NCBI GenBank assembly: GCA_008501765.1
Contig: QQUE01000002.1
Span: 742,336 to 806,335 of the forward strand
DNA length: 64,000 bases
Direction: 5' to 3'
Source: Calditrichota bacterium
GTDB taxonomy: Bacteria; Zhuqueibacterota; Zhuqueibacteria; Zhuqueibacterales; Geothermadaptataceae
Shown here: piece after piece, positions 1 through 64,000 of the stretch
How positions within the stretch are numbered: position 1 is the first letter of the stretch
How the letters are laid out: every line of letters begins with the position of its first letter
Notes under the pieces: generated by a model
Told to the model about the DNA's origin: nothing
Database searches by the model: none
What the model saw: only the letters and a program-made list of their open reading frames with translations
Program-made: the position numbers and the translations under genes

Positions 1-1
1 C

Positions 2-1738
2 CAAATGGACATTGAATTGTATTTTTACGCGCCGCATTTACCGGACATAAAAGAATTCGAAGAAATTGCTGACACCTGTTTTGAGGCAATCGAAACCATG
101 TTCGATGAAATTGAAACCATTACCGGCCTGCCTTATCCCTATCCACGACTTGCATTCGTCGAGAGTCCAACTCAAATGCAAATTTATCTCACAGAGTCGG
201 GGGTGCAGAATACCCTGCTGCAGCCTGGAATTATTATGATTGATGAGACAGAAATTACCGGGCGAAATATTAAAAAAGAAATAGAGAATCGAACAAAACG
301 TGCCAAAAGGCGCGGGCAGGATGATAGCCCTCAAAAAATAAAACGTGATGTTTTTATCGATTTTATGCTCGATTATCTTATTCCCTCCAATTTCTGGCGC
401 GGGGATGGAACGCTGAATTCACCATTGAAAAATCACCTGCATTTTCAAATGGATATTCGCAATCCGGTGCTGGCTCGAGCGCTGGAAGTCCAGTACTTCG
501 AGTTGTGTGAGAAGCGGATATATGATACTTTCTTCCCTAAAAGCAGTAAGCGGCGCTTCAGTAGTTTCGATGAATTGCGCAATTTCAATTCTGGTTGGGC
601 CATTCGTCGACGCTACGATGTCAACCTCGATTCACTCATCCAAATACTGGAACAAGTGCCGTTGTCGCAATTAAAACCGCAGGGAAAGGGTGGGTTGTAT
701 CGCGCTGCTGTCGATTTTAAATCACCGCAAATTTTGGAAATGCTGCGCAATCTTGTCGGCGAGGAGCAGTGGCAAAAAGGAATTCAGGAATTGGTCAAAC
801 AATATCGTTACAAACCGGTCACCCGTGAAAATTTGCTCGAAATGGTGCAGAATGGCCCCGCTTCAGTCGAGTCAGATTTCTTCGAAACATGGTTTGATAA
901 GAAAACATATCCGGGGTATAAAATTATCTCAGCAGAGGCACAAAAGCTCAAACCGCGAGGATCGAAAAATATAAAAATGGGCTATCAGATCAAAGTGAAA
1001 GTGCGCAATGGGGAAGAGGGCGCAGGGTTCGTGCGCTTGTTGTGCAGGTTAAAAGGGGATGATACCTGGAAAAAAGTATATCTGAACAGTTTTGAGGAAA
1101 AAGAAATCTTGTTCCCGGTTTATGCGCAGCCAAAAGAAATTGAGCTGTATCCATATTATGCGCGCAATCGCGGAAAAATAAAAAAAGCAATTCGAATTAA
1201 AGAAGGGCTTTTGCGCAAGCAGCCGGTGGACACCTCTTTTGTAATCAAGCACTCTTTGAGCGATTCGTTAAATTTTGTGCTCGACGATCAAAGTGAAAAG
1301 TTTTCTGCTCCGGTTCAAAATGAATCCAAATATTTTCGTCCTGCTCTCAAAGGCAAATCGTGGCAAGCACGAATAGATGATGTTGCTTTTGGTGATTATT
1401 ACCTGAGTTGGCATTTTAAACGTGGCGGATCCGGCGAATACCCGGCACGCTGGGAAGCAGAAATCCCGAAAACGGGCTCCTATTCCTTGAGTTACAGGCT
1501 GCCTTATGGCAAAACGTGGTTTTTGCATCCCCGCCATTTTGTGGATGAATTGATCTTGAAAATTTACGCGGCGGATGGTGAACAGAAGATAAAATTGCGA
1601 CCGGCTCAAACCAGTGATGACTGGCTGCCGATGGGACAGTTTTACTTTGAGAAAGGCAAACCGGCCATTGTGGAGATTATCGATGAGGGAAACGGCCGGT
1701 TGATCGCTGACGCAATTCGCTGGGAATTTGTAAACTAA
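2..1738 (+). CDS. Degenerate M1-aminopeptidase-like protein with golvesin-like C-terminal domain (5' partial)
   Basis: The reading frame is open to the first base of the window, so the gene is cut at its 5' end; residues below count from the first ATG at 5. Residues about 1-310 resemble the later half of M1 metallopeptidases: a 'tGLPYPYPRLAFVESP'-like segment, then a helical part ending in 'FFETWFDKKTYPGY', typical of the M1 C-terminal region. No HExxH zinc motif is visible; the place where it would be expected reads around RDVFIDFMLDYL (114-125), so the domain looks inactive, or the motif lies upstream. Residues about 425-577 resemble the golvesin C-terminal domain (GEYPARWEAEIPKTGSYSLSYRLP and a closing LIADAIRWEF), often found on secreted enzymes and probably involved in binding. 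The role is unknown; it may be an envelope protein. It stands apart from the following operon. Confidence 0.55.
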   Translation, partial: QMDIELYFYAPHLPDIKEFEEIADTCFEAIETMFDEIETITGLPYPYPRLAFVESPTQMQIYLTESGVQNTLLQPGIIMIDETEITGRNIKKEIENRTKRAKRRGQDDSPQKIKRDVFIDFMLDYLIPSNFWRGDGTLNSPLKNHLHFQMDIRNPVLARALEVQYFELCEKRIYDTFFPKSSKRRFSSFDELRNFNSGWAIRRRYDVNLDSLIQILEQVPLSQLKPQGKGGLYRAAVDFKSPQILEMLRNLVGEEQWQKGIQELVKQYRYKPVTRENLLEMVQNGPASVESDFFETWFDKKTYPGYKIISAEAQKLKPRGSKNIKMGYQIKVKVRNGEEGAGFVRLLCRLKGDDTWKKVYLNSFEEKEILFPVYAQPKEIELYPYYARNRGKIKKAIRIKEGLLRKQPVDTSFVIKHSLSDSLNFVLDDQSEKFSAPVQNESKYFRPALKGKSWQARIDDVAFGDYYLSWHFKRGGSGEYPARWEAEIPKTGSYSLSYRLPYGKTWFLHPRHFVDELILKIYAADGEQKIKLRPAQTSDDWLPMGQFYFEKGKPAIVEIIDEGNGRLIADAIRWEFVN

Positions 1739-1786
1739 AAGGATGCTATTAAGTACTTAGCCTGAATTATTCATAAAGCGCAGTGG

Positions 1787-1876
1787 ATGTGCCTGGCACT
1801 TAGTTGATTTTTATAAATTTAACTAAACAAAGTAGCTTTTAAGGGCTTTCATAACTTGTAGAAGTGCCAGGCACAT
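1787..1876. repeat. Inverted repeat built from a GTGCC-T-GGCAC palindrome
   Basis: Two 15-bp arms, ATGTGCCTGGCACTT at 1787-1801 and AAGTGCCAGGCACAT at 1862-1876, are perfect reverse complements around a 60-bp AT-rich centre. Each arm is itself a palindrome around one central base. Similar AAGTGCCTGGCACTT-type palindromes are common dispersed repeats in bacterial genomes and sometimes sit with REP-associated (RAYT, IS200-like) transposases; no transposase is present here. It fills most of the gap between the first two genes and could fold as a long hairpin in RNA. Confidence 0.75.
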
Positions 1877-1908
1877 TTTTATCAGTTTATGAATAGATCA
1901 GGTTAGGT

Positions 1909-2241
1909 ATGGCTAAAGAATATTTTGAAAAATTATCGCAGCTCGTTGAAGAACTAAAATTAGAGAAAGAGATTACTCAACCGATAGAAATCAGGCATTT
2001 TTTCAGCGGTGCGGCGTTTTATGTTAACAAAACAATATGCGCGTCCTGGTCACCGGCAGGCATGGCTTTTAAACTATCAGACCGGGAAATAAATCAGCTT
2101 CTTTTGAGCGGTGAAGCAGTACCATTAAAATATTTTGGCAAGGGCCACATTAAAAAAGGTTATGCGCTTTTTGAAAATCCATCAAATAAAAAAGCAGGAT
2201 ACTGGAAGGATTATTTTATCAGGGCGGCGCGAGAAGTATAA
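1909..2241 (+). CDS. TfoX N-terminal domain-like protein
   Basis: This 110-residue protein matches the layout of the TfoX/Sxy N-terminal domain family (COG3070-like). It has a short N-terminal helix, then the core 'F.SGAAFYVN..ICASWSPAGMAFKLS' where the family usually has a GGYGF strand followed by the ..LYLK.. strand, then a KYFGKG..KKGYALFENP segment and a C-terminal helix with YWKDYFIRAARE. There is no C-terminal TfoX domain, as is usual for stand-alone small members. Sxy/TfoX regulates competence in gamma-proteobacteria, but small members elsewhere have no settled role, so no function is assigned. The gene stands alone between two repeat elements. Confidence 0.65.
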   Translation: MAKEYFEKLSQLVEELKLEKEITQPIEIRHFFSGAAFYVNKTICASWSPAGMAFKLSDREINQLLLSGEAVPLKYFGKGHIKKGYALFENPSNKKAGYWKDYFIRAAREV

Positions 2242-2277
2242 AATGTTGATCTTAAATTTTAATTAATATTCTAATTT

Positions 2278-2460
2278 GTTGTGCAAAATTCAATTGTATC
2301 GTTCTTTAACACATCTTTGCATGTCATTCCGGCAATCTTTTAGCCGGAATCCACAATATTGTGAGCATGGATTCCCAATAGAAACATTTGGGAATGACGA
2401 AAACGAGAAATATACCATAAATGATAATAATCAACTTAATCTTTATCTATTTTGCACAAC
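2278..2460. mobile_element. MITE-like element with 12-bp terminal inverted repeats
   Basis: GTTGTGCAAAAT at 2278-2289 and ATTTTGCACAAC at 2449-2460 are perfect inverted repeats bounding a 183-bp AT-rich segment with no credible gene. Nested inside is a second palindrome, GTCATTCC (2323-2330) with GGAATGAC (2391-2398), of the widespread TCATTCCGGC...GCCGGAATCC dispersed type. No clear target duplication is visible at the ends. The structure suggests a non-autonomous element, possibly with an older repeat inserted in it. A TATAAT hexamer at 2465-2470, just outside the right end, could serve the tolC-like gene downstream. Confidence 0.6.
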
Positions 2461-2524
2461 AGGCTATAATTCTACTATTAATCAATAATCATCAGCGATG
2501 TAGTTTTCAATTTTTTTAATCGGG

Positions 2525-4051
2525 ATGGAAAAGATGAATTTTAGTTCGACTCAATTTATGAAATTAATACTATTGATTGTAGGGTGCATTTTATATTTTG
2601 TCCCGGTAATTACGGCCCAGACCCCGCGGCAATTAACACTGGATCAAAGTATTTCTATCGCTTTGAGTAAAAGCACGCAGGTCAAGCAACTCAAACAATC
2701 GCTTATTCAATCGCAAATGAGTTTAAAATCGGCGCGGGCGAGTTATAAAAGCAATAGCGAAATTGTATTTTCCAGCTTGCCAAACTACCAGCGAACCGAA
2801 CAGAAAATTCCAAATATTACCGGTGGATTTACATTTTCACAGCAGGATAATATTACTTTTCAGGGTGATTTGTATGTCAACCAACCAATTCCGTTGCTGG
2901 ACGGGACATTTTCGCTGGTCGGCAGCATGGAGCGGTTTAATCAAAATTTATCCAATTCATTGTTGGGATCAGATGAAGGCACAAGTTATAGTCCCAATTT
3001 GACTCTGCAATACCGGCAACCGCTTTTTACCTACAACCGGTTGAAAACCGGGGTGCTGCAGGCGGAACTTAATTTGGAAGAATCCACCGCAAGTTATAGC
3101 CGCAATCAGCTCGATTTAATTTACAACATCACAACCGGATTTTTTAATCTTTTCAAAGCGCAACGGCAAGTTGGAATTGACAACTCACAGGTGGAACAAT
3201 CGGAGAATGCCTACAATATCGGCCGCATGAAACAGCAGGCAGGTTTACTGGCAGAAGTTGATGTTTTACGCCTGGAAATCGATTTGGCCAATGCGCAAAA
3301 TACGCTCTCAACAAGCGAGGCGCTGCTCGAACAAAATCAGGACAATTTTAAAAATCTGATTGGACTCGACATCATGGAGGAAGTGCGTGTTGTCGCAAGT
3401 TTGGAATATGAATCTGCAGATATCAATTTGGACGAAGCTATAAAAAAAGCGCTCGATTATCGAACAGAACTGCGTTCCGATGAAATTTCGGTTCAATTGG
3501 GCCAAATGAGCGTGCTTGAAACAGATGCACAACGTGAAATTAAAGGACAGCTTTTCGCACGCTATGGTTTGCGCAATCGGGCAGATGAACTCAATATGGC
3601 CTTTCAAGATTTTAATGATGACCGGTCTGTAGTCGTCTCGCTGACAGTGCCACTTTGGGACTGGAGTCGAAACGCGTTTTCAGTACAAGCGCAACGCGCT
3701 TCCCTGCAAAGCAGGAGATTGGCTCAGGCCGATCGTATTAAAACCATCAAAATAGAAATTCGTACTGCAGTGCGCAATTTAAAATCGGCGGATAAAAGGG
3801 TACAAATTACCAAACGGAGTGAGGAATTAGCACAAAAAAATTATCGCATTTCACTGTTAAAATTCGAAAATGGCGACCTTTCAAGCCAGGGATTGGCACT
3901 CGAGCAAACCCGGCTCACCACGGCGCGAAGCAACTATTTGAATGCCATTATCGATTACAAACAAACGCTGGCGGATTTGCGCCGTAAAACTTTGTGGGAC
4001 TTCGAAAAAAATGAGCGCGTGTTTGTTGATGTCCCGGTTGAAGATGATTAA
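2525..4051 (+). CDS. TolC-like outer-membrane efflux channel
   Basis: This 508-residue protein has a hydrophobic signal peptide (about residues 12-31, ending near VITAQ) and then the two-fold OEP (outer membrane efflux protein) pattern. The first repeat opens with LTLDQSISIALSKSTQVKQLKQ and the second with NLDEAIKKALDYRTELRSDEI, each followed by long coiled-coil helices and a short barrel strand region. It would form the trimeric exit duct of a tripartite pump. The ATG at 2525 is used; the ATG at 2534 is an equally plausible start. It is followed 62 bp later by the adaptor and then the RND pump, so the three form one export operon. The substrate cannot be told from sequence. Confidence 0.92.
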   Translation: MEKMNFSSTQFMKLILLIVGCILYFVPVITAQTPRQLTLDQSISIALSKSTQVKQLKQSLIQSQMSLKSARASYKSNSEIVFSSLPNYQRTEQKIPNITGGFTFSQQDNITFQGDLYVNQPIPLLDGTFSLVGSMERFNQNLSNSLLGSDEGTSYSPNLTLQYRQPLFTYNRLKTGVLQAELNLEESTASYSRNQLDLIYNITTGFFNLFKAQRQVGIDNSQVEQSENAYNIGRMKQQAGLLAEVDVLRLEIDLANAQNTLSTSEALLEQNQDNFKNLIGLDIMEEVRVVASLEYESADINLDEAIKKALDYRTELRSDEISVQLGQMSVLETDAQREIKGQLFARYGLRNRADELNMAFQDFNDDRSVVVSLTVPLWDWSRNAFSVQAQRASLQSRRLAQADRIKTIKIEIRTAVRNLKSADKRVQITKRSEELAQKNYRISLLKFENGDLSSQGLALEQTRLTTARSNYLNAIIDYKQTLADLRRKTLWDFEKNERVFVDVPVEDD

Positions 4052-4113
4052 AAAGTTACCATTAAAATTTCAATAATAAAAATCCCCAAGCATAAAAGAT
4101 CTGTGGAGAATTA

Positions 4114-5172
4114 ATGAGAAAGCCCGCTAGTATAAATTTATGGATCGTTGCATCGTTGTTCATTTTTATCGTGGGTTGTGATGAAAGTGATGATCGATCG
4201 GCTGCGGATTTAACGATTCCAGTGAGCGCGATGAAAGTGACAAAGCAACAAATTGCCAGCAGCATTTCCGCCACTGGGACGTTAAAGGCAAAATTCGAAC
4301 AGAATTTGTTGGCAGAAGTCGATGGCATTTTACACTTTTCTCCGGCCATCCTGCAAAAATATAAAAATGGCGTGCGCGTAAATGAAGGCGAAATCATTGC
4401 CACGCTCGAAAACCCGGAACACCTGCTGACGACGCGCGTCGAATCAAAAAAAATGGCGATGGAAGATGCGGAGGGTGAATTAGCCAAGCAGAAAGCGTTG
4501 TTCAATGAAGGGGGGGTGACGGAAAAAGAGCTTAATTTGGCAAAACGCGCGGCCCTCGATGCCCGTTTAAATTATGATTCAGCTTTGCTCAGCCAGAACA
4601 AGTTGCAATTGCGTGCACCAAAAACCGGATTTATTGCCAACTTGCAATCGATTTATATCAACACCCGCATCAAGCCGGGATTTAAAGTGTGCACAATTAC
4701 GGATTACGCGGAGTGCATCGTTGAGGTCAATTTACCAAATTCGGACTTGGGGCGCATTGCCGGCGGTGCACGTGTGGAGATTTCAAATTATTCGATGGAA
4801 GATGAAATTTTTAGTGGTCGAATCGTTTCAATCGATCCGACAATCAGCCCGCAGACGCGTACTTTCACCGTGCTCATCGAAGTTGATAATCCCGATCGTT
4901 TGTTGCGCCCGGGCATGTTCGTCAAGGCGGACCTGATTGTGGAAGAAAAACAGGACGCCCTTGTCGTGCCCAAATATGCGGTTTTGACGCGGAATAACCA
5001 GCAGCGCGTTTTCATCGTCAATGGTATTGTCGCCAGCCGGCTTGAGGTGACGACAGGAATTGAAACACGTGATTTAATAGAGATAACAGAGGGCTTGAGT
5101 GAGGGGGATCGCCTCATCGTTAAAGGCCACGAGACGTTGCGGGATAAATCGAAAGTGCGGGTAATCGAGTAA
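4114..5172 (+). CDS. RND efflux periplasmic adaptor lipoprotein (HlyD/MFP family)
   Basis: At 352 residues this is a standard-length membrane-fusion protein. The N-terminus is a lipoprotein signal with the lipobox IVGC at residues 19-22, so it should be anchored in a membrane through Cys22. The order is barrel/lipoyl half-motif, alpha-hairpin (about 105-165, VESKKMAMEDAEGELAKQKA onward), second lipoyl half (LRAPKTGFIANL), beta-barrel (VEVNLPNSDLG), and membrane-proximal domain (ALVVPKYAVLTRNNQQRVFIV...VTTGIETRDLIEITEGLSEGD split across its strands). It links the upstream TolC-like channel to the RND pump that begins 83 bp downstream. All three proteins needed for a tripartite pump are therefore encoded together. 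Confidence 0.93.
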   Translation: MRKPASINLWIVASLFIFIVGCDESDDRSAADLTIPVSAMKVTKQQIASSISATGTLKAKFEQNLLAEVDGILHFSPAILQKYKNGVRVNEGEIIATLENPEHLLTTRVESKKMAMEDAEGELAKQKALFNEGGVTEKELNLAKRAALDARLNYDSALLSQNKLQLRAPKTGFIANLQSIYINTRIKPGFKVCTITDYAECIVEVNLPNSDLGRIAGGARVEISNYSMEDEIFSGRIVSIDPTISPQTRTFTVLIEVDNPDRLLRPGMFVKADLIVEEKQDALVVPKYAVLTRNNQQRVFIVNGIVASRLEVTTGIETRDLIEITEGLSEGDRLIVKGHETLRDKSKVRVIE

Positions 5173-5255
5173 TTTATTGGCTTAGAAAACGTTTATTAAA
5201 GTATAGGCGACATCCACAAAAAGAAGGCTGCTACTCTAATTTTAACCGGTAAACT

Positions 5256-8200
5256 ATGTTTAATTTATCTAAATTCTCTGTAAAATATCCTGTCACCGTA
5301 GCGATGATTATGCTCGGAATCTGTCTCCTTGGCTTGATTTCATTAGATCGACTGGGCACCGATCTCCTGCCCGCAATTTATAATCCACGGATTGTTATCG
5401 AGCTGCGATCTGGAGAAAAATCGCCATTGGAAATGGAGCACAAGTTTGGCCGCCAGATTGAGGGAGAGCTTGGTACCATCAGCCGCGTCGTCGATGTGCA
5501 AACGACCTGCAGTCTCGGCCGATTGATTGCCACGGTAACTTTCAGTTGGGGCACGGATATGGATTTTGCCCTGCTGGATGTGCAAAAGAAGGTGACCCGC
5601 TTCGAATCTGAGCCGGATGTCGATGATATCACCATCGCGCGCTACGATCCGCAACAGGAGCCGATTGCAATTTATGCTGTCCAGTCGCACGGCGAGCACG
5701 ATCTTGATGAGTTGCGCCGAATCGCCGAGAATGTGATAAAACGCAATCTCGAGCGTTTGGATGGGGTTGCCCGTGTGCAAACATTTGGCGGAATCAAACG
5801 CGAAATTCAGATTAAACTCGATGATTATCTGCTGCAAGCCTATGGATTGACGGCTGGCACGATTATCAACAAATTAAAAGAAGCCAACGCCAATGCCTCC
5901 GGCGGAAAACTCGAACAGGAGGGAACTTCATATCTCATAAAAGGCATCGGAGAATTTGCCTCGATCGAGGATGTAGGCGCCACAGTTGTAGGCTATAAAT
6001 CCGCTAATCAGGATTCAGCTGGCAGTCTGCAAACGAGCCGCCAGTTTTCAAATGATAAAACGCCTGTTTTTCTCTCCTATGTTGCCGAAATCAATTACAT
6101 TCCGCAAGAGCGTAGCGACATTGTTCGCCTGAATGGCCGCGAGGCTGTCGGGCTTTATTTATACAAAGAAGCGCAAGATAACACGGTGCTTGTCTCGCAG
6201 GCGATCGATGAAACAATCGCTCAAATGCAATCGGAAATGGCCGGTTTGCAATTTACCCGCATCAATAGTCAGGCTCGATTTATAAACAGCGCAATCGGCG
6301 AAGTTAAAACCACGGCGATTCTGGGGATTGTTCTCGCAGTATTGGTGCTGTTTGGATTTTTGCGGCAGTTCGGTGTTACGGTTATCGTGAGCCTGGCGAT
6401 TCCGTTGTCAATTCTCGCCACCTTCACGCTGATGTACTTTCAAAATCTTACTTTAAATGTAATGACCCTCGGCGGTCTGGCTCTGGGCGCCGGGATGCTG
6501 GTAGATAATGCTATTGTGGTTATCGAAAATATATTTCGCCATAAAGCAAAGGGTGAATCCGCTGACGAGGCCGCAATCAATGGAACGAATGAGGTTGGTG
6601 TCGCGATTGTAGCCAGCACTTTAACGACAATTATCGTATTTTTGCCAATTGTTTTTGTGCGCGGCGTGGCGGCGGAACTTTTTCGTGAACAAGCCTGGGT
6701 TGTCGCGTTTTCACTGCTTTCTTCGCTGCTCATCGCCTTTTTGCTCATTCCGGTTCTCGCTTCGCGATTGTTCAAAAAACAGGAGTCGGTGGTATTTGCA
6801 GCGCGGGAGCTGCGATTTCCATTTTACGAAAGATTGCTGCAGCGTGCGCTGAATAATCGCGGAATGGTTGTTGTCATTGCGATGATTTTGTTGGGCTCGG
6901 CAATTTTATTGCTGCCGACAATCGGCTCCGAATTTGTACCGCGCAGTCAGGAAAATCAAGTTCAAATCGATCTCGATTTAAATCCGGGAACACCGCTCGA
7001 ACACACGTCGGTTGTGCTCGCTTCTGCGGAGTCGCGCGTGCGGCAAACATTGGGTTCAAATTTTGAAAATATTTATTCAACAGTCAATGTTCGAACAGTG
7101 CAAAGTCTTATAACAGATGCAGCAGAATCAGGCGAACACCGAGCTTCGATTATCATAAACCTGGCTAAAGAAGCAGAAAAAATAACACCGGTTGAGGCGA
7201 TTCGATTGCTGCGTCCTGTTTTGTCTCTCCCGGATGTTGCGACAAATTTCAAGATTCGCGAAACCGGATTTCAGCAAATTCTCGGTGCTGGCAGCGCACC
7301 GATTGTGGTGCAAGTTCGGGGACAGGAACTCGATGGACTGCGCGAAACAAGCGAGCAACTTGAAAAAGCGTTAAAAGACCTCAATATGCTGCAATCCATC
7401 GAAACCAGTTTTCAGGTTGGGCGTCCGGAAATCAAGCTAAAAATCGACCGTTTACTGGCAGCCAGTTTTAATCTCGATGTGGCACAAGTGACTTCGGTAG
7501 TCCGAAACAGGTTGGCCGGAGAGGTGGCAACGACATTTTATAATCAGGGCGTGCAACGGGATATTCGTGTTTTGTACGATAAATCAACCTTGCATGAATT
7601 GCAAAACTTAACCATCAAATCGCCTGATGGGACAGAGCTGCGCCTGAAAGATATCACACATTTTGAAATGGGCGAAGGGCCGAAAGAAATCAAACGCAAT
7701 AATCAGTCACGGGTTGCCTATGTCACCGCCCAGTTAAAAAAAGGCGTACATTTAAGCGATGCCGTTTCTCGCGTGAACAATATTTTACAAAATATTGGGC
7801 TAAAGCCAGGCTATGAGCTGCGATTTGGAGGCGAAGAAGCCGCGCGCCAGGAATCTTTCAATCAGTTGCAATTTGCCCTTTTACTGTCGATCATCCTCGT
7901 TTACATGACACTGGCCTCATTATTCGAAAGTTTTTTGCATCCATTTACAATTTTATTGACGCTGCCACTGGCCGGAGTTGGCGTTGTCTATGCCTTTTTT
8001 CTCGTTGGTGAACCATTCAGCGTGATGGCTTATATCGGAATAATAATGCTGGCAGGAATCGCGGCCAATGATTCGATCGTGCTGGTTGATTATGTCAACC
8101 GGTTGCGAATTGATGGTATGAAAAGAAAAGAAGCCCTCCTGCTTGCTGGTCGGAACCGGTTGCGGCCAATTGTGATGACGAGCGCAACGACAATTCTTGC

Positions 8201-8351
8201 TTTGTTACCGCTAACGATCGGGCTTGGTGAGGGCGCTCGATTGCGTGCACCAATGGCCATCGCTGTGATTGGCGGATTGGTGACTTCAACCATTTTGACG
8301 TTATTAATTATTCCGGTTGTCTACGATTTAATCGATAGAAAAAAAGAATGA
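5256..8351 (+). CDS. RND efflux pump, HAE1/AcrB-type inner-membrane subunit
   Basis: The 1031 residues match the usual length of AcrB-family proton-driven pumps. TM1 lies at about 12-30, a large periplasmic loop follows, TM2-TM6 start near 353, a second large loop starts near 560, and TM8-TM12 fill the C-terminus. The TM4 proton-relay segment reads GMLVDNAIVVIEN (413-425): Asp417 is kept while the second Asp of AcrB is Asn. TM10 has GIAANDSIVLVDYVNRL in place of the AcrB lysine segment, as in many environmental RND pumps. With the TolC-like channel and adaptor upstream it completes an export operon. Substrate unknown; drugs, lipids or detergents are all possible. Confidence 0.94.
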   Translation: MFNLSKFSVKYPVTVAMIMLGICLLGLISLDRLGTDLLPAIYNPRIVIELRSGEKSPLEMEHKFGRQIEGELGTISRVVDVQTTCSLGRLIATVTFSWGTDMDFALLDVQKKVTRFESEPDVDDITIARYDPQQEPIAIYAVQSHGEHDLDELRRIAENVIKRNLERLDGVARVQTFGGIKREIQIKLDDYLLQAYGLTAGTIINKLKEANANASGGKLEQEGTSYLIKGIGEFASIEDVGATVVGYKSANQDSAGSLQTSRQFSNDKTPVFLSYVAEINYIPQERSDIVRLNGREAVGLYLYKEAQDNTVLVSQAIDETIAQMQSEMAGLQFTRINSQARFINSAIGEVKTTAILGIVLAVLVLFGFLRQFGVTVIVSLAIPLSILATFTLMYFQNLTLNVMTLGGLALGAGMLVDNAIVVIENIFRHKAKGESADEAAINGTNEVGVAIVASTLTTIIVFLPIVFVRGVAAELFREQAWVVAFSLLSSLLIAFLLIPVLASRLFKKQESVVFAARELRFPFYERLLQRALNNRGMVVVIAMILLGSAILLLPTIGSEFVPRSQENQVQIDLDLNPGTPLEHTSVVLASAESRVRQTLGSNFENIYSTVNVRTVQSLITDAAESGEHRASIIINLAKEAEKITPVEAIRLLRPVLSLPDVATNFKIRETGFQQILGAGSAPIVVQVRGQELDGLRETSEQLEKALKDLNMLQSIETSFQVGRPEIKLKIDRLLAASFNLDVAQVTSVVRNRLAGEVATTFYNQGVQRDIRVLYDKSTLHELQNLTIKSPDGTELRLKDITHFEMGEGPKEIKRNNQSRVAYVTAQLKKGVHLSDAVSRVNNILQNIGLKPGYELRFGGEEAARQESFNQLQFALLLSIILVYMTLASLFESFLHPFTILLTLPLAGVGVVYAFFLVGEPFSVMAYIGIIMLAGIAANDSIVLVDYVNRLRIDGMKRKEALLLAGRNRLRPIVMTSATTILALLPLTIGLGEGARLRAPMAIAVIGGLVTSTILTLLIIPVVYDLIDRKKE

Positions 8352-8423
8352 TCAGGAATTATACAAGCACAGATTAATATTATAAATCACGATAGCTCAA
8401 GCAAACAATCAGGAAAATTCGGA

Positions 8424-8750
8424 ATGGAAAATTCATCAGAAATTGCTGGAATAGTTGGATCGTTGTTGACTCTTTTAATTGCTCTTTCAGATAAAGTTGT
8501 GCTAAAAAAGTTAAAAAAAGCACAAGCTATTTCATCGGAAACAGCGATTGAATTTCCCAAATTAAATCCAATATTCCGGCAGCGGTTAAAACGATTGGTG
8601 CGTCAGGGGGATATAGAAAGAGATTCATCTGAGAGATATTGGATAAACGAAGAACAAAGAAAAGCGAACAGGAGAAAACGATTGCGCAGGCTTGCGATAA
8701 TTCTGCCCTTAATTCTCGTGTTTCTTTTGAGCATCTTTTTAATTTTTTGA
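8424..8750 (+). CDS. Small protein with two membrane segments around a winged-helix-like core
   Basis: The 108 residues start with a hydrophobic stretch (about 7-22, IAGIVGSLLTLLIALS) and end with another (about 89-107, AIILPLILVFLLSIFLIF). Between them, SSETAIEFPKLNPIFRQRL followed by KRLVRQGDIERDSSERYWINEE looks like a small winged helix-turn-helix: helix, turn, a recognition-like helix with RLKRLV, then a wing ending in RYWI. A highly basic patch (RKANRRKRLRRL) precedes the last helix. This could be a membrane-tethered DNA-binding or regulatory protein; I recognise no family. It lies 72 bp after the RND gene, perhaps in the same transcript. Confidence 0.55.
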   Translation: MENSSEIAGIVGSLLTLLIALSDKVVLKKLKKAQAISSETAIEFPKLNPIFRQRLKRLVRQGDIERDSSERYWINEEQRKANRRKRLRRLAIILPLILVFLLSIFLIF

Positions 8751-8766
8751 TAAATCAGGAAAGTTC

Positions 8767-9252
8767 ATGCCAGAGAAAAAAACGCCTTTTCGCCCGGTTC
8801 GAAGATCGGATAGAGCCATCGATGAAAAAGCAGCCATGCAGATTTTGCAGGATGGAAAATATGGTGTTTTATCCACCGCGGATGAATCTGGACAACCTTA
8901 CGGAATTCCAGTAAATCATATCGTAATTGGAAATTCCATATATTTTCATTCCGCAATGCACGGCCACAAAATTGATAATATCAGAATGAACAGCAGGGTG
9001 TCGTTTTGTGTCGTCGGGGCGAACAAAATTATACCCGAGCAACTGGCGACAAACTATGAAAGTGTTGTTGTTTTTGGTGTGGCAACCAGAGTCTCAAACA
9101 ACGAAAAACGCAAGCCACTGGAAGCATTAATTAAAAGGTTTGCGCCAGATCAGGTCAATACATCCGCAGAATATTTTGAAAAACATCTGAAACGAACGGC
9201 TGTGATAAAAATTGACATCGAACACGTGAGCGGAAAAGCGCGCAATGAGTAG
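8767..9252 (+). CDS. Pyridoxamine 5'-phosphate oxidase-like flavin-binding protein (NimA/COG3467 type)
   Basis: This 161-residue protein has the split-barrel FMN-binding fold of the PNPOx-like superfamily. Visible features are the N-terminal RPVRRSDRAIDE, the helix and strand ILQDGKYGVLSTADESGQPYG, the IPVNHIVIGNSIYFHSAMHGHKIDNI block, and the NSRVSFCVVG strand. That order is typical of the 5-nitroimidazole-resistance-like (NimA) and 'pyridoxamine 5'-phosphate oxidase family' proteins, which bind FMN or heme and reduce small substrates. The true substrate is unknown. It begins 14 bp after the small membrane protein. Its stop overlaps the start of a short broken lipoprotein frame. Confidence 0.85.
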   Translation: MPEKKTPFRPVRRSDRAIDEKAAMQILQDGKYGVLSTADESGQPYGIPVNHIVIGNSIYFHSAMHGHKIDNIRMNSRVSFCVVGANKIIPEQLATNYESVVVFGVATRVSNNEKRKPLEALIKRFAPDQVNTSAEYFEKHLKRTAVIKIDIEHVSGKARNE

Positions 9253-9320
9253 AATTAATCATTTGTGCACTTTTACTCACACTGGTCTTGGGCTCTGGGT
9301 GTCAAGATAAGGATATTTAA
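9245..9320 (+). pseudogene. Remnant of a lipoprotein signal peptide, frameshifted and truncated
   Basis: An ATG at 9245 starts MSR; one base later the frame reads LIICALLLTLVLGSGCQDKDI and then a stop at 9318-9320. Removing a single A near 9252-9256 would join them into a textbook lipoprotein signal peptide with lipobox GSGC and an acidic residue behind it. Nothing coding follows, so this looks like the stump of a lost lipoprotein gene. The call rests on a very short sequence and may be chance. Confidence 0.3.
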
Positions 9321-9354
9321 AAAGTGGATATCTTAAAAATGTACCAGTTAGCAT

Positions 9355-9393
9355 CCCGAGTAGCCCTGTGATTTTTCAGGGCATATCGAGGGG
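9355..9393. repeat. Palindromic repeat unit (CCCGAGTAGCCCTG / CAGGGC..TCGAGGG)
   Basis: Arms at 9355-9368 and 9377-9393 pair imperfectly; the perfect core is GCCCTG (9363-9368) with CAGGGC (9377-9382). This matches a common class of dispersed intergenic palindromes seen in many environmental genomes. It could also act as a hairpin in RNA, but there is no T-tract after it. Confidence 0.5.
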
Positions 9394-9416
9394 TTGGACA
9401 TCGATAACCGTATCAC

Positions 9417-9466
9417 GCATCCATCGATACATTTCGCTTAAAAAGCAAGCGAAACACTCAGGATGC
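9417..9466. repeat. Palindromic repeat unit (GCATCC...TTTCGCTT / AAGCGAAA...GGATGC)
   Basis: GCATCC (9417-9422) pairs with GGATGC (9461-9466), and the inner TTTCGCTT (9432-9439) pairs with AAGCGAAA (9447-9454), giving a two-part stem with internal mismatches. It is the widespread TCGATACATTTCGCTT...AAGCGAAAC.CTCAGGATG type of intergenic repeat. It sits within the gap before the RND-ABC fusion gene. Confidence 0.55.
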
Positions 9467-9610
9467 TTGTTTGTTGTAGGCTTATGAGATATATGCAGTT
9501 AGACTTAAAAAAAACATCGATACCTTAGCTTGACACCCATGCGAGTGTGAATTACATATTTATTAAATGTACGTAATCAGATGATGATCACTAAAAATTT
9601 ACGATAGATT

Positions 9611-12600
9611 ATGATTTCTTTTTCATCAAAAAGACCGGTAACTGTTGCGATGCTTGCCCTTGGATTATGCCTACTGGGTGTCATTTCGTGGAATAAACTG
9701 GCCGTGCAACTCTTGCCTGAATTTATAATGCCAGAGGTGTTTATCGGAGCCGGTTTGCAGGGCGCCTCGCCGCTGCAAATTGAACGCGATCTAGTGATCC
9801 CGATCGAGGGCGAAATCAGCCAGCTCGAAAATGTCCACGATATAAACAGTTCCGCCGGGGCAGGATTTGCCTCAATTCAAATAAGCTTTAATCACGGCAC
9901 TGATATGAAATTTACGCTGCTCAAATTACAGCAGCGAATAAATGCCGTGCAAAAGCTACTGCCCGCAGGATCCACTGTCCGCATAAACCATTTCGACTCA
10001 GCCGATTTATCATCCTATTTAATGCAGCTCAATATTCGCGGTGAGAGCACATTGGAAGCCTTGCGTGAAACAGCGGAGCGTCGTGTGCGACCTCGTTTGG
10101 AACAAGTCGACGGCATTGTAAATGTGCGCGTTGGCGGCGGGCAACGAAAAAATGTCGGAATCGAAGTTGACAAAGATAAATGTGAAGCGCGAAATATTTC
10201 GATTTTACAGGTTCAGCAGAAAATAAATGCGTTCCACAGGCAACCACAACAGGCCGGGCGAATTGTAGAAATGGGGAAAATGTGGGATATTATCGTGGAT
10301 GGCCGGGTTGATGATTTACGTGAGTTGCAAAATCTCATCGTCCGGTCGGATGGGCCGGTTTATTTGCGCGATGTTGCAACTATCGGTTACAGCCAGGAAG
10401 AACAGACCAGCATTTACAGGGTGAATGGCAAGTCCAGCGTTGGAATAATGGTGCAGAAAGATAACACCAGCAACATGTTATCCGTCGCGAGCGCTGTGTT
10501 GGAACAAATAGAAACTCTCAATCTTGAGCTGGAATCGCTTGGCTATGAACTCGTCGTCGGATTTAACCAGGCACAAGTTATTCAAGAGGCGATCGACCGG
10601 GTGAAAAGCCTGGCTCTAACCGGTGCATTTCTCGCACTCCTCGTATTATTCCTTTTTCTCCGCAACGTGCGCTTTGTTTTGATTCTCATGGCAGCAATTC
10701 CTATATCGTTGCTGGTTACTTTCAATCTGATGTTCGGCTATAACCTCTCAATAAACATTCTTTCTTTGTGCGGGCTGGCGCTGGCAATCGGCATGCTGGT
10801 GGATAATGGCATTGTGGTGATGGAAAATATATTTTCCCATTTTCAAAAAGGAAAGAATGCAAAACAGGCGGCTTTTGACGGCACCAAGGAAATGGCGCGG
10901 TCGATTTTTGCAGCCACAGGAACCACGATTCTCGTTTTTCTCCCGGTGCTTTTCATTGAAAGCGATGCACAGCTTTTTATTCGTGAGTTAGCGCTTTCGA
11001 TAATTTTCCCGCTGGCTGTTTCACTGGTTGTTGCCTTGTCAATAATACCGCTGTTAGCCGGGTTTTCTCTGAAAATTGCCCCGGATTATCGTGCGAAACA
11101 CAGCCGTGCCGCTGAAATATATCGGATTTTCTTAAAGTCTGTTTTACGTCACAGGATACGCACGGTGAGTGGGGTCATTTTGCTGCTTCTCATAAGCTTG
11201 TTCATCGGGGTGATATTCATAATGGACAAAGGTGAGGCGCCGCCACCAGAACGTATTGAAGCGTTTATAACAATGCCACGGGGATCGACGTTGGCACGTA
11301 CAGACGAGGTTGTTGAAAATCTGGAAAAAAATATTGCCGAGCTCAAGGATGTTGATGAATTCCGCTCAAATATTCAGGAAGAGGAAGCGTCAATTACTTT
11401 GGACTTTAAGCCACCGAATGAACGCGAAGAAGAGTTAAATCTCTCCAAAATTAAACAAAAAATAAAGCGATGGAACAGGCGTTTTCGTGATACACAGCTA
11501 ACATTCGACCAAAAAGAAAACAGTTTTGGTGGCCGTACCGGTCGAGGCATGGCGGGTGGATTCCTGGGTGGGGAGTCAAAAGCATTGGTGTTACGCGGCC
11601 ATGATTTACAAAAATTGCAAATGTTGAATCGGCAAATCATAGAAACACTGAAAGATCAGCAAGATATCGAAGATGAATCCGTTCGATCAGCCTGGCGCGG
11701 CGGCATGCCGGAATTGCAAATTCGCGGTGACAGAATCCGCCTGGCGATGTGGGGATTGAGCATGCGCGAAATCATGCAAACAATTTGGACGACGCGTAAA
11801 AATGGCGCCAATTCACAAACTCCATTTAATGGTGAACAGGGTGAAGTTAACATCAACTTGCGCTATAAAAACATTGAGGAAGCCCGGATCGAAGATGTCA
11901 GCGAGTTAAAGGTTATGAATTCAACGGGGGCACTGGTGCCGTTACGCGAGGTGGCGACAATCCGCACAGATGAGGGGGAAGGCAGCATTTCGCGCCACAA
12001 TCAGGAGCGGGAGATTCGCATATCCTACGCTTTTCGCACGGTTGCCGAGCAGGCGAAGACGCGGCTTGAACAAGCCGAAAGCCAGGTCGACCGCCTGGTG
12101 CGTGACATGCGCCTGCCAAAGGGTTTTACACTTGAAAAGGAAAAAGAAGACGAATCTCGACAACCGTATTACTGGATGCTTGGAATCGGAACACTGCTTA
12201 TTTTTATGTTTCTTGCGGCGCAGTTCGAGTCCTTTTTCGGACCATTTGTGATTTTGGGAACAATCCCGACAGCGATTATCGGAGCACTTTTTACTCTTGC
12301 GATTACAGGCACACCATTAACTTTGGGAAGTGGTGCGCCAATGGCATTGCTCGGATTAATTGTGTTGCTCGGAATCGTCGTAAATAACGGTATTATATTA
12401 CTTGACCGCATCGCTGTTTTGCGGACGCACGATAATTATTCCTGGCAGCGAGCGATAATTATAGCCGGGCAGAGCAGGGTGCGTCCGATAATTATGACTT
12501 CGGTGACAACGGTTCTTGGCGTTTTTCCATTGGCACTGAAACAGGGAATGGAGTTGGAAATTTGGCCTCCATTTGCTTTAACGGTCATCGGTGGTTTGAC

Positions 12601-14350
12601 GGTTTCGGCCCTCTCGACATTGCTGTTTATTCCTGTACTTTACGTGGGATTTGAACAAATTCGTGTATGGCTGAAAAATATTGGCTGGCCGTTTGTTGCT
12701 GTCGCCAGTGTGATAACCTACGGAATAATGCTGTGGTATTTCCAGCATTATAACAGCATACTTTATACTTCACTTCTGGTTTTACCGGTTTGGTTTTCAA
12801 TCCTGGGCTTAATTTATGCCGGGCAATCGATGCTGCGAATTAAGCAGGAAAAAGCCCGATTGGCAGCATCCAATCTGACTATTGAAATATCCAATTTAAC
12901 AAAAATATATGGCACCCCGGGACGGCTTGTTCGTGAGTGGCAGAAAAACAGACGACGTGAGACATCCGAAGAACACGTACGGTTTGAAACGAAACCTTCA
13001 GGAAGCCGGGATGCGCTTAAAAACAGCACGATTTGGGTCGTGGCTGTCGGTATACTTTTAATTTACCTTCATTTCTTTTTCACCTCCGGACTTTGGATTG
13101 CCATTCTGAGCATACTCTCTCTGCTTTATTTGTTTAGTGTCCGGCCCTATTGGTATCGCTGGCGTTTTCATTTAAATCGTCCATCTTTTCCGTCACGTTT
13201 TAAATTTATTTCCGGTGCGGCATATCAGGATAAAGAAAAGAGAACACCTTTCACTTATCAAAACTACCAATCGCGTGGCGGGACGCTCTTCGTCTTGTCT
13301 TTTTTAATCTACTTTTTCCTGCGAACCGAGCATATACCGGTGACCGTGGTTTTTTTAGTTTTCACACTTTTACTGTGGCGGCTGAATAAAATATCGATGA
13401 AAATACAAGTCGGCGAGATTAATCCTGAATTACCCAGCGGCAGGTTTCGTCGGATTAAACGCGTGATTTATGTCATCGTTCAGAACTTTCCTTTTATCAA
13501 ACCGCCGAAGCCGCAAGTCCATGCGCTGCGCAGTGTAAACCTGAAAATTCAAAAAGGGATGTTTGGATTGCTTGGGCCGAATGGCGCTGGAAAAACGACC
13601 TTAATGCGTATTCTCGTCGGCGTACTGCAACAGAACCGTGGCAGCATAAAAATCAACGGACTTGACCTCGACAAACACCGCGAGATATTTCACGGTTCAA
13701 TCGGGTACCTTCCACAGGATTTTGGTCTTTATGAAAACATGACACCAGAGGAATATCTTAATTATTATGCATTGACGAACGGTATTTACGAAAAACAGGA
13801 TCGCGAACAGCGGATCGAGAATATTTTGCAAAGTGTGGGATTGTGGGATCGGCGCAACGACAAAGTCAAAACATTTTCCGGCGGCATGAAACAGCGTGTC
13901 GGCATTGCGCAGACTTTGTTGCATCTACCCTCCATTATAGTCGTCGATGAACCCACGGCCGGACTGGATCCTCGCGAAAGAATTCGTTTTCGCAACCTGC
14001 TTTCGGAACTGGCAAAAGAACGAATCGTCGTTTTTAGCACGCATATTATCGAAGATATTTCCAGCACCTGCAAGGACCTTGCTGTGTTGAATGGCGGTCG
14101 TGTTATTTTTCGTGGATCACCGGAACAGCTGCAAAATCGTGCCCGGGGCCTCGTTTATGAGGCGATGATTTCTGAAGATCGGTTTGCAGAGGTGCAGCAA
14201 TCTTTAAATCTGATCCAGCATAATAAAACAAACGATGGCATTTATGTTCGTTTCATCTCAATTTCTGAGCCCGCCGCAGAAATACAGACCCGGTCGGTGG
14301 AACCCAATTTGGAAGATGCCTACCTGTATCTTCTGCAAAAAGAAAAATAA
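9611..14350 (+). CDS. RND efflux pump fused to an ABC transporter ATPase domain
   Basis: One uninterrupted 1579-codon frame. Residues 1-1015 form a complete HAE1-type RND pump: TM1 at 9-27, TM2-TM6 from 331, TM7 near 518, TM8-TM12 from 853, with the TM4 segment GMLVDNGIVVMENIF (394-408, Asp398 kept). Two more membrane spans follow (about 1024-1044 and 1051-1070). Then comes IEISNLTKIYG (1091-1101), like the first strand and A-loop tyrosine of an ABC ATPase. About 200 residues with four further hydrophobic spans (near 1140, 1160, 1224, 1242) follow. Then the rest of the ATPase: Walker A GPNGAGKT (1322-1329), signature FSGGMKQ (1422-1428), Walker B IIVVDEP (1442-1448), D-loop AGLD, H-loop His1478. 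All key ATPase residues are intact. No clear Shine-Dalgarno site. An ABC permease gene follows 7 bp downstream, which suggests one hybrid exporter. Confidence 0.9.
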   Translation: MISFSSKRPVTVAMLALGLCLLGVISWNKLAVQLLPEFIMPEVFIGAGLQGASPLQIERDLVIPIEGEISQLENVHDINSSAGAGFASIQISFNHGTDMKFTLLKLQQRINAVQKLLPAGSTVRINHFDSADLSSYLMQLNIRGESTLEALRETAERRVRPRLEQVDGIVNVRVGGGQRKNVGIEVDKDKCEARNISILQVQQKINAFHRQPQQAGRIVEMGKMWDIIVDGRVDDLRELQNLIVRSDGPVYLRDVATIGYSQEEQTSIYRVNGKSSVGIMVQKDNTSNMLSVASAVLEQIETLNLELESLGYELVVGFNQAQVIQEAIDRVKSLALTGAFLALLVLFLFLRNVRFVLILMAAIPISLLVTFNLMFGYNLSINILSLCGLALAIGMLVDNGIVVMENIFSHFQKGKNAKQAAFDGTKEMARSIFAATGTTILVFLPVLFIESDAQLFIRELALSIIFPLAVSLVVALSIIPLLAGFSLKIAPDYRAKHSRAAEIYRIFLKSVLRHRIRTVSGVILLLLISLFIGVIFIMDKGEAPPPERIEAFITMPRGSTLARTDEVVENLEKNIAELKDVDEFRSNIQEEEASITLDFKPPNEREEELNLSKIKQKIKRWNRRFRDTQLTFDQKENSFGGRTGRGMAGGFLGGESKALVLRGHDLQKLQMLNRQIIETLKDQQDIEDESVRSAWRGGMPELQIRGDRIRLAMWGLSMREIMQTIWTTRKNGANSQTPFNGEQGEVNINLRYKNIEEARIEDVSELKVMNSTGALVPLREVATIRTDEGEGSISRHNQEREIRISYAFRTVAEQAKTRLEQAESQVDRLVRDMRLPKGFTLEKEKEDESRQPYYWMLGIGTLLIFMFLAAQFESFFGPFVILGTIPTAIIGALFTLAITGTPLTLGSGAPMALLGLIVLLGIVVNNGIILLDRIAVLRTHDNYSWQRAIIIAGQSRVRPIIMTSVTTVLGVFPLALKQGMELEIWPPFALTVIGGLTVSALSTLLFIPVLYVGFEQIRVWLKNIGWPFVAVASVITYGIMLWYFQHYNSILYTSLLVLPVWFSILGLIYAGQSMLRIKQEKARLAASNLTIEISNLTKIYGTPGRLVREWQKNRRRETSEEHVRFETKPSGSRDALKNSTIWVVAVGILLIYLHFFFTSGLWIAILSILSLLYLFSVRPYWYRWRFHLNRPSFPSRFKFISGAAYQDKEKRTPFTYQNYQSRGGTLFVLSFLIYFFLRTEHIPVTVVFLVFTLLLWRLNKISMKIQVGEINPELPSGRFRRIKRVIYVIVQNFPFIKPPKPQVHALRSVNLKIQKGMFGLLGPNGAGKTTLMRILVGVLQQNRGSIKINGLDLDKHREIFHGSIGYLPQDFGLYENMTPEEYLNYYALTNGIYEKQDREQRIENILQSVGLWDRRNDKVKTFSGGMKQRVGIAQTLLHLPSIIVVDEPTAGLDPRERIRFRNLLSELAKERIVVFSTHIIEDISSTCKDLAVLNGGRVIFRGSPEQLQNRARGLVYEAMISEDRFAEVQQSLNLIQHNKTNDGIYVRFISISEPAAEIQTRSVEPNLEDAYLYLLQKEK

Positions 14351-14357
14351 GGCGACC

Positions 14358-15143
14358 ATGAATCAACTGGATATGCGTCAGCTTTTGGCTGAAATTAATA
14401 AAAATACACCACCATTTTTTGCGTTAAACTTCCTGCAAAGACTAAAAGTCAGTTTGGAAGTTTTTCGCCTGAATACGCGGATTGTTTTTTCAAATCGTTT
14501 TGCCTGGTTTCTTTTCGGTTTGATAGCTTATATTATTTTTCTCTATGTGGTGAATTATCAAAATGAAATTTATGACCGCATGCGTCCGGACTTTATATTT
14601 TACATGTTGGTGCAGCTCCCGCTATCGGCGATTGCAGTGTTTTTATGTATGAATTTGATATCATCGGAAAAAGACAACCGGACGTTGGAAATTACATTTA
14701 CCACGGCAGGATCGCGCTATAAAATCTGGCTCATTCGCTTCGGCAGTTTATGTGTTTTATTTCTTCTTCTCGCGATTGTATTAAGCTCGATCGGATTTTT
14801 CTTTTTTGTGGAGTTACCAATCTGGAGTCTGGCATTCCATGCCTACGTGCCCGTCTTTTTTATCGCCGGAATGGTGTTTTATTTTGCGGTAAAATTTCGC
14901 AGCGGCCTGGCGGCGGGCATGGTTTCCGGGATTGTTTTGTTTTTTATGTTTACGTTTCATGAACCTTTGGAAGATACCCGCTACACCTTATTTTTTAATC
15001 CTTTTGATGTACCCCACAATATCGACGCATCCGTTTGGTATGACTGGACATGGCAAAACCGAATAGGATTGCTCGTCCTCGGTGGACTGTTTATCTTCGC
15101 AGCGTTGCGTGGAATGAACAACCGGGAGCGGTTATTGCGGTAG
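14358..15143 (+). CDS. ABC transporter permease, partner of the RND-ABC fusion
   Basis: The start at ATG 14358 gives 261 residues and lies 7 bp after the fusion gene; a longer upstream frame overlaps that gene and is unlikely. The protein has a cytosolic N-terminal helix (FLQRLKVSLEVFRLNTRIVFSN) and six hydrophobic spans: near residues 52-68, 83-102, 129-151, 160-176, 183-199 and 236-253. The segment MNLISSEKDNRTLEITFTTA is typical of the first cytosolic loop region of ABC-2 type permeases, where a short helix contacts the ATPase. No periplasmic binding domain is present. It very probably pairs with the ATPase at the end of the fusion protein. Substrate unknown. Confidence 0.85.
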   Translation: MNQLDMRQLLAEINKNTPPFFALNFLQRLKVSLEVFRLNTRIVFSNRFAWFLFGLIAYIIFLYVVNYQNEIYDRMRPDFIFYMLVQLPLSAIAVFLCMNLISSEKDNRTLEITFTTAGSRYKIWLIRFGSLCVLFLLLAIVLSSIGFFFFVELPIWSLAFHAYVPVFFIAGMVFYFAVKFRSGLAAGMVSGIVLFFMFTFHEPLEDTRYTLFFNPFDVPHNIDASVWYDWTWQNRIGLLVLGGLFIFAALRGMNNRERLLR

Positions 15144-15260
15144 GAGTTTCAAGCAATTACAGTTATTCAAATGAATTTTGCTTCTCTTCAGTAGAAGCAT
15201 GAATTGATTGATAAGGATGGCTCTGTTTAAATTATAAGTTGATTTATAGCCTGATATAAT

Positions 15261-15331
15261 TCTCTCGCAGAGAGCCGCAGAGAATGACTTAAAGATATTA
15301 AAAATAAAACTCTGTGGGCTTTGTGAGAGTT
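15261..15331. repeat. Imperfect palindrome of the TCTCTCGCAGAGA...TTTGTGAGAGT type
   Basis: The left part (TCTCTCGCAGAGAGCCGCAG, 15261-15280) and right part (CTCTGTGGGCTTTGTGAGAG, 15310-15329) are imperfect reverse complements around an AT-rich centre. This resembles the common 'cgcagagaacgcagag' intergenic repeat of environmental genomes. It lies between the ABC permease and pyrE, whose 3' ends face each other, so it may also act as a weak terminator hairpin. The remaining bases of the 258-bp gap show nothing else. Confidence 0.5.
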
Positions 15332-15401
15332 GTTGCCTGAATAATATTTCATTCCAAGCTATTGGATAATTCATACCGTTTCTTAAACGGCGCGACAAAG
15401 A

Positions 15402-15923
15402 TTAATATGATTCCAGCTCATCCAACGTAAAAACAGCCGACAATTCACATCCCAATTCTGCAATTTTTTTGCCCCCACCCTGGAGCCTGTCGATGGCACA
15501 AACAACATGCTCAATTTGAAATCCCAATGCACGCAATTGGTTTATCGATGTACATACTTGCCCTGCCGTTGTGATCACATCTTCGACAACCACCAGCGTC
15601 TCACCGTTTTCAAAACCACCTTCCGCTAAATTGCAGGTGCCGTAAGTTTTAGCCTCTTTGCGCACAAATAAAGTCGGTTTGCCGGTAATCCGCGATAATT
15701 CTGTCGCGATCGGTACACCACCCAATTCGAGACCAGCGAGGCGGTCGAAATTAACAGGCAGCAATTCCTGCATTTGGCTAGCCACGGCATTTAATAAAAC
15801 AGGATCGCTCTCAAAGCGGTATTTGTCCCAATAAAAACCACTAATCAAGCCGGAGCGTAATTTAAAGGAGCCTGTCAAATAGCACTTCTCTTTTATTTTT
15901 TTACCTAATTCTTTTTTAGTCAT
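15402..15923 (-). CDS. pyrE: Orotate phosphoribosyltransferase
   Basis: The 173-residue protein transfers ribose 5-phosphate from PRPP to orotate, giving OMP, the fifth step of de novo UMP synthesis in the cytosol. The PRPP-binding loop reads VVVEDVITTAGQ (about residues 111-122), the expected type I PRTase signature. The N-terminal FKLRSGLISGFYWDKYRFESD block is the usual PyrE substrate hood, and LAGLELGGVPIATELS plus FVRKEAKTYGT give the flexible-loop region with its conserved lysines. Length is slightly shorter than the 180-215 residues of many PyrE proteins but complete. It is the last gene of a three-gene minus-strand run; function in the group is otherwise unrelated. Confidence 0.93.
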   Translation of the reverse strand: MTKKELGKKIKEKCYLTGSFKLRSGLISGFYWDKYRFESDPVLLNAVASQMQELLPVNFDRLAGLELGGVPIATELSRITGKPTLFVRKEAKTYGTCNLAEGGFENGETLVVVEDVITTAGQVCTSINQLRALGFQIEHVVCAIDRLQGGGKKIAELGCELSAVFTLDELESY

Positions 15924-15932
15924 GCTTAATCC

Positions 15933-17033
15933 TTAAAAATGAAAATTTTGCATTCCCCAGCCAATTTGTTTGATTATGCAGATGAAACAGACAGCCAGCG
16001 GAACAGCGAAAAAGACACCCCACATTCCCCAGATAGCATACCCGGCTACAAGAAATACTAATGTGTAAAGTGGGTGCAGCTTAAAAGGCAGGCGAAATGA
16101 ACTCTGTTTGAACAGAGCTGTTTGTACAAAATGAATGGCGGCAAACAATCCAAGCAACACAAATAAAATGGAATTGTTATCAAACGAATAAATCCCGACC
16201 AATGCTACCGGTACGGCGCCAATCAGAAGTCCGAAAAACGGGATCACGCTGGCAAATCCTGCAAGAAAACCCACGAGAATCGAAAACGGAATTCCAAGCC
16301 AATAAAAAGCAAGAGAGTAAAAAACCGTCGTGGTAAATATGATATAAAACTGACGGCGCAAATAAGCGGAAAGAGTATGTTGGATGTGCTCCGTTGCAAA
16401 ACAAGTGAATTCGAGAAATCGATTGGGCACAGTTGAAATAAAATGGCGCTGCAACCGGTCTCCGTCTTTTAGAAGTAGAAAAACTGCCAGTGCAAGCACA
16501 AGCACGTTTGGAATTGAATATAAAATAGAGGTTGTAAATTGCACTCCGCCGCGCAAAAAACGAATGAATACAGTGAAATACTGATGAACCAGTTGTTTTT
16601 GTACAACTGGCGAGTTGAGAAAATCGAGTTTTGATGCGAAAAAGGTGATGAACTCCGCAATATGCTGCCGCCCGCTTTCCTGGACAAGGCTGTTATATAA
16701 TTGTGCCATCGCCCGGAGTTGGGCTGCTATTTCCGGACCCAGAAAAATGACCAATGCGAAAAGCATTAGCAGGAACAATGCGTATATCATGACAAGAGCG
16801 CCAAAGGCGTTAATTCCTTCTTTTTCAAGATGAAAAACCATTGGCTTCAGTACGGATGTTAAAACGAGCGCGAGTAAAGCGATGAAAAAAAGAGTGCTGA
16901 ACAAACTCAGGAGGAACAGGGAAATTATTCCTGCGCCGATTGGAAAAAGGAGTTTGAGATTGGCCGGGTTTTTCCAGGGGGAAAAGGTAAAATCCTGCGA
17001 AGTTGATTCTTGGGTTATATTGGAAGATGACAT
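15933..17033 (-). CDS. AI-2E family transporter (UPF0118) membrane protein
   Basis: This 366-residue protein has the eight-span layout of the AI-2E/PerM family: two N-terminal helices (about 27-45 and 47-66), a third near 80-100, a long periplasmic or cytosolic helical region (about 104-160), and a C-terminal block with FSILVGFLAGFASVIPFFGLLIGAVPVALVG-type glycine-rich spans (written here only in outline, 250-282) followed by PLYTLVFLVAGYAIWGMWGV. The VIPFFG motif is characteristic. Members have been linked to autoinducer-2 export or Na+/H+ exchange, so the cargo is open. Its ATG shares one base with the stop of the upstream cyclic-nucleotide-binding gene (TAATG), which suggests coupled translation. 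Confidence 0.88.
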   Translation of the reverse strand: MSSSNITQESTSQDFTFSPWKNPANLKLLFPIGAGIISLFLLSLFSTLFFIALLALVLTSVLKPMVFHLEKEGINAFGALVMIYALFLLMLFALVIFLGPEIAAQLRAMAQLYNSLVQESGRQHIAEFITFFASKLDFLNSPVVQKQLVHQYFTVFIRFLRGGVQFTTSILYSIPNVLVLALAVFLLLKDGDRLQRHFISTVPNRFLEFTCFATEHIQHTLSAYLRRQFYIIFTTTVFYSLAFYWLGIPFSILVGFLAGFASVIPFFGLLIGAVPVALVGIYSFDNNSILFVLLGLFAAIHFVQTALFKQSSFRLPFKLHPLYTLVFLVAGYAIWGMWGVFFAVPLAVCFICIIKQIGWGMQNFHF

Positions 17034-17563
17034 TATATAATTATATTCGATTTTTCGAGCTGGAGCCGGAGCTCTTTGTTTTCTTTGTGGGTCGCGATTA
17101 ATCTTTTTCCGAGCAGGGTAGCGAAGCGGAATAAAAATTTATTGCCGAGACGTGGTTTGCGCGCGAGTAGTTTAACCAGGTCCGGGCGGAAAATGCCGAT
17201 TATTTCCGCATTTTCATGAGCCATGCAGGTGGCCGACCGCGGCCCTTCATCGATGAGTGCCAATTCACCAAAAAAATCGCCCTGACGTAAAATGGCCAGT
17301 TCTTCCTTGCCTTTTTCAGGGGTGATTTTGCAGACAGCGACGCTGCCGAGCTTGACGATATACATGCCGACACCCGGCTCACCTTCCCAAAAAACAGGCT
17401 CGCCTGCTTTGAAGAAGCGTTGATGTGAAATTTTTTCAAATTCTTTTAGCTCGGATGTATTTAATTGCGAAAAGAGCGGTACCAGCTTGAGGGTTTTTAT
17501 CACCTCGTTTCGGTCTTTTGTTTTATCCGCAAAAATATTTGCCCAGAGGCTGTCTTTTTTCAT
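17033..17563 (-). CDS. Stand-alone cyclic nucleotide-binding domain protein
   Basis: The 176 residues carry one Crp-type cyclic-nucleotide-binding domain (about 28-150). The phosphate-binding cassette reads FFGELALIDEGPRSATCMA, with the conserved GEL.L and RSAT residues that contact the cyclic phosphate and ribose. The short helix KLVPLFSQLNTSELKEFEKI before the barrel is standard. There is no helix-turn-helix after it, so this is not a DNA-binding Crp protein; the C-terminal tail (KRLIATHKENKELRLQLEKS) looks like a short coiled coil. By its overlap with the AI-2E-type permease gene it may regulate that protein in response to a cyclic nucleotide. That link is inference. Confidence 0.85.
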   Translation of the reverse strand: MKKDSLWANIFADKTKDRNEVIKTLKLVPLFSQLNTSELKEFEKISHQRFFKAGEPVFWEGEPGVGMYIVKLGSVAVCKITPEKGKEELAILRQGDFFGELALIDEGPRSATCMAHENAEIIGIFRPDLVKLLARKPRLGNKFLFRFATLLGKRLIATHKENKELRLQLEKSNIII

Positions 17564-17958
17564 AAGTGTTTAATTAATAAATGATCGGTCTCAAGTTATT
17601 CATAAATTGAGTTGGATAAATGGCGTTATCTTTTGATCGATTTAGAAACCGGGAGTCTGCTAACAAACAGCAAAAAAATTATAATGTTTTATAGCTGCAA
17701 GATCATTCCGGTATGAAGTTAAGTTATTGATACATCGTTGCATAAAAGGGTGTATCTTTAATGAATTCTTTACTTTATATGTGGCTGCAAATATAGCAAA
17801 TTCGATGCCTGCTGTCAAGACTTATCGGCAATTATTCAGCCTGTCGGTATGAATTTTTAATTGCATTTGAGTGGAATTTCAGTTACTATACAACGTTTTT
17901 ACCCAATTGAAAATGCTAATAAAAGTTTTCAAAAACGGTTGATTTTAAAAGATATAAT
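17564..17958. other. Divergent intergenic region, 395 bp
   Basis: This AT-rich gap separates two divergently transcribed units and must hold promoters for both. A short inverted repeat, GATACA (17729-17734) with TGTATC (17751-17756), is the only symmetry I could see; it may be a regulatory site. No gene or known RNA is visible. Confidence 0.5.
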
Positions 17959-19134
17959 ATGATGCGATTGCTGGTAATTTCAATTTTAATATTACAAAGT
18001 GCAGTTTTTGCCCAGTCCCGGGATGAGGCAGAACTTGAAAAATTAAAAGATGCGATTGCCCGGCTGGAGAAAAGTTTAGCCGAGCAAACAACCCGGGAAA
18101 AGAAGACGAGCAGCACGGTTGACAATCTTGATAAAAAGATAAGTTTGAGCAAAAACCTTGTTGGCAAGCTGTCGAATGATATCTCAAAGCAGAAAGAGCG
18201 GCGCGCCTCACTGGAAAAAGAGAAGGACACGCTCACGCAGCGATTGGAAAAAGTGCAAGAAATTTTTGCTCAGAGGATGATCAGCCTTTATAAAAACGGA
18301 CATATTGGAACGTTGGAACTGTTGGTCAATGCAAAAAATGTCAATCAGGTGCTATTGTGGGCAGAATATCAACGACGTCTGGCCCAAATGGATGCGAAGC
18401 TCATCTCCTCAATCCGGTCGCGAAAAGCCAAACTTGATTCATCCGATAAACACGTGGCGCTAACAATTCAAAAGCAAAATCGCAGTCTGGCTGAGCGCAA
18501 ATTGAGCCAGAAAAAGCTTGAGAATAGCCGGCAATCGAAACAGAAACTTTTAAAACAAATCCGAAAAAATAAAGAAGTTTACAGGCAGCAAGTAGCAGAT
18601 TATATGGCCGCCATCGAGCGAATTCAAAAAATTATTTCTGAATCTGAAGCGCAAAGATTACAGGAAGAACGCGAGCAGCTGCAGCGCTTGCCAGGCTTGG
18701 CAGAAATACCGGCCGATTTTCAGGAAATTGATTTCGCATCGCTTAAAGGGTCGCTTCCGTGGCCGGTTTCGGGGGAAATTATCCGCGAATATGGCTCGTA
18801 CAAACACCCCGTATTGAAAACGGTTACAGCTAATTTAGGTATTGATATTAAGGCTCAATTAGGGAGCAGCGTGCGCAGTGTGGCGGGCGGCAAAGTAACA
18901 GCTATTACCTGGCAACGCGGCCGGGGGAATTTGATTATTGTTAATCATACAGATGGATTTTACACTGTTTATACACATATTGATGAGATTGCTGTTGACC
19001 TGCGCGAAACGATCGTGGCCGGAACCGTTCTCGGTGTTGTTGGCGAGGCGGGGATTGATAGCGATCCGCTTATTCATTTTCAGGTATGGCAAAAATTTGA
19101 TCATTTAGATCCAAAGTTGTGGCTAAAAAGGTAA
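17959..19134 (+). CDS. envC: EnvC-like murein hydrolase activator with degenerate LytM domain
   Basis: A signal peptide (1-19, ending VFAQ) leads into a long coiled coil (about 22-250) and a C-terminal LytM/M23 domain (about 265-391). In active LytM enzymes zinc is held by His, Asp and the second His of an HxH motif. Here the first His position is Asn292 (NLGIDIKA), Asp296 is kept, His340 is kept, and the HxH reads LIH, with Leu371 in place of the first His. Two key residues are therefore missing, as in E. coli EnvC, which does not cut peptidoglycan but activates amidases at the division site. The layout (coiled coil plus degenerate LytM) supports that role. It begins the plus-strand housekeeping run, with holB one base after its stop. 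Confidence 0.85.
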   Translation: MMRLLVISILILQSAVFAQSRDEAELEKLKDAIARLEKSLAEQTTREKKTSSTVDNLDKKISLSKNLVGKLSNDISKQKERRASLEKEKDTLTQRLEKVQEIFAQRMISLYKNGHIGTLELLVNAKNVNQVLLWAEYQRRLAQMDAKLISSIRSRKAKLDSSDKHVALTIQKQNRSLAERKLSQKKLENSRQSKQKLLKQIRKNKEVYRQQVADYMAAIERIQKIISESEAQRLQEEREQLQRLPGLAEIPADFQEIDFASLKGSLPWPVSGEIIREYGSYKHPVLKTVTANLGIDIKAQLGSSVRSVAGGKVTAITWQRGRGNLIIVNHTDGFYTVYTHIDEIAVDLRETIVAGTVLGVVGEAGIDSDPLIHFQVWQKFDHLDPKLWLKR

Positions 19135-19135
19135 A

Positions 19136-20236
19136 TTGATCCCGGTGAAAATATATTTCGAAAACATCGTTGGGCAAGAAAAAACGAAAAATCTGTTAGC
19201 GCAGGTTTTTGAGAATGATCGGCTTGCCCATGCCTATTTATTTTCCGGCAACGAGGGCACTGGAAAATTGGCGCTTTCCAGTCAATTTGCAAAAGCGATA
19301 TTGTGTGAAAATGGCGATGCAATACCCTGTAACACCTGTAAAAGCTGCCTTCTTTTTTCTGCTGGAAATCATCCCAACGTGCAATTTGTTTTTCCACACC
19401 CCAAATCAGCCAAGGAATTAGAAATTCAAGCTGTGCTGAAAACGATTAAATCGGATCCGTACCAGCTTAAGCTGCCGTGGAACAATCCACTGATTTCGAT
19501 CGATTCAATACGCGAAGTTCGGCGAAACCTGAGCCTCAAATCCGTCGGTCATAAAAACAGAATTATCATTTTAATCGATGCGCATAAAATGACCAATGAA
19601 GCCACGAATGCTGTCTTGAAAGTGCTGGAAGAGCCGCCGGAAAACACTTACTTTTTCCTTTTATCCACCGATTTGAATAGCTTGTTGCCAACGATTATCA
19701 GCCGATGCCAGTTAATTCAGCTTGCTGTTTTGACGGATGCGGAGGTAGAAAAAGGGTTGGGCGATTCAGTTGCCTTGGCGGATACAGAGTTGCGGTTGAT
19801 TGCGCGCATGGCACGCGGCAATATGCGCCGGGCGTTGCAGTTGGTTGAAAGTGGTACATCGGAAACGAAGCAGGTCGGTATCGAACTATTGCGCAATTCA
19901 TTTAAGAAATATTTTGAAATGGCAATTTACAGCGCAGAAATCGCCGGGAAGTTTGAGCGGTTGCAATTAAAAGAGATACTCGAAAGTTTGTTGCTCTGGC
20001 TCCGGGATGCATTTTTGCTTTCAAATCTCGGGTGGAATGAAGTCAGTGGCAGTTTAACCAATCTTGACGAACAGGAAAATCTGGAGAAGTTCACCTCCAC
20101 TTTCCCGGATTTTCAATACCAAAAAGCTATCAAGGAAGTCGAAACCGGTATTCGCATGCTCGAAAGATATGTGCAGCCGGTGGTAATTCTTCTTATTTTA
20201 ATGCGTAAATTACGCATGTATGCGATAAAAGCATAG
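19136..20236 (+). CDS. holB: DNA polymerase III delta' subunit
   Basis: The 366-residue protein belongs to the clamp-loader AAA+ family. It shows the N-terminal FENIVGQEKTKNLLAQ, the modified P-loop GNEGTGKLAL, a cysteine cluster typical of the DnaX/HolB zinc module (CENGDAIPCNTCKSC), the sensor-like VLKVLEEPPENTYFFLLS, and the SRC motif in TIISRCQLI that supplies the arginine finger in trans. As delta' it helps load the sliding clamp onto primed DNA. A TTG start at 19136 is preferred because AAAAGG lies 4 bases upstream; a GTG at 19145 is the alternative. It abuts the envC-like gene and precedes the ricT-like gene, a neighbourhood also known in Firmicutes. Confidence 0.88.
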   Translation: MIPVKIYFENIVGQEKTKNLLAQVFENDRLAHAYLFSGNEGTGKLALSSQFAKAILCENGDAIPCNTCKSCLLFSAGNHPNVQFVFPHPKSAKELEIQAVLKTIKSDPYQLKLPWNNPLISIDSIREVRRNLSLKSVGHKNRIIILIDAHKMTNEATNAVLKVLEEPPENTYFFLLSTDLNSLLPTIISRCQLIQLAVLTDAEVEKGLGDSVALADTELRLIARMARGNMRRALQLVESGTSETKQVGIELLRNSFKKYFEMAIYSAEIAGKFERLQLKEILESLLLWLRDAFLLSNLGWNEVSGSLTNLDEQENLEKFTSTFPDFQYQKAIKEVETGIRMLERYVQPVVILLILMRKLRMYAIKA

Positions 20237-20261
20237 ATTGACTGTGGCCATGGAGAAAAGA

Positions 20262-21131
20262 ATGTCTGATCATATAGAAATAAAATTCAAAGGTGAACGA
20301 AAAAATGTGTTTGCCAATCCACTGCAATTCCCCTTCAAACTGGGGGATTACGCTGTGGTTGAAGCTGAAAAAGGCGAAGATATCGGTGTTGTAAATAATT
20401 TGGATGCAACTCTGCCAACAGAGGAAAAAGACCGGAGCAAGGTGTTTAAGATTGTGCGCAAAGCGCTTGTCGATGACATTTTGAAGCACAAACAAAATCA
20501 GGTGAACGAATCCAGGGCGATAGAAACATGCCGGCAAAAAGTGGTAAAACACAAGCTCAACATGAAACTCGTCGACTCGGAGTTTCAGTTTGACAGCAAA
20601 AAAATCACCTTTTATTTCACCGCAGAAAAACGGGTTGATTTTCGCGAGTTGGTGAAAGACCTGGCAGCGGAATATCGCACACGCATCGAATTGCGCCAAA
20701 TCGGTGTTCGCGATGAATCAAAACGGTTGGGTGGATATGGCGTTTGCGGCCGTAAATTATGCTGCAGTTCCTGGATTAAATCTTTTCAACCGATTACGAC
20801 CCAGGCGGCAAAAGATCAAAATTTACCACTGAACCCGAATAAATTGGCCGGTGTTTGTGGGAGATTAAAATGTTGCCTGATGTATGAGCGTGATTTTTAT
20901 AATTGGGCTGTAACCAAATTTCCGGCGCTGGCAAAACAGCTCAAAACGGAAAAAGGGACGGCTACAGTGGAGCGAATCGATATACTGAAAGAATCGGTTC
21001 TCGTTCGCTATGCGAGCAATGAGTTTGAGACATTGCCACTTTCTGAAATCAAAGACAAATTTAAATGCGATCACGATGATGGCAACGGTTGTGGTTTCAA
21101 AGCATCAGAAATGATTAAAAAGGATTCGTAG
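20262..21131 (+). CDS. ricT: PSP1 domain protein (RicT/YaaT-like)
   Basis: The start is placed at ATG 20262 because GGAG lies six bases before it; earlier TTG and ATG codons lack such a site. The 289-residue protein has the PSP1 core: VVEAEKGEDIGVV, the RKAL...H long helix, FYFTAEKRVDFRELVKDLA, and RTRIELRQIGVRDESKRLGG. A cysteine set follows: CGRKLCC near residues 157-163 and CGRLKCCLMYE near 196-206. In B. subtilis RicT (YaaT) works with RicA and RicF in a complex carrying Fe-S clusters that affects RNase Y and mRNA processing; these cysteines are the same class. No RicA or RicF is in this window. Its stop shares one base with the metG GTG start. Confidence 0.85.
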   Translation: MSDHIEIKFKGERKNVFANPLQFPFKLGDYAVVEAEKGEDIGVVNNLDATLPTEEKDRSKVFKIVRKALVDDILKHKQNQVNESRAIETCRQKVVKHKLNMKLVDSEFQFDSKKITFYFTAEKRVDFRELVKDLAAEYRTRIELRQIGVRDESKRLGGYGVCGRKLCCSSWIKSFQPITTQAAKDQNLPLNPNKLAGVCGRLKCCLMYERDFYNWAVTKFPALAKQLKTEKGTATVERIDILKESVLVRYASNEFETLPLSEIKDKFKCDHDDGNGCGFKASEMIKKDS

Positions 21132-23194
21132 TGAAGAAATATAAAAGGACACTTGTAACCAGCGCTTTGCCATACGCTAATGGCCCGCTTCATGTTGGCC
21201 ATGTTGCCGGAGCTTACTTGCCTGCTGATATTTATGTGCGGTATTGCCGGCTGAAAAAACGAGAAGTGGTTTATATTTGCGGCTCCGATGAAAATGGTGT
21301 TCCAATCATGCTGCGCGCGCGCGCCGAGGGTGTTGGCCCTCAGAAAATTGTTGACCGCTACCATACAATGATAAAAGACAGTTTTGAAAAACTGGGCGTA
21401 ATTTTTGATTATTACGGCAGGACGTCCTCCAAAGTTCACCGGGAAACAAGCCGGGAGTTTTTCCGAGAACTTGATGCTAAAAAGCAGTTTATAACGAAAT
21501 CCGACGAACAACTTTATGATCCGGAAGCACAATTATTTCTTGCCGACCGGTTCGTTTTTGGCGAATGCCCCAACTGCGGCTACGACCATGCCTATGGCGA
21601 CCAGTGCGAAAAATGCGGCTCCTCGCTCAGTCCGGATGATTTGATTAATCCGAAAAGCTCGATCACCAATGCCACGCCCATAAAAAAGAAAACAACGCAT
21701 TGGTATTTGCCGCTGAAAAAAATTCAGCCCAAACTTGAAACGTGGATAAACTCACATCAGGATTGGCGACCCAATGTTTTAGGCCAGGTAAAAAGTTGGC
21801 TCGACGCCGGTTTGCACGACCGTGCTGTGACACGGGATTTGCCCTGGGGCGTTTCTGTTCCGGAAGAAATTGCCGGCAAAGCAGAAGTTGATGCAAGCGG
21901 TAAAGTGCTTTATGTCTGGTTTGATGCGCCAATCGGATATATTTCAGCAACAAAAGAGTGGTCGCAGCAGCAAGGTGATCCGGAACGCTGGAAAAAATAC
22001 TGGCAGGATGAGGATACGCGCCTGATTCATTTTATCGGCAAAGATAATATCGTATTCCATTGTCTCATTTTCCCGGCAATGTTGATGCAGCACGGCGATT
22101 ATGTTTTGCCGGAAAACGTACCGGCGAATGAATTTTTGAATCTCGAGGGCCAAAAACTGAGTACGAGCCGCAATTATGCCGTCTGGCTGCATGAATATCT
22201 CGAAAAGTTCGATCCGGATTCGTTGCGCTACGCGCTCGCCAGCAACATGCCGGAAACAAAAGACGCGGATTTTTCCTGGGCCGAATTTCAGGCACGTCAC
22301 AACAATGAATTGGCTGATATTCTTGGCAATTTCGTCAATCGTACCTTTACTTTTATTCATAAATATTTTGACGGAAAATTACCTGCAATAGGCCAATTGG
22401 ATGCTCTTGATGAAGAATTGATAAATCGAATTTCACAGAGCGCTGATAAAATTGGTGCCGCAATTGATGCGTTTCAGTTCAAGGAAGCAACGCGACTTTT
22501 CATGGATTTAGCCCGGTTCGCTAATAAATATTTTAATGACAAAGCTCCCTGGAAATCACGAAAAGAGGATATAACGGCTTGCGCAACGGCACTGCATTTA
22601 TGCGCAAAAATGACTTATGCGCTTGGCATTTTGATGCAGCCAATCTTGCCGTTTACAGCACGAAAAATTCAACAATTACTAAAAATTGATGAAAATTCAA
22701 TGCAGGACTGGGATAATGCAAGCACTTTTTTTCTGCAGCCAGGACACCAGTTTAATCAGCCGGAGATTATTTTTGCCAAAATAGAAGACGAAAAAATTCA
22801 GGCCGAAATCGACAGACTGAATGCTGCAACATCAGCGGATGATCCTGAAATTGAAGATGCACCGGAAGCGCCGATTGCAATTGACGATTTTGCCAAGGTG
22901 AATCTCCGTATCGCCGACGTCGTGGCTGCAGAACCGATGAAAGGTGCAAAGAAATTATTGAAATTACAGGTTCAGATTGGGAATGAAAAACGGCAGGTTA
23001 TCGCCGGAATTGCGCACCATTATGAGGCTGAGGAACTGGTTGGCAAACAGGTCGTTGTCGTCGCTAACCTGAAACCGGCAAAATTGCGCGGTGAAATGTC
23101 AGAGGGAATGATTCTCGCAGCCGTCGATAACGACGGCAATTTATCACTCGTTTCCCCAGAAAAAGCCATGCCAACCGGCACGACGGTCCGATAA
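21131..23194 (+). CDS. metG: Methionyl-tRNA synthetase
   Basis: A 687-residue class I synthetase that charges tRNA-Met. The N-terminal HIGH-type signature is HVGH (residues 17-20, in GPLHVGHVAG). The zinc knuckle CPNCGYDHAYGDQCEKCG lies near 142-160, and the KMSKS loop reads KLSTS near 341-345. An anticodon-binding helical domain follows. The last 110 residues are the EMAP/Trbp111-like tRNA-binding domain (FAKVNLRIADVVAAEPMKGA onward), which makes the enzyme dimeric in many bacteria. Start is GTG at 21131, overlapping the ricT stop by one base; tatD starts directly after the stop. The four genes from holB to tatD should be one transcript. Confidence 0.96.
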   Translation: MKKYKRTLVTSALPYANGPLHVGHVAGAYLPADIYVRYCRLKKREVVYICGSDENGVPIMLRARAEGVGPQKIVDRYHTMIKDSFEKLGVIFDYYGRTSSKVHRETSREFFRELDAKKQFITKSDEQLYDPEAQLFLADRFVFGECPNCGYDHAYGDQCEKCGSSLSPDDLINPKSSITNATPIKKKTTHWYLPLKKIQPKLETWINSHQDWRPNVLGQVKSWLDAGLHDRAVTRDLPWGVSVPEEIAGKAEVDASGKVLYVWFDAPIGYISATKEWSQQQGDPERWKKYWQDEDTRLIHFIGKDNIVFHCLIFPAMLMQHGDYVLPENVPANEFLNLEGQKLSTSRNYAVWLHEYLEKFDPDSLRYALASNMPETKDADFSWAEFQARHNNELADILGNFVNRTFTFIHKYFDGKLPAIGQLDALDEELINRISQSADKIGAAIDAFQFKEATRLFMDLARFANKYFNDKAPWKSRKEDITACATALHLCAKMTYALGILMQPILPFTARKIQQLLKIDENSMQDWDNASTFFLQPGHQFNQPEIIFAKIEDEKIQAEIDRLNAATSADDPEIEDAPEAPIAIDDFAKVNLRIADVVAAEPMKGAKKLLKLQVQIGNEKRQVIAGIAHHYEAEELVGKQVVVVANLKPAKLRGEMSEGMILAAVDNDGNLSLVSPEKAMPTGTTVR

Positions 23195-23971
23195 ATGAAC
23201 CATACACTCATTGATTCTCACTGCCACTTGCAATGGAACAAATTTGATCTGGATCGCGATGAAGTAATCGAATGTGCCGTGGAAAGTGGCGTGTCGGCGA
23301 TTTTAACTTTAGCCACAGATTTAAGAACAAGTTACAGTGTGGTTGAACTCGCTGAAAAGTACGAAATAGTTTTCGCTGCGATTGGAATTCACCCCACCGA
23401 TGCAAAAAATGCCAGACCGGCAGATTTAGATGAAATTCTCAAATTGACGGCCCACCCAAAAGTTGTGGCGATCGGTGAAACAGGCATGGATTTCTACTGG
23501 GAAAAAGAATCTACGGAGGCCCAGGAATACTATTTTCGCGAGCAATTGCGATTGGCGGCGGAAACCGATTTGCCGGTAGTCATCCATAACCGGGAGGCCG
23601 GAGCCGCGACATTAAAAATACTCAATACGCTGCCTGTGGGCACGGTCCGTGGTGTTTTTCATTGCTTTGCCGAAGATGCGGAATTTGCGAAAAAGGTGTT
23701 GAATCTCGGCTTTTATATTTCGTTCACTGGAAATATCACCTATAAAAAAAGCGGCCTTCCTGAAATTTCTCAAGCAGTGCCTTTGGATCGGCTGCTCCTG
23801 GAAACAGACAGTCCATTTTTGGCTCCAGTCCCCAAAAGAGGGAAGCGCAATGAACCGGCATTTGTTCGATTTATTGCCGAAAAGCACGCAGAAATCCGCG
23901 GGGTTGATGTTTCGAAAATCGCAGATGTGACCACGGCGAACGCAAATTCTCTTTTTCGATTTGCGCGTTAG
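23195..23971 (+). CDS. tatD: TatD family metal-dependent deoxyribonuclease
   Basis: The 258-residue TIM-barrel hydrolase shows the family signatures in order: the metal-binding HCH in LIDSHCHLQ (residues 9-11), the AAIGIHPTDAK segment, the catalytic GETGMDFYW, the QLRLAAETDLPVVIHNREA block, FHCFAEDAEFAKK, and LLLETDSPFLAP with its metal-binding Asp. TatD proteins are 3'-5' DNA exonucleases or deoxyribonucleases involved in DNA repair and turnover. The ATG follows the metG stop with no spacer. The metG-tatD-rsmA order is a well-known arrangement in several phyla, usually read as operon conservation rather than shared function. Confidence 0.93.
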   Translation: MNHTLIDSHCHLQWNKFDLDRDEVIECAVESGVSAILTLATDLRTSYSVVELAEKYEIVFAAIGIHPTDAKNARPADLDEILKLTAHPKVVAIGETGMDFYWEKESTEAQEYYFREQLRLAAETDLPVVIHNREAGAATLKILNTLPVGTVRGVFHCFAEDAEFAKKVLNLGFYISFTGNITYKKSGLPEISQAVPLDRLLLETDSPFLAPVPKRGKRNEPAFVRFIAEKHAEIRGVDVSKIADVTTANANSLFRFAR

Positions 23972-24023
23972 CCGGCTCCGCTCTGCCTATGTCGCCTCAG
24001 ATAAATAATAATCCGAGCATAAT

Positions 24024-24845
24024 GTGATTCAAAAATTACAATCGTTTAAGGCTCGAAAAAGCCTTGGCCAAAATTTCTTGTTCGATACAAATATCACCAG
24101 GAAAACGGTTGATTTATTCGGTCCGCAAGCAGATGATATCGTTATTGAAATCGGACCTGGTTTTGGCGCGTTGACCGAGATGCTATTGCCTTCCGGCTGC
24201 AAGTACACAGGCATAGAAATTGACGAACGCCTGATAGTAGAGTTGGAAAAGAAATTCAAGAAATTTAAGAATTTCAGTATCCGGCACCTCGACTTTCGCA
24301 AATTAAATATCGAAGAAATCAGCAAGAAAAAGGGAAGTGTACGATTAATCGGCAATATCCCGTATCACATCACAAGTTCAATAATTTTTACAGCTTTTGA
24401 ACAACATTTTCTGATGAAAGATATGATGTTGATGATGCAGAAAGAGGTGGCCGAGCGGGTGGTCGCAGAGCATGGTAAAAAAGATTATGGAATTCTTTCG
24501 GTGATCAGCAAAACATATGCACATCCGAAAATTGTTTCTACCGTGCCACCCTCCGTTTTTATCCCGAAGCCGGAGGTGGACTCGGCTATCGTGCACTGGG
24601 ATTTTTCACAAAAACAGGAACGCCAACCGGCGGATCCGGACTTTTTTCGCATATTTGTACGAACAATATTTAATCAACGACGAAAGATGTTGCGGAATAC
24701 GCTGAAAAAGTTGGGGGATGTAGCTTTGTTTAATGAAGAAAATGAAATCGATTTACAACGCAGGCCGGAAGCTTTGTCAGTAATTGAGATAATTGATTTG
24801 AGCAATAAATTTATGGCTTTTACACCTGAGGAAAAGAGTGTTTAA
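24024..24845 (+). CDS. rsmA: 16S rRNA dimethyladenosine transferase
   Basis: This 273-residue SAM-dependent methyltransferase (RsmA/KsgA) dimethylates two adjacent adenosines near the 3' end of 16S rRNA during late 30S assembly. It has KARKSLGQNFL at the N-terminus, the SAM loop EIGPGFGALTEML, the ribose-binding acidic IEIDERL, and the catalytic NIPYHITSSI (N-x-P-Y, motif IV). The C-terminal RTIFNQRRKMLRNTLKK is the usual helical domain. The start is a GTG at 24024; no ATG gives a full N-terminus. It follows tatD after 52 bp and precedes mgtE by 3 bp. Confidence 0.94.
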   Translation: MIQKLQSFKARKSLGQNFLFDTNITRKTVDLFGPQADDIVIEIGPGFGALTEMLLPSGCKYTGIEIDERLIVELEKKFKKFKNFSIRHLDFRKLNIEEISKKKGSVRLIGNIPYHITSSIIFTAFEQHFLMKDMMLMMQKEVAERVVAEHGKKDYGILSVISKTYAHPKIVSTVPPSVFIPKPEVDSAIVHWDFSQKQERQPADPDFFRIFVRTIFNQRRKMLRNTLKKLGDVALFNEENEIDLQRRPEALSVIEIIDLSNKFMAFTPEEKSV

Positions 24846-24848
24846 TTG

Positions 24849-26237
24849 ATGAGAATAGATGAAAAAGATTTACGCGAGTTGGTCGGAAGTTTTGAATATT
24901 TTATCAAAGAGAAGCAAGATGCACGCTTGCAGCACCTTCTTGTCAGTATGCACCCGTCTGATATCGCTGCGATCATTAACCGAATTCGTAAAGATGAGCA
25001 TCGGCTTTATTTGTTTAATCTCCTCGATAAAGAGGTCGCCTCGGATACGATTCTGAAAATTGATGAGGCCGTCCGGGAAGACCTGGTTGAGCTGCTCGAA
25101 CAGGAAATAATTACCGAACTTGTCGATGAAATGGACTCTGATGATGCCACGGATTTTATTTCAGAGCTTCCGGAGGAGATGGTTGAAGATGTTCTGAAAA
25201 ACGTCGAACAAGCCGATGCCAAAGAAGTCATCCAGCTCATGCACTATCCCGAAGATACCGCAGGCGGGATCATGGCGCTGGAAATCGTTGCGGTGAATAA
25301 AAATGCCACCGTCGACGAGGCCATTCGGGAAATTCGGAGAAAAGCAGAAAAAGTAGAAGAAATTTACAATGTTTTTGTTGTTGATGATGAGACCAAGCTC
25401 GTCGGTCATGTGAGCGTGAAAGAGCTCATTCTTGTGCACGGACACACGCCAATAACTGAAATTATGGAAACCGACATTGCTTCTGTCCCCGTCAGCATGG
25501 ACCAGGAGGAAGTTGCAAATTATGCCCGGAAATATGACCTGATCTCGGTCCCGGTAGTCGACGAAGAATACCGGCTTCTCGGCCGCATCACCATCGATGA
25601 TATTATCGATGTGATGGAAGAAGAAGCTTCGGAAGATTTGCAACGGATGGCAGGTATTACGGATGAAGAAGAATTGCGTGAACCCAGCGCATTGCGCATC
25701 GTTCGCGGGCGAATTCTCTGGCTGGTTTTTGGGCTTCTCGGAGGGCTTTGGGGTGCAGAAGTTATAAAACTTTTCGAACACCAAATCGCGAAAGTTGCGA
25801 TGTTGGCCATATTTATCCCGGTAATTCTTTCAATGGGTGGCAGCATTGGGATGCAAAGTTCCGCTATCGTTGTCCGTGGATTGGCAACCGGCGAGATCGA
25901 CTTTAAAGATATATATAAACGGCTGTACAAAGAGATCAAAGTGTCTTTAATCAATGGGTTGGCGCTTGGCTTTCTTATTTTCATTTATGCTTTTGTGAGG
26001 GCGGGCACGGATGATTTAGGTTCGACAATTCAGCCGCTGGAGTTAAGCGCTGTGGTTGGTGGATCGTTGATAATGGTCATATTGGTGGCGAGTATCGTAG
26101 GAACAACCATCCCTCTTTTACTGAAAAAGATAAATATTGACCCGGCTTTGGCAACAGGACCATTTATCACAACCTCCAATGATATCATCGCGCTTTTCAT
26201 CTATTTTGCCATGGCAACGTCTTTTCTAAATATCTGA
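24849..26237 (+). CDS. mgtE: Magnesium transporter MgtE
   Basis: The 462 residues follow MgtE order: an N-terminal superhelical domain (about 1-130, many acidic residues that bind Mg2+), a pair of CBS domains (about 135-255, with VFVVDDETKLVGHVSVKEL and DLISVPVVDEEYRLLGRI), the plug helix, and five membrane spans (about 285-460). The membrane part carries GGSIGMQSSAIVVRGLATGE and ends in DPALATGPFITTSNDIIAL, the two conserved pore blocks. MgtE is a Mg2+ channel gated by cytosolic Mg2+. ATG 24849 is preferred over the TTG three bases before it. It is placed between rsmA and recO in the same run. Confidence 0.94.
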   Translation: MRIDEKDLRELVGSFEYFIKEKQDARLQHLLVSMHPSDIAAIINRIRKDEHRLYLFNLLDKEVASDTILKIDEAVREDLVELLEQEIITELVDEMDSDDATDFISELPEEMVEDVLKNVEQADAKEVIQLMHYPEDTAGGIMALEIVAVNKNATVDEAIREIRRKAEKVEEIYNVFVVDDETKLVGHVSVKELILVHGHTPITEIMETDIASVPVSMDQEEVANYARKYDLISVPVVDEEYRLLGRITIDDIIDVMEEEASEDLQRMAGITDEEELREPSALRIVRGRILWLVFGLLGGLWGAEVIKLFEHQIAKVAMLAIFIPVILSMGGSIGMQSSAIVVRGLATGEIDFKDIYKRLYKEIKVSLINGLALGFLIFIYAFVRAGTDDLGSTIQPLELSAVVGGSLIMVILVASIVGTTIPLLLKKINIDPALATGPFITTSNDIIALFIYFAMATSFLNI

Positions 26238-26282
26238 TATAAAAGATTTTGAGTTCTCTGTTATTGACAGGAAAAATTCAGC

Positions 26283-27074
26283 ATGGCTTTGGAAAAACAC
26301 CGGGCAGTTGTCGTTCGAACGATAAAATATGGTGAAACAAGTAAAATTGTTACCCTTTACAGCCAGAATTCTGGTTTGATAAAATTAGTGGCCAAGGGCG
26401 CGCGCACCTCCAAAAGCAGGTTAAGCGGGATATTGGAGCCGCTTAATGTCGTTGAGGTAATCTTTTATCACAAAGTGCAGCGGGAATTGCATACACTTAA
26501 TCAGGCCTCCATAATTTTTTCGCCTATTCGGTTGCGGATGGATGCTGAAGATGCTTTGCTGGCTCTGGCCTGTTGTGAAATTATCACCCGTGTCCAAATG
26601 TTGCACGACGAAAATGCACAGGTTTATCATTTACTCGAAGCTGCGATTTCAGTTTTAAATTCTTCAAAAGCGGAAACACGACGTATTTATTTCTTAACTT
26701 TTCAGTTGCAGCTTTTGCGGGCCCTTGGTTTGGACCCCGGTTTCAGCAAGTGTTCACATTGCGCAAGTGAGGGGAGCACCGTTTGGAATTATGATTTCAG
26801 ACACGCACGAATTTACTGTGAAAACTGCCGTGATCTCGGCAAAAAAGAAGAGCTGTCGAATGAATTGCGAGCCGCACTTAACTATCTGTTGCATGTTGAA
26901 ATAAATCAAATAGAAAACCCGGAAAAACTTGTTATCTACCAAAAAGGAATTTACCTTTTTTTGCTGCAATTTTATAAGTTTCACCTTGAAGAAATGCTAA
27001 ATTTGAAATCGTTGGCTGTTTTGCAAAAGATGAAAAATATGCAAAAAGAATGGCTGCGCTCAGAAACAATGTAA
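26283..27074 (+). CDS. recO: DNA repair protein RecO
   Basis: This 263-residue protein has the N-terminal OB fold (HRAVVVRTIKYGETSKIVTLYSQ... and LVAKGARTSKSRLSGILEPL) followed by the helical domain and a zinc finger with CSHCAS (about 157-162) and YCENC (about 181-185). RecO works with RecR to load RecA onto SSB-coated single-stranded DNA during gap repair. No recR is in the window, while ssb lies far downstream at 52.6 kb. It begins 45 bp after mgtE and ends 23 bp before glyS. Confidence 0.9.
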   Translation: MALEKHRAVVVRTIKYGETSKIVTLYSQNSGLIKLVAKGARTSKSRLSGILEPLNVVEVIFYHKVQRELHTLNQASIIFSPIRLRMDAEDALLALACCEIITRVQMLHDENAQVYHLLEAAISVLNSSKAETRRIYFLTFQLQLLRALGLDPGFSKCSHCASEGSTVWNYDFRHARIYCENCRDLGKKEELSNELRAALNYLLHVEINQIENPEKLVIYQKGIYLFLLQFYKFHLEEMLNLKSLAVLQKMKNMQKEWLRSETM

Positions 27075-27097
27075 CGGATATCCCGCAGGAGAATTTA

Positions 27098-28549
27098 ATG
27101 GCGAAAGATCAACTGACAATCGATAAACTAATTTCAATTGCTAAACGACGTGGATTTATCTACCAGTCCAGCGAAATTTATGGCGGATTAAGTGCTATCT
27201 ACGATTATGGCCCGCTCGGCGCCGAGCTGAAAAGAAATGTTCGCGAAACCTGGTGGCGCTGGATGACGCAGAAACATGACAATATCGTGGGCATTGACGC
27301 GGCAATTTTTATGCATCCCAAAGTATGGGAAGCCAGCGGCCACGTAGCAGGATTTAATGATCCGATGATCGATGATAAAACCTCGAAAATGCGTTATCGC
27401 GCCGATATGCTGATCGAAGATTATATCGCGCGCCTGCGCTCAAAGGGCAAGGATGGCAAAGCGGATGCAGTTCAGGAATTGCTGGACACAGCCGGAAGCC
27501 GTAAAGGAATGTGCGAAGACCTGCAGGCAATTATCATGGAGCAGGAAATCAAATCGCCAGACTCAGGTGCGTTTGACTGGACAGAAGTGCGGCAGTTTAA
27601 CCTGATGTTTAAAACCCAGTTTGGGGCGGCTTCCACCGAGGACGATATCGTGTATTTGCGCCCGGAAACCGCGCAGGGCATTTTTGTAAATTATAAAAAT
27701 GTACTCGACACCACCCGGCTTGCTGTTCCATTTGGCATCGCCCAGGTTGGAAAAGCCTTTCGCAACGAAGTGATAGCGCGGCAATTCGTTTTTCGCATGC
27801 GTGAATTCGAGCAAATGGAAATGCAATATTTTGTTAAACCCGGTTCAGATGAGGCCGCTTATGAGGAATGGCTTAACAAGCGTTTGGACTGGCATAAAAG
27901 TCTGGGCATCCGGCCGGAAAAACTGCGATTTGCGCCGCATCCAAAAGACAAACTTGCGCATTATGCCCGTGCTGCAGCCGATATTCAATACGAATTTCCA
28001 ATTGGCTGGCAAGAGGTTGAAGGCATCCATAATCGAACGGACTTTGATCTCAGTCAGCATTCTGAATATTCCGGTAAGAAATTGGAGTATTTCGATCCGC
28101 AAGCTCAGGAACGCTACATTCCGTACGTGATAGAGACTTCTATTGGACTGGATCGCTGCATAATGATGGCGCTGTCAGACGCGTATCACGAGGAAGAAGT
28201 GAAAGGGGAAAAACGAACCGTGCTCAAACTTCATCCTAAAATTGCGCCAGTTACGGTTGGTGTTTTTCCTCTGATTAAAAAACCGGAATTGGCAGAAGTC
28301 GCCAAAAAATTGAAAGAGGAATTGAGCGAATTATTTAAAGTTGAATATGACGAAAAAGGATCGATTGGCAAGCGATACCGCCGCCTCGATGAAGCTGGTA
28401 CACCGTACTGTCTCACAATCGATTTTGACACGCTCGAAGACCAGTGCGTTACCCTGCGCGACCGTAATTCCATGGAACAAAGCAGGATAGGACTGGATAA
28501 AGTTGCCGGTTTCGTCACCACTGCCATTAAAAATTATAGGCGAGTATAA
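27098..28549 (+). CDS. glyS: Glycyl-tRNA synthetase, homodimeric type
   Basis: The start at ATG 27098 is chosen because AGGAGA lies five bases before it; a longer frame runs into recO. The 483-residue class II enzyme matches the single-chain (alpha2) GlyRS also found in archaea and eukaryotes, not the alpha2beta2 type. Visible parts: KRRGFIYQSSEIYGGLSAIYDYGPLG at the N-terminus (described in outline), motif 2 region VGKAFRNEV...FRMREFEQMEMQYF, motif 3 TSIGLDRCIM, and a C-terminal anticodon-binding domain (HPKIAPVTVGVFPL onward, with GSIGKRYRRLDEAGTP). It charges tRNA-Gly and ends the plus-strand run, with a hairpin 6 bp after the stop. Confidence 0.96.
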   Translation: MAKDQLTIDKLISIAKRRGFIYQSSEIYGGLSAIYDYGPLGAELKRNVRETWWRWMTQKHDNIVGIDAAIFMHPKVWEASGHVAGFNDPMIDDKTSKMRYRADMLIEDYIARLRSKGKDGKADAVQELLDTAGSRKGMCEDLQAIIMEQEIKSPDSGAFDWTEVRQFNLMFKTQFGAASTEDDIVYLRPETAQGIFVNYKNVLDTTRLAVPFGIAQVGKAFRNEVIARQFVFRMREFEQMEMQYFVKPGSDEAAYEEWLNKRLDWHKSLGIRPEKLRFAPHPKDKLAHYARAAADIQYEFPIGWQEVEGIHNRTDFDLSQHSEYSGKKLEYFDPQAQERYIPYVIETSIGLDRCIMMALSDAYHEEEVKGEKRTVLKLHPKIAPVTVGVFPLIKKPELAEVAKKLKEELSELFKVEYDEKGSIGKRYRRLDEAGTPYCLTIDFDTLEDQCVTLRDRNSMEQSRIGLDKVAGFVTTAIKNYRRV

Positions 28550-28555
28550 ATAAAA

Positions 28556-28581
28556 AGGCGTGATTATTATTAATCACGCCT
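28556..28581. terminator. Perfect 11-bp hairpin between convergent genes
   Basis: AGGCGTGATTA (28556-28566), loop TTAT, TAATCACGCCT (28571-28581). On the minus strand the stem is followed by a T-rich TTTTATTTAT, so it is a good intrinsic terminator for the outer-membrane protein gene; on the plus strand the T-tract is weak, but it may still serve glyS. Confidence 0.75.
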
Positions 28582-28640
28582 GTATCCTCAACCCGACAAC
28601 AAGTTTTTGTTAAATAATAGATTTAGTTTCCTGCCCCAGG

Positions 28641-29888
28641 TCAACCACCATCTTTTTGTGTCGTAATGTCATCAATTTCTTCAGTGAATTTTTCGGCTTC
28701 TTTTTCAGTGTCGGACGGGTTGTTCCCCGTTTCTCCGTGCAAAGTCAAACGTAGGTTTTTCAAAGTTTGCGCCATTTTTCTTTGATTGTATCTAATTCGC
28801 TCCAATTCCTGTTCAACTTCTTCAATTTTACGGCGTTCACGCACCAGGCGCTCCTGCAGGGTTTCCGGAGACTCCTCGGCAAAGTCTGCATACTTTGCTA
28901 CCGGTGTAGTTGCAACGTAGTTTTTTTGAATTTTCCGCGGTTCCGGTTTGGTGAGATAAAATTTGAATCCGGCGCGCAATCGCCACCCGGGATAATTTGG
29001 TAAATCCGGATGCAGTGGCGCAATACCGGTCGTGGTATAATTAGTTCGGTCTTCATCTTTTAAAAGGCGGATATCCATGCCAACTTTAAACGAAATTTTG
29101 CGGTTTAAGCGATAATTTATAAATGGTGCGAGATATAAATAGTCTTCGCGCCCATAAGCTGTAACCGGAGGGCGGCTTGCAAATCCGCGCCCAAAAACTT
29201 CCAGACCAAGGTCCAATCTGTTGGTTGGAAAAACCATCGCCGCACCGTAGAGGAGTTCTCTCGTTGCTGCTTGCACAAGAAAGGTATCTGTTGCAGCACC
29301 TGTCAGATTTTCACCGGCATCGCTGTGTTGAACAAAGCCGACATTGGCATGAAAGTTAAAGCCAGATTCCGGGACCAGTAACTCGCTTGAGTAAGATACC
29401 AGCCCGGTTAAGCCAAATTGCATCGTGCCGCTTGCGTAAGGCTCGAACGCCAGGTTGTGGCTGTCGCCCATTGGTAACACAGTATTTGCGACCAATCCGA
29501 GGCGGAAATGATTTCTCAGGCCACCAAAATTGGCAGCTTTTATTTTTAATTCTAAAAAAGAAGAAGAGATATGGCGATTTACATCTTGTGTATCCTGGTA
29601 TAAATTGTAGGTTAATCCCCATTCGAGATGCTTTCCGGGAGCGTAATTTAGCCCGGCTACAGCATTTTTCTGCCAAACAGTGGTTCCGACAGGCCCATTG
29701 TTTTTTGAACCGACGATCACTGTATTATAGTAGGAAGAAGTGTTTGTTTGCAAAGTAAGTGAGCCCTTTTCCAGCAACCAGGCTGAGTGCAGATGCAATA
29801 AACTTCGACCCCCGGGATTATAGAGGTTTTGGCCGGGCAAATTTGATGAAAGTAAAGCGACCATAAAAAGTAATGAAAATTTGTTCAT
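28641..29888 (-). CDS. Predicted outer-membrane beta-barrel protein with C-terminal coiled coil
   Basis: The 415-residue protein has a signal peptide (about 1-19, ending NLPGQ). Residues about 25-310 alternate in short amphipathic strands rich in aromatic and glycine residues (for example EWGLTYNLYQD, HFRLGLVANTVLP, KISFKVGMDIRLL), typical of an outer-membrane barrel. Residues about 345-400 form a charged coiled coil (ERLVRERRKIEEVEQELERI), followed by an acidic tail. A periplasmic coiled coil after a barrel is unusual. I do not recognise the family. It is a single gene facing glyS, with a hairpin terminator behind it and a 350-bp gap upstream. Confidence 0.65.
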   Translation of the reverse strand: MNKFSLLFMVALLSSNLPGQNLYNPGGRSLLHLHSAWLLEKGSLTLQTNTSSYYNTVIVGSKNNGPVGTTVWQKNAVAGLNYAPGKHLEWGLTYNLYQDTQDVNRHISSSFLELKIKAANFGGLRNHFRLGLVANTVLPMGDSHNLAFEPYASGTMQFGLTGLVSYSSELLVPESGFNFHANVGFVQHSDAGENLTGAATDTFLVQAATRELLYGAAMVFPTNRLDLGLEVFGRGFASRPPVTAYGREDYLYLAPFINYRLNRKISFKVGMDIRLLKDEDRTNYTTTGIAPLHPDLPNYPGWRLRAGFKFYLTKPEPRKIQKNYVATTPVAKYADFAEESPETLQERLVRERRKIEEVEQELERIRYNQRKMAQTLKNLRLTLHGETGNNPSDTEKEAEKFTEEIDDITTQKDGG

Positions 29889-30239
29889 TCGATTTTAACC
29901 TGTTTATAGTAAATTTCTTATCGAGAGTACGGGCTAAAGCAATGATGATGCCAATGTAATTAAAGACGTCACCCCTTGTTTTTACTTGGCTTGCCTGTAA
30001 AATTAAGTTCTGTTTTTAGTGAAGAAAACAAAAAGTGTACGATGCTGAAACAGTGTAAAAAACGCAGTTACAGAAAAACAATCCATTGTCGATCTATTTT
30101 ACTCGATTTGCAAGCAAGATTAATTATCAATAAAGGGGATAAGATTGCCGATTCACTCTTTTAATATTAGTCACGCTTGTGATATTTTTATCATTATATT
30201 GTTCTTGTGTAAATCTGCAAAAGTTTGTATCGTTAGCCC
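29889..30239. other. Divergent intergenic region, 351 bp
   Basis: The gap lies between the minus-strand barrel gene and the plus-strand GH57 gene and should hold both promoters. I see no strong palindrome, RNA gene or credible small protein; a 62-codon frame at 29976-30164 has no coding look. Confidence 0.5.
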
Positions 30240-32792
30240 ATGAAAAATTATTTGACTATACACGGCCATTTTTATCAACCACCACGGGAAAATCCGTGGA
30301 CGGAAATTATCGAAGCACAACCCAGCGCCCATCCTGCCCACGATTGGAATCATCGTATAAATAGTGAGTGTTATTACCCAAATGGAAATTCACGAATTAT
30401 GGATGCAACCGGCCATATCGTGGATATCGTTAATAACTATCGCAATATTAGTTTTAACTTCGGGCCGACGCTTCTCAGTTGGATGGAAGTTCATGCTCCA
30501 GCAACCTACAAGCTGATATTAAATGCTGACAGAGAAAGCATGGCCCGGCATAATGGCCACGGCGCTGCGATTGCACAGTGCTACAATCATACTATTTTGC
30601 CGCTGGCGAACGAAAGGGATCAGCAAACGCAAATCAAATGGGGCGTCGCTGATTTTCAATATCGATTTGGCAGAAATCCCGAGTCTATCTGGTTGGCCGA
30701 AACGGCAATAAATCAGGTGACCCTCAACATTTTAACCGAGTTTGATTTTAAATACATCATTTTGTCTCCTTACCAGGCGGAACGAATTCGCACACTGAAC
30801 CAGGAAAATGCCGCCTGGAAAGGGGTGCAGGATGGCAATATTGATATTCGCCGGCCATACCGATGTTTTGCCACGGACGGTGACGGACAAAAAATTAAAG
30901 ACCGATTTATCGATATCTTCTTTTACCATGGACCGCTCTCCCGTGCGATCAGCTTTGAGCATATTTTAGGAAATGCCGGAAAATTTTCAGACAAAATTGA
31001 GGCGGCTTTCGGCACAAAACAAGAAACTAAAATCGTTTCTGTGGCAACGGATGGAGAAACGTATGGGCACCACGAACAATTTGGTGACCTGGGCTTGGCG
31101 TATCTGTTGACAATCGCGGCGCCTGTGCGGGATATAATTCCCACGAACTACGCGGCATATTTGGAAATCTCGCCCCCCAAATTCGAAGTGGAGATTAAAA
31201 AGGGACCCGGTGGAGAAGGAACTGCATGGAGTTGCGCCCACGGCGTTGGTCGGTGGTATCGGAACTGTGGATGCAGTACTGGCGGTGAAGCCGGGTGGAA
31301 TCAGGAATGGCGCCAGCCTCTCCGGGATGCTTTAAATGACTTAAATGAACAGCTGGGACAGATTTGTGAAAGAGAAGCAGAAAATATTTTTCATGATTTT
31401 TGGGCTGCGCGAGAGAATTATATCGGCGTAATTCTGGATCGATCCGCCGAGAAAGTTGATGAATTTCTCGGTCAGCATTTGAAAGATGCCTCCATCCATG
31501 AAATACGTTGCAAAGCGATGTGTTTGATGGAAATACAGCGGAATGCCCAGTTGATGTTTACGAGTTGCGGTTGGTTTTTCACTGAACTATCCGGTCTTGA
31601 AACAGTTCAGATTCTTAAATACGCAGCCCGTGCGATTGAACTGGCTGCCGAATTCACTGACGGCCGCCTTGAGGAATCATTTATCGGCAATCTGAGCAAA
31701 GCGAAATCAAATATTTCCAGTTATGAAGATGGTGCGTGGATTTACACAAACTTTGTTTTGCCCGCAAAAATCTCGTTCGGGCATATCGTTAACCATTACG
31801 CCATTTCCGCGATGTTTGACGCCTTACAGGATGATAAAAAAGTATTTTCCTATGATATTGAGGATCATTTCCAGGAGTCCATAAAACTTGCAAATAAAGA
31901 GATTTTGTTTGGGAAAATTCGTGTCACTTCGCAGGTAACATTGAATTCGGGTGAATATGCCTTTGTTTTAATTAACCAGGAAAATGGCGAGCATCTCGAT
32001 TGCATCGTGCACAAAGAAAACGGCAACGATTGGAATTTTGAAGCAGCTAAAAATGAAATTCTCGAAATTCTGAAAGAAGACGCACCTGTCGATATCAATG
32101 AAATGACGCGCAAGGTTTGGCGAGGGGACAGTTATTTGCTCGCTGATATGCCGGCGGAAGAAAGGCAAAAGATCGTTGATAAAATATTGGCGATGCAGTT
32201 GCAGGAAACGTATTCAATCTACAAAAAAATCTACGAAGACAATTATGGCTTGATGCGCATGATCGCCCGCTCCGGACTCAAGTTGCCCGATGAGTTAATT
32301 TTGCCCACGAAAATAACTTTCAGCCGCATTATTTTTGATGAAATAAATTCCTTTAATCTCGAAGAGCCGAAAACAAATTTCCAAAACTCGATAAATGCGG
32401 CCCGTCTGGCTGAAAAGTTGGACCTGCCGTTAGAGTTGGAAGATGCGACACATGTATTTCAAAAAGCGTTTGAGAAGATCATTGACCATTTAAATACGGA
32501 CTTTTCACTGGAACTGGTTAAAAAGCTGGAGGAGTTGGTTCAGGTATCGGATAAACTGTTTTTGAAACTTCACAAAACACCTATCCAAAATGCCATTTTT
32601 ATTTTATTGAAACAAAAAGTATTACCTGAAATTGAAAAAATCATCGCAGGAGAAAGCGACCAGGAGCGGTACGATAGCATTGCAGGAATTTTACGCGTTG
32701 CCTTCTATTACAATTTTAATATTAAAATCTATAAGGATCGGCTAAAAAATTTTGAAAATCGATTTAACCAGGACCCGGATTACTGGCCGTAA
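30240..32792 (+). CDS. GH57 family alpha-glucan hydrolase or transferase with DUF3536 C-terminus
   Basis: The 850-residue cytosolic protein begins with the GH57 signature IHGHFYQPPRENPW. The nucleophile motif reads WLAETAI (Glu near residue 153), and a later acidic block ATDGETYGHHEQFGD (about 268-282) is where the second catalytic residue is expected. The region from about 310, with GEGTAWSCAHGVGRWYRNCGC, is the DUF3536 part that many bacterial GH57 proteins of this size carry. GH57 enzymes act on alpha-1,4 or alpha-1,6 glucans (amylase, branching enzyme, 4-alpha-glucanotransferase). No signal peptide is present, so internal glycogen is the likely substrate. Position just before pyk-eno-gpmI and the glgC pair in the same window fits glycogen use. 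Confidence 0.88.
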   Translation: MKNYLTIHGHFYQPPRENPWTEIIEAQPSAHPAHDWNHRINSECYYPNGNSRIMDATGHIVDIVNNYRNISFNFGPTLLSWMEVHAPATYKLILNADRESMARHNGHGAAIAQCYNHTILPLANERDQQTQIKWGVADFQYRFGRNPESIWLAETAINQVTLNILTEFDFKYIILSPYQAERIRTLNQENAAWKGVQDGNIDIRRPYRCFATDGDGQKIKDRFIDIFFYHGPLSRAISFEHILGNAGKFSDKIEAAFGTKQETKIVSVATDGETYGHHEQFGDLGLAYLLTIAAPVRDIIPTNYAAYLEISPPKFEVEIKKGPGGEGTAWSCAHGVGRWYRNCGCSTGGEAGWNQEWRQPLRDALNDLNEQLGQICEREAENIFHDFWAARENYIGVILDRSAEKVDEFLGQHLKDASIHEIRCKAMCLMEIQRNAQLMFTSCGWFFTELSGLETVQILKYAARAIELAAEFTDGRLEESFIGNLSKAKSNISSYEDGAWIYTNFVLPAKISFGHIVNHYAISAMFDALQDDKKVFSYDIEDHFQESIKLANKEILFGKIRVTSQVTLNSGEYAFVLINQENGEHLDCIVHKENGNDWNFEAAKNEILEILKEDAPVDINEMTRKVWRGDSYLLADMPAEERQKIVDKILAMQLQETYSIYKKIYEDNYGLMRMIARSGLKLPDELILPTKITFSRIIFDEINSFNLEEPKTNFQNSINAARLAEKLDLPLELEDATHVFQKAFEKIIDHLNTDFSLELVKKLEELVQVSDKLFLKLHKTPIQNAIFILLKQKVLPEIEKIIAGESDQERYDSIAGILRVAFYYNFNIKIYKDRLKNFENRFNQDPDYWP

Positions 32793-32874
32793 TTTAGTTC
32801 CCTGACTGAATTTTTCTTCTCTTTTTTTATCCAAATTCCGTAAAAATTTCTCTAATCTCACCTGAAATAAACCT

Positions 32875-34305
32875 ATGATAAATTTACAAAACAGACGAAC
32901 AAAGATAGTTTGTACGATCGGCCCGGCCACTGAATCAGAGGAGATGATTGGCCAGCTCATCGATGCAGGAATGAACGTCGCGCGCATTAATTTTTCGCAC
33001 GGCACCCACGAGGAACACAAAGCGAAAATACACACAATACGATCCATTTCTGAAGAAAAAGGAAAACCGGTTGCTATTTTGCAAGACCTTTCAGGACCCA
33101 AAATTCGTATCGGGAAAATAGAAAAAGGTGTTGAGCTGCACGCAGGCCAGGAGTTTACACTTTTTGCGGAAAAAGAGCTGGGCGATCAAGCAGGTGCAGG
33201 TGTCTCTTACCCGGAAATGATATATGCAATTCAGCCCGGGCATGTTGTTTTGCTGGCTGACGGCGCCTTACGCTTGCGGGCGCAGAAATTAAAGGGCAAA
33301 AACCTTGTCTGCACCGTTGAATTTGGCGGCCCTTTAAGTTCTCACAAAGGAATAAATTTGCCGGAAAGCTCTCTCGATATTTCTGGCATGACACCGAAAG
33401 ATGAGGTGGATTTGGATTTCGGTGTGAAAAACGGGGTTGACATGGTTGCTCTGAGCTTTGTGCGCCGTCCGCAAGATGTCTTCAAGTTGCGTAATCTCCT
33501 CTATCACCGTGGGGTTGACATCCCTGTTTTCGCAAAAATTGAAAAACATGAAGCGGTACAAAACATAGATCAAATCATCAATATATCAGATGGGATAATG
33601 GTTGCTCGCGGCGATTTGGCTGTCGAAGTTCCACTTGAACAAGTCCCAATTATTCAAAAAGAAATCATTAGCAAGTGCAACGTCCTTGGGAAACCGGTTA
33701 TCACCGCGACACAAATGTTGAAATCAATGGTGGATAACCCGAGACCGACACGTGCCGAAGCTGCGGATGTTGCCAACGCCATGCTCGATGGTTCCGACGC
33801 GGTTATGCTTTCCGAAGAAACAGCGATTGGCAGACACCCGGTTGAAACCGTAAAAACGATGCATAAAATTCTTTTAACGGCAGAGAAAACGCACAAATCA
33901 AACTGGTCGCTGACGACGCAAAAAACATTTGGAGAAATTACGGTGGCTGCCGCTGTGAGCCACGGTGCCGTTATGATGGCGAAGGATTTGAATGCCTGTG
34001 CTATCGTGACACCGACTTCCAGCGGATCGACAACCCGCATGGTCGCCCGTTTCCGACCACAAAGACCAATAGTCGCTTTGTGTTCAAATAAGGAAGTGTT
34101 AAAAAAACTCTGTGTTGTTTGGGGTGTTTTTCCAATTCTCGCCGAAGATATGAATGGTATAAACGATCTTTTTGAACTGGTAAAAAAATATGTCAAAGAA
34201 TTTGGTTTCGTAAAACCGGGCGACAGAATCATTGTCACTGCCGGCTTGCCTGCAGGATCAAATGGAAAAACGAATGTGATAAAGGTTGAGGAAATAAGTT
34301 CCTGA
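32875..34305 (+). CDS. pyk: Pyruvate kinase
   Basis: The 476-residue enzyme converts phosphoenolpyruvate and ADP to pyruvate and ATP. It has the N-terminal RRTKIVCTIGPAT, substrate loop NVARINFSHGTHEEH, FAKIEKHEAV with the catalytic Lys, MVARGDLAVEVPLEQVP, and the family signature ITATQMLKSMVDNPRPTRAE split over 275-294. The C-terminal allosteric domain is complete (ACAIVTPTSSGSTTRMVARFRPQRP region). It is the first of three lower-glycolysis genes in a row, 36 bp before eno. Confidence 0.96.
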   Translation: MINLQNRRTKIVCTIGPATESEEMIGQLIDAGMNVARINFSHGTHEEHKAKIHTIRSISEEKGKPVAILQDLSGPKIRIGKIEKGVELHAGQEFTLFAEKELGDQAGAGVSYPEMIYAIQPGHVVLLADGALRLRAQKLKGKNLVCTVEFGGPLSSHKGINLPESSLDISGMTPKDEVDLDFGVKNGVDMVALSFVRRPQDVFKLRNLLYHRGVDIPVFAKIEKHEAVQNIDQIINISDGIMVARGDLAVEVPLEQVPIIQKEIISKCNVLGKPVITATQMLKSMVDNPRPTRAEAADVANAMLDGSDAVMLSEETAIGRHPVETVKTMHKILLTAEKTHKSNWSLTTQKTFGEITVAAAVSHGAVMMAKDLNACAIVTPTSSGSTTRMVARFRPQRPIVALCSNKEVLKKLCVVWGVFPILAEDMNGINDLFELVKKYVKEFGFVKPGDRIIVTAGLPAGSNGKTNVIKVEEISS

Positions 34306-34329
34306 GAGAAAATCATAATTACCATATAA

Positions 34330-35631
<1,302 letters not shown>

Positions 35632-35640
35632 TATAAAATG

Positions 35641-35668
35641 TGCCGGAAAAATGATTCCGGCATGTTTT
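35641..35668 (+). terminator. Hairpin with T-run between eno and gpmI
   Basis: TGCCGGAA (35641-35648), six-base loop, TTCCGGCA (35655-35662), then TGTTTTCT. It may end part of the transcription after eno and lower gpmI expression, since gpmI starts only 25 bp further on with no clear promoter between. Confidence 0.65.
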
Positions 35669-35692
35669 CTGATAGAATTGTGGAATTAATTT

Positions 35693-37228
35693 ATGAAGAA
35701 AAAAATAATTTTGGTGGTCCTCGACGGATTTGGCATCAATCCAACCCGCGAGGGGAATGCCGTTGTTCTCGCAAACACTCCGACATTTGATAAACTGTGG
35801 CATACGTATCCGCACACGCTTTTGGATGCTTCTGCCCAGGCGGTGGGATTGCCTGCCTGGCAAATAGGCGGCTCTGAAGTCGGGCATATGCATTTGAGTT
35901 CAGGTCGCATTATTCAATCTGATCTTGCCTATATTGATTCGCAAATTCAGGACGGCGAATTTTTTGAAAACGCAGTTTTGAAACGGGCGATGCTCTCCGC
36001 GCGACAAGACAATAAAAGAGTCCACTTATTGGGTTTGTTGTCTGATGGCGGCGTGCATAGTTCAATCGAACATCTTTTGGCCTTGTTAGAATTGGCCAAA
36101 AAGCTGGAGATGAAAAATGTGTTTGTCCATTGTATTTTAGACGGCCGCGATGTACCGCCCAAAAGTGCTGCGCAGTCACTTACAGCTCTGGAAAAGAAAA
36201 TTGAATCGCTCGGTGTTGGGCAAATAGCTTCCGTTTGCGGACGCTATTATTCGATGGATCGCGACAATCGCTGGGACCGGGTGACGAAAGCCCTCGATGT
36301 CCTGGTCAAGGGGACCGGACGCACTGTTAACAAACCATCGGATGCGATAAAAAATGCTTATGAAAATGGTGAAACAGATGAATTTGTAATCCCGACAGTG
36401 ATCTTGGATGATAATTCTCAGCCACGCGCCGTGATCGAAGAAGGCGATTCGCTTATTGGCTTTAATTTTCGTGGTGACCGAATGCGGCAGGATTTCAACG
36501 TTTTCCTGAAAACCAATATCGGACAACAGCATTACCCTGAATTTCCCAACATTCATGTTTGTGCATTTATGCAATATGCAGATGATTTAAAATATCCGGT
36601 TGCGTTTAGCCGGAAAAAGAACAAAGTTGGATTTGGCCAGTACGTCAGTGAAATGAATATGACGCAGCTACGGATTTCTGAAAGCGAAAAATACCCGCAC
36701 GTGAGCTTTTTTTTCAATATTCAATCTGATGAAATGATGCCGGGCGAGGAGCGAATTAAAATCCCGTCACCGGCTGTCAGTGTTTATAATGAAAAACCAG
36801 AAATGAGCGCCAACGAAGTCACGGACGCTTTTATAACTGAATATCAAAAAGATATTTATGATTTTATGCTGGTAAATTATGCCAATTCGGACATGGTCGG
36901 TCATACGGGAATTTTGGACGCGGCTGTTAAAGCGGTTGAAACAGTTGATTTGCAATTAAAACGAATTCTCGAGAACACGTTTGATCAGGATACGACGCTG
37001 GTAATTACTGCAGACCACGGTAATAGCGAGGAAATGGTGAGTTATCTGACCGGTGAACCGCATACGGCGCACACCTTAAATTGCGTTCCGTTTATCGTTG
37101 CTGACCACCATGTAAAACCATGGATGCGCGTCGGTGGTTTGTCAAATGTTTCACCGACGTTGCTGCAACTCATGGATAAACCGAAGCCGTCATTCATGGA
37201 CAAGGATTCGCTCATAGTTAAAATGTAA
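35693..37228 (+). CDS. gpmI: 2,3-bisphosphoglycerate-independent phosphoglycerate mutase
   Basis: This 511-residue, metal-dependent mutase (iPGM) of the alkaline phosphatase superfamily interconverts 3- and 2-phosphoglycerate. The start ILVVLDGFGINPTREGNAV carries the first metal Asp; the phosphoserine nucleophile is Ser61 in GGSEVGH, where most relatives have GNSEVGH. Substrate-binding VHSSIEHLLALLE, GRDVPPKSA and CGRYYSMDRDNRWDR follow, and the late metal sites are in MVGHTGILDAAVKAVE and ITADHGNSEEM. The protein is complete. No cofactor-dependent mutase is in the window. It follows eno after a hairpin. Confidence 0.95.
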   Translation: MKKKIILVVLDGFGINPTREGNAVVLANTPTFDKLWHTYPHTLLDASAQAVGLPAWQIGGSEVGHMHLSSGRIIQSDLAYIDSQIQDGEFFENAVLKRAMLSARQDNKRVHLLGLLSDGGVHSSIEHLLALLELAKKLEMKNVFVHCILDGRDVPPKSAAQSLTALEKKIESLGVGQIASVCGRYYSMDRDNRWDRVTKALDVLVKGTGRTVNKPSDAIKNAYENGETDEFVIPTVILDDNSQPRAVIEEGDSLIGFNFRGDRMRQDFNVFLKTNIGQQHYPEFPNIHVCAFMQYADDLKYPVAFSRKKNKVGFGQYVSEMNMTQLRISESEKYPHVSFFFNIQSDEMMPGEERIKIPSPAVSVYNEKPEMSANEVTDAFITEYQKDIYDFMLVNYANSDMVGHTGILDAAVKAVETVDLQLKRILENTFDQDTTLVITADHGNSEEMVSYLTGEPHTAHTLNCVPFIVADHHVKPWMRVGGLSNVSPTLLQLMDKPKPSFMDKDSLIVKM

Positions 37229-37476
37229 CTCGAGGCAATCTATTTTTTAAAAGAGCAAAAATAATATTGCCAATCATGTATGAATGTTTATATTATTTTA
37301 ACAAAACAGTACAACAGACTTTATTTTGATTGTAATAAGTTGTTTTATAGTGGACTCAATGTTAAAAAACGGCCTGAATAAAACAATCGATCGAGTTAAA
37401 TCAGCATCCTTAAATCTGACAAGAGTTGAGGACTGATAAAATGAAGTTGCAAGCAAACAATATCGATAAATTATAG

Positions 37477-37510
37477 AAAAGGGCAGCCGGATTTTGGCGA
37501 GCCCTTTTTT
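37477..37510 (+). terminator. Intrinsic terminator 1
   Basis: AAAAGGGC (37477-37484) pairs with GCCCTTTT (37501-37508), around a GC-containing loop, and the right arm runs into a seven-T tract. Confidence 0.75.
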
Positions 37511-37574
37511 TGTGAACTCGAATGAAACGGGATGGTTAACGCCATGCTCAACACAAATCATATTTTGGAAATTC

Positions 37575-37616
37575 AAACCCGCACATTTTTGCTGATGCAA
37601 AACTGCGGGTTTTTTC
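37575..37616 (+). terminator. Intrinsic terminator 2
   Basis: AAACCCGCA (37575-37583) pairs with TGCGGGTTT (37604-37612), followed by a T-tract of at least six. The loop is 20 bases and partly self-complementary. Confidence 0.8.
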
Positions 37617-37715
37617 GTTTAAAGGAGCTGGGTTGAATGGTTTGGGAGATTAACCTCATTCGCCTGCATAAAATTGTTTTCCATTAATTTATCATTTCAA
37701 TCAGGAGGCTTTTCC

Positions 37716-38156
37716 ATGTGGCATGATTATTTAATAGAAGGTGATGAAGATATCAGACAAATTTTGCACGATGTAAAAAAAATTGCTGTGATCGGGATGA
37801 AAGACGAATCGCACGAGAATGAGGCGTCCCACACGGTACCTGCCTACTTGAAAGAACACGGCTATGAAGTAATTCCTGTAAACCCGGAGTGCAAAAAAAT
37901 TCTTGGAAAACAATGCTACGACACATTGGCTTCTGTGGATGAACCGGTCGATGCTGTTTTGGTTTTCCGCTCACCGGCAAAAGTGCCGCCGCATGCAAAA
38001 GAAGCTCTCAATCTTTCCCATAAACCAGCCGTATTTTGGATGCAGGCCGGTGTGCGCAGCATGGAATCTGCCCATCGCCTGGCCGAAGCCGGAATTAAAG
38101 TTGTGCAGGATCACTGTATTTACTCGGAGCATCTCCGGTTAATACGACAAAATTAA
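37716..38156 (+). CDS. CoA-binding domain protein (YccU-like)
   Basis: ATG 37716 is the start because AGGAGG lies seven bases before it; an earlier in-frame ATG lacks such a site. The 146-residue protein is a single Rossmann-fold CoA-binding domain (COG1832, PF13380-like): DIRQILHDVKKIAVIGMKDE, then SHTVPAYLKEHGYEVIPVNPECKKILG, VDAVLVFRSP, and PAVFWMQAGVRSMESAHRLAEAGIKVVQDHCIYSEH split over the C-terminal half. It resembles the first domain of succinyl-CoA synthetase alpha but has no catalytic histidine domain. Such proteins bind CoA; their cellular role is not settled. Confidence 0.88.
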   Translation: MWHDYLIEGDEDIRQILHDVKKIAVIGMKDESHENEASHTVPAYLKEHGYEVIPVNPECKKILGKQCYDTLASVDEPVDAVLVFRSPAKVPPHAKEALNLSHKPAVFWMQAGVRSMESAHRLAEAGIKVVQDHCIYSEHLRLIRQN

Positions 38157-38171
38157 GAGATTTCAGTGTTT

Positions 38172-38250
38172 CATCTGCTTGCTTCTTCGCGAAGTAACTT
38201 GTATATTCCCGATTAAAATATTTCTGCGTTTAACGCTTAGCAAGCAGGTG
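38172..38250 (+). promoter_or_regulatory. Inverted repeat that can hide the ribosome-binding site of the next gene
   Basis: CATCTGCTTGCT (38172-38183) and AGCAAGCAGGTG (38239-38250) are reverse complements at 11 of 12 positions, the exception being a possible G-U pair. The right arm contains the AGGTG that serves the TTG start at 38258. Inside lie two short symmetries, CTTCGCGAAG (38185-38194) and GCGTTTAACGC (38226-38236). The RNA could fold into a branched leader that blocks translation. A dispersed repeat is the alternative reading. Confidence 0.4.
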
Positions 38251-38257
38251 AAGTTTA

Positions 38258-39238
38258 TTGTACAAAGAAAAAGTTGTAACCCTAACGCGCCCCATTCCAC
38301 AAAGCCAGGTTGAACGGCTGCAATCTGAGTTTCCCAATTTTAAATTTAACCCGGAGAACCGCAGTTTAAGTCATGATGAAATGCTGGAGTTCGTTCGTGG
38401 AGCACATGGTATTCTCAGCATTCTTACTGACAGGATAGATGCAGAAATAATTGCGGCTGCCGGGCCGCAACTGAAGATAATAGCAAATTATGCGGTGGGT
38501 TATGATAATATAGATATCGAATGTGCGACGAAACAAGGCGTTTTCGTGACCAACACGCCGGGTGTGTTAACCGATGCGACAGCAGATTTTTGCTGGGCGC
38601 TACTGCTGGCGGTCACCCGGCGAATTGTGGAGGCCGATCAATTTTCACGCGCGGGACGTTTCGATGGCTGGGCTCCCCTGCTTTTGCTCGGTGGTGATTT
38701 AATGGGAAAAACATTGGGAATAGTTGGCGCCGGGCGTATCGGTACCGCGATGGCTATGCGGTCGCTGGGCTGGAAAATGCGCATAATTTATTATTCCAAC
38801 AAAGCCAACCCCATTCTGGATGAAATGGGCGCCGTTAAGGTCAATTTGCAACACTTACTCCGTGAGTCCGATTTTGTTTCGTTGCACGTTCCACTGACGC
38901 GCGCGACTGATAAAATGATAAATGCAGAAACACTCTCACTCATGAAACCGTCGGCGTATCTCATTAACACCTCCCGGGGAAAGGTGGTGGATGAGAAGGC
39001 GTTGGTCCAAAGTTTGAAAAACAAGACGATAGCCGGCGCCGGGCTCGATGTATTCGAAGATGAACCTACTATAAATCAAGATTTAATAAAAATGAATAAT
39101 GTGGTGGTGGCCCCCCACATTGGCTCAGCAACAATTGAGACACGAACTCAAATGGCAAAAATTGCTGTTGATAATGTGATTGCGGCGCTTTCAGGAAGAA
39201 GGCCGCCAAACTTGGTTAATCCGGAGGTGTGGAAATAA
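38258..39238 (+). CDS. D-2-hydroxyacid dehydrogenase (glyoxylate/hydroxypyruvate reductase-like)
   Basis: The 326-residue NAD(P)-dependent enzyme shows the family order: N-terminal substrate domain with IANYAVGYDNIDIE, the Rossmann motif GIVGAGRIGTAMA, catalytic Arg in INTSRGKVVDE, Glu in DVFEDEPTIN, and the catalytic His in APHIGSATIETR. This fits glyoxylate/hydroxypyruvate (D-glycerate) reductase best, but related 2-ketoacid reductases cannot be excluded. The start is TTG at 38258, seven bases after AGGTG; no nearby ATG gives a full N-terminus. A rare start plus a possible RBS-hiding leader suggests low or controlled translation. Confidence 0.88.
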   Translation: MYKEKVVTLTRPIPQSQVERLQSEFPNFKFNPENRSLSHDEMLEFVRGAHGILSILTDRIDAEIIAAAGPQLKIIANYAVGYDNIDIECATKQGVFVTNTPGVLTDATADFCWALLLAVTRRIVEADQFSRAGRFDGWAPLLLLGGDLMGKTLGIVGAGRIGTAMAMRSLGWKMRIIYYSNKANPILDEMGAVKVNLQHLLRESDFVSLHVPLTRATDKMINAETLSLMKPSAYLINTSRGKVVDEKALVQSLKNKTIAGAGLDVFEDEPTINQDLIKMNNVVVAPHIGSATIETRTQMAKIAVDNVIAALSGRRPPNLVNPEVWK

Positions 39239-39260
39239 TTAATGCAGAAAGGGCTGAATA

Positions 39261-40166
39261 ATGAACTGGATGAATCGCTTCATCGCAACGACTTTACCGG
39301 CGGTTCCTAAACCTATTGTTCGATTTTTTTCTAAAAAATACATAGCTGGAAATACAATAAATGATGCTGTACGAACCATCAATGACTTGGCAGATCAGGG
39401 TTGTATATCAACTGTGGATGTATTGGGCGAATTTATTAAAAACCTGAAAGAAGCGGATAAAACCGTTAGAGAATATTTGAAAATTCTTAATCGAATTGAC
39501 AAAGACGGGCTGAATTGCAACATTTCGATTAAATTAACGCAGTTTGGCCTGACGATCGATAAAGAAAAGTGCTATAAAAATGTGCTTAAAATCGCTAAAA
39601 GTGTGCACGAGAAAAATAATTTTGTCCGAATCGACATGGAAGATTCAGAATGTACGACAGATACGCTTGATATTTTTTCGCGGTTAGCGCAGAAATACCC
39701 TGATAATGTCGGGATTGTTATTCAATCTTATATGCGCCGCTCGATGAAAGATATTACCGGGTTGCTCGCAACCATTCCAAAACTCAATGTACGAATTTGC
39801 AAAGGCATTTATATCGAGCCGCGGGATATTGCGTTTAAAGATCCTGCCATTATTAACTATAACTATATGGCGCTGCTCGAAAAATTGTTTGAGGGTGGCG
39901 CCTATGTTGGTATTGCCACGCACGATGAAAAGCTGGTTTTTCATTCACAGGAGTTGATTCGTAAGCTCGATATTCCCAAAGATAGATATGAATTTCAAAT
40001 GTTGCTGGGAGTAGATGAACAATTGCGTCGCAGCATTATCGCCAACGGTCATCGGTTGCGGGTTTATGTTCCTTACGGTCAAAAATGGTATGCCTATTCG
40101 CTGCGGCGATTGAAAGAAAATCCGCAAATTGCCGGCTATGTTTTGCGCGGCATGTTGCAGAGATAA
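39261..40166 (+). CDS. Proline dehydrogenase
   Basis: This 301-residue flavoprotein matches the stand-alone bacterial proline dehydrogenase (FadM/PutB-like) family that oxidises L-proline to pyrroline-5-carboxylate. Visible blocks are NISIKLTQFGLTID, FVRIDMEDSECTTDT, VGIVIQSYMRRS (FAD-binding strand), VRICKGIYIEP, YVGIATHDEKLV, YEFQMLLGVDE, and the substrate-binding YSLRRLKENP near the C-terminus with its two arginines. Start ATG 39261 has a weak upstream GGG. No fused pyrroline-5-carboxylate dehydrogenase is present; the ALDH at the window end is of another subfamily. Confidence 0.92.
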   Translation: MNWMNRFIATTLPAVPKPIVRFFSKKYIAGNTINDAVRTINDLADQGCISTVDVLGEFIKNLKEADKTVREYLKILNRIDKDGLNCNISIKLTQFGLTIDKEKCYKNVLKIAKSVHEKNNFVRIDMEDSECTTDTLDIFSRLAQKYPDNVGIVIQSYMRRSMKDITGLLATIPKLNVRICKGIYIEPRDIAFKDPAIINYNYMALLEKLFEGGAYVGIATHDEKLVFHSQELIRKLDIPKDRYEFQMLLGVDEQLRRSIIANGHRLRVYVPYGQKWYAYSLRRLKENPQIAGYVLRGMLQR

Positions 40167-40220
40167 TTCGTTTCATGTGAAATTTATTATACACGTGTCT
40201 ATTTTCGACTATGTTAATTG

Positions 40221-40266
40221 TGTGTCGGAATTGAACCGTTTACAACGTTCCGGCACAACCTTTTCT
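40221..40266 (+). terminator. Hairpin after the proline dehydrogenase gene
   Basis: TGTGTCGGAA (40221-40230) and TTCCGGCACA (40248-40257) pair over ten bases with one G-U pair, followed by ACCTTTTCT. Likely an intrinsic terminator with a short T-run. Confidence 0.5.
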
Positions 40267-40385
40267 CAATTCCTCGCCATTAAAGACTTGTTTTTCAAAA
40301 ATTAATATGTGATAATTAAACAAAGTTTAATTTGGCTTTTCATTATTATGAAAACCATCCCGGATTAATAATTTTTGAAGCGAAG

Positions 40386-40814
40386 ATGGATTCTAAGTTT
40401 CCCTGGTTAAAAGAAATCGACCATACAGGTGACTGTGGTTTTACACTCGAAGCGGGATCGATAAAACACCTTTTCGAACGCGCTGCTCTTGGCATGATGC
40501 GGATAATTACCGATCCTTCAACAGTCTCACCGCTTGCAAAGGTGAGTTTTTCAATTGAGGAACGCGATTCGGAAGCTCTCTTGCGAAAGTGGCTATCACA
40601 GCTTAATTTTTATCATATTACCAACGATTTTCTTTTTTCCCGTTTTGAAGTGAAATTTAAAAATCCGAATGAGATTGCAGCATCGGCCTGGGGAGAAAAA
40701 ATAAACGCGGATGTTCATGAAATTTATACAGAAATAAAAGCTGTAACTTATCATGAATTGAATATCATCAAAACAAGTACGGGCTGGTCTGCCCGCATAA
40801 TATTTGATTTGTAA
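40386..40814 (+). CDS. Archease
   Basis: The start at ATG 40386 gives 142 residues, the usual archease length; a TTG at 40332 would add 18 residues that do not match the family. The protein has the opening PWLKEIDHTGDCGFTLEAGS with the metal-binding Asp, then HLFERAALGMMRIITD, LLRKWLSQLNFYH, and the closing EIYTEIKAVTYHELNI, all archease blocks. Archease activates the RNA ligase RtcB by promoting its guanylylation and multiple turnover. The rtcB gene begins three bases after its stop, so the two should act together. Confidence 0.92.
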   Translation: MDSKFPWLKEIDHTGDCGFTLEAGSIKHLFERAALGMMRIITDPSTVSPLAKVSFSIEERDSEALLRKWLSQLNFYHITNDFLFSRFEVKFKNPNEIAASAWGEKINADVHEIYTEIKAVTYHELNIIKTSTGWSARIIFDL

Positions 40815-40816
40815 TC

Positions 40817-42259
40817 ATGGAAAAACAAAACTTAAGACAAATATCGCCGGCATTGTGGGAAATTCCTCAATCAGGAAAAATGAATGTTCCTGCCCGCATT
40901 TATGCGACTGAAAACATGCTCGATTCCATTCTCAAAGATAATGCGCCGGAACAGGCCATGAACGTTGCGCACCTGCCGGGAATCGTCAATTATTCGCTGG
41001 CGATGCCGGACATGCACTGGGGGTACGGATTTCCAATCGGCGGTGTCGCTGCGTTTGACGCGGATGCGGGTGTTATTTCACCGGGCGGCGTTGGCTACGA
41101 TATAAATTGCGGCGTACGTCTGATGGCAACATCGTTGAACCGGCAACAAGTCCAGCCTAAGTTATCAAAGCTGATAGAAGCGTTGTTCCACACAGTTCCG
41201 ACAGGTGTGGGTAAATCAGGCAAAATTCAGGCAACATTGGCTGATCTAAAAAAGGTCACGGCAACTGGAGCGAAATGGGCGGTTGAAAACGGCTACGGAT
41301 CGCCGTCCAATCTGGAGTATATTGAAGAAAATGGATTTATCGATCAGTTTGATTTAGATGCCGTTTCAGCGCATGCCTGGGAGCGCGGTAAAAAACAGCT
41401 CGGAACTCTCGGTTCCGGAAATCATTTTCTTGAGATTGGCTACGTCGCTGAAATTTACGACGAGACAGCGGCGCAAATCATGGGATTGCGGAAGGACCAG
41501 ATAACCGCGATAATCCACTGCGGCTCCCGCGGTTTTGGTTATCAAGTCTGCGATGATTACCTGGAAATAATGGACCGCGCCGTGAAAAAATACGGCATCG
41601 AGCTGCCCGACCGCCAGTTGGCATGTGCTCCGTTGCATTCAAAGGAGGGACAGGCTTATCTTGGCGCCATGCGCTGTGCTATAAATTATGCTTTTGCCAA
41701 CCGCCAGATTATTTATTCGATGACCGAAAAGGTATTTGAGCGTGTTTTCAAAATGAGCGCAACCGAAGTTGGCATGCGGGTGATTTATGAAGTGGCCCAT
41801 AATATTGCCAAGTTTGAAAAGCACAATGTTGATGGCCGCATGAGAAATGTTTGTGTGCACCGCAAAGGTGCTACCCGGGCATTTGCACCTGGCGCTGAAG
41901 GTATCCCGGCGCAGTATAAAAAAATAGGCCAGCCGGTGTTGATTCCCGGTGATATGGGCCGTTATTCCTACGTTCTCCTGGGCACGGAAAAAGCCATGAA
42001 TGAAACATTCGGCAGCACGTGTCACGGTGCGGGCCGGGCCATGAGCCGCACAAAAGCCAAGAAGGCGGCGCGCGGACGCAATATTGGCCGCGAATTATCG
42101 GACAGCGGTATTTACGTCCTTGGGGCCAGTCGCCGCACGCTCGACGAAGAAATTCCGGAAGCATATAAAGATGTGTCCCATGTGGTTGATGCCTGTGTGC
42201 AGGCAGGCATTTCGAAAAAAGTCGCGAAACTGCGACCGCTGGGTTGTATTAAAGGCTGA
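40817..42259 (+). CDS. rtcB: RNA-splicing ligase RtcB
   Basis: The 480-residue enzyme joins RNA 3'-phosphate (or 2',3'-cyclic phosphate) to 5'-OH ends using GTP and Mn2+. It shows AMPDMHWGYGFPIGGVAAFD, the metal Cys in GYDINCGVRLM, GTLGSGNHFLEIG, IIHCGSRGFGYQ, VHRKGATRAF and the guanylylated His in STCHGAGRAMSR (about residue 402). It repairs broken tRNA or other RNAs in bacteria. Archease sits just upstream, and the DNA ligase gene ligA follows 20 bp later, forming a small nucleic-acid joining group. Confidence 0.96.
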   Translation: MEKQNLRQISPALWEIPQSGKMNVPARIYATENMLDSILKDNAPEQAMNVAHLPGIVNYSLAMPDMHWGYGFPIGGVAAFDADAGVISPGGVGYDINCGVRLMATSLNRQQVQPKLSKLIEALFHTVPTGVGKSGKIQATLADLKKVTATGAKWAVENGYGSPSNLEYIEENGFIDQFDLDAVSAHAWERGKKQLGTLGSGNHFLEIGYVAEIYDETAAQIMGLRKDQITAIIHCGSRGFGYQVCDDYLEIMDRAVKKYGIELPDRQLACAPLHSKEGQAYLGAMRCAINYAFANRQIIYSMTEKVFERVFKMSATEVGMRVIYEVAHNIAKFEKHNVDGRMRNVCVHRKGATRAFAPGAEGIPAQYKKIGQPVLIPGDMGRYSYVLLGTEKAMNETFGSTCHGAGRAMSRTKAKKAARGRNIGRELSDSGIYVLGASRRTLDEEIPEAYKDVSHVVDACVQAGISKKVAKLRPLGCIKG

Positions 42260-42267
42260 GATATTAA

Positions 42268-44286
<2,019 letters not shown>

Positions 44287-44391
44287 AATTGTTTGCTTTC
44301 AATTTTCAGAATAAAGAAGCCTTTTCCGATGCCGAATTTAATTTTACGGCAATTTCTGTGTGAGCTGATTTCTAATGGATGAAATAACCAA

Positions 44392-45231
44392 ATGGCCTTA
44401 AGTTCGATAGAAAAAAAGGACCGACTCGATTGGCTGGAGCACGTTGTCCGCACGGCGGGTGCGATCGTTTTAAGTCATTATGCCAAAAAAACACAAGTCG
44501 AATGGAAAACGGATACGGAACCTGTTACCGAGGCGGATCGTGCAAGCAATACATTTTTAGTAGAGAAAATATCGCACGCTTTTCCAGCGGAGGGTATTTT
44601 GGCTGAAGAATCTTTCAGCGATTTGACCTGCCTGAAAAATGAGCGTGTTTGGATGATCGATCCCATCGATGGGACAAAGGAATTTATCCACCGCAACGGT
44701 GAATTTTCTATAATGGTTGGTCTGGTCGAAAAAGGTGCGCCTGTCCTGGGCATCGTTTATCAACCGGCAGAAGAAAAAATGTATAAAGGTGCAAAAGGTG
44801 TCGAGTCTATTATTGATTGGCAGGATGAAGTAATTCCACTTAAAGTCTCAGAGAATACAAAAATTAATGAATTCAACCTGGTGGTGAGCCGTTCTCATCT
44901 CGAACCTGTTATGGAAAAAATTCGGTCAAATTTGGGAATCGCTCGTTGGCGTCAACACGGGAGTGTTGGGCTAAAGTCCGGCCTTATTGCCCGGTCAATT
45001 TACGACCTGTATTTTCATACATCCGGACAGTCAAAACTCTGGGATACCTGCGCACCCCAGGCACTATTGGAGTCTGCGGGCGGTGTGATGACAGATTTGT
45101 ATGGTCAACCACTGAATTATCGTGGAAAAAGTGTTCGAAATAGAAATGGAATTCTCGCCAGCAATGGTTGTCGACACGCGGAAATCGCCGGTATAATTTC
45201 TGAAACACTACTGGGCGCGAAGAAAGTCTGA
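44392..45231 (+). CDS. Inositol monophosphatase family protein, CysQ-like 3'(2'),5'-bisphosphate nucleotidase
   Basis: The 279-residue protein has the lithium-sensitive phosphatase signatures: PVTEADRASN, the metal-binding EE in GILAEESF, the DPIDGT motif in VWMIDPIDGTKEFIHRNGEFSI, and WDTCAPQALLESAGG with the last metal Asp. The DGTKEFI and GQSKLWDTCAPQ forms are closer to CysQ, which removes the 3'-phosphate of PAP, than to inositol monophosphatase, so CysQ is preferred but not proven. No sulfate assimilation genes lie nearby. It stands alone with a 105-bp gap after ligA. Confidence 0.85.
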   Translation: MALSSIEKKDRLDWLEHVVRTAGAIVLSHYAKKTQVEWKTDTEPVTEADRASNTFLVEKISHAFPAEGILAEESFSDLTCLKNERVWMIDPIDGTKEFIHRNGEFSIMVGLVEKGAPVLGIVYQPAEEKMYKGAKGVESIIDWQDEVIPLKVSENTKINEFNLVVSRSHLEPVMEKIRSNLGIARWRQHGSVGLKSGLIARSIYDLYFHTSGQSKLWDTCAPQALLESAGGVMTDLYGQPLNYRGKSVRNRNGILASNGCRHAEIAGIISETLLGAKKV

Positions 45232-45291
45232 AGTATCATCGTTGATTTTCCAATTTAAAAATGTGGATGGTTCACTTATAAGAAATAGAGC

Positions 45292-45365
45292 ATAAGTTCG
45301 TAGTTCAGAGCGTGCTCTGAAAACACACAATTTCAGACAGCGCACGCACTGAACTATGAACTTAT
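45292..45365. repeat. Large imperfect palindrome (ATAAGTTC.TAGTTCAG...)
   Basis: Positions 45292-45321 and 45331-45365 pair along nearly their full length (ATAAGTTCGTAGTTCAG against CTGAACTATGAACTTAT, then GCGTG and CTGAAA parts with a small gap). It is a REP- or MITE-like unit in the gap before the Omp85-like barrel gene. No transposase or gene lies in it. Confidence 0.65.
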
Positions 45366-45481
45366 TTGCCAAATTAAAAAATGAATGCTGCACCAAGCGC
45401 AATTCACAATATTAAGCTAAAAGCTGCGTTATTCATAGTTTAAAATAGTTGAAGAAATATCATTTAAGGCCTACAACTAAA

Positions 45482-46591
45482 ATGAAACACATAGTCTTAC
45501 TCTTGTTCTTTTTTTGTTACATGGCTACTGCACCGTCGTTGTTGGCTCAGTTTGCTTCGTTTAATGCAGCGCTGGAGGAAGAGGAAGAAGGGACCGATAA
45601 AAAGGAACCTCGCTCGCTTGACTTCAGGTTAAAGCGGGTAATTTTACGCTACAAAAGCGAAATATCCTTCCTCATGCCAGAGGGGGAGTTCAATGTTTCC
45701 CTGGGGAAAAAGATTGGCGAGTTTTCTTCCATAGCAGAAGCGAAATATAATTTTTTGCGCGGTGAAATGGCTTTCTCTTCCACAAATATTTTTACAAAGT
45801 TTCGCATCGTGCCTCAGTTTAGTGTTTATGATAAGCTAAAATTTATCCCTATTTTTGATGACGGCAAAACCTGGCAACGTGAGCAAGGTATGATGCTTGG
45901 TGGGCGTCTGCTTTTTAAAGTGCCGGCAAATACATTAACGAGCATTCGCTATATCCGTTATTCGACACCTTCGGAAAGTAACCTGCAGTCGATCAAACTG
46001 CAAAAAGCGACGATGATATCCCAAACTTTCGGTGGTGAAATAGACTCTGTCAAGGCCATTGGTTTTGTGCATGGGGGCATTTTTGAACTGCAATTTGATA
46101 AAGCCTTTCCTTTGCAAAAAAGTGATTTGGAATATGCGCAGATGCATTTGCGCAGCCGTGGACAAGCAATACATCCGTATATCGCTTTCGAAGGTGAGTT
46201 TAACTGGACAACATTGCTGGAGGGAAAGTATGCCCCGCCGCGCTATCTCGGAGGAAGGAAAAAATTGTCTGGGTATGATCATAACGAGTTTTCCGGTTTG
46301 AACCTGCTGCTCTTTCAGTTTAATTCCACCATTATTCTTAACCGGCATCGACGGCATATCCTCCGCGGTCTGAGTTTTTCAAATATCGCCTGGCGGCTTT
46401 ATTATGATGTGGGCCAGGTTGGTGATGATGATAAGATGATGAATTTCTCAAATTATCACCACTCACTGGGTACGGGATTTGTAATCGGTAATCTTTTTAA
46501 CGATGTGCATTTATGGGAATTCTTTATTTCGGTGCACCGAGCAATGGAATCGAATCGGGATTTGAAATTTTATTTTGGCATCAAAATTTAA
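45482..46591 (+). CDS. Omp85-type outer-membrane barrel without POTRA domains
   Basis: The start at ATG 45482 gives 369 residues and a clean signal peptide (about 1-23, ending LLAQ); the TTG at 45449 would add a non-signal extension. After an acidic linker (EEEEEGTDKKEP) the protein is beta-rich to its end. The segment YLGGRKKLSGYDHNEFSGLN (20 residues) mirrors the GG...LRGY motif of the Omp85/BamA barrel, the conserved loop-6 region, with LSGY in place of LRGY. No POTRA repeat is visible. It may be a small surface-antigen or secretion pore partner. It lies directly before the TamA-like and TamB genes, so a role in envelope assembly is plausible. Confidence 0.65.
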   Translation: MKHIVLLLFFFCYMATAPSLLAQFASFNAALEEEEEGTDKKEPRSLDFRLKRVILRYKSEISFLMPEGEFNVSLGKKIGEFSSIAEAKYNFLRGEMAFSSTNIFTKFRIVPQFSVYDKLKFIPIFDDGKTWQREQGMMLGGRLLFKVPANTLTSIRYIRYSTPSESNLQSIKLQKATMISQTFGGEIDSVKAIGFVHGGIFELQFDKAFPLQKSDLEYAQMHLRSRGQAIHPYIAFEGEFNWTTLLEGKYAPPRYLGGRKKLSGYDHNEFSGLNLLLFQFNSTIILNRHRRHILRGLSFSNIAWRLYYDVGQVGDDDKMMNFSNYHHSLGTGFVIGNLFNDVHLWEFFISVHRAMESNRDLKFYFGIKI

Positions 46592-46729
46592 TGCGCGCTC
46601 CCCAAATCACTGGATGATGGAATTTGCAACAATCCGCTACAAAATTTTTAAATAATAGGTTTCCTGGATTTACAAAAATGTGTTTTCCGGGAAGAAGAGC
46701 TGATTTCATTTACTTTTTAGATTTAATTG

Positions 46730-48580
46730 ATGAATAAATTACACCTCACTATATTTTCTTTTTTGTGTCTCGTCACCCATTCGGGTTTTGCGCAAGAAGG
46801 CCTAACCATTCAAACTATCGACTTTAAAGGCAATAAAGCCTTTAGTGAATCTGAACTACTGGTCTTGATGGAACTCTCGGAGAAAAAAAATATAATCTCA
46901 CGATTCTTTTCAGGCAGTTCGGAATCGTCTCGGTATAGCGAATATGTTTTGCAGCGTGATTTGAAGCGGATTATAAATTTCTATAAAACCGAAGGCTACC
47001 CGCATGCTAAAATCGATAGTTTTCATATCGATTTTAAAGAAGATGAAGGGAGCGAAGATTATTCCGGAACGCTTGATATCGATATTTTTATTTCTGAGGG
47101 GCTGCCTGTTTTTATCAACAATTTATCGATTATATCTCAACATCCCGATTCGTCACAAATTGATCGCATCACAAAAATATTGCAGCCGCTTCGAAAAAGG
47201 GGGGGACAACTAAGTGGCAAACGCTTCCAGGACCAGGGGGTGGTGGCATTAAAATCTCAAATTATCTTTGCATTTAATAATAGCGGTTATCCTTTTGCTA
47301 ATTTAAAACTAAATCCGATTTTGATCCCGGAAGAAAATAAGGTGAACGTTGAGTTCATATTAAATCCCGGGAAACGTATTTTTCTCGACTCCATAGAAGT
47401 CACCGGCAATAAAAAAATACCAACCTCACTAATCCAAAAGCAACTGACTATAAAACCAGGCCAACAATATCAGATTAAGCGTATCCAAAAATCCCGGCAG
47501 CAGATTTATAATCTCGGCGTTTTCAGCATAGTCACTATCAAAATTCTTACTGAGAAAATGAAAGAAAACCGGGTGCCGGTGCAGATTATTGTCAAAGAGG
47601 CGCCACGGTTAACGACCAAGATTGGCACTGGCTGGGGGCGGGATGACCGATTTCGCGGCTACGTCGAAGTAAGTCGATTGGGATTTCTCGGCGGAGCGCG
47701 CAAACAAACTCTCTTTGTCAAACATTCTTACCGGGAGCCGGTTACGTTAAATTGGGAAATGATTCAGCCGGCGGCCCTCGGACCAAAAAACAATTTAAGC
47801 CTGAAGCCTTTTTACCGACGGCAGCGAGAGGAGTCTTTCAAGGCGGAACGAACCGGCCAGACCACCTCCTTGTTTCGAATAATGGGAAATCATACCCGGG
47901 GCACACTGGCGTACACACTGGAACGCGTGCGCACACAATATCAGGATTTTGATGCGCGTTACACAAAATCAAGTGTGACGATGCATATTTACCGGGATAG
48001 TTCAAAACCCTTGTTTGTACCGAGTCGGGGAATGTACAGTTCGGTGATTTACACTTTTTCCGGCCTTGGATTTAATAGTCGCACATTTGGCAAAATTCAA
48101 TTGGAAGCAAAGCGATACAAAAAAATCTACCAGCAGCTCATTTTGGCTTACAAGGCCAAGGCCGGACACGGCTATGTTTTTGGCAGCAACCCAGTGTTCC
48201 CACAGGAAGAGCTTTTTTATGCCGGCGGCAGTACTTCCGTGCGTGGCTGGTATCGTTCCCGGTTGGGCCCTTATTTTCCTGGCACAACCAAACCAAGTGG
48301 TGGTGTGAACCTGTTCGAGGGTAGCACGGAGTTGCGTTTTCCTGTGTGGCGGGAGTTTGGCTCGGTCGTTTTTCTTGATTTTGGCAATGTCTGGAACGGA
48401 AAATACGGCGATATATTTAACAAAGATAAAGATGTAAAAATTCACTTCGCTGCGGGAATGGGGATTCGCTATCTTACTCCGATCGGCCCGATTCGGCTGG
48501 ATATTGGCCGCGAAGTTTTCAATAGCAGCGGTAACAATCGTGAGATAGCATTTCATATCAGTATTGGCCAGGCCTTTTGA
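46730..48580 (+). CDS. TamA/BamA-like outer-membrane assembly protein
   Basis: ATG 46730 is used rather than the TTG just before it. The 616-residue protein has a signal peptide (about 1-21, GFAQ), POTRA domains (starting TIQTIDFKGNKAFSESELL, then a second and third up to about residue 295, the last with RIFLDSIEVTGNKKIPTSLI), and an Omp85 barrel to the C-terminus. The barrel holds the loop-6 motif STSVRGWYRSRLGP. BamA proteins usually have five POTRAs and TamA three; the number here and the adjacent tamB favour TamA. It would help fold outer-membrane proteins or move lipids together with TamB. Confidence 0.88.
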   Translation: MNKLHLTIFSFLCLVTHSGFAQEGLTIQTIDFKGNKAFSESELLVLMELSEKKNIISRFFSGSSESSRYSEYVLQRDLKRIINFYKTEGYPHAKIDSFHIDFKEDEGSEDYSGTLDIDIFISEGLPVFINNLSIISQHPDSSQIDRITKILQPLRKRGGQLSGKRFQDQGVVALKSQIIFAFNNSGYPFANLKLNPILIPEENKVNVEFILNPGKRIFLDSIEVTGNKKIPTSLIQKQLTIKPGQQYQIKRIQKSRQQIYNLGVFSIVTIKILTEKMKENRVPVQIIVKEAPRLTTKIGTGWGRDDRFRGYVEVSRLGFLGGARKQTLFVKHSYREPVTLNWEMIQPAALGPKNNLSLKPFYRRQREESFKAERTGQTTSLFRIMGNHTRGTLAYTLERVRTQYQDFDARYTKSSVTMHIYRDSSKPLFVPSRGMYSSVIYTFSGLGFNSRTFGKIQLEAKRYKKIYQQLILAYKAKAGHGYVFGSNPVFPQEELFYAGGSTSVRGWYRSRLGPYFPGTTKPSGGVNLFEGSTELRFPVWREFGSVVFLDFGNVWNGKYGDIFNKDKDVKIHFAAGMGIRYLTPIGPIRLDIGREVFNSSGNNREIAFHISIGQAF

Positions 48581-48586
48581 GCAGAG

Positions 48587-51500
48587 ATGATGAAAAAGAA
48601 AATACTTAAAATTTTTATCTGGTTTTTTACCGTCCTTTTTCTGCTGCTGGCCGGCGTTTTTCTCACCACACAAACGCGTTTTTTTAAAGATTGGCTGCGC
48701 GTTAAACTGTTGGAGGCCGCGGCTGAAAACCTGAACGCTGAACTACAGCTTGGCACAATCGACGGCAATCTCATCTCCGATTTTCAACTTGATGATTTGG
48801 TGCTGCTCGTATCTGGCGACACACTTCTCTATCTCCCCTCCCTGAAATTTAGAATTGTGCCCAAAAATTTAATTCGAAAAGAAGTGCGGCTCAAGGTTTT
48901 AGCGGTGGATTCTCTGCGCTTGTTTTTGCTTCAGCATGCGGACAGCAGTTGGAATTTTGAACACATTGTGAAAACCGATACATCCACACGTGCCCCGGCG
49001 AACGAAACTGCGCCATTTCAATGGAAATTGCTTTTCGAAAATATTCATTTTAGCGAAGCGGCCATTTCATTTATGCCTCTGGAAAAGATGCCGGCTTTTC
49101 CTGAGAAAATCAAAGCAATCGATCTCGACCTCGATGCCCAATATATTAACGATGTGCTTGACGTGCAAATGCGAAATCTGAGTTTTTTGACTGTTAAACC
49201 ACAATTCGCCATGCAAAGATTGGCGTTCAAAATAAAATATGAAAAAAACCGAATAGCGATCAATGCGCTTGATTTTGCCACGCAGCAAAGCCATTTTTCA
49301 GGAAATATAATTTACGAAATGCACGACGATATTTTTGTAGATTTTGATCTCACTGCGGATCCGTTTCACTTTGATGAGATTAAGGCCTTTGTACCCGGTT
49401 TCAATTTTTATGGCCAGCCTGCAATCAAACTGCGGGCGCAGCTTGCCGGGGATAGCCTCAGCTATAATTTACAAGTAACCGAAAAAGAACAATTTCTTAC
49501 CGCCGCCGGTTCGATAGCCGATATTTCTACCTTTGAAAAATATAAAAGTCACCTTGTTGCAAAAAATATAAAACCGGGCTACTGGGTGCGTGATGATTCT
49601 TTGCAGATTGGGTTTGACGGCATGTTCGATCTCACCGGCTCCGGCCTGGCGCCCGAATCTGCGATAGTTCAGCTAACGGCTTCGCTCAGCTCTGTCGAAT
49701 TATGGCAGCGCCATCTGGATTCGGTCGCGGCAAAATTCTCTTTAAAGTCGAACAAATTAACCACACGCGCAGCGATTTCTGCTCCTTTGGGACACATTAA
49801 TTTTGCTGGGAAAATCGCAGACCTCGTTGGAACGCAGAAATTCTCATTTGATTTCGCGGCACATAAAATTGACTTGAATTCGATAGCGCTCACGGACAGC
49901 CTCGATTCGGATATAAATTTCACCATCAATGTTTCCGGCCGCAATTTGAACCCGGATTCACTGGAATGCAATTTTGAATTCAAGATGCTGCCGTCCTCTG
50001 TTATCGGTGCAAAAATTGACACTCTGTTTTCATGGGGCTCATGGGGTGGTGATTCGGGGAGAATAGATACGTTGCATGTCGAAAGCCCGTTGGGCCGTTT
50101 CTTTCTTGCGGGAAACATTGGTATTGAAACCAACAACAATATTCAATTTCACGGCGACCTGGGAAATTTGCAGTGGGTGCAAAACCAAATTTCAGCCGAT
50201 ACGCTGCAGGCAGCCGGTTTTTTTGAGGGGCACGTGCGTGGCACAACGAATGCGCTTTTTGTTGGTGGCAAATATGATTTTCAAGATATCGTCTATAATA
50301 ATCTCTATTTTGGGCAGGCGCGTGGTGATTTTGTGACAACAGTCGCAAACAATGCGATTCAGGCCCGTGGTGGGCTCTTGGTGCAAAAGCTGGCTTTGTC
50401 CGAAACAGCGATGGATACGGTTGATTTAACCTGGAATTTTGCAGATTCGGTTTTAAAATCGGATATTTATCTGTCGCGGCAGGATACGATTCAAAGCAAA
50501 ATCCGGTTTTCATACCATGTACAAGAAATTCCGGAAATCTGGATTACTGAGTTTGCTGCTCGATTAAAAAATTTATATTGGGAAAACAGATCAAAAAGCG
50601 CTCAAATTAATATTGGGCCAGATTATTATGAATTCCGCAATCTTGATTTCCAATCGCAAAACCAAAAAGTTGACATTGATGGATTTTGGCGGCAAAAAGG
50701 CGAAAATGATCTGAACATCAAAATCAGCGGATTGCAAATAAAACCAATCTTTCAATTGATGCAATTTAAAGAAGAAATTACCGGCCAGATAAATTCGGAT
50801 ATTCTAATAGAAGGCACTGCTGCAGATCCACAGATTCGTGGCGATTTAAAGGTTGACAACGGTCGAATAATGGAGTTCCATTTCGAGCAGTGGCAGGGGC
50901 CATTTTCATTATTGAATAGCCACATCAACTGGGATTTTACACTAAAACAAGACAGTTTACGCGGAATGAAATTCGATGGATTCTTGCCTGTAAATGTCGC
51001 GGCCGCTGAAAACGAGTCGTTTCTGGTGATGAATGCTCCGATGCGGATTCACGCTATAAATACAAAACGGGGCGGCTTGGATCTGTCTTTTTTGCAGGCG
51101 TTTTTTCCGGACATGAAAAATGTTAAAGGGCGTTTTCTGGCCAATGTGAAAGTGACGCACACGCTGGAGAATCCACTTCCAGCCGGGTCTGTTCGCGTTT
51201 TCGATGGCCGGTTTGATATTCCGCGTTATGGGGTGCGTTACAAAAATCTGCAGTTGGCCGTCCAGTTCGATTCTACAGATATTCGTATTCAACAGTTAGA
51301 GCTTCAGGGTGGGAAGGGACGTTTGGCTTTATCCGGAAACCTGGCATTTGATGATGGCATTCAGGAAGGAATCCGGGCAGCCAATCTGAATATTTCTGCT
51401 AAAAATTTTCAAGTCGCTAAAAACCGGGACATATTTATGGTTGTCGATGCCGATGCCCGCTTTTTTGGTGATATTGCCAAACCCCGGTTTGATGGGGATA

Positions 51501-52426
51501 TTTTATTGCGCCGCTCCACCTTTAATTTAAACGCCCTCGAAAATTCCCGCTATGTCGAATTGGAGCAGGTACAGCCTCTTTTAGTCCAGGCTCGAGTGGA
51601 TACCATCGCAGAGAAGATTGTGAAAGAAACAAAAATTGCAAAGCCGGAAGAAGTGTCACGCGATCAGGTGAGCCTGTATTATGAAAATCTTAAAGGTGAA
51701 CTGCGCATTGAAATCGGCCGAAACACCTGGTTGCGCAGTCCGTCTTTGAACGTGGAAGTGAAGGGGAAATTGCTGCAAACAAAACACGGTGTTGATTTCG
51801 AAATGCCTGTTGGCACGATGACGGTTGTTCGGGGGAGTTATGATTTTCTCGGGAAAAGTTTTAAGATTGAGCAGGGAGAATTTATTCTCGACGGTGGGGA
51901 GGAAATTAATCCTCTCATCGATCTTGAGGCCATATATTCTATTCGTGACGAAGATAGAAACGAAATCCGTATTCTCGTTTCCGGCCGTGCTCTCGATCCC
52001 GAAATAACTTTTTATTTTAATAATGAGCAAATCGAAGAATCAAATGCGGTCAGCTACATTGTTTTTGGGCGCGATTTGGAGCAAGTTTCGAGTGGGGAAA
52101 AACAGGATTTGCAAAGCGGGCAACTGTTAACCCAGCTCGCGGCGGCTCAGCTTACGAAAAACCTGGGAAAAAAACTATCCCTCGATGTCATCGAATTTCA
52201 AGGTAAAACCGAAGCGGATGCCGCTTCATCAATTACAGTCGGGCGCTACATCAGCGACCACATTTTTATCAGCATCCAGCAACTCATCGGTGGGGAAAAC
52301 TGGGAAACGATGGAAAGCCTGCGTGCTACGCTTGAGCTGGAATTGATGAATAATATTTTCATGCAATTTACCAAAGGGGATGAAAAGTCCACGGGTTTTG
52401 ACCTCATCTGGAAATATCAAAAATAA
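48587..52426 (+). CDS. tamB: TamB-like translocation and assembly module protein (AsmA-like)
   Basis: The 1279-residue protein has an N-terminal membrane anchor (about residues 7-28) and then a very long beta-rich periplasmic region of repeating amphipathic strands, as expected for the hydrophobic-groove fold of TamB/AsmA-like lipid bridges. The C-terminal DUF490 domain (about 960-1279) is clear, with VGTMTVVRGSYDFLGKSF and IEQGEFILDGGEEINPLIDL and a terminal barrel-like end (MNNIFMQFTKGDEKSTGFDL). It starts six bases after the TamA-like gene. Together they should form a TAM complex between the two membranes, now widely seen as a phospholipid route. Confidence 0.9.
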   Translation: MMKKKILKIFIWFFTVLFLLLAGVFLTTQTRFFKDWLRVKLLEAAAENLNAELQLGTIDGNLISDFQLDDLVLLVSGDTLLYLPSLKFRIVPKNLIRKEVRLKVLAVDSLRLFLLQHADSSWNFEHIVKTDTSTRAPANETAPFQWKLLFENIHFSEAAISFMPLEKMPAFPEKIKAIDLDLDAQYINDVLDVQMRNLSFLTVKPQFAMQRLAFKIKYEKNRIAINALDFATQQSHFSGNIIYEMHDDIFVDFDLTADPFHFDEIKAFVPGFNFYGQPAIKLRAQLAGDSLSYNLQVTEKEQFLTAAGSIADISTFEKYKSHLVAKNIKPGYWVRDDSLQIGFDGMFDLTGSGLAPESAIVQLTASLSSVELWQRHLDSVAAKFSLKSNKLTTRAAISAPLGHINFAGKIADLVGTQKFSFDFAAHKIDLNSIALTDSLDSDINFTINVSGRNLNPDSLECNFEFKMLPSSVIGAKIDTLFSWGSWGGDSGRIDTLHVESPLGRFFLAGNIGIETNNNIQFHGDLGNLQWVQNQISADTLQAAGFFEGHVRGTTNALFVGGKYDFQDIVYNNLYFGQARGDFVTTVANNAIQARGGLLVQKLALSETAMDTVDLTWNFADSVLKSDIYLSRQDTIQSKIRFSYHVQEIPEIWITEFAARLKNLYWENRSKSAQINIGPDYYEFRNLDFQSQNQKVDIDGFWRQKGENDLNIKISGLQIKPIFQLMQFKEEITGQINSDILIEGTAADPQIRGDLKVDNGRIMEFHFEQWQGPFSLLNSHINWDFTLKQDSLRGMKFDGFLPVNVAAAENESFLVMNAPMRIHAINTKRGGLDLSFLQAFFPDMKNVKGRFLANVKVTHTLENPLPAGSVRVFDGRFDIPRYGVRYKNLQLAVQFDSTDIRIQQLELQGGKGRLALSGNLAFDDGIQEGIRAANLNISAKNFQVAKNRDIFMVVDADARFFGDIAKPRFDGDILLRRSTFNLNALENSRYVELEQVQPLLVQARVDTIAEKIVKETKIAKPEEVSRDQVSLYYENLKGELRIEIGRNTWLRSPSLNVEVKGKLLQTKHGVDFEMPVGTMTVVRGSYDFLGKSFKIEQGEFILDGGEEINPLIDLEAIYSIRDEDRNEIRILVSGRALDPEITFYFNNEQIEESNAVSYIVFGRDLEQVSSGEKQDLQSGQLLTQLAAAQLTKNLGKKLSLDVIEFQGKTEADAASSITVGRYISDHIFISIQQLIGGENWETMESLRATLELELMNNIFMQFTKGDEKSTGFDLIWKYQK

Positions 52427-52513
52427 TCTTTGGTGATATTTGTCGAAAGAACGGTGGATTTTATATTTCATTTTTTTGCAGCTCTGGTATTTTTCTGACC
52501 ATTTTAAAATTTC

Positions 52514-52542
52514 TTGACAATCCATGAATTTATGTGTACCAT
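52514..52542 (+). promoter_or_regulatory. Sigma-70-type promoter for ssb
   Basis: A perfect TTGACA (52514-52519) is followed after 17 bases by TACCAT (52537-52542), four of six matches to the -10 consensus. It lies about 60 bp before the ssb start. Confidence 0.55.
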
Positions 52543-52601
52543 TTTATCGCATATGAAATCACATAATTGTATTAACCCTAAAGTAGAACGGGGGCTATTA
52601 A

Positions 52602-53039
52602 ATGGCACGTGGAGTAAACAAAGTTATTTTGATCGGTAGACTCGGTCAGGATCCCGAACTGCGCTACACACAATCGGGGCAACCTGTAGGTTCATTCAGT
52701 GTGGCGACGAATGAGGCATGGAAAAGCAAAGACGGCACGATGCAGGAGCGTACAGAATGGCACAATATCGTCGTCTGGGCCCGTCTCGCTGAACTGGCAA
52801 ACGAGTATTTGAAAAAGGGAAGTATGGTCTATCTCGAAGGTAGATTACAAACGCGCAACTGGGACGACAAGGACGGAGTAAAACACTATAAAACGGAAGT
52901 TGTCGCTCAAACAATGCAATTTCTTGATTCACGGGAGCAGGGACAGGGCACCGGCGCCCGACCGTCAACACCGCCACCTCCGGAACCACCGGAGGGAGAT
53001 TTCATGGATCCTTCCAATGAAAATGACCTGCCCTTTTAA
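52602..53039 (+). CDS. ssb: Single-stranded DNA-binding protein
   Basis: The 145-residue protein has the SSB OB fold: [20 protein letters not shown], then [48 protein letters not shown] split over residues 46-85, and a flexible proline- and glycine-rich linker. It ends in the acidic tail NENDLPF, whose DLPF tip recruits repair and replication partners such as RecO. It would coat single-stranded DNA as a tetramer. It has its own promoter and terminator, so it is a single-gene unit. Confidence 0.96.
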
Positions 53040-53049
53040 CTTTTTTGAA

Positions 53050-53076
53050 AATCCGGATAATATCCGGATTTTTTTT
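53050..53076 (+). terminator. Strong intrinsic terminator after ssb
   Basis: AATCCGGAT (53050-53058), loop AAT, ATCCGGATT (53062-53070) and a run of eight T. It lies 10 bp after the ssb stop. Confidence 0.88.
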
Positions 53077-53197
53077 GCAGGCACCTCCACGGCATAGCTG
53101 TCGTTTTAATTTGGACATTCAGGTAAGATTTTATATATTGAGCGCGCCGTATTTCCAGAGTTTTTCAGTTATAAATGGAATAAAGGAATCATTGAAA

Positions 53198-53638
53198 ATG
53201 ACCTCAATTCAGGATTTATCAGAAATTCGCACCATCGATCAGCTTCCCTCCGAATTGAAAAAGTTTGCGCACAGCGCTATTGAAGCGAAGAAGGGCGCGT
53301 TGCCTGTTTATTCGAAATTTCACGTCGGTGCTGCACTGCGGACAGAAGACGGCGCGTTGTTCAGTGGCGGCAACATTGAATGCAGCAGTTATAGTCTGAC
53401 AATTTGTGCTGAGCGTGTGGCAATTTTTAAGGCACTTTCTGAGGGAGCACGTGATTTTGACCTGATTTTTATTGCCACGGATACGGAAGAATTTTGCCCT
53501 CCGTGTGGCGCCTGCCGGCAGGTTTTGTGGGATTTTGCCCCCACTCTTCAAATTTATCTGATAAATAAAAAAGGGGAAATTAAAGTAGAAAAGTTGAGTG
53601 AAATTTTACCAAATGCCTTTGGCGCAAACCTTCTTTGA
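53198..53638 (+). CDS. cdd: Cytidine deaminase
   Basis: ATG 53198 gives 146 residues, the family size, with AAGGA upstream; a longer frame overlaps the ssb terminator. The zinc-dependent enzyme deaminates cytidine and deoxycytidine to uridine forms. It shows YSKFHVGAALRTEDGALFSGG, then NIECSSYSLTICAERVAIFKAL with the first zinc Cys and catalytic Glu (CAE), and CPPCGACRQVLWDF with the two other zinc cysteines (PCGAC). It starts the nucleoside salvage block and is 10 bp ahead of udk. Confidence 0.94.
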   Translation: MTSIQDLSEIRTIDQLPSELKKFAHSAIEAKKGALPVYSKFHVGAALRTEDGALFSGGNIECSSYSLTICAERVAIFKALSEGARDFDLIFIATDTEEFCPPCGACRQVLWDFAPTLQIYLINKKGEIKVEKLSEILPNAFGANLL

Positions 53639-53648
53639 GTAATATATA

Positions 53649-54278
53649 ATGTCCACAAACGGAATATTGATTGGAATGGCCGGTGGGACCGGATCCGGGA
53701 AATCGTTGGTTTCGAAACGTATCGTGCAAAACCTGGGATCGGATGATGTGGCTGTTATCGAACAGGATGCCTATTATAAAGATTTAACCTACATGTCCGT
53801 CGAAGAGCGTGCCCATTATAACTTTGACCATCCGGATTCAATTGACCATGAAATGTTGCTGCACCAGGTAAAAGAACTGCTGGCCGGCCGTGCTGTCGAA
53901 CAACCGATTTATGATTTTGCGAAACACACGCACAAGGAAGAAACGAAACGATTTGGCCCCCACCATATCATTATTCTTGAGGGAATTCTCATACTTTATT
54001 ATCCCCGGTTGCGTGAACTCATGGATATCAAAGTTTTTGTGGATACCGATGCTGATATCCGCCTTTTGCGTCGCCTGAAACGTGACGTTAAGGAAAGGGG
54101 ACGCAGTGTTGATTCGGTCCTTGAACAATATGAAAAAAGCGTGCGCCCGATGCACCAACAATTTGTTGAACCCACCAAACGCTATGCAGATATTATTATT
54201 CCCCAGGGGGGTCACAATATGGTGGCCATTAATTTATTTCAAACAAAAATAGAATCGCTGCTGCGAGAAAAAGCGTAA
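53649..54278 (+). CDS. udk: Uridine kinase
   Basis: The 209-residue kinase phosphorylates uridine and cytidine to UMP and CMP. The P-loop is GGTGSGKS (residues 12-19), followed by VIEQDAYYKDLTYM with the catalytic Asp, YNFDHPDSIDHEMLL, PIYDFAKHTH, IILEGILILYY, and the arginine-rich lid RLLRRLKRDVKERGRS. All key uridine kinase features are present. It follows cdd, so cytidine can pass through uridine to UMP. tdk starts 37 bp later. Confidence 0.95.
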   Translation: MSTNGILIGMAGGTGSGKSLVSKRIVQNLGSDDVAVIEQDAYYKDLTYMSVEERAHYNFDHPDSIDHEMLLHQVKELLAGRAVEQPIYDFAKHTHKEETKRFGPHHIIILEGILILYYPRLRELMDIKVFVDTDADIRLLRRLKRDVKERGRSVDSVLEQYEKSVRPMHQQFVEPTKRYADIIIPQGGHNMVAINLFQTKIESLLREKA

Positions 54279-54315
54279 ATAATGCCGAAGATTACAGATT
54301 CACAGAGGAGAGAGA

Positions 54316-54882
54316 ATGTTACACGTTATCGATAAAGATTACGGCTGGATCGAGGTCATTTGTGGAAGTATGTTTTCCGGGAAATCAGAGGAGTTAATCC
54401 GCCGCCTTCGACGGGCGCAAATCGCAAAACAAACGGTGGCGATTTTCAAACCAGCTATCGATGATCGATACTCAACAGATCATATCGTTTCGCATAGCGA
54501 ACAGCGCATTAAGTCCATAGCGGTTAAATCCGCCAAAGAAATCATTGAAAAATCCCGGGGTGCCCATGTTGTGGGAATCGATGAAGTGCAGTTTTTTGCG
54601 CCGGATATTATTGAGGTGTGCAACGATTTGGCAAATAAAGGAAAAAGGGTAATCTGTGCCGGGCTGGATCAGGATTATAAAACCCGGCCATTTGGTTCGG
54701 TGCCCCAACTTTTGGCGATCGCCGAATCAATCACGAAAACTTTAGCGATTTGCATGCGTTGTGGTGCTCCGGCAAACCGAACGCAACGCCTGTCAAAAGA
54801 CAGCGATCAGGTCATCGTTGGAGCAACGGAGATTTATGAAGCCCGCTGCCGGATGTGCTACAAATCCCCGGAAGATTTATAG
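54316..54882 (+). CDS. tdk: Thymidine kinase
   Basis: The 188-residue type II thymidine kinase has the P-loop [19 protein letters not shown], the Walker B DEVQFF (residues near 93-98), [14 protein letters not shown] in the thymidine site and the zinc-binding cysteines CMRCG and CRMCY. It makes dTMP from thymidine. An AGAGGAGAGAG-type ribosome-binding site precedes the ATG. It continues the pyrimidine salvage genes cdd and udk. Confidence 0.95.
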
Positions 54883-55055
54883 ATTCAGCGTACAATATGG
54901 GAATATTTGATAGTAACTTTTTCTGAATAGTCGTCTTTTTCCACTATGGCAGGATTATGAAAAGTAACAGGTTGTTGGTGCTACCAAAATCTATAAAGTT
55001 CAGTGCTGAAATTGTATATTCCACCAAAATCTGAAAACATGCAAAGGGAGAAATA

Positions 55056-56375
55056 ATGGATATTGCTATGTCAATTTTATTTGGGTTGTTTGGATTAGCA
55101 ACACTGTTAGGAATTGCTTATCTATTCTCGAATAATAGAAAAAAAATAAATTGGCAGCAAGTTGGCACCGGGGTTGGTATTCAAATTATCTTTGCTGTAT
55201 TCGTTATTCTAACTCCTTGGGGAACATTGGTTTTTGACTATATCGGAAACTTTTTTGTAAAAATAATTTCATTTACCTTTGATGGAGCTGAATTTGTTTT
55301 TGGTGTGCTTTCGAGCCAAGAAAACCTGGTCAAGGCTTTTCCGGAAAACATGCCAGGAATTGGATTCGTATTTGCTTTTCAAGTGTTACCGACGCTGATC
55401 TTTTTCTCATCGCTTATGTCTGTGCTATACCACCTGGGTGTAATGCAGAAAATTGTTCAGGGAATGGCCTGGGTTATGGTTAAATTGTTAAAAATTAGCG
55501 GCTCGGAGTCAATTTCTGTGGCAGCAAATGTATTTATCGGGCAAACAGAAGCGCCATTAGTCGTCAGGCCATATGTCGAAACTATGACAAAGTCGGAATT
55601 GTTAACCCTCATGATTGGTGGCATGGCAACCATAGCTGGTGGCGTATTGGCTGCATATGTTGGATTACTTGGTGGGACCGATCCGGAACAACAGCTATTT
55701 TATGCTAAACATTTGTTATCAGCCAGTATTATGGCTGCACCCGCGACAATCGTAATTGCCAAGATGTTGATTCCCGAAACACAGCAGTCACAAACTATGG
55801 GCGATATTAATGTAAAAGTTGAAAAGACCGCATCGAATACTATTGAGGCTGCTGCGAATGGAGCATCGGATGGGATGAGACTTGCCATAAATGTTGCAGC
55901 AATGCTTTTGGCATTTATCGCATTAATAGCTATGATAAATTGGATTATTGAAGGTGTTTTTACAGATCTTTTGGGACTCACTGTTCAAGATGGAAAACCG
56001 ATAAATTTAGAAATAATTTTGGGTTATATTTTAAGCCCAATTGCCTGGATTATTGGAGTTCCATGGTCTGACGCGACAACGGTAGGATCTTTAATTGGGC
56101 AAAAAGTTGTATTAAATGAATTTATCGCTTATTTGCAGCTTTCTCAACTGATTCCGCAGGAAGTATTAAGCGAAAAGGCCATCCTAATTTCGACCTATGC
56201 TTTGTGCGGGTTTGCTAATTTTTCTTCTATTGCTATACAGATCGCAGGTATTGGCGGAATTGCTCCCGGGAGACGTAGCGATTTAGCTAAATTCGGATTG
56301 CGGGCTGTTCTGGGTGGAAGCTTGGCAACTTTTATGACAGCAACGATTGCAGGTGTATTGTATTCGTTGTTATAA
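55056..56375 (+). CDS. nupC: Concentrative nucleoside transporter (NupC/CNT family)
   Basis: The 439-residue inner-membrane protein has the CNT layout of about eight to ten spans. It carries the family blocks ILFGLFGLATLLGIAYLFS at the start, the transport-core FIGQTEAPLVVRPYVETMTKSE with its conserved QTEAP, TLMIGGMATIAGGVLAAYVG, and YALCGFANFSSIAIQIAGIG near the end. It should import nucleosides with Na+ or H+. It is placed between the kinases and the phosphorylase, which fits supplying them. A palindrome TTCAGTGCTGAA at 54999-55010 in the upstream gap could be an operator. Confidence 0.92.
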   Translation: MDIAMSILFGLFGLATLLGIAYLFSNNRKKINWQQVGTGVGIQIIFAVFVILTPWGTLVFDYIGNFFVKIISFTFDGAEFVFGVLSSQENLVKAFPENMPGIGFVFAFQVLPTLIFFSSLMSVLYHLGVMQKIVQGMAWVMVKLLKISGSESISVAANVFIGQTEAPLVVRPYVETMTKSELLTLMIGGMATIAGGVLAAYVGLLGGTDPEQQLFYAKHLLSASIMAAPATIVIAKMLIPETQQSQTMGDINVKVEKTASNTIEAAANGASDGMRLAINVAAMLLAFIALIAMINWIIEGVFTDLLGLTVQDGKPINLEIILGYILSPIAWIIGVPWSDATTVGSLIGQKVVLNEFIAYLQLSQLIPQEVLSEKAILISTYALCGFANFSSIAIQIAGIGGIAPGRRSDLAKFGLRAVLGGSLATFMTATIAGVLYSLL

Positions 56376-56542
56376 AATGAATATAATAGCACAGAGTTGA
56401 AGATAATCTATCGCAGAATATCTTTAATTACGCCTTTGCTCATTTTTCTTAAACCGATATGTAAATATGTAGTAGAAACACAGGCCCGAGTGTTTATCAA
56501 TGATTAAATCGAATAGAAATTTTATAAATCGAGGATAATCTG

Positions 56543-57382
56543 GTGCAGAGCCAAACAGTAGATAACATCGACCAAGTTTTATTGAAGAAAGCATCTGCTA
56601 AAATCCGAAAGGCATTTGGAGAGTTGCCTGATACGGCGATAATTCTGGGTTCTGGCCTCGGTATATTGGCCGACCAGTTGGCCAATTCGCGCACATTGGC
56701 AACGAAAGAAATTCCCGGATATCCTGCTTCCACGGTTGCAGGCCACCGTGGGCGTTGGGTGCTCGGTGATCTGAGTGGGAACACAATTCTCGCTGTTCAG
56801 GGTAGGATTCATGGATATGAAGGCCATAATATGGCTGTTCTCGCACTGCCGATAAATATTTTGGCCTCCTGTGGGATAAAAAATCTTGTGGTCACCAATG
56901 CTGCCGGAGCGATAAACCGGTTTTATGCTCCGGGACATTTTATGGTAATAGATGACCACATAAATATGAATTTTAGCAATCCGTTGTTCGGCAAAAATGA
57001 TGATAAATTTGGCCCACGATTTCCTGACATGTCCGCCCCCTACGATCCGAAGTTGAAGGAAAAAACAATGCAAATTGGAAGGGAGTTGGGGATAAAGATG
57101 CATAGGGGCGTTTATGTAAGCGTAAGGGGGCCGTCCTACGAAACAGCCGCAGAGATTCGCATGTTTGAGCGGCTTGGCGCCGATGTGGTCGGGATGTCAA
57201 CGGTGCCGGAGGTTATCGCTGCTGTTCATCGGGGATTAAAAGTTGTTGGCATCTCCTGTATTTCGAATATGGCGACTGGAATGTCAGATCAACCACTCCG
57301 ACATGACGAAGTCACTGAAGTGGCGGAACAAGTCAAAGGGCACTTTTTGCAATTAATTGCAAAAGTTGTTGCGGAAACTTAG
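56543..57382 (+). CDS. punA: Purine nucleoside phosphorylase
   Basis: The 279-residue enzyme cleaves purine nucleosides with phosphate to base and ribose 1-phosphate. It is the trimeric PNP I type: AIILGSGLGILADQ, STVAGHRGRWV (phosphate-binding), GRIHGYEGHNM, VVTNAAGAIN, and GVYVSVRGPSYETAAEIRMFERLGADVVGMSTVPE written here in outline, with the Glu and Asn (ISCISNMATGM) base-binding residues. The start is GTG 56543, eight bases after GAGG. It adds a purine branch to the pyrimidine salvage genes upstream. Confidence 0.94.
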   Translation: MQSQTVDNIDQVLLKKASAKIRKAFGELPDTAIILGSGLGILADQLANSRTLATKEIPGYPASTVAGHRGRWVLGDLSGNTILAVQGRIHGYEGHNMAVLALPINILASCGIKNLVVTNAAGAINRFYAPGHFMVIDDHINMNFSNPLFGKNDDKFGPRFPDMSAPYDPKLKEKTMQIGRELGIKMHRGVYVSVRGPSYETAAEIRMFERLGADVVGMSTVPEVIAAVHRGLKVVGISCISNMATGMSDQPLRHDEVTEVAEQVKGHFLQLIAKVVAET

Positions 57383-57464
57383 CCGATAATCAATGTCCGC
57401 TAAAAATAACTCATTCCATATAATTTGTAGATTCTTCTGTTGTTAACTGATGGAAGGGGTGAAA

Positions 57465-58802
57465 ATGCATGATAAAAAATCGATTTTGCTGCAAAACGGA
57501 TATGTTGTCACTATGGATGCGCAACAGCGTATCCTCCGGGCTGACATTCTCATTGAAGATGGAATAATTGTTAAAATTGGCACCATTCCAGGTAATCCAA
57601 ATTACACAACTATCGATTGTTCACGTCTAATAATCCTGCCGGGATTAATTCAAACCCACACTCATTTATGCCAGACCCTATTCCGGGGACAGGCCGATGA
57701 TTTGCAATTGCTGCCATGGTTAAAAGAAAAAATATGGCCGTTGGAATCAGGCCATGATGCCGCCACAATGCGAATATCGGCCCGGCTTGGCATTGCCGAA
57801 ATGGTGAAATCCGGTACGACCACAATACAGGATATGGGCGCTACCCGTTTTTATGATGAAGTTTTTGATGAGGCGAGAATGTCAGGTATTCGTCTCTGCG
57901 GTGGCAAATGTATGATGGATTTGAAAGAATCTGTACCCCAATTCCTGCTGGAGGATACAAAAAGTAGTCTGCGAGAAACGGAACGATTAATTGCTACGTG
58001 GCACGGCAGTGAAAAGAACCGGCTGCGTTACAGTGTTGCGCCACGGTTTGCGGTGTCGTGTACGCCTGAATTGATTCGTGAAAGTGCTGCTTTAGCCCGC
58101 CAAATGGACTGCTCGCTGCACACGCATGCTTCGGAAAACCGGGATGAAATTGCCCTGATAGAAGCCCGCACGAAATTGAGCAATATCCATTTTCTGCAAA
58201 AACATGGGTTTACCGGAGATGATGTCACGCTGGCCCATTGTGTCTGGTTGCAGGAAAACGAAATGGAGGTGTTGGAACAGACTAAAACCTCGGTGGCCCA
58301 TTGCCCGGCAAGTAACTTGAAACTGGCATCCGGATTTGCGCCAATTGTCGATTTGTTAAGACACGATATTTGTGTCAGCCTGGGCACCGATGGTGCGCCG
58401 TGCAACAACAATCACGATATGTTTTTTGAGATGCGTTTGGCTGCGTTAATCCATAAACCCAGGTATGGCGCAGATGCAATCACGGCGCATGATGTGGTGA
58501 AAATGGCGACCATCGAAGGGGCGCGTGCGCTTAATTTACACGATGAAATTGGATCCATTGAAGTAAACAAAAAGGCGGATATTATCGGTATCAGTGATAC
58601 GGCAATTCACTCAACCCCGAGTAACGATGTTTATAGCAAGATTGTTTATTCGATGAGTGGACACGATGTAGATTTTAATATGGTCGATGGCACTTTTCTC
58701 ATGCAAAACCGTGAGCTGCAAACGATGGACGAAGCGGAAATTCTGGCATCGGTGCAGCCGGCTCTGAATAAAGTTTATGCCAGCTTTCAGGAGAAATTAT
58801 GA
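57465..58802 (+). CDS. Amidohydrolase, MTA/SAH or adenosine-type deaminase family
   Basis: ATG 57465 is chosen because GGAAGGGG lies five bases upstream; this gives 445 residues. The enzyme is a metal-dependent TIM-barrel amidohydrolase of the COG0402 group. The metal sites are visible: HTH in IQTHTHLCQTLFRG, LHTHASEN, LAHCVWL, and the catalytic Asp in SLGTDGAPCNNNHDMF. Relatives include 5-methylthioadenosine/S-adenosylhomocysteine deaminase, 5'-deoxyadenosine deaminase, guanine deaminase and s-triazine hydrolases. Given punA just upstream and an inosine/xanthosine triphosphatase-like gene overlapping it downstream, an adenosine-type deaminase making inosine compounds is the best guess, not a proven one. 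Confidence 0.82.
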   Translation: MHDKKSILLQNGYVVTMDAQQRILRADILIEDGIIVKIGTIPGNPNYTTIDCSRLIILPGLIQTHTHLCQTLFRGQADDLQLLPWLKEKIWPLESGHDAATMRISARLGIAEMVKSGTTTIQDMGATRFYDEVFDEARMSGIRLCGGKCMMDLKESVPQFLLEDTKSSLRETERLIATWHGSEKNRLRYSVAPRFAVSCTPELIRESAALARQMDCSLHTHASENRDEIALIEARTKLSNIHFLQKHGFTGDDVTLAHCVWLQENEMEVLEQTKTSVAHCPASNLKLASGFAPIVDLLRHDICVSLGTDGAPCNNNHDMFFEMRLAALIHKPRYGADAITAHDVVKMATIEGARALNLHDEIGSIEVNKKADIIGISDTAIHSTPSNDVYSKIVYSMSGHDVDFNMVDGTFLMQNRELQTMDEAEILASVQPALNKVYASFQEKL

Positions 58803-59377
58803 TCGTTGCAGTCGGGACGCAGCGAAAGCCAAAGCTGGATGCCGTAAAGTCGTGTTTTGAAAAAATAAAGCCGTGGCTTGAAACTCAAAACGACGAATTG
58901 TGCTTCCTGCCGTTTGCGGTAAAATCGGGAGTTTCGGAAATGCCAACCGCGATTGATGAATTGCTTGCTGGCACATTAAACCGGGCGAAAAATGCACAGG
59001 AAGCCGCCAGGAGTGATGCTGTTTCTCTCGATTTCGCGATTGGCCTTGAAGGTGGTTTTTTTACCCGAATTTCAAATGGCACCCGTTTCTGTTTTTTACA
59101 GTCGTGGGCTTGTGTTTTGAAAGATGAAGCGTTTTTTTTCGGCAGCTCCGGGGCGATGCCGGTGCCGCCGATTGTTGCCGATCAGGTGTTGGAAGATGGT
59201 GCAGAGCTCGGTCTGATAATCGATCGGTTTGGCGCTGAAAAAGATATTCGTAGTAAGGGCGGCGCTTATGATGTTTTTTCCCGCGGCCTTATAAACCGGC
59301 AACAAAGCTTTGAATTAGCGCTGATGTGTGCTCTGACTCCGTTTATCAATCCAGAACTTTATAAATTAACTGAATGA
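58799..59377 (+). CDS. DUF84 family NTP pyrophosphohydrolase/phosphatase (inosine/xanthosine triphosphatase-like)
   Basis: The 192-residue protein matches the YjjX/DUF84 family: VAVGTQRKPKLDAVKSCF at the start (like VGSxNPVKxxAV), SGVSEMPTAIDELLAGTLNRAKNA, DFAIGLEGGFF, and DRFGAEKDIRSKGGAYDVFSRGLINRQ split across the C-terminal half. YjjX removes non-canonical ITP and XTP, keeping them out of RNA and DNA. Its ATG overlaps the stop of the deaminase-like gene by four bases (ATGA), so translation is likely coupled. A house-cleaning enzyme next to an inosine-forming deaminase makes metabolic sense. Confidence 0.85.
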   Translation: MIVAVGTQRKPKLDAVKSCFEKIKPWLETQNDELCFLPFAVKSGVSEMPTAIDELLAGTLNRAKNAQEAARSDAVSLDFAIGLEGGFFTRISNGTRFCFLQSWACVLKDEAFFFGSSGAMPVPPIVADQVLEDGAELGLIIDRFGAEKDIRSKGGAYDVFSRGLINRQQSFELALMCALTPFINPELYKLTE

Positions 59378-60048
59378 ATATGCCTGGAATTTATAATTTC
59401 TCTGTCACGGTTCGTGCAGCAAATAAAAAAATAATGGTGATACATGTTAGCTTTTTCGAACAATTCATTTCAAAATGCCTTCCTGTCCTTTAATTGCCTC
59501 TCCGAATGGTTTTTTGTGGGTAAATAATGCAAAAAGTTATTTTGTATTTGATGAATTTTTTTTTGATCTTTCCGTTCCTTTTATAGGAATGCAATCGCTT
59601 TTATCCTGTCATAAATCTAGCCCAGTGAATTTGGATTTTCCTCCAACCATTTAATTTACCGGACTGCTGCCCCGCCTACAAACCGGGTGCATACAAACTT
59701 GACATCAATGGTAAATAGCAAATTAATATCCTGAAATCATCCAGTATTTTTAGTTCCTGCATTCGTTTTTCAGTATATATATTTTCTTTTTTTTCGATTA
59801 AAATAGTTCAATCTTCAAGCCTGATTTTGTGGCTGTGAATTACCGGAGTGCGTTGCATTTGTGCAATGGAACATGAGCTCCATTACAGGGCTTCGCTCCG
59901 AAATTGGTATTCACAAATTTAACTTTGAAGAGACACGAACCTGATTTTTATATTCAGTTGATTTTGCCGGGATTTTTTGGCTGGTACACAATTCAAATAC
60001 CCATTTTTATTTGACCCCGAAAAACATGATGAGAAAGGACTTCAATTA
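59378..60048. other. Long intergenic region before the glgC pair, 671 bp
   Basis: No credible gene is visible. It holds a promoter-like TTGACA (59699-59704) with ATTAAT 17 bases later (59722-59727), a branched palindrome (59835-59914), and a short in-frame extension upstream of the first glgC start from a TTG at 59977 that lacks a ribosome-binding site. Such a long leader with structure may regulate glycogen synthesis. Confidence 0.5.
59835..59914. repeat. Branched palindromic element upstream of glgC
   Basis: An outer imperfect stem joins GTGAATTACCGGAG (59835-59848) with CTCCG...GGTATTCAC (59896-59914). Inside are two separate hairpins: TTGCA/TGCAA (59853-59857, 59862-59866) and ATGGA/TCCAT (59866-59870, 59879-59883). 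The layout is like a three-way junction in RNA or a compound REP element in DNA. Confidence 0.5.
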
Positions 60049-61311
60049 ATGCGCAATGTTTTGGCAATGGTTTTGGCTGCTGGCCGCGTAGATGAATTGA
60101 GTGTATTAACAATGCATCGACCAAAGTCGGCACTCCCTTTTGGCGGGCTTTATCGCGTCATCGATTTTCCTCTCTCAAATCTTATGCATTCCGGAATAAA
60201 CCGGGTTGGAATACTGTCGCAATACCGGCCTTTTTCGCTTATGAATCACATCGGAGATGGCGCGGCATGGGATATGAATGGCAGGCATAACCACATCCAC
60301 GTTTTACCGCCGTATAAAGGCCATAAACCGCAGGATTGGTACAAGGGCACGGCAGACGCCATCCACCAAAACCTTGATTATATAAAGAAAGAAAATCCGG
60401 AACAGGTCATGATACTTTCAGGCGATCATGTGTATCAAATGGATTACCGGCGCGTGTTTGAATTTCACAATAAAAACAACGCAGATGTTACCGTTGCATT
60501 CAAACAAATGCCCATCGAACAATGTTCTCGTTTCGGATTAGCCCACTTCGACGAAAACGATATTTCGATGGAGGGTGGCCGGCTGGTTCGCTACACTGAA
60601 AAGCCGGCAAAACCATTGAGCAACTGGGCATCGCTCACCATTTATATTTTTAAAACCGACATACTGATTGATATCATCAAAAATTATGTGGGCAACCTTG
60701 GAAAAACAGATTTTGGCCGCGATGTTTTACCGGAGATTGTAAAATCGCACCGCGTTTTTGGCTATCGCTTCAACAATTTTTGGGGCTACACACGAACGAT
60801 TGCCGAATATTATTTATCCAACATGAGCCTGCTGGGCGATCATCCCGCTATCGATCCGGAGCAGTGGCGCGTCCGCACCAATTTAGTCCACAGAAATATT
60901 CAGGATCGCCTGCCTGCTTTGTTTGGCAATTCCGGAAACGTGAAAAACAGCCTGGTCTACAATGGCTGCCGCATCTATGGGCATGTTGAAAACTGCATAC
61001 TTTTCCCCGGGATTCTGGTCGAAAAAGGAGCCGTGATTAAAGATTCGATTATTTTTCATGACACGAAAATCAAGGCTGGCGCAACTGTGCATGCGGCCAT
61101 CATAGATACGGACACAGTCGTTGGCGAAGGGGCGGTCGTTGGCCGAAAACACAACGTGAAAACCAACCAGGATTTACAAAAAAAGTTGGCCCTGCTCGGG
61201 CAGGATGTCGTTATCAAACCTAACCAATGTGTCCTACCCGGAACCCATATTTCATCCGAGTCTGACATCGAAAATTATCAGTATTCTAAGCCATCGGAGA
61301 AGCTTGCTTAA
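60049..61311 (+). CDS. GlgC-like nucleotidyltransferase with degraded nucleotide loop (possible regulatory subunit)
   Basis: ATG 60049, with AAAGGA nine bases before it, gives 420 residues starting MRNVLAMVLAAG as in related GlgC proteins. The fold is complete: N-terminal glucose-1-phosphate adenylyltransferase domain with PFGGLYRVIDFPLSN, SGDHVYQMDY (catalytic Asp kept) and YTEKPAKP (sugar-phosphate Lys kept), then a left-handed beta-helix domain. But the glycine-rich loop, normally LAGGxGxRLxxLT, reads LAAGRVDELSVLT: Ala11, Val14 and Glu16 replace Gly, Gly and Arg. Some known paralogues have GGRGEEL here; this one is further changed. It may be a regulatory partner like GlgD, or use another substrate. 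Its stop abuts the next gene. Confidence 0.8.
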   Translation: MRNVLAMVLAAGRVDELSVLTMHRPKSALPFGGLYRVIDFPLSNLMHSGINRVGILSQYRPFSLMNHIGDGAAWDMNGRHNHIHVLPPYKGHKPQDWYKGTADAIHQNLDYIKKENPEQVMILSGDHVYQMDYRRVFEFHNKNNADVTVAFKQMPIEQCSRFGLAHFDENDISMEGGRLVRYTEKPAKPLSNWASLTIYIFKTDILIDIIKNYVGNLGKTDFGRDVLPEIVKSHRVFGYRFNNFWGYTRTIAEYYLSNMSLLGDHPAIDPEQWRVRTNLVHRNIQDRLPALFGNSGNVKNSLVYNGCRIYGHVENCILFPGILVEKGAVIKDSIIFHDTKIKAGATVHAAIIDTDTVVGEGAVVGRKHNVKTNQDLQKKLALLGQDVVIKPNQCVLPGTHISSESDIENYQYSKPSEKLA

Positions 61312-62586
61312 ATGGATAGAACAGTCGGAATGATACTCGCTGGTGGTGTTGGTAGCCGTCTGGGTGTGTTATCCCAAAACCGTGCGAAACCAGCCGTTCC
61401 CTTTGGTGGAATTTATCGAATAATAGATTTCACGATTAGTAATGCTATCAATTCGGGATTAAATTATCTCGGAATTCTCACCCAGTACAAACCGGACTCA
61501 CTGATGAGCCATTTGCAGAATGGGGATGCGTGGGGAATGTCCGGGCGCACTAAAATGCTGAAAATATTACCACCGAGCACAGGGCACAAAGATTCGGATT
61601 GGTACCGTGGAACGGCAGATGCTGTGCGGCAAAACATGCAGTTTATCCACAATTTTGAGCATTGCGATACCGTGCTCATCTTATCCGGTGATCATATTTA
61701 CAATATGGATTATAGTCAACTGGTGGATTATCACCGGCAAAAATCAGCAGATGTCACCATTGCTGCGATGACTGTGCCCAAGGAAGATGCGAGCGAATTT
61801 GGTATTGCGGAGGTTGACGAGCAGTTTAAGGTGGTCGCGTGGGAAGAAAAACCGCAAGAACCGCGCAGTAATTTAGCCTCAATGGGGATTTATGTGATTT
61901 CCTTGCCTTATTTGGAAAAAGTGTTTGCGGAAAATAAAGGCAATGATTTTGGCAAACATATTATTCCCCACGCCATGGCAACAGCAGAAACATTCATATT
62001 TCCATTCACCGGATATTGGCGGGATGTCGGCACGCTCAAAGCTTATTGGCAAACCAACATGGACATCCTTGATCCGCAACAGCCATTGGATCCCCAGGAT
62101 TGGGATGTTTTTACGGCAGTAAATGAGGGAGCGCGAATCGGAGACCGGCCCCCGACCTATATTGGCGCCAAATCAAATATTGAAAATAGTCTCGTTTCGC
62201 AGGGATGTATTATCGAAGGGGAGGTCATTAATTCAGTGCTTTCACCGGGTGTGTGGGTGCAAGAAGGCGCCATTCTGCAAGATTGCGTTTTGATGAATAA
62301 TTGCGAAGTGGGGGAAGGAGCACAGCTCAAACGGGTTATCGCGGATAAAGAAGTGAGTATCGGAAGTGAAGTTTCGATCGGCATGTCCGATGACAGGCGG
62401 CAAAACAGTGCTTACCCCCTCCTTTTGCAGGATGGTTTGACAGTTATCGGAAAGACGGCCAGAATTCCCGACCGCTGCCGCATTGGGCAACACTGCATCA
62501 TCGATAGCGGTGTGGAAATCAAACCAACCATCACAACGAACTATGAAAGCGGTTCGACACTTTTAATGAAAAATGGAGTAGCTTGA
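61312..62586 (+). CDS. glgC: Glucose-1-phosphate adenylyltransferase
   Basis: The 424-residue enzyme makes ADP-glucose from ATP and glucose 1-phosphate, the committed step of bacterial glycogen synthesis. The nucleotide loop is intact (GMILAGGVGSRLGVLS, with Gly11, Gly12, Gly14 and Arg16), followed by RAKPAVPFGGIYRIIDF, SGDHIYNMDY with the catalytic Asp, EEKPQEP, GYWRDVGT, and a beta-helix C-terminal domain. It starts at the base after the stop of its paralogue, so the two are co-translated and may form mixed tetramers. A hairpin follows. Confidence 0.94.
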   Translation: MDRTVGMILAGGVGSRLGVLSQNRAKPAVPFGGIYRIIDFTISNAINSGLNYLGILTQYKPDSLMSHLQNGDAWGMSGRTKMLKILPPSTGHKDSDWYRGTADAVRQNMQFIHNFEHCDTVLILSGDHIYNMDYSQLVDYHRQKSADVTIAAMTVPKEDASEFGIAEVDEQFKVVAWEEKPQEPRSNLASMGIYVISLPYLEKVFAENKGNDFGKHIIPHAMATAETFIFPFTGYWRDVGTLKAYWQTNMDILDPQQPLDPQDWDVFTAVNEGARIGDRPPTYIGAKSNIENSLVSQGCIIEGEVINSVLSPGVWVQEGAILQDCVLMNNCEVGEGAQLKRVIADKEVSIGSEVSIGMSDDRRQNSAYPLLLQDGLTVIGKTARIPDRCRIGQHCIIDSGVEIKPTITTNYESGSTLLMKNGVA

Positions 62587-62618
62587 AGAACAGCCTGAAT
62601 TGACTTTTTAATATTGTG

Positions 62619-62664
62619 AAGCCATAATCGGATTTTTTATCATTTCTGACTATGGCTTTTTTTA
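62619..62664 (+). terminator. Hairpin with T-run after glgC
   Basis: AAGCCATA (62619-62626) pairs with TATGGCTT (62651-62658), followed by a run of T to about 62663. The 24-base loop is long but partly pairs. Confidence 0.6.
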
Positions 62665-62766
62665 TGAAATAAAAAAAAACTGGGGGATTCGCGATACTAT
62701 TTCGTTCTACCGTTGAAATAGATTTATGCGATGGAAATTAACTCAAATCAATAAAGGGTTTGCATA

Positions 62767-63174
62767 ATGCAATTTTTCAGCCGTTTGCTTTTAACTTTCC
62801 TGAAAATATTTATAGTTGGTTTATTTCTGTCTGCATTGTACGGTTTTCCGACGAGTTGTGATGATAATGTTACAGATACTGAGGACATCACAGCCAATTG
62901 TCATTATGAAGTTGAAGAAGAAGGGATGATTTTTCAAAAACATTTGGATGATTATCATCCGTGGGCTTTTCGAGTTAAAAAAGACGGCTATGATCTTATA
63001 TGGGATCTTACAAATCCTGGGTTTGTTCCGGATGGGAACTTGCCAAATATGTATAAAATTGATAGTTTACGTGTACGAATTACAGGTGTGCGAGCGCCAG
63101 AAAATATAGATAATGTCGTTCGGCTTTGGGCATGGCCATTTATTATATTACGTATTGAAATAATTGAAAATTGA
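62767..63174 (+). CDS. Small secreted protein of unknown function
   Basis: The 135-residue protein starts with a basic, then hydrophobic stretch (about 8-27, LLTFLKIFIVGLFLSALYG) and a cysteine at 31 in FPTSCDDN. That is close to a lipoprotein site but the residue three before Cys is Pro, so a plain signal peptide or signal anchor is also possible. The rest (about 48-135) is acidic at first, then beta-rich: WAFRVKKDGYDLIWDLTNPG, KIDSLRVRITGVRA, and WAWPFIILRIEIIEN, resembling a small one-domain beta-sandwich. I do not recognise a family. AAAGGG precedes the ATG, and a terminator follows the stop. Confidence 0.6.
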   Translation: MQFFSRLLLTFLKIFIVGLFLSALYGFPTSCDDNVTDTEDITANCHYEVEEEGMIFQKHLDDYHPWAFRVKKDGYDLIWDLTNPGFVPDGNLPNMYKIDSLRVRITGVRAPENIDNVVRLWAWPFIILRIEIIEN

Positions 63175-63196
63175 TTTAAATTTTGAACCGTATAAT

Positions 63197-63230
63197 AAAA
63201 GCCCGGCATTTTCACAGCACCGGGCTTTTT
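63197..63230. terminator. Bidirectional terminator between convergent genes
   Basis: AAAAGCCCGG (63197-63206) pairs with CCGGGCTTTT (63220-63229), with T-runs on both strands. It serves the small secreted protein and the aldehyde dehydrogenase gene facing it. Confidence 0.88.
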
Positions 63231-63233
63231 CGT

Positions 63234-64000
63234 TTAAATATCGAACTTGATTCCCTGAGCCAGTGGTAATTCTTTACCGTAATTTATCGTATTCGTCTGA
63301 CGGCGCATGTATGCTTTCCAGGCATCTGAGCCGGATTCGCGGCCACCACCGGTTTCTTTTTCACCGCCGAAAGCGCCACCGATTTCGGCGCCCGACGTGC
63401 CGATATTGACATTGGCGATACCACAATCAGAGCCGCGGTGGGAGAGGAAGAATTCGGCTTCCTGCATATTGTCGGTAAAAATAGCCGAAGACAGTCCCTG
63501 AACGACGTCATTGTGAATGGCAACTGCGTCAGAAACATCACCGGAATATTTGATGAGATAGAGCAACGGCGCAAAAGTTTCTTCCTGCACGATATCGTAA
63601 TGGTTTTCAACTTCCGCAATGGCCGGTTTCACGTAACAGCCGGATTCGTATTCTTTACCAGAGAGAATTTCACCACCGCAAAGAAGTTTGCCGCCTTGTT
63701 TTTCTACGGCAGTGATAGCATCGACAAACATTTGTGCCGCGTCCTGATCGATTAGGGGACCAACATGATTTTTTTCGTCCATCGGCGATCCAATTTTCAA
63801 GCCGCTGTAAGCTTTAAGCAGGGCTGTTTTTACTTTTTTATAAATTGATTCATGAATGATGAGCCGGCGTGTTGAAGTACATCTTTGCCCGGCTGTGCCC
63901 ACGGCACCAAAAACAATGGCCGGAATGGCCACTTTAAGATTGGCGTTTTCCGTTAAAATAATGGCGTTATTACCGCCAAGCTCGAGGATAGCTTTGCCGA
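63234..64000 (-). CDS. Aldehyde dehydrogenase of the ALDH7 type (alpha-aminoadipic semialdehyde dehydrogenase-like), 5' partial
   Basis: The frame is open to the window end, where it reads [18 protein letters not shown], so the first part of the gene is missing; about 255 codons are seen. The catalytic Cys is in [13 protein letters not shown] and the Glu in LELGG. The C-terminal [19 protein letters not shown] (19 residues) and [19 protein letters not shown] blocks are the hallmarks of ALDH7A1/PCD-type enzymes, which oxidise alpha-aminoadipic or similar semialdehydes with NAD+. That suggests lysine catabolism or aldehyde detoxification; it is not the typical proline-pathway dehydrogenase. It ends 10 bp from a shared terminator. 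Confidence 0.93.

Follow-up and report, generated by a model that had tools for sequence, protein, structure and literature searches.

One open reading frame of the window (the whole stretch of 64,000 nucleotides that was analysed) encodes an RND pump subunit and an ABC ATPase in a single polypeptide, and the ATPase is itself split by a membrane insert, which lies after the A-loop strand and before Walker A. The fusion belongs to a seven-gene module made up of an ATPase (ATPase A), an ABC-2 permease with a dead M1 domain, TolC, a membrane fusion protein (MFP), a second RND subunit (RND1), the fusion of RND and ATPase B, and a small ABC-2 permease. The sequence-only reading was correct in its observation of the fusion, which it understated: it missed the split of the ATPase, and the upstream ATPase and the M1-like permease lie mostly outside the window. 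The features of the module within the window are as follows.

1..1738 (+): 3' end of the ABC-2 permease with 7 TM and catalytically dead M1-peptidase-like and Golvesin_C periplasmic domains; the gene (~1100 aa) starts upstream of the window, at C8:740771
2525..4051 (+): TolC-like outer membrane factor (Pfam OEP, E 1.2e-35; conserved position)
4114..5172 (+): periplasmic adaptor or MFP (Pfam HlyD_D23, E 9.7e-23; conserved position)
5256..8351 (+): RND1, an ordinary 12-TM HAE-1-like RND subunit with no ATPase (Pfam ACR_tran, E 3.7e-223)
9611..12652 (+): RND part of the fusion, residues 1-1014 (Pfam ACR_tran; solved RND pumps, MdtB and AcrB among them, align with it end to end)
12653..12868 (+): linker, residues 1015-1086, predicted to hold two TM helices (hydropathy; AlphaFold helices)
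12869..12946 (+): residues 1087-1112, where the ATPase has its first beta strand and A-loop (LTIEISNLTKIYG..R..REW; alignments and AlphaFold model)
12947..13504 (+): residues 1113-1298, the membrane insert within the ATPase (four helices modelled, three evident from hydropathy)
13505..14347 (+): rest of the ABC ATPase, including every catalytic motif and the C-terminal tail, residues 1299-1579
14358..15143 (+): ABC-2 (type V) permease, 261 aa, 6 TM (weak Pfam ABC2_membrane_2 match, under the cut-off; conserved downstream)

The fused gene (9611-14350, +) is open from ATG to stop and its translation gives one unbroken chain of 1579 residues. Pfam ACR_tran covers residues 1-1014 (E 7.8e-198), over positions 1-1020 of the 1021 in the profile, and ABC_tran covers residues 1306-1450 (E 2.1e-31) with no stop on the way, which bears out the earlier description of a complete HAE1-type RND pump running unbroken into an ABC ATPase. 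The RND part has the characters of an HAE-1 permease (full-length ACR_tran, 12 TM and two periplasmic porter loops), and its closest solved relatives, with which it aligns end to end, are AdeB-like pumps, MdtB and AcrB. For the ATPase these are ABCA ATPases, TM_1403 and NosF. Among the NCBIfam profiles, RND permease subfamilies match the first part of the chain and drrA- and GldA-type ATPases the last, all under their curated cut-offs (530 bits against 1250 for RND_permease_2); drrA and GldA score far above FtsE, and the ATPase is also near the ABCA lipid exporters. Its catalytic residues are Walker A K1328, Q-loop Q1369, signature S1423, Walker B D1446/E1447, D-loop D1453 and H-loop H1478. 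The Walker A, signature, Walker B, D-loop and H-loop had been read as intact and are all present, and every motif residue is identical in 43/43 aligned copies of the fusion.

The ATPase begins with residues 1087-1112 (LTIEISNLTKIYG...RLVREW), continues into the hydrophobic insert, and resumes only at HALRSVNL...GLLGPNGAGKTT. The insert, of about 190 residues, is conserved throughout the fusions, where the A-loop strand and Walker A lie 188-249 residues apart (42 of 43 copies measured). In the stand-alone sister ATPase of the module the matching strand is only 25 residues before Walker A; this spacing of about 25 residues, which marks a contiguous ABC ATPase domain, is not found in the fusion. 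Directly after the strand, a K-x-Y...R-x-W pattern (K1098, Y1100, R1108, W1110) is essentially invariant among the 43 copies. Deletion of the insert in silico raises the score against ABCA3 from 194.7 to 205.1 bits and that against ABCA1 from 187.0 to 202.3 bits, and the shortened sequence aligns to ABCA ATPases across the join without a large gap. An AlphaFold model of residues 1000-1579, which is a monomer piece of moderate quality (pLDDT 74.5, 17 sequences), places a strand at 1091-1097, followed by helices and then by the remainder of the ATPase fold. Extra membrane spans ahead of the ATPase had been described in the earlier reading; this holds for the two helices that join the RND part to the A-loop strand, while the further spans lie inside the ATPase. 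Four helices are seen there in the model and three are clear by hydropathy; an even number would keep both parts of the ATPase in the cytoplasm. The insert was also considered as a disguised ABC-2 permease, and this was rejected, hhalign giving probabilities of 0.8% and 2.5% against the two permeases of the module. Judging from this arrangement, the fold of an ABC ATPase may accommodate a large membrane insertion directly behind the A-loop.

Could the fusion be a product of assembly or gene calling? Most of the genomes are probably MAGs, and a few fragmentary ones hold copies broken by contig edges or by single stops or frameshifts; thus G012 (L010) has one in-frame TAG in the insert and G897 (L131) one frameshift in the RND part, either of which may be a sequencing error or decay. 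An artefact is nevertheless refuted, and keeps only a vanishing probability, by 43 full-length single-chain copies that could be aligned down to 30% identity, some of them on contigs of 0.9, 1.0, 1.3 and 6.0 Mb. The same full-length homologues in other genomes uphold the frame across 12.6-13.6 kb, where a stop or frameshift had been named as what would undo the observation. About 20 of 40 related genomes have the full-length fusion with no internal stops. Identity is 76% within the genus, 57-61% within the family, the order and part of the class, and 36-38% further out, in other families of the class.

The RND-ABC fusion occurs in at least five bacterial phyla, with carriers in the host's own phylum, in Bacteroidota and in Gemmatimonadota-, Fibrobacterota- and Acidobacteriota-type genomes. 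Genomes were searched with a profile built from the linker and the insert only, and phyla other than the host's are named here after the record titles of the MAGs that served as search centres. The fusion was found in 41/82 genomes of the host's phylum, in 6/396 Bacteroidota genomes plus one further Bacteroidales MAG, in 1/200 genomes of the phylum of a Gemmatimonadetes MAG, in 2/151 of that of a Fibrobacteres MAG (one with a frameshift in the RND part), in six of 179 of that of an Acidobacteriota MAG, and in one N-gapped genome of the phylum of a Neomarinimicrobiota MAG. The phylum of a Desulfobacula MAG gave 0/178, a group with no positive control. Among plasmids, none of the best 5000 records covers 80% of residues 1015-1579. 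One scan of contigs used Walker motifs as its patterns and so yielded mostly generic ABC ATPases.

The sequence-only reading would have been overturned by homologues that are always two genes. No lineage has the RND part and the ATPase as separate genes, and none was found in the roughly 1,600 genomes searched with the linker and insert profile. Weak matches considered as such homologues look like chance in G763 and G1063, and the one in G1496 is an RND without an ATPase; two further weak matches of Acidobacteriota type are genuine divergent fusions. The G1496 locus (L176 7188-16773) holds an RND protein with a 386-residue N-terminal extension beside a 1749-aa, 6-TM ORF with no Pfam match. The earlier statement that no characterised transporter has this layout agrees with the open-access literature, in which we found neither a description of the fusion or its module nor a characterised counterpart; uncharacterised entries of this architecture probably exist in protein databases under RND names.

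Around the fusion, the order TolC > MFP > RND1 > RND-ABC > small ABC-2 permease is the rule in the 35 loci examined. An intact RND1 lies within 1.5 kb upstream in 29/35 and the small permease follows downstream in about 30/35, the remaining loci being mostly contig edges or rearrangements. Both operon partners of an HAE-1 pump, MFP and TolC, are therefore present. The downstream permease pointed out earlier is a conserved ABC-2-type gene. Its role as 6-TM ABC-2 partner follows from its conserved position, with a Pfam match under the cut-off and type V fold matches that are weak (ABCG2, NosY and PmtCD among the best, E 0.07-0.8, for an AlphaFold model of pLDDT 86). Between RND1 and the fusion, the window also contains a small 2-TM ORF (8424-8750) and a pyridoxamine-5'-phosphate-oxidase-like flavoprotein (8767-9252); G001 and G009 have ORFs of about these lengths directly ahead of the fusion, which most homologous operons lack.

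The other two genes, ATPase A and the M1-type permease, sit as a pair just upstream of TolC. ATPase A (C8:739822-740730, ~300 aa, contiguous fold) lies wholly upstream of the window, and locus L180 (6823-11071) spans the pair. The pair was near the operon in 10/10 loci first fetched, some of them picked because an ATPase or M1-type ORF was already visible, and in 17/18 further loci, which include Acidobacteriota-, Gemmatimonadota- and Fibrobacterota-type genomes; in all, the M1-type permease gene adjoins the operon in 27 of 28 loci. The HExxH zinc motif was found in 0/13 and 0/20 M1-type permeases (overlapping sets). In the 82 genomes of the phylum, 39 have both the fusion and the M1-type permease, 38 neither, 2 the fusion only and 3 the permease only (Fisher p 4e-17, with no correction for phylogeny). 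All five discordant genomes come from fragmented, MAG-like assemblies, with completeness below 90% in four. In some genomes (such as G023, G031 and G037) the fusion and the M1-type permease sit on different contigs and the co-occurrence holds, so that linkage alone is no proof of physical association. The two permeases show a distant relationship in their membrane parts (hhalign probability 68%, E 5e-5). In G009 (L138, L185), the opposite strand carries RND1, TolC-size ORFs and the ATPase/M1 pair, at a distance of several kb from the fusion, and in G010 (L137), of the same genus, the pair is likewise on the opposite strand.

In AcrB the proton relay involves D407, D408 and K940. The corresponding residues of the fusion are D398, N399 and N925 (43/43, 40/43 and 42/43 copies): a single, invariant TM4 aspartate is present in every copy, and D408 and K940 are both replaced by N in nearly all. 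The D407 equivalent is kept, and so are R956 and T963. This D/N/N pattern does not discriminate, since most unfused RNDs share it; among 18 unfused RNDs of the same and related genomes, N is found at the K940 position in 17/18 and at the D408 position in 12/18. The substitutions being normal in unfused RNDs, they say nothing about loss of proton coupling, and such a loss was rejected as a special trait of the fusion. With intact ATPase residues and relay residues like those of most ordinary RNDs, the sequence is consistent with the doubly powered exporter proposed earlier, and the ATP-gated exporter named beside it is just one reading among several.

RND pumps and ABC exporters, both main engines of efflux in bacteria, are taught as alternatives. 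How might they act together here? On balance we lean towards a conserved trans-envelope exporter with the fusion at its core, in which an RND tripartite pump and an ABC-2 (type V) exporter are combined and the substrate is relayed from ABC to RND. ATPase B, and probably ATPase A too, would drive the ABC-2 permease or permeases, which would take a hydrophobic or amphiphilic substrate out of the cytoplasm or the inner leaflet by flipping or extrusion. The dead-peptidase domain is possibly a receptor that helps transfer to the heterotrimer of RND1 and RND-ABC, and this would use the proton gradient to move the substrate out of the cell by way of MFP and TolC. Anchored by membrane helices on either side, the split ATPase may keep the RND trimer and the ABC transporter in constant contact. 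Since an ABC transporter requires two ATPases and RND pumps are trimers, a mixed RND trimer with one or two fused ATPases, not three, would be expected, by analogy with MdtBC. The latter, encoded by two adjacent RND genes, forms heterotrimers (PMC8277102). We infer the order (ABC first, RND second), as we do the substrate, stoichiometry and coupling of the module; the idea of a relay draws on family knowledge and on the precedent of the RND MmpL7 and the ABC-2 exporter DrrABC, each required for PDIM export (PMC11539658).

Alternatively, the fused ATPase may not move substrate itself but act through ATP binding on the proton-driven RND pump, which it would open, assemble or regulate, the ABC-2 permease being a membrane relay in the style of mechanotransmission by FtsEX or MacB. 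Covalent joining of the ATPase to the last RND helix and the clamping membrane helices on both sides would suit such gating, and an RND part with ordinary relay residues may pump alone; yet two ABC-2 permeases and a second ATPase, conserved alongside, go beyond the needs of a gate, and the ATPases resemble those of exporters rather than FtsE or MacB, which makes this reading rather unlikely. It is distinctly less probable that the RND part gave up proton coupling and serves as a periplasmic duct, all energy coming from ATP. MmpL7, which lacks the proton relay, works with DrrABC (PMC8427324, PMC11539658), and nearly all fusions have N in place of D408 and K940; however, the unfused RNDs usually carry like substitutions and the D407 equivalent, R956 and T963 are retained. 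Very unlikely, finally, are two independent pumps joined just for the sake of equal dosage and a common location, with no coupling of energy or substrate. Fusions of co-operonic genes are common in general, but RND and ATPase are never apart in any lineage found, to about 30% identity, a membrane-inserted split ATPase would be a costly tether, and the co-occurrence with the remaining ABC parts is near-strict.

There is about an even chance that the module represents a new class of transporter, a seven-gene, trans-envelope machine with two ATPases and two RNDs, in which a single substrate would be acted on in series by ATP hydrolysis and the proton gradient, within one covalent unit and with a membrane-interrupted ATPase. 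The HAE-1 tripartite pumps (AcrAB-TolC, AdeB-type, MdtABC) are alike in the complete RND subunit with both halves, the MFP and TolC, and mdtBC also has a second RND gene, whereas the NCBIfam subfamily cut-offs are not reached by the fusion; to our knowledge, no HAE-1 pump has an ABC ATPase or ABC-2 permeases. SecYEG-SecA with SecDF, and ArsA-ArsB, combine ATP use on the cytoplasmic side with a proton-driven or secondary carrier on one substrate; these differ from the fusion in that their polypeptides are separate and their ATPases belong to unrelated families. Type V ABC exporters (DrrABC, NosFY, PmtCD, ABCA, ABCG) are similar in ATPase sequence and in the fold of the small permease, and have contiguous ATPases, in contrast to the membrane insert of ~165-225 residues after the A-loop of the fusion. 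The nearest functional precedent is PDIM export in mycobacteria, where one substrate is handled by both an RND protein and an ABC-2 exporter of DrrA type (PMC11539658). MmpL7 and DrrABC are, however, products of separate genes, the RND is of the MmpL family, not HAE-1, and there is no MFP or TolC; in the fusion the ATPase is joined to an HAE-1-type RND, and split. Two normally separate energy sources thus meet in one predicted exporter, in a module that has apparently never been studied. The fusion makes the coupling of primary and secondary active transport directly testable, and its module points to a physiological export substrate in hardly studied bacteria.

As to origin, the fused RND parts form one clade apart from RND1 and from the 18 control RNDs, with weak support (0.59). 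The RND1s are monophyletic (support 1.0) and branch broadly in parallel with the fused RND parts. The simplest reading of these trees would be one ancient fusion, inherited or transferred as a unit. The fused ATPases also form one clade (support 0.93), whose neighbours are the stand-alone ATPases of the module and plain ABC ATPases of Paenibacillus and Anaerolineae; haloarchaeal ABC ATPases reach up to 46.7% identity to the fused ATPase.
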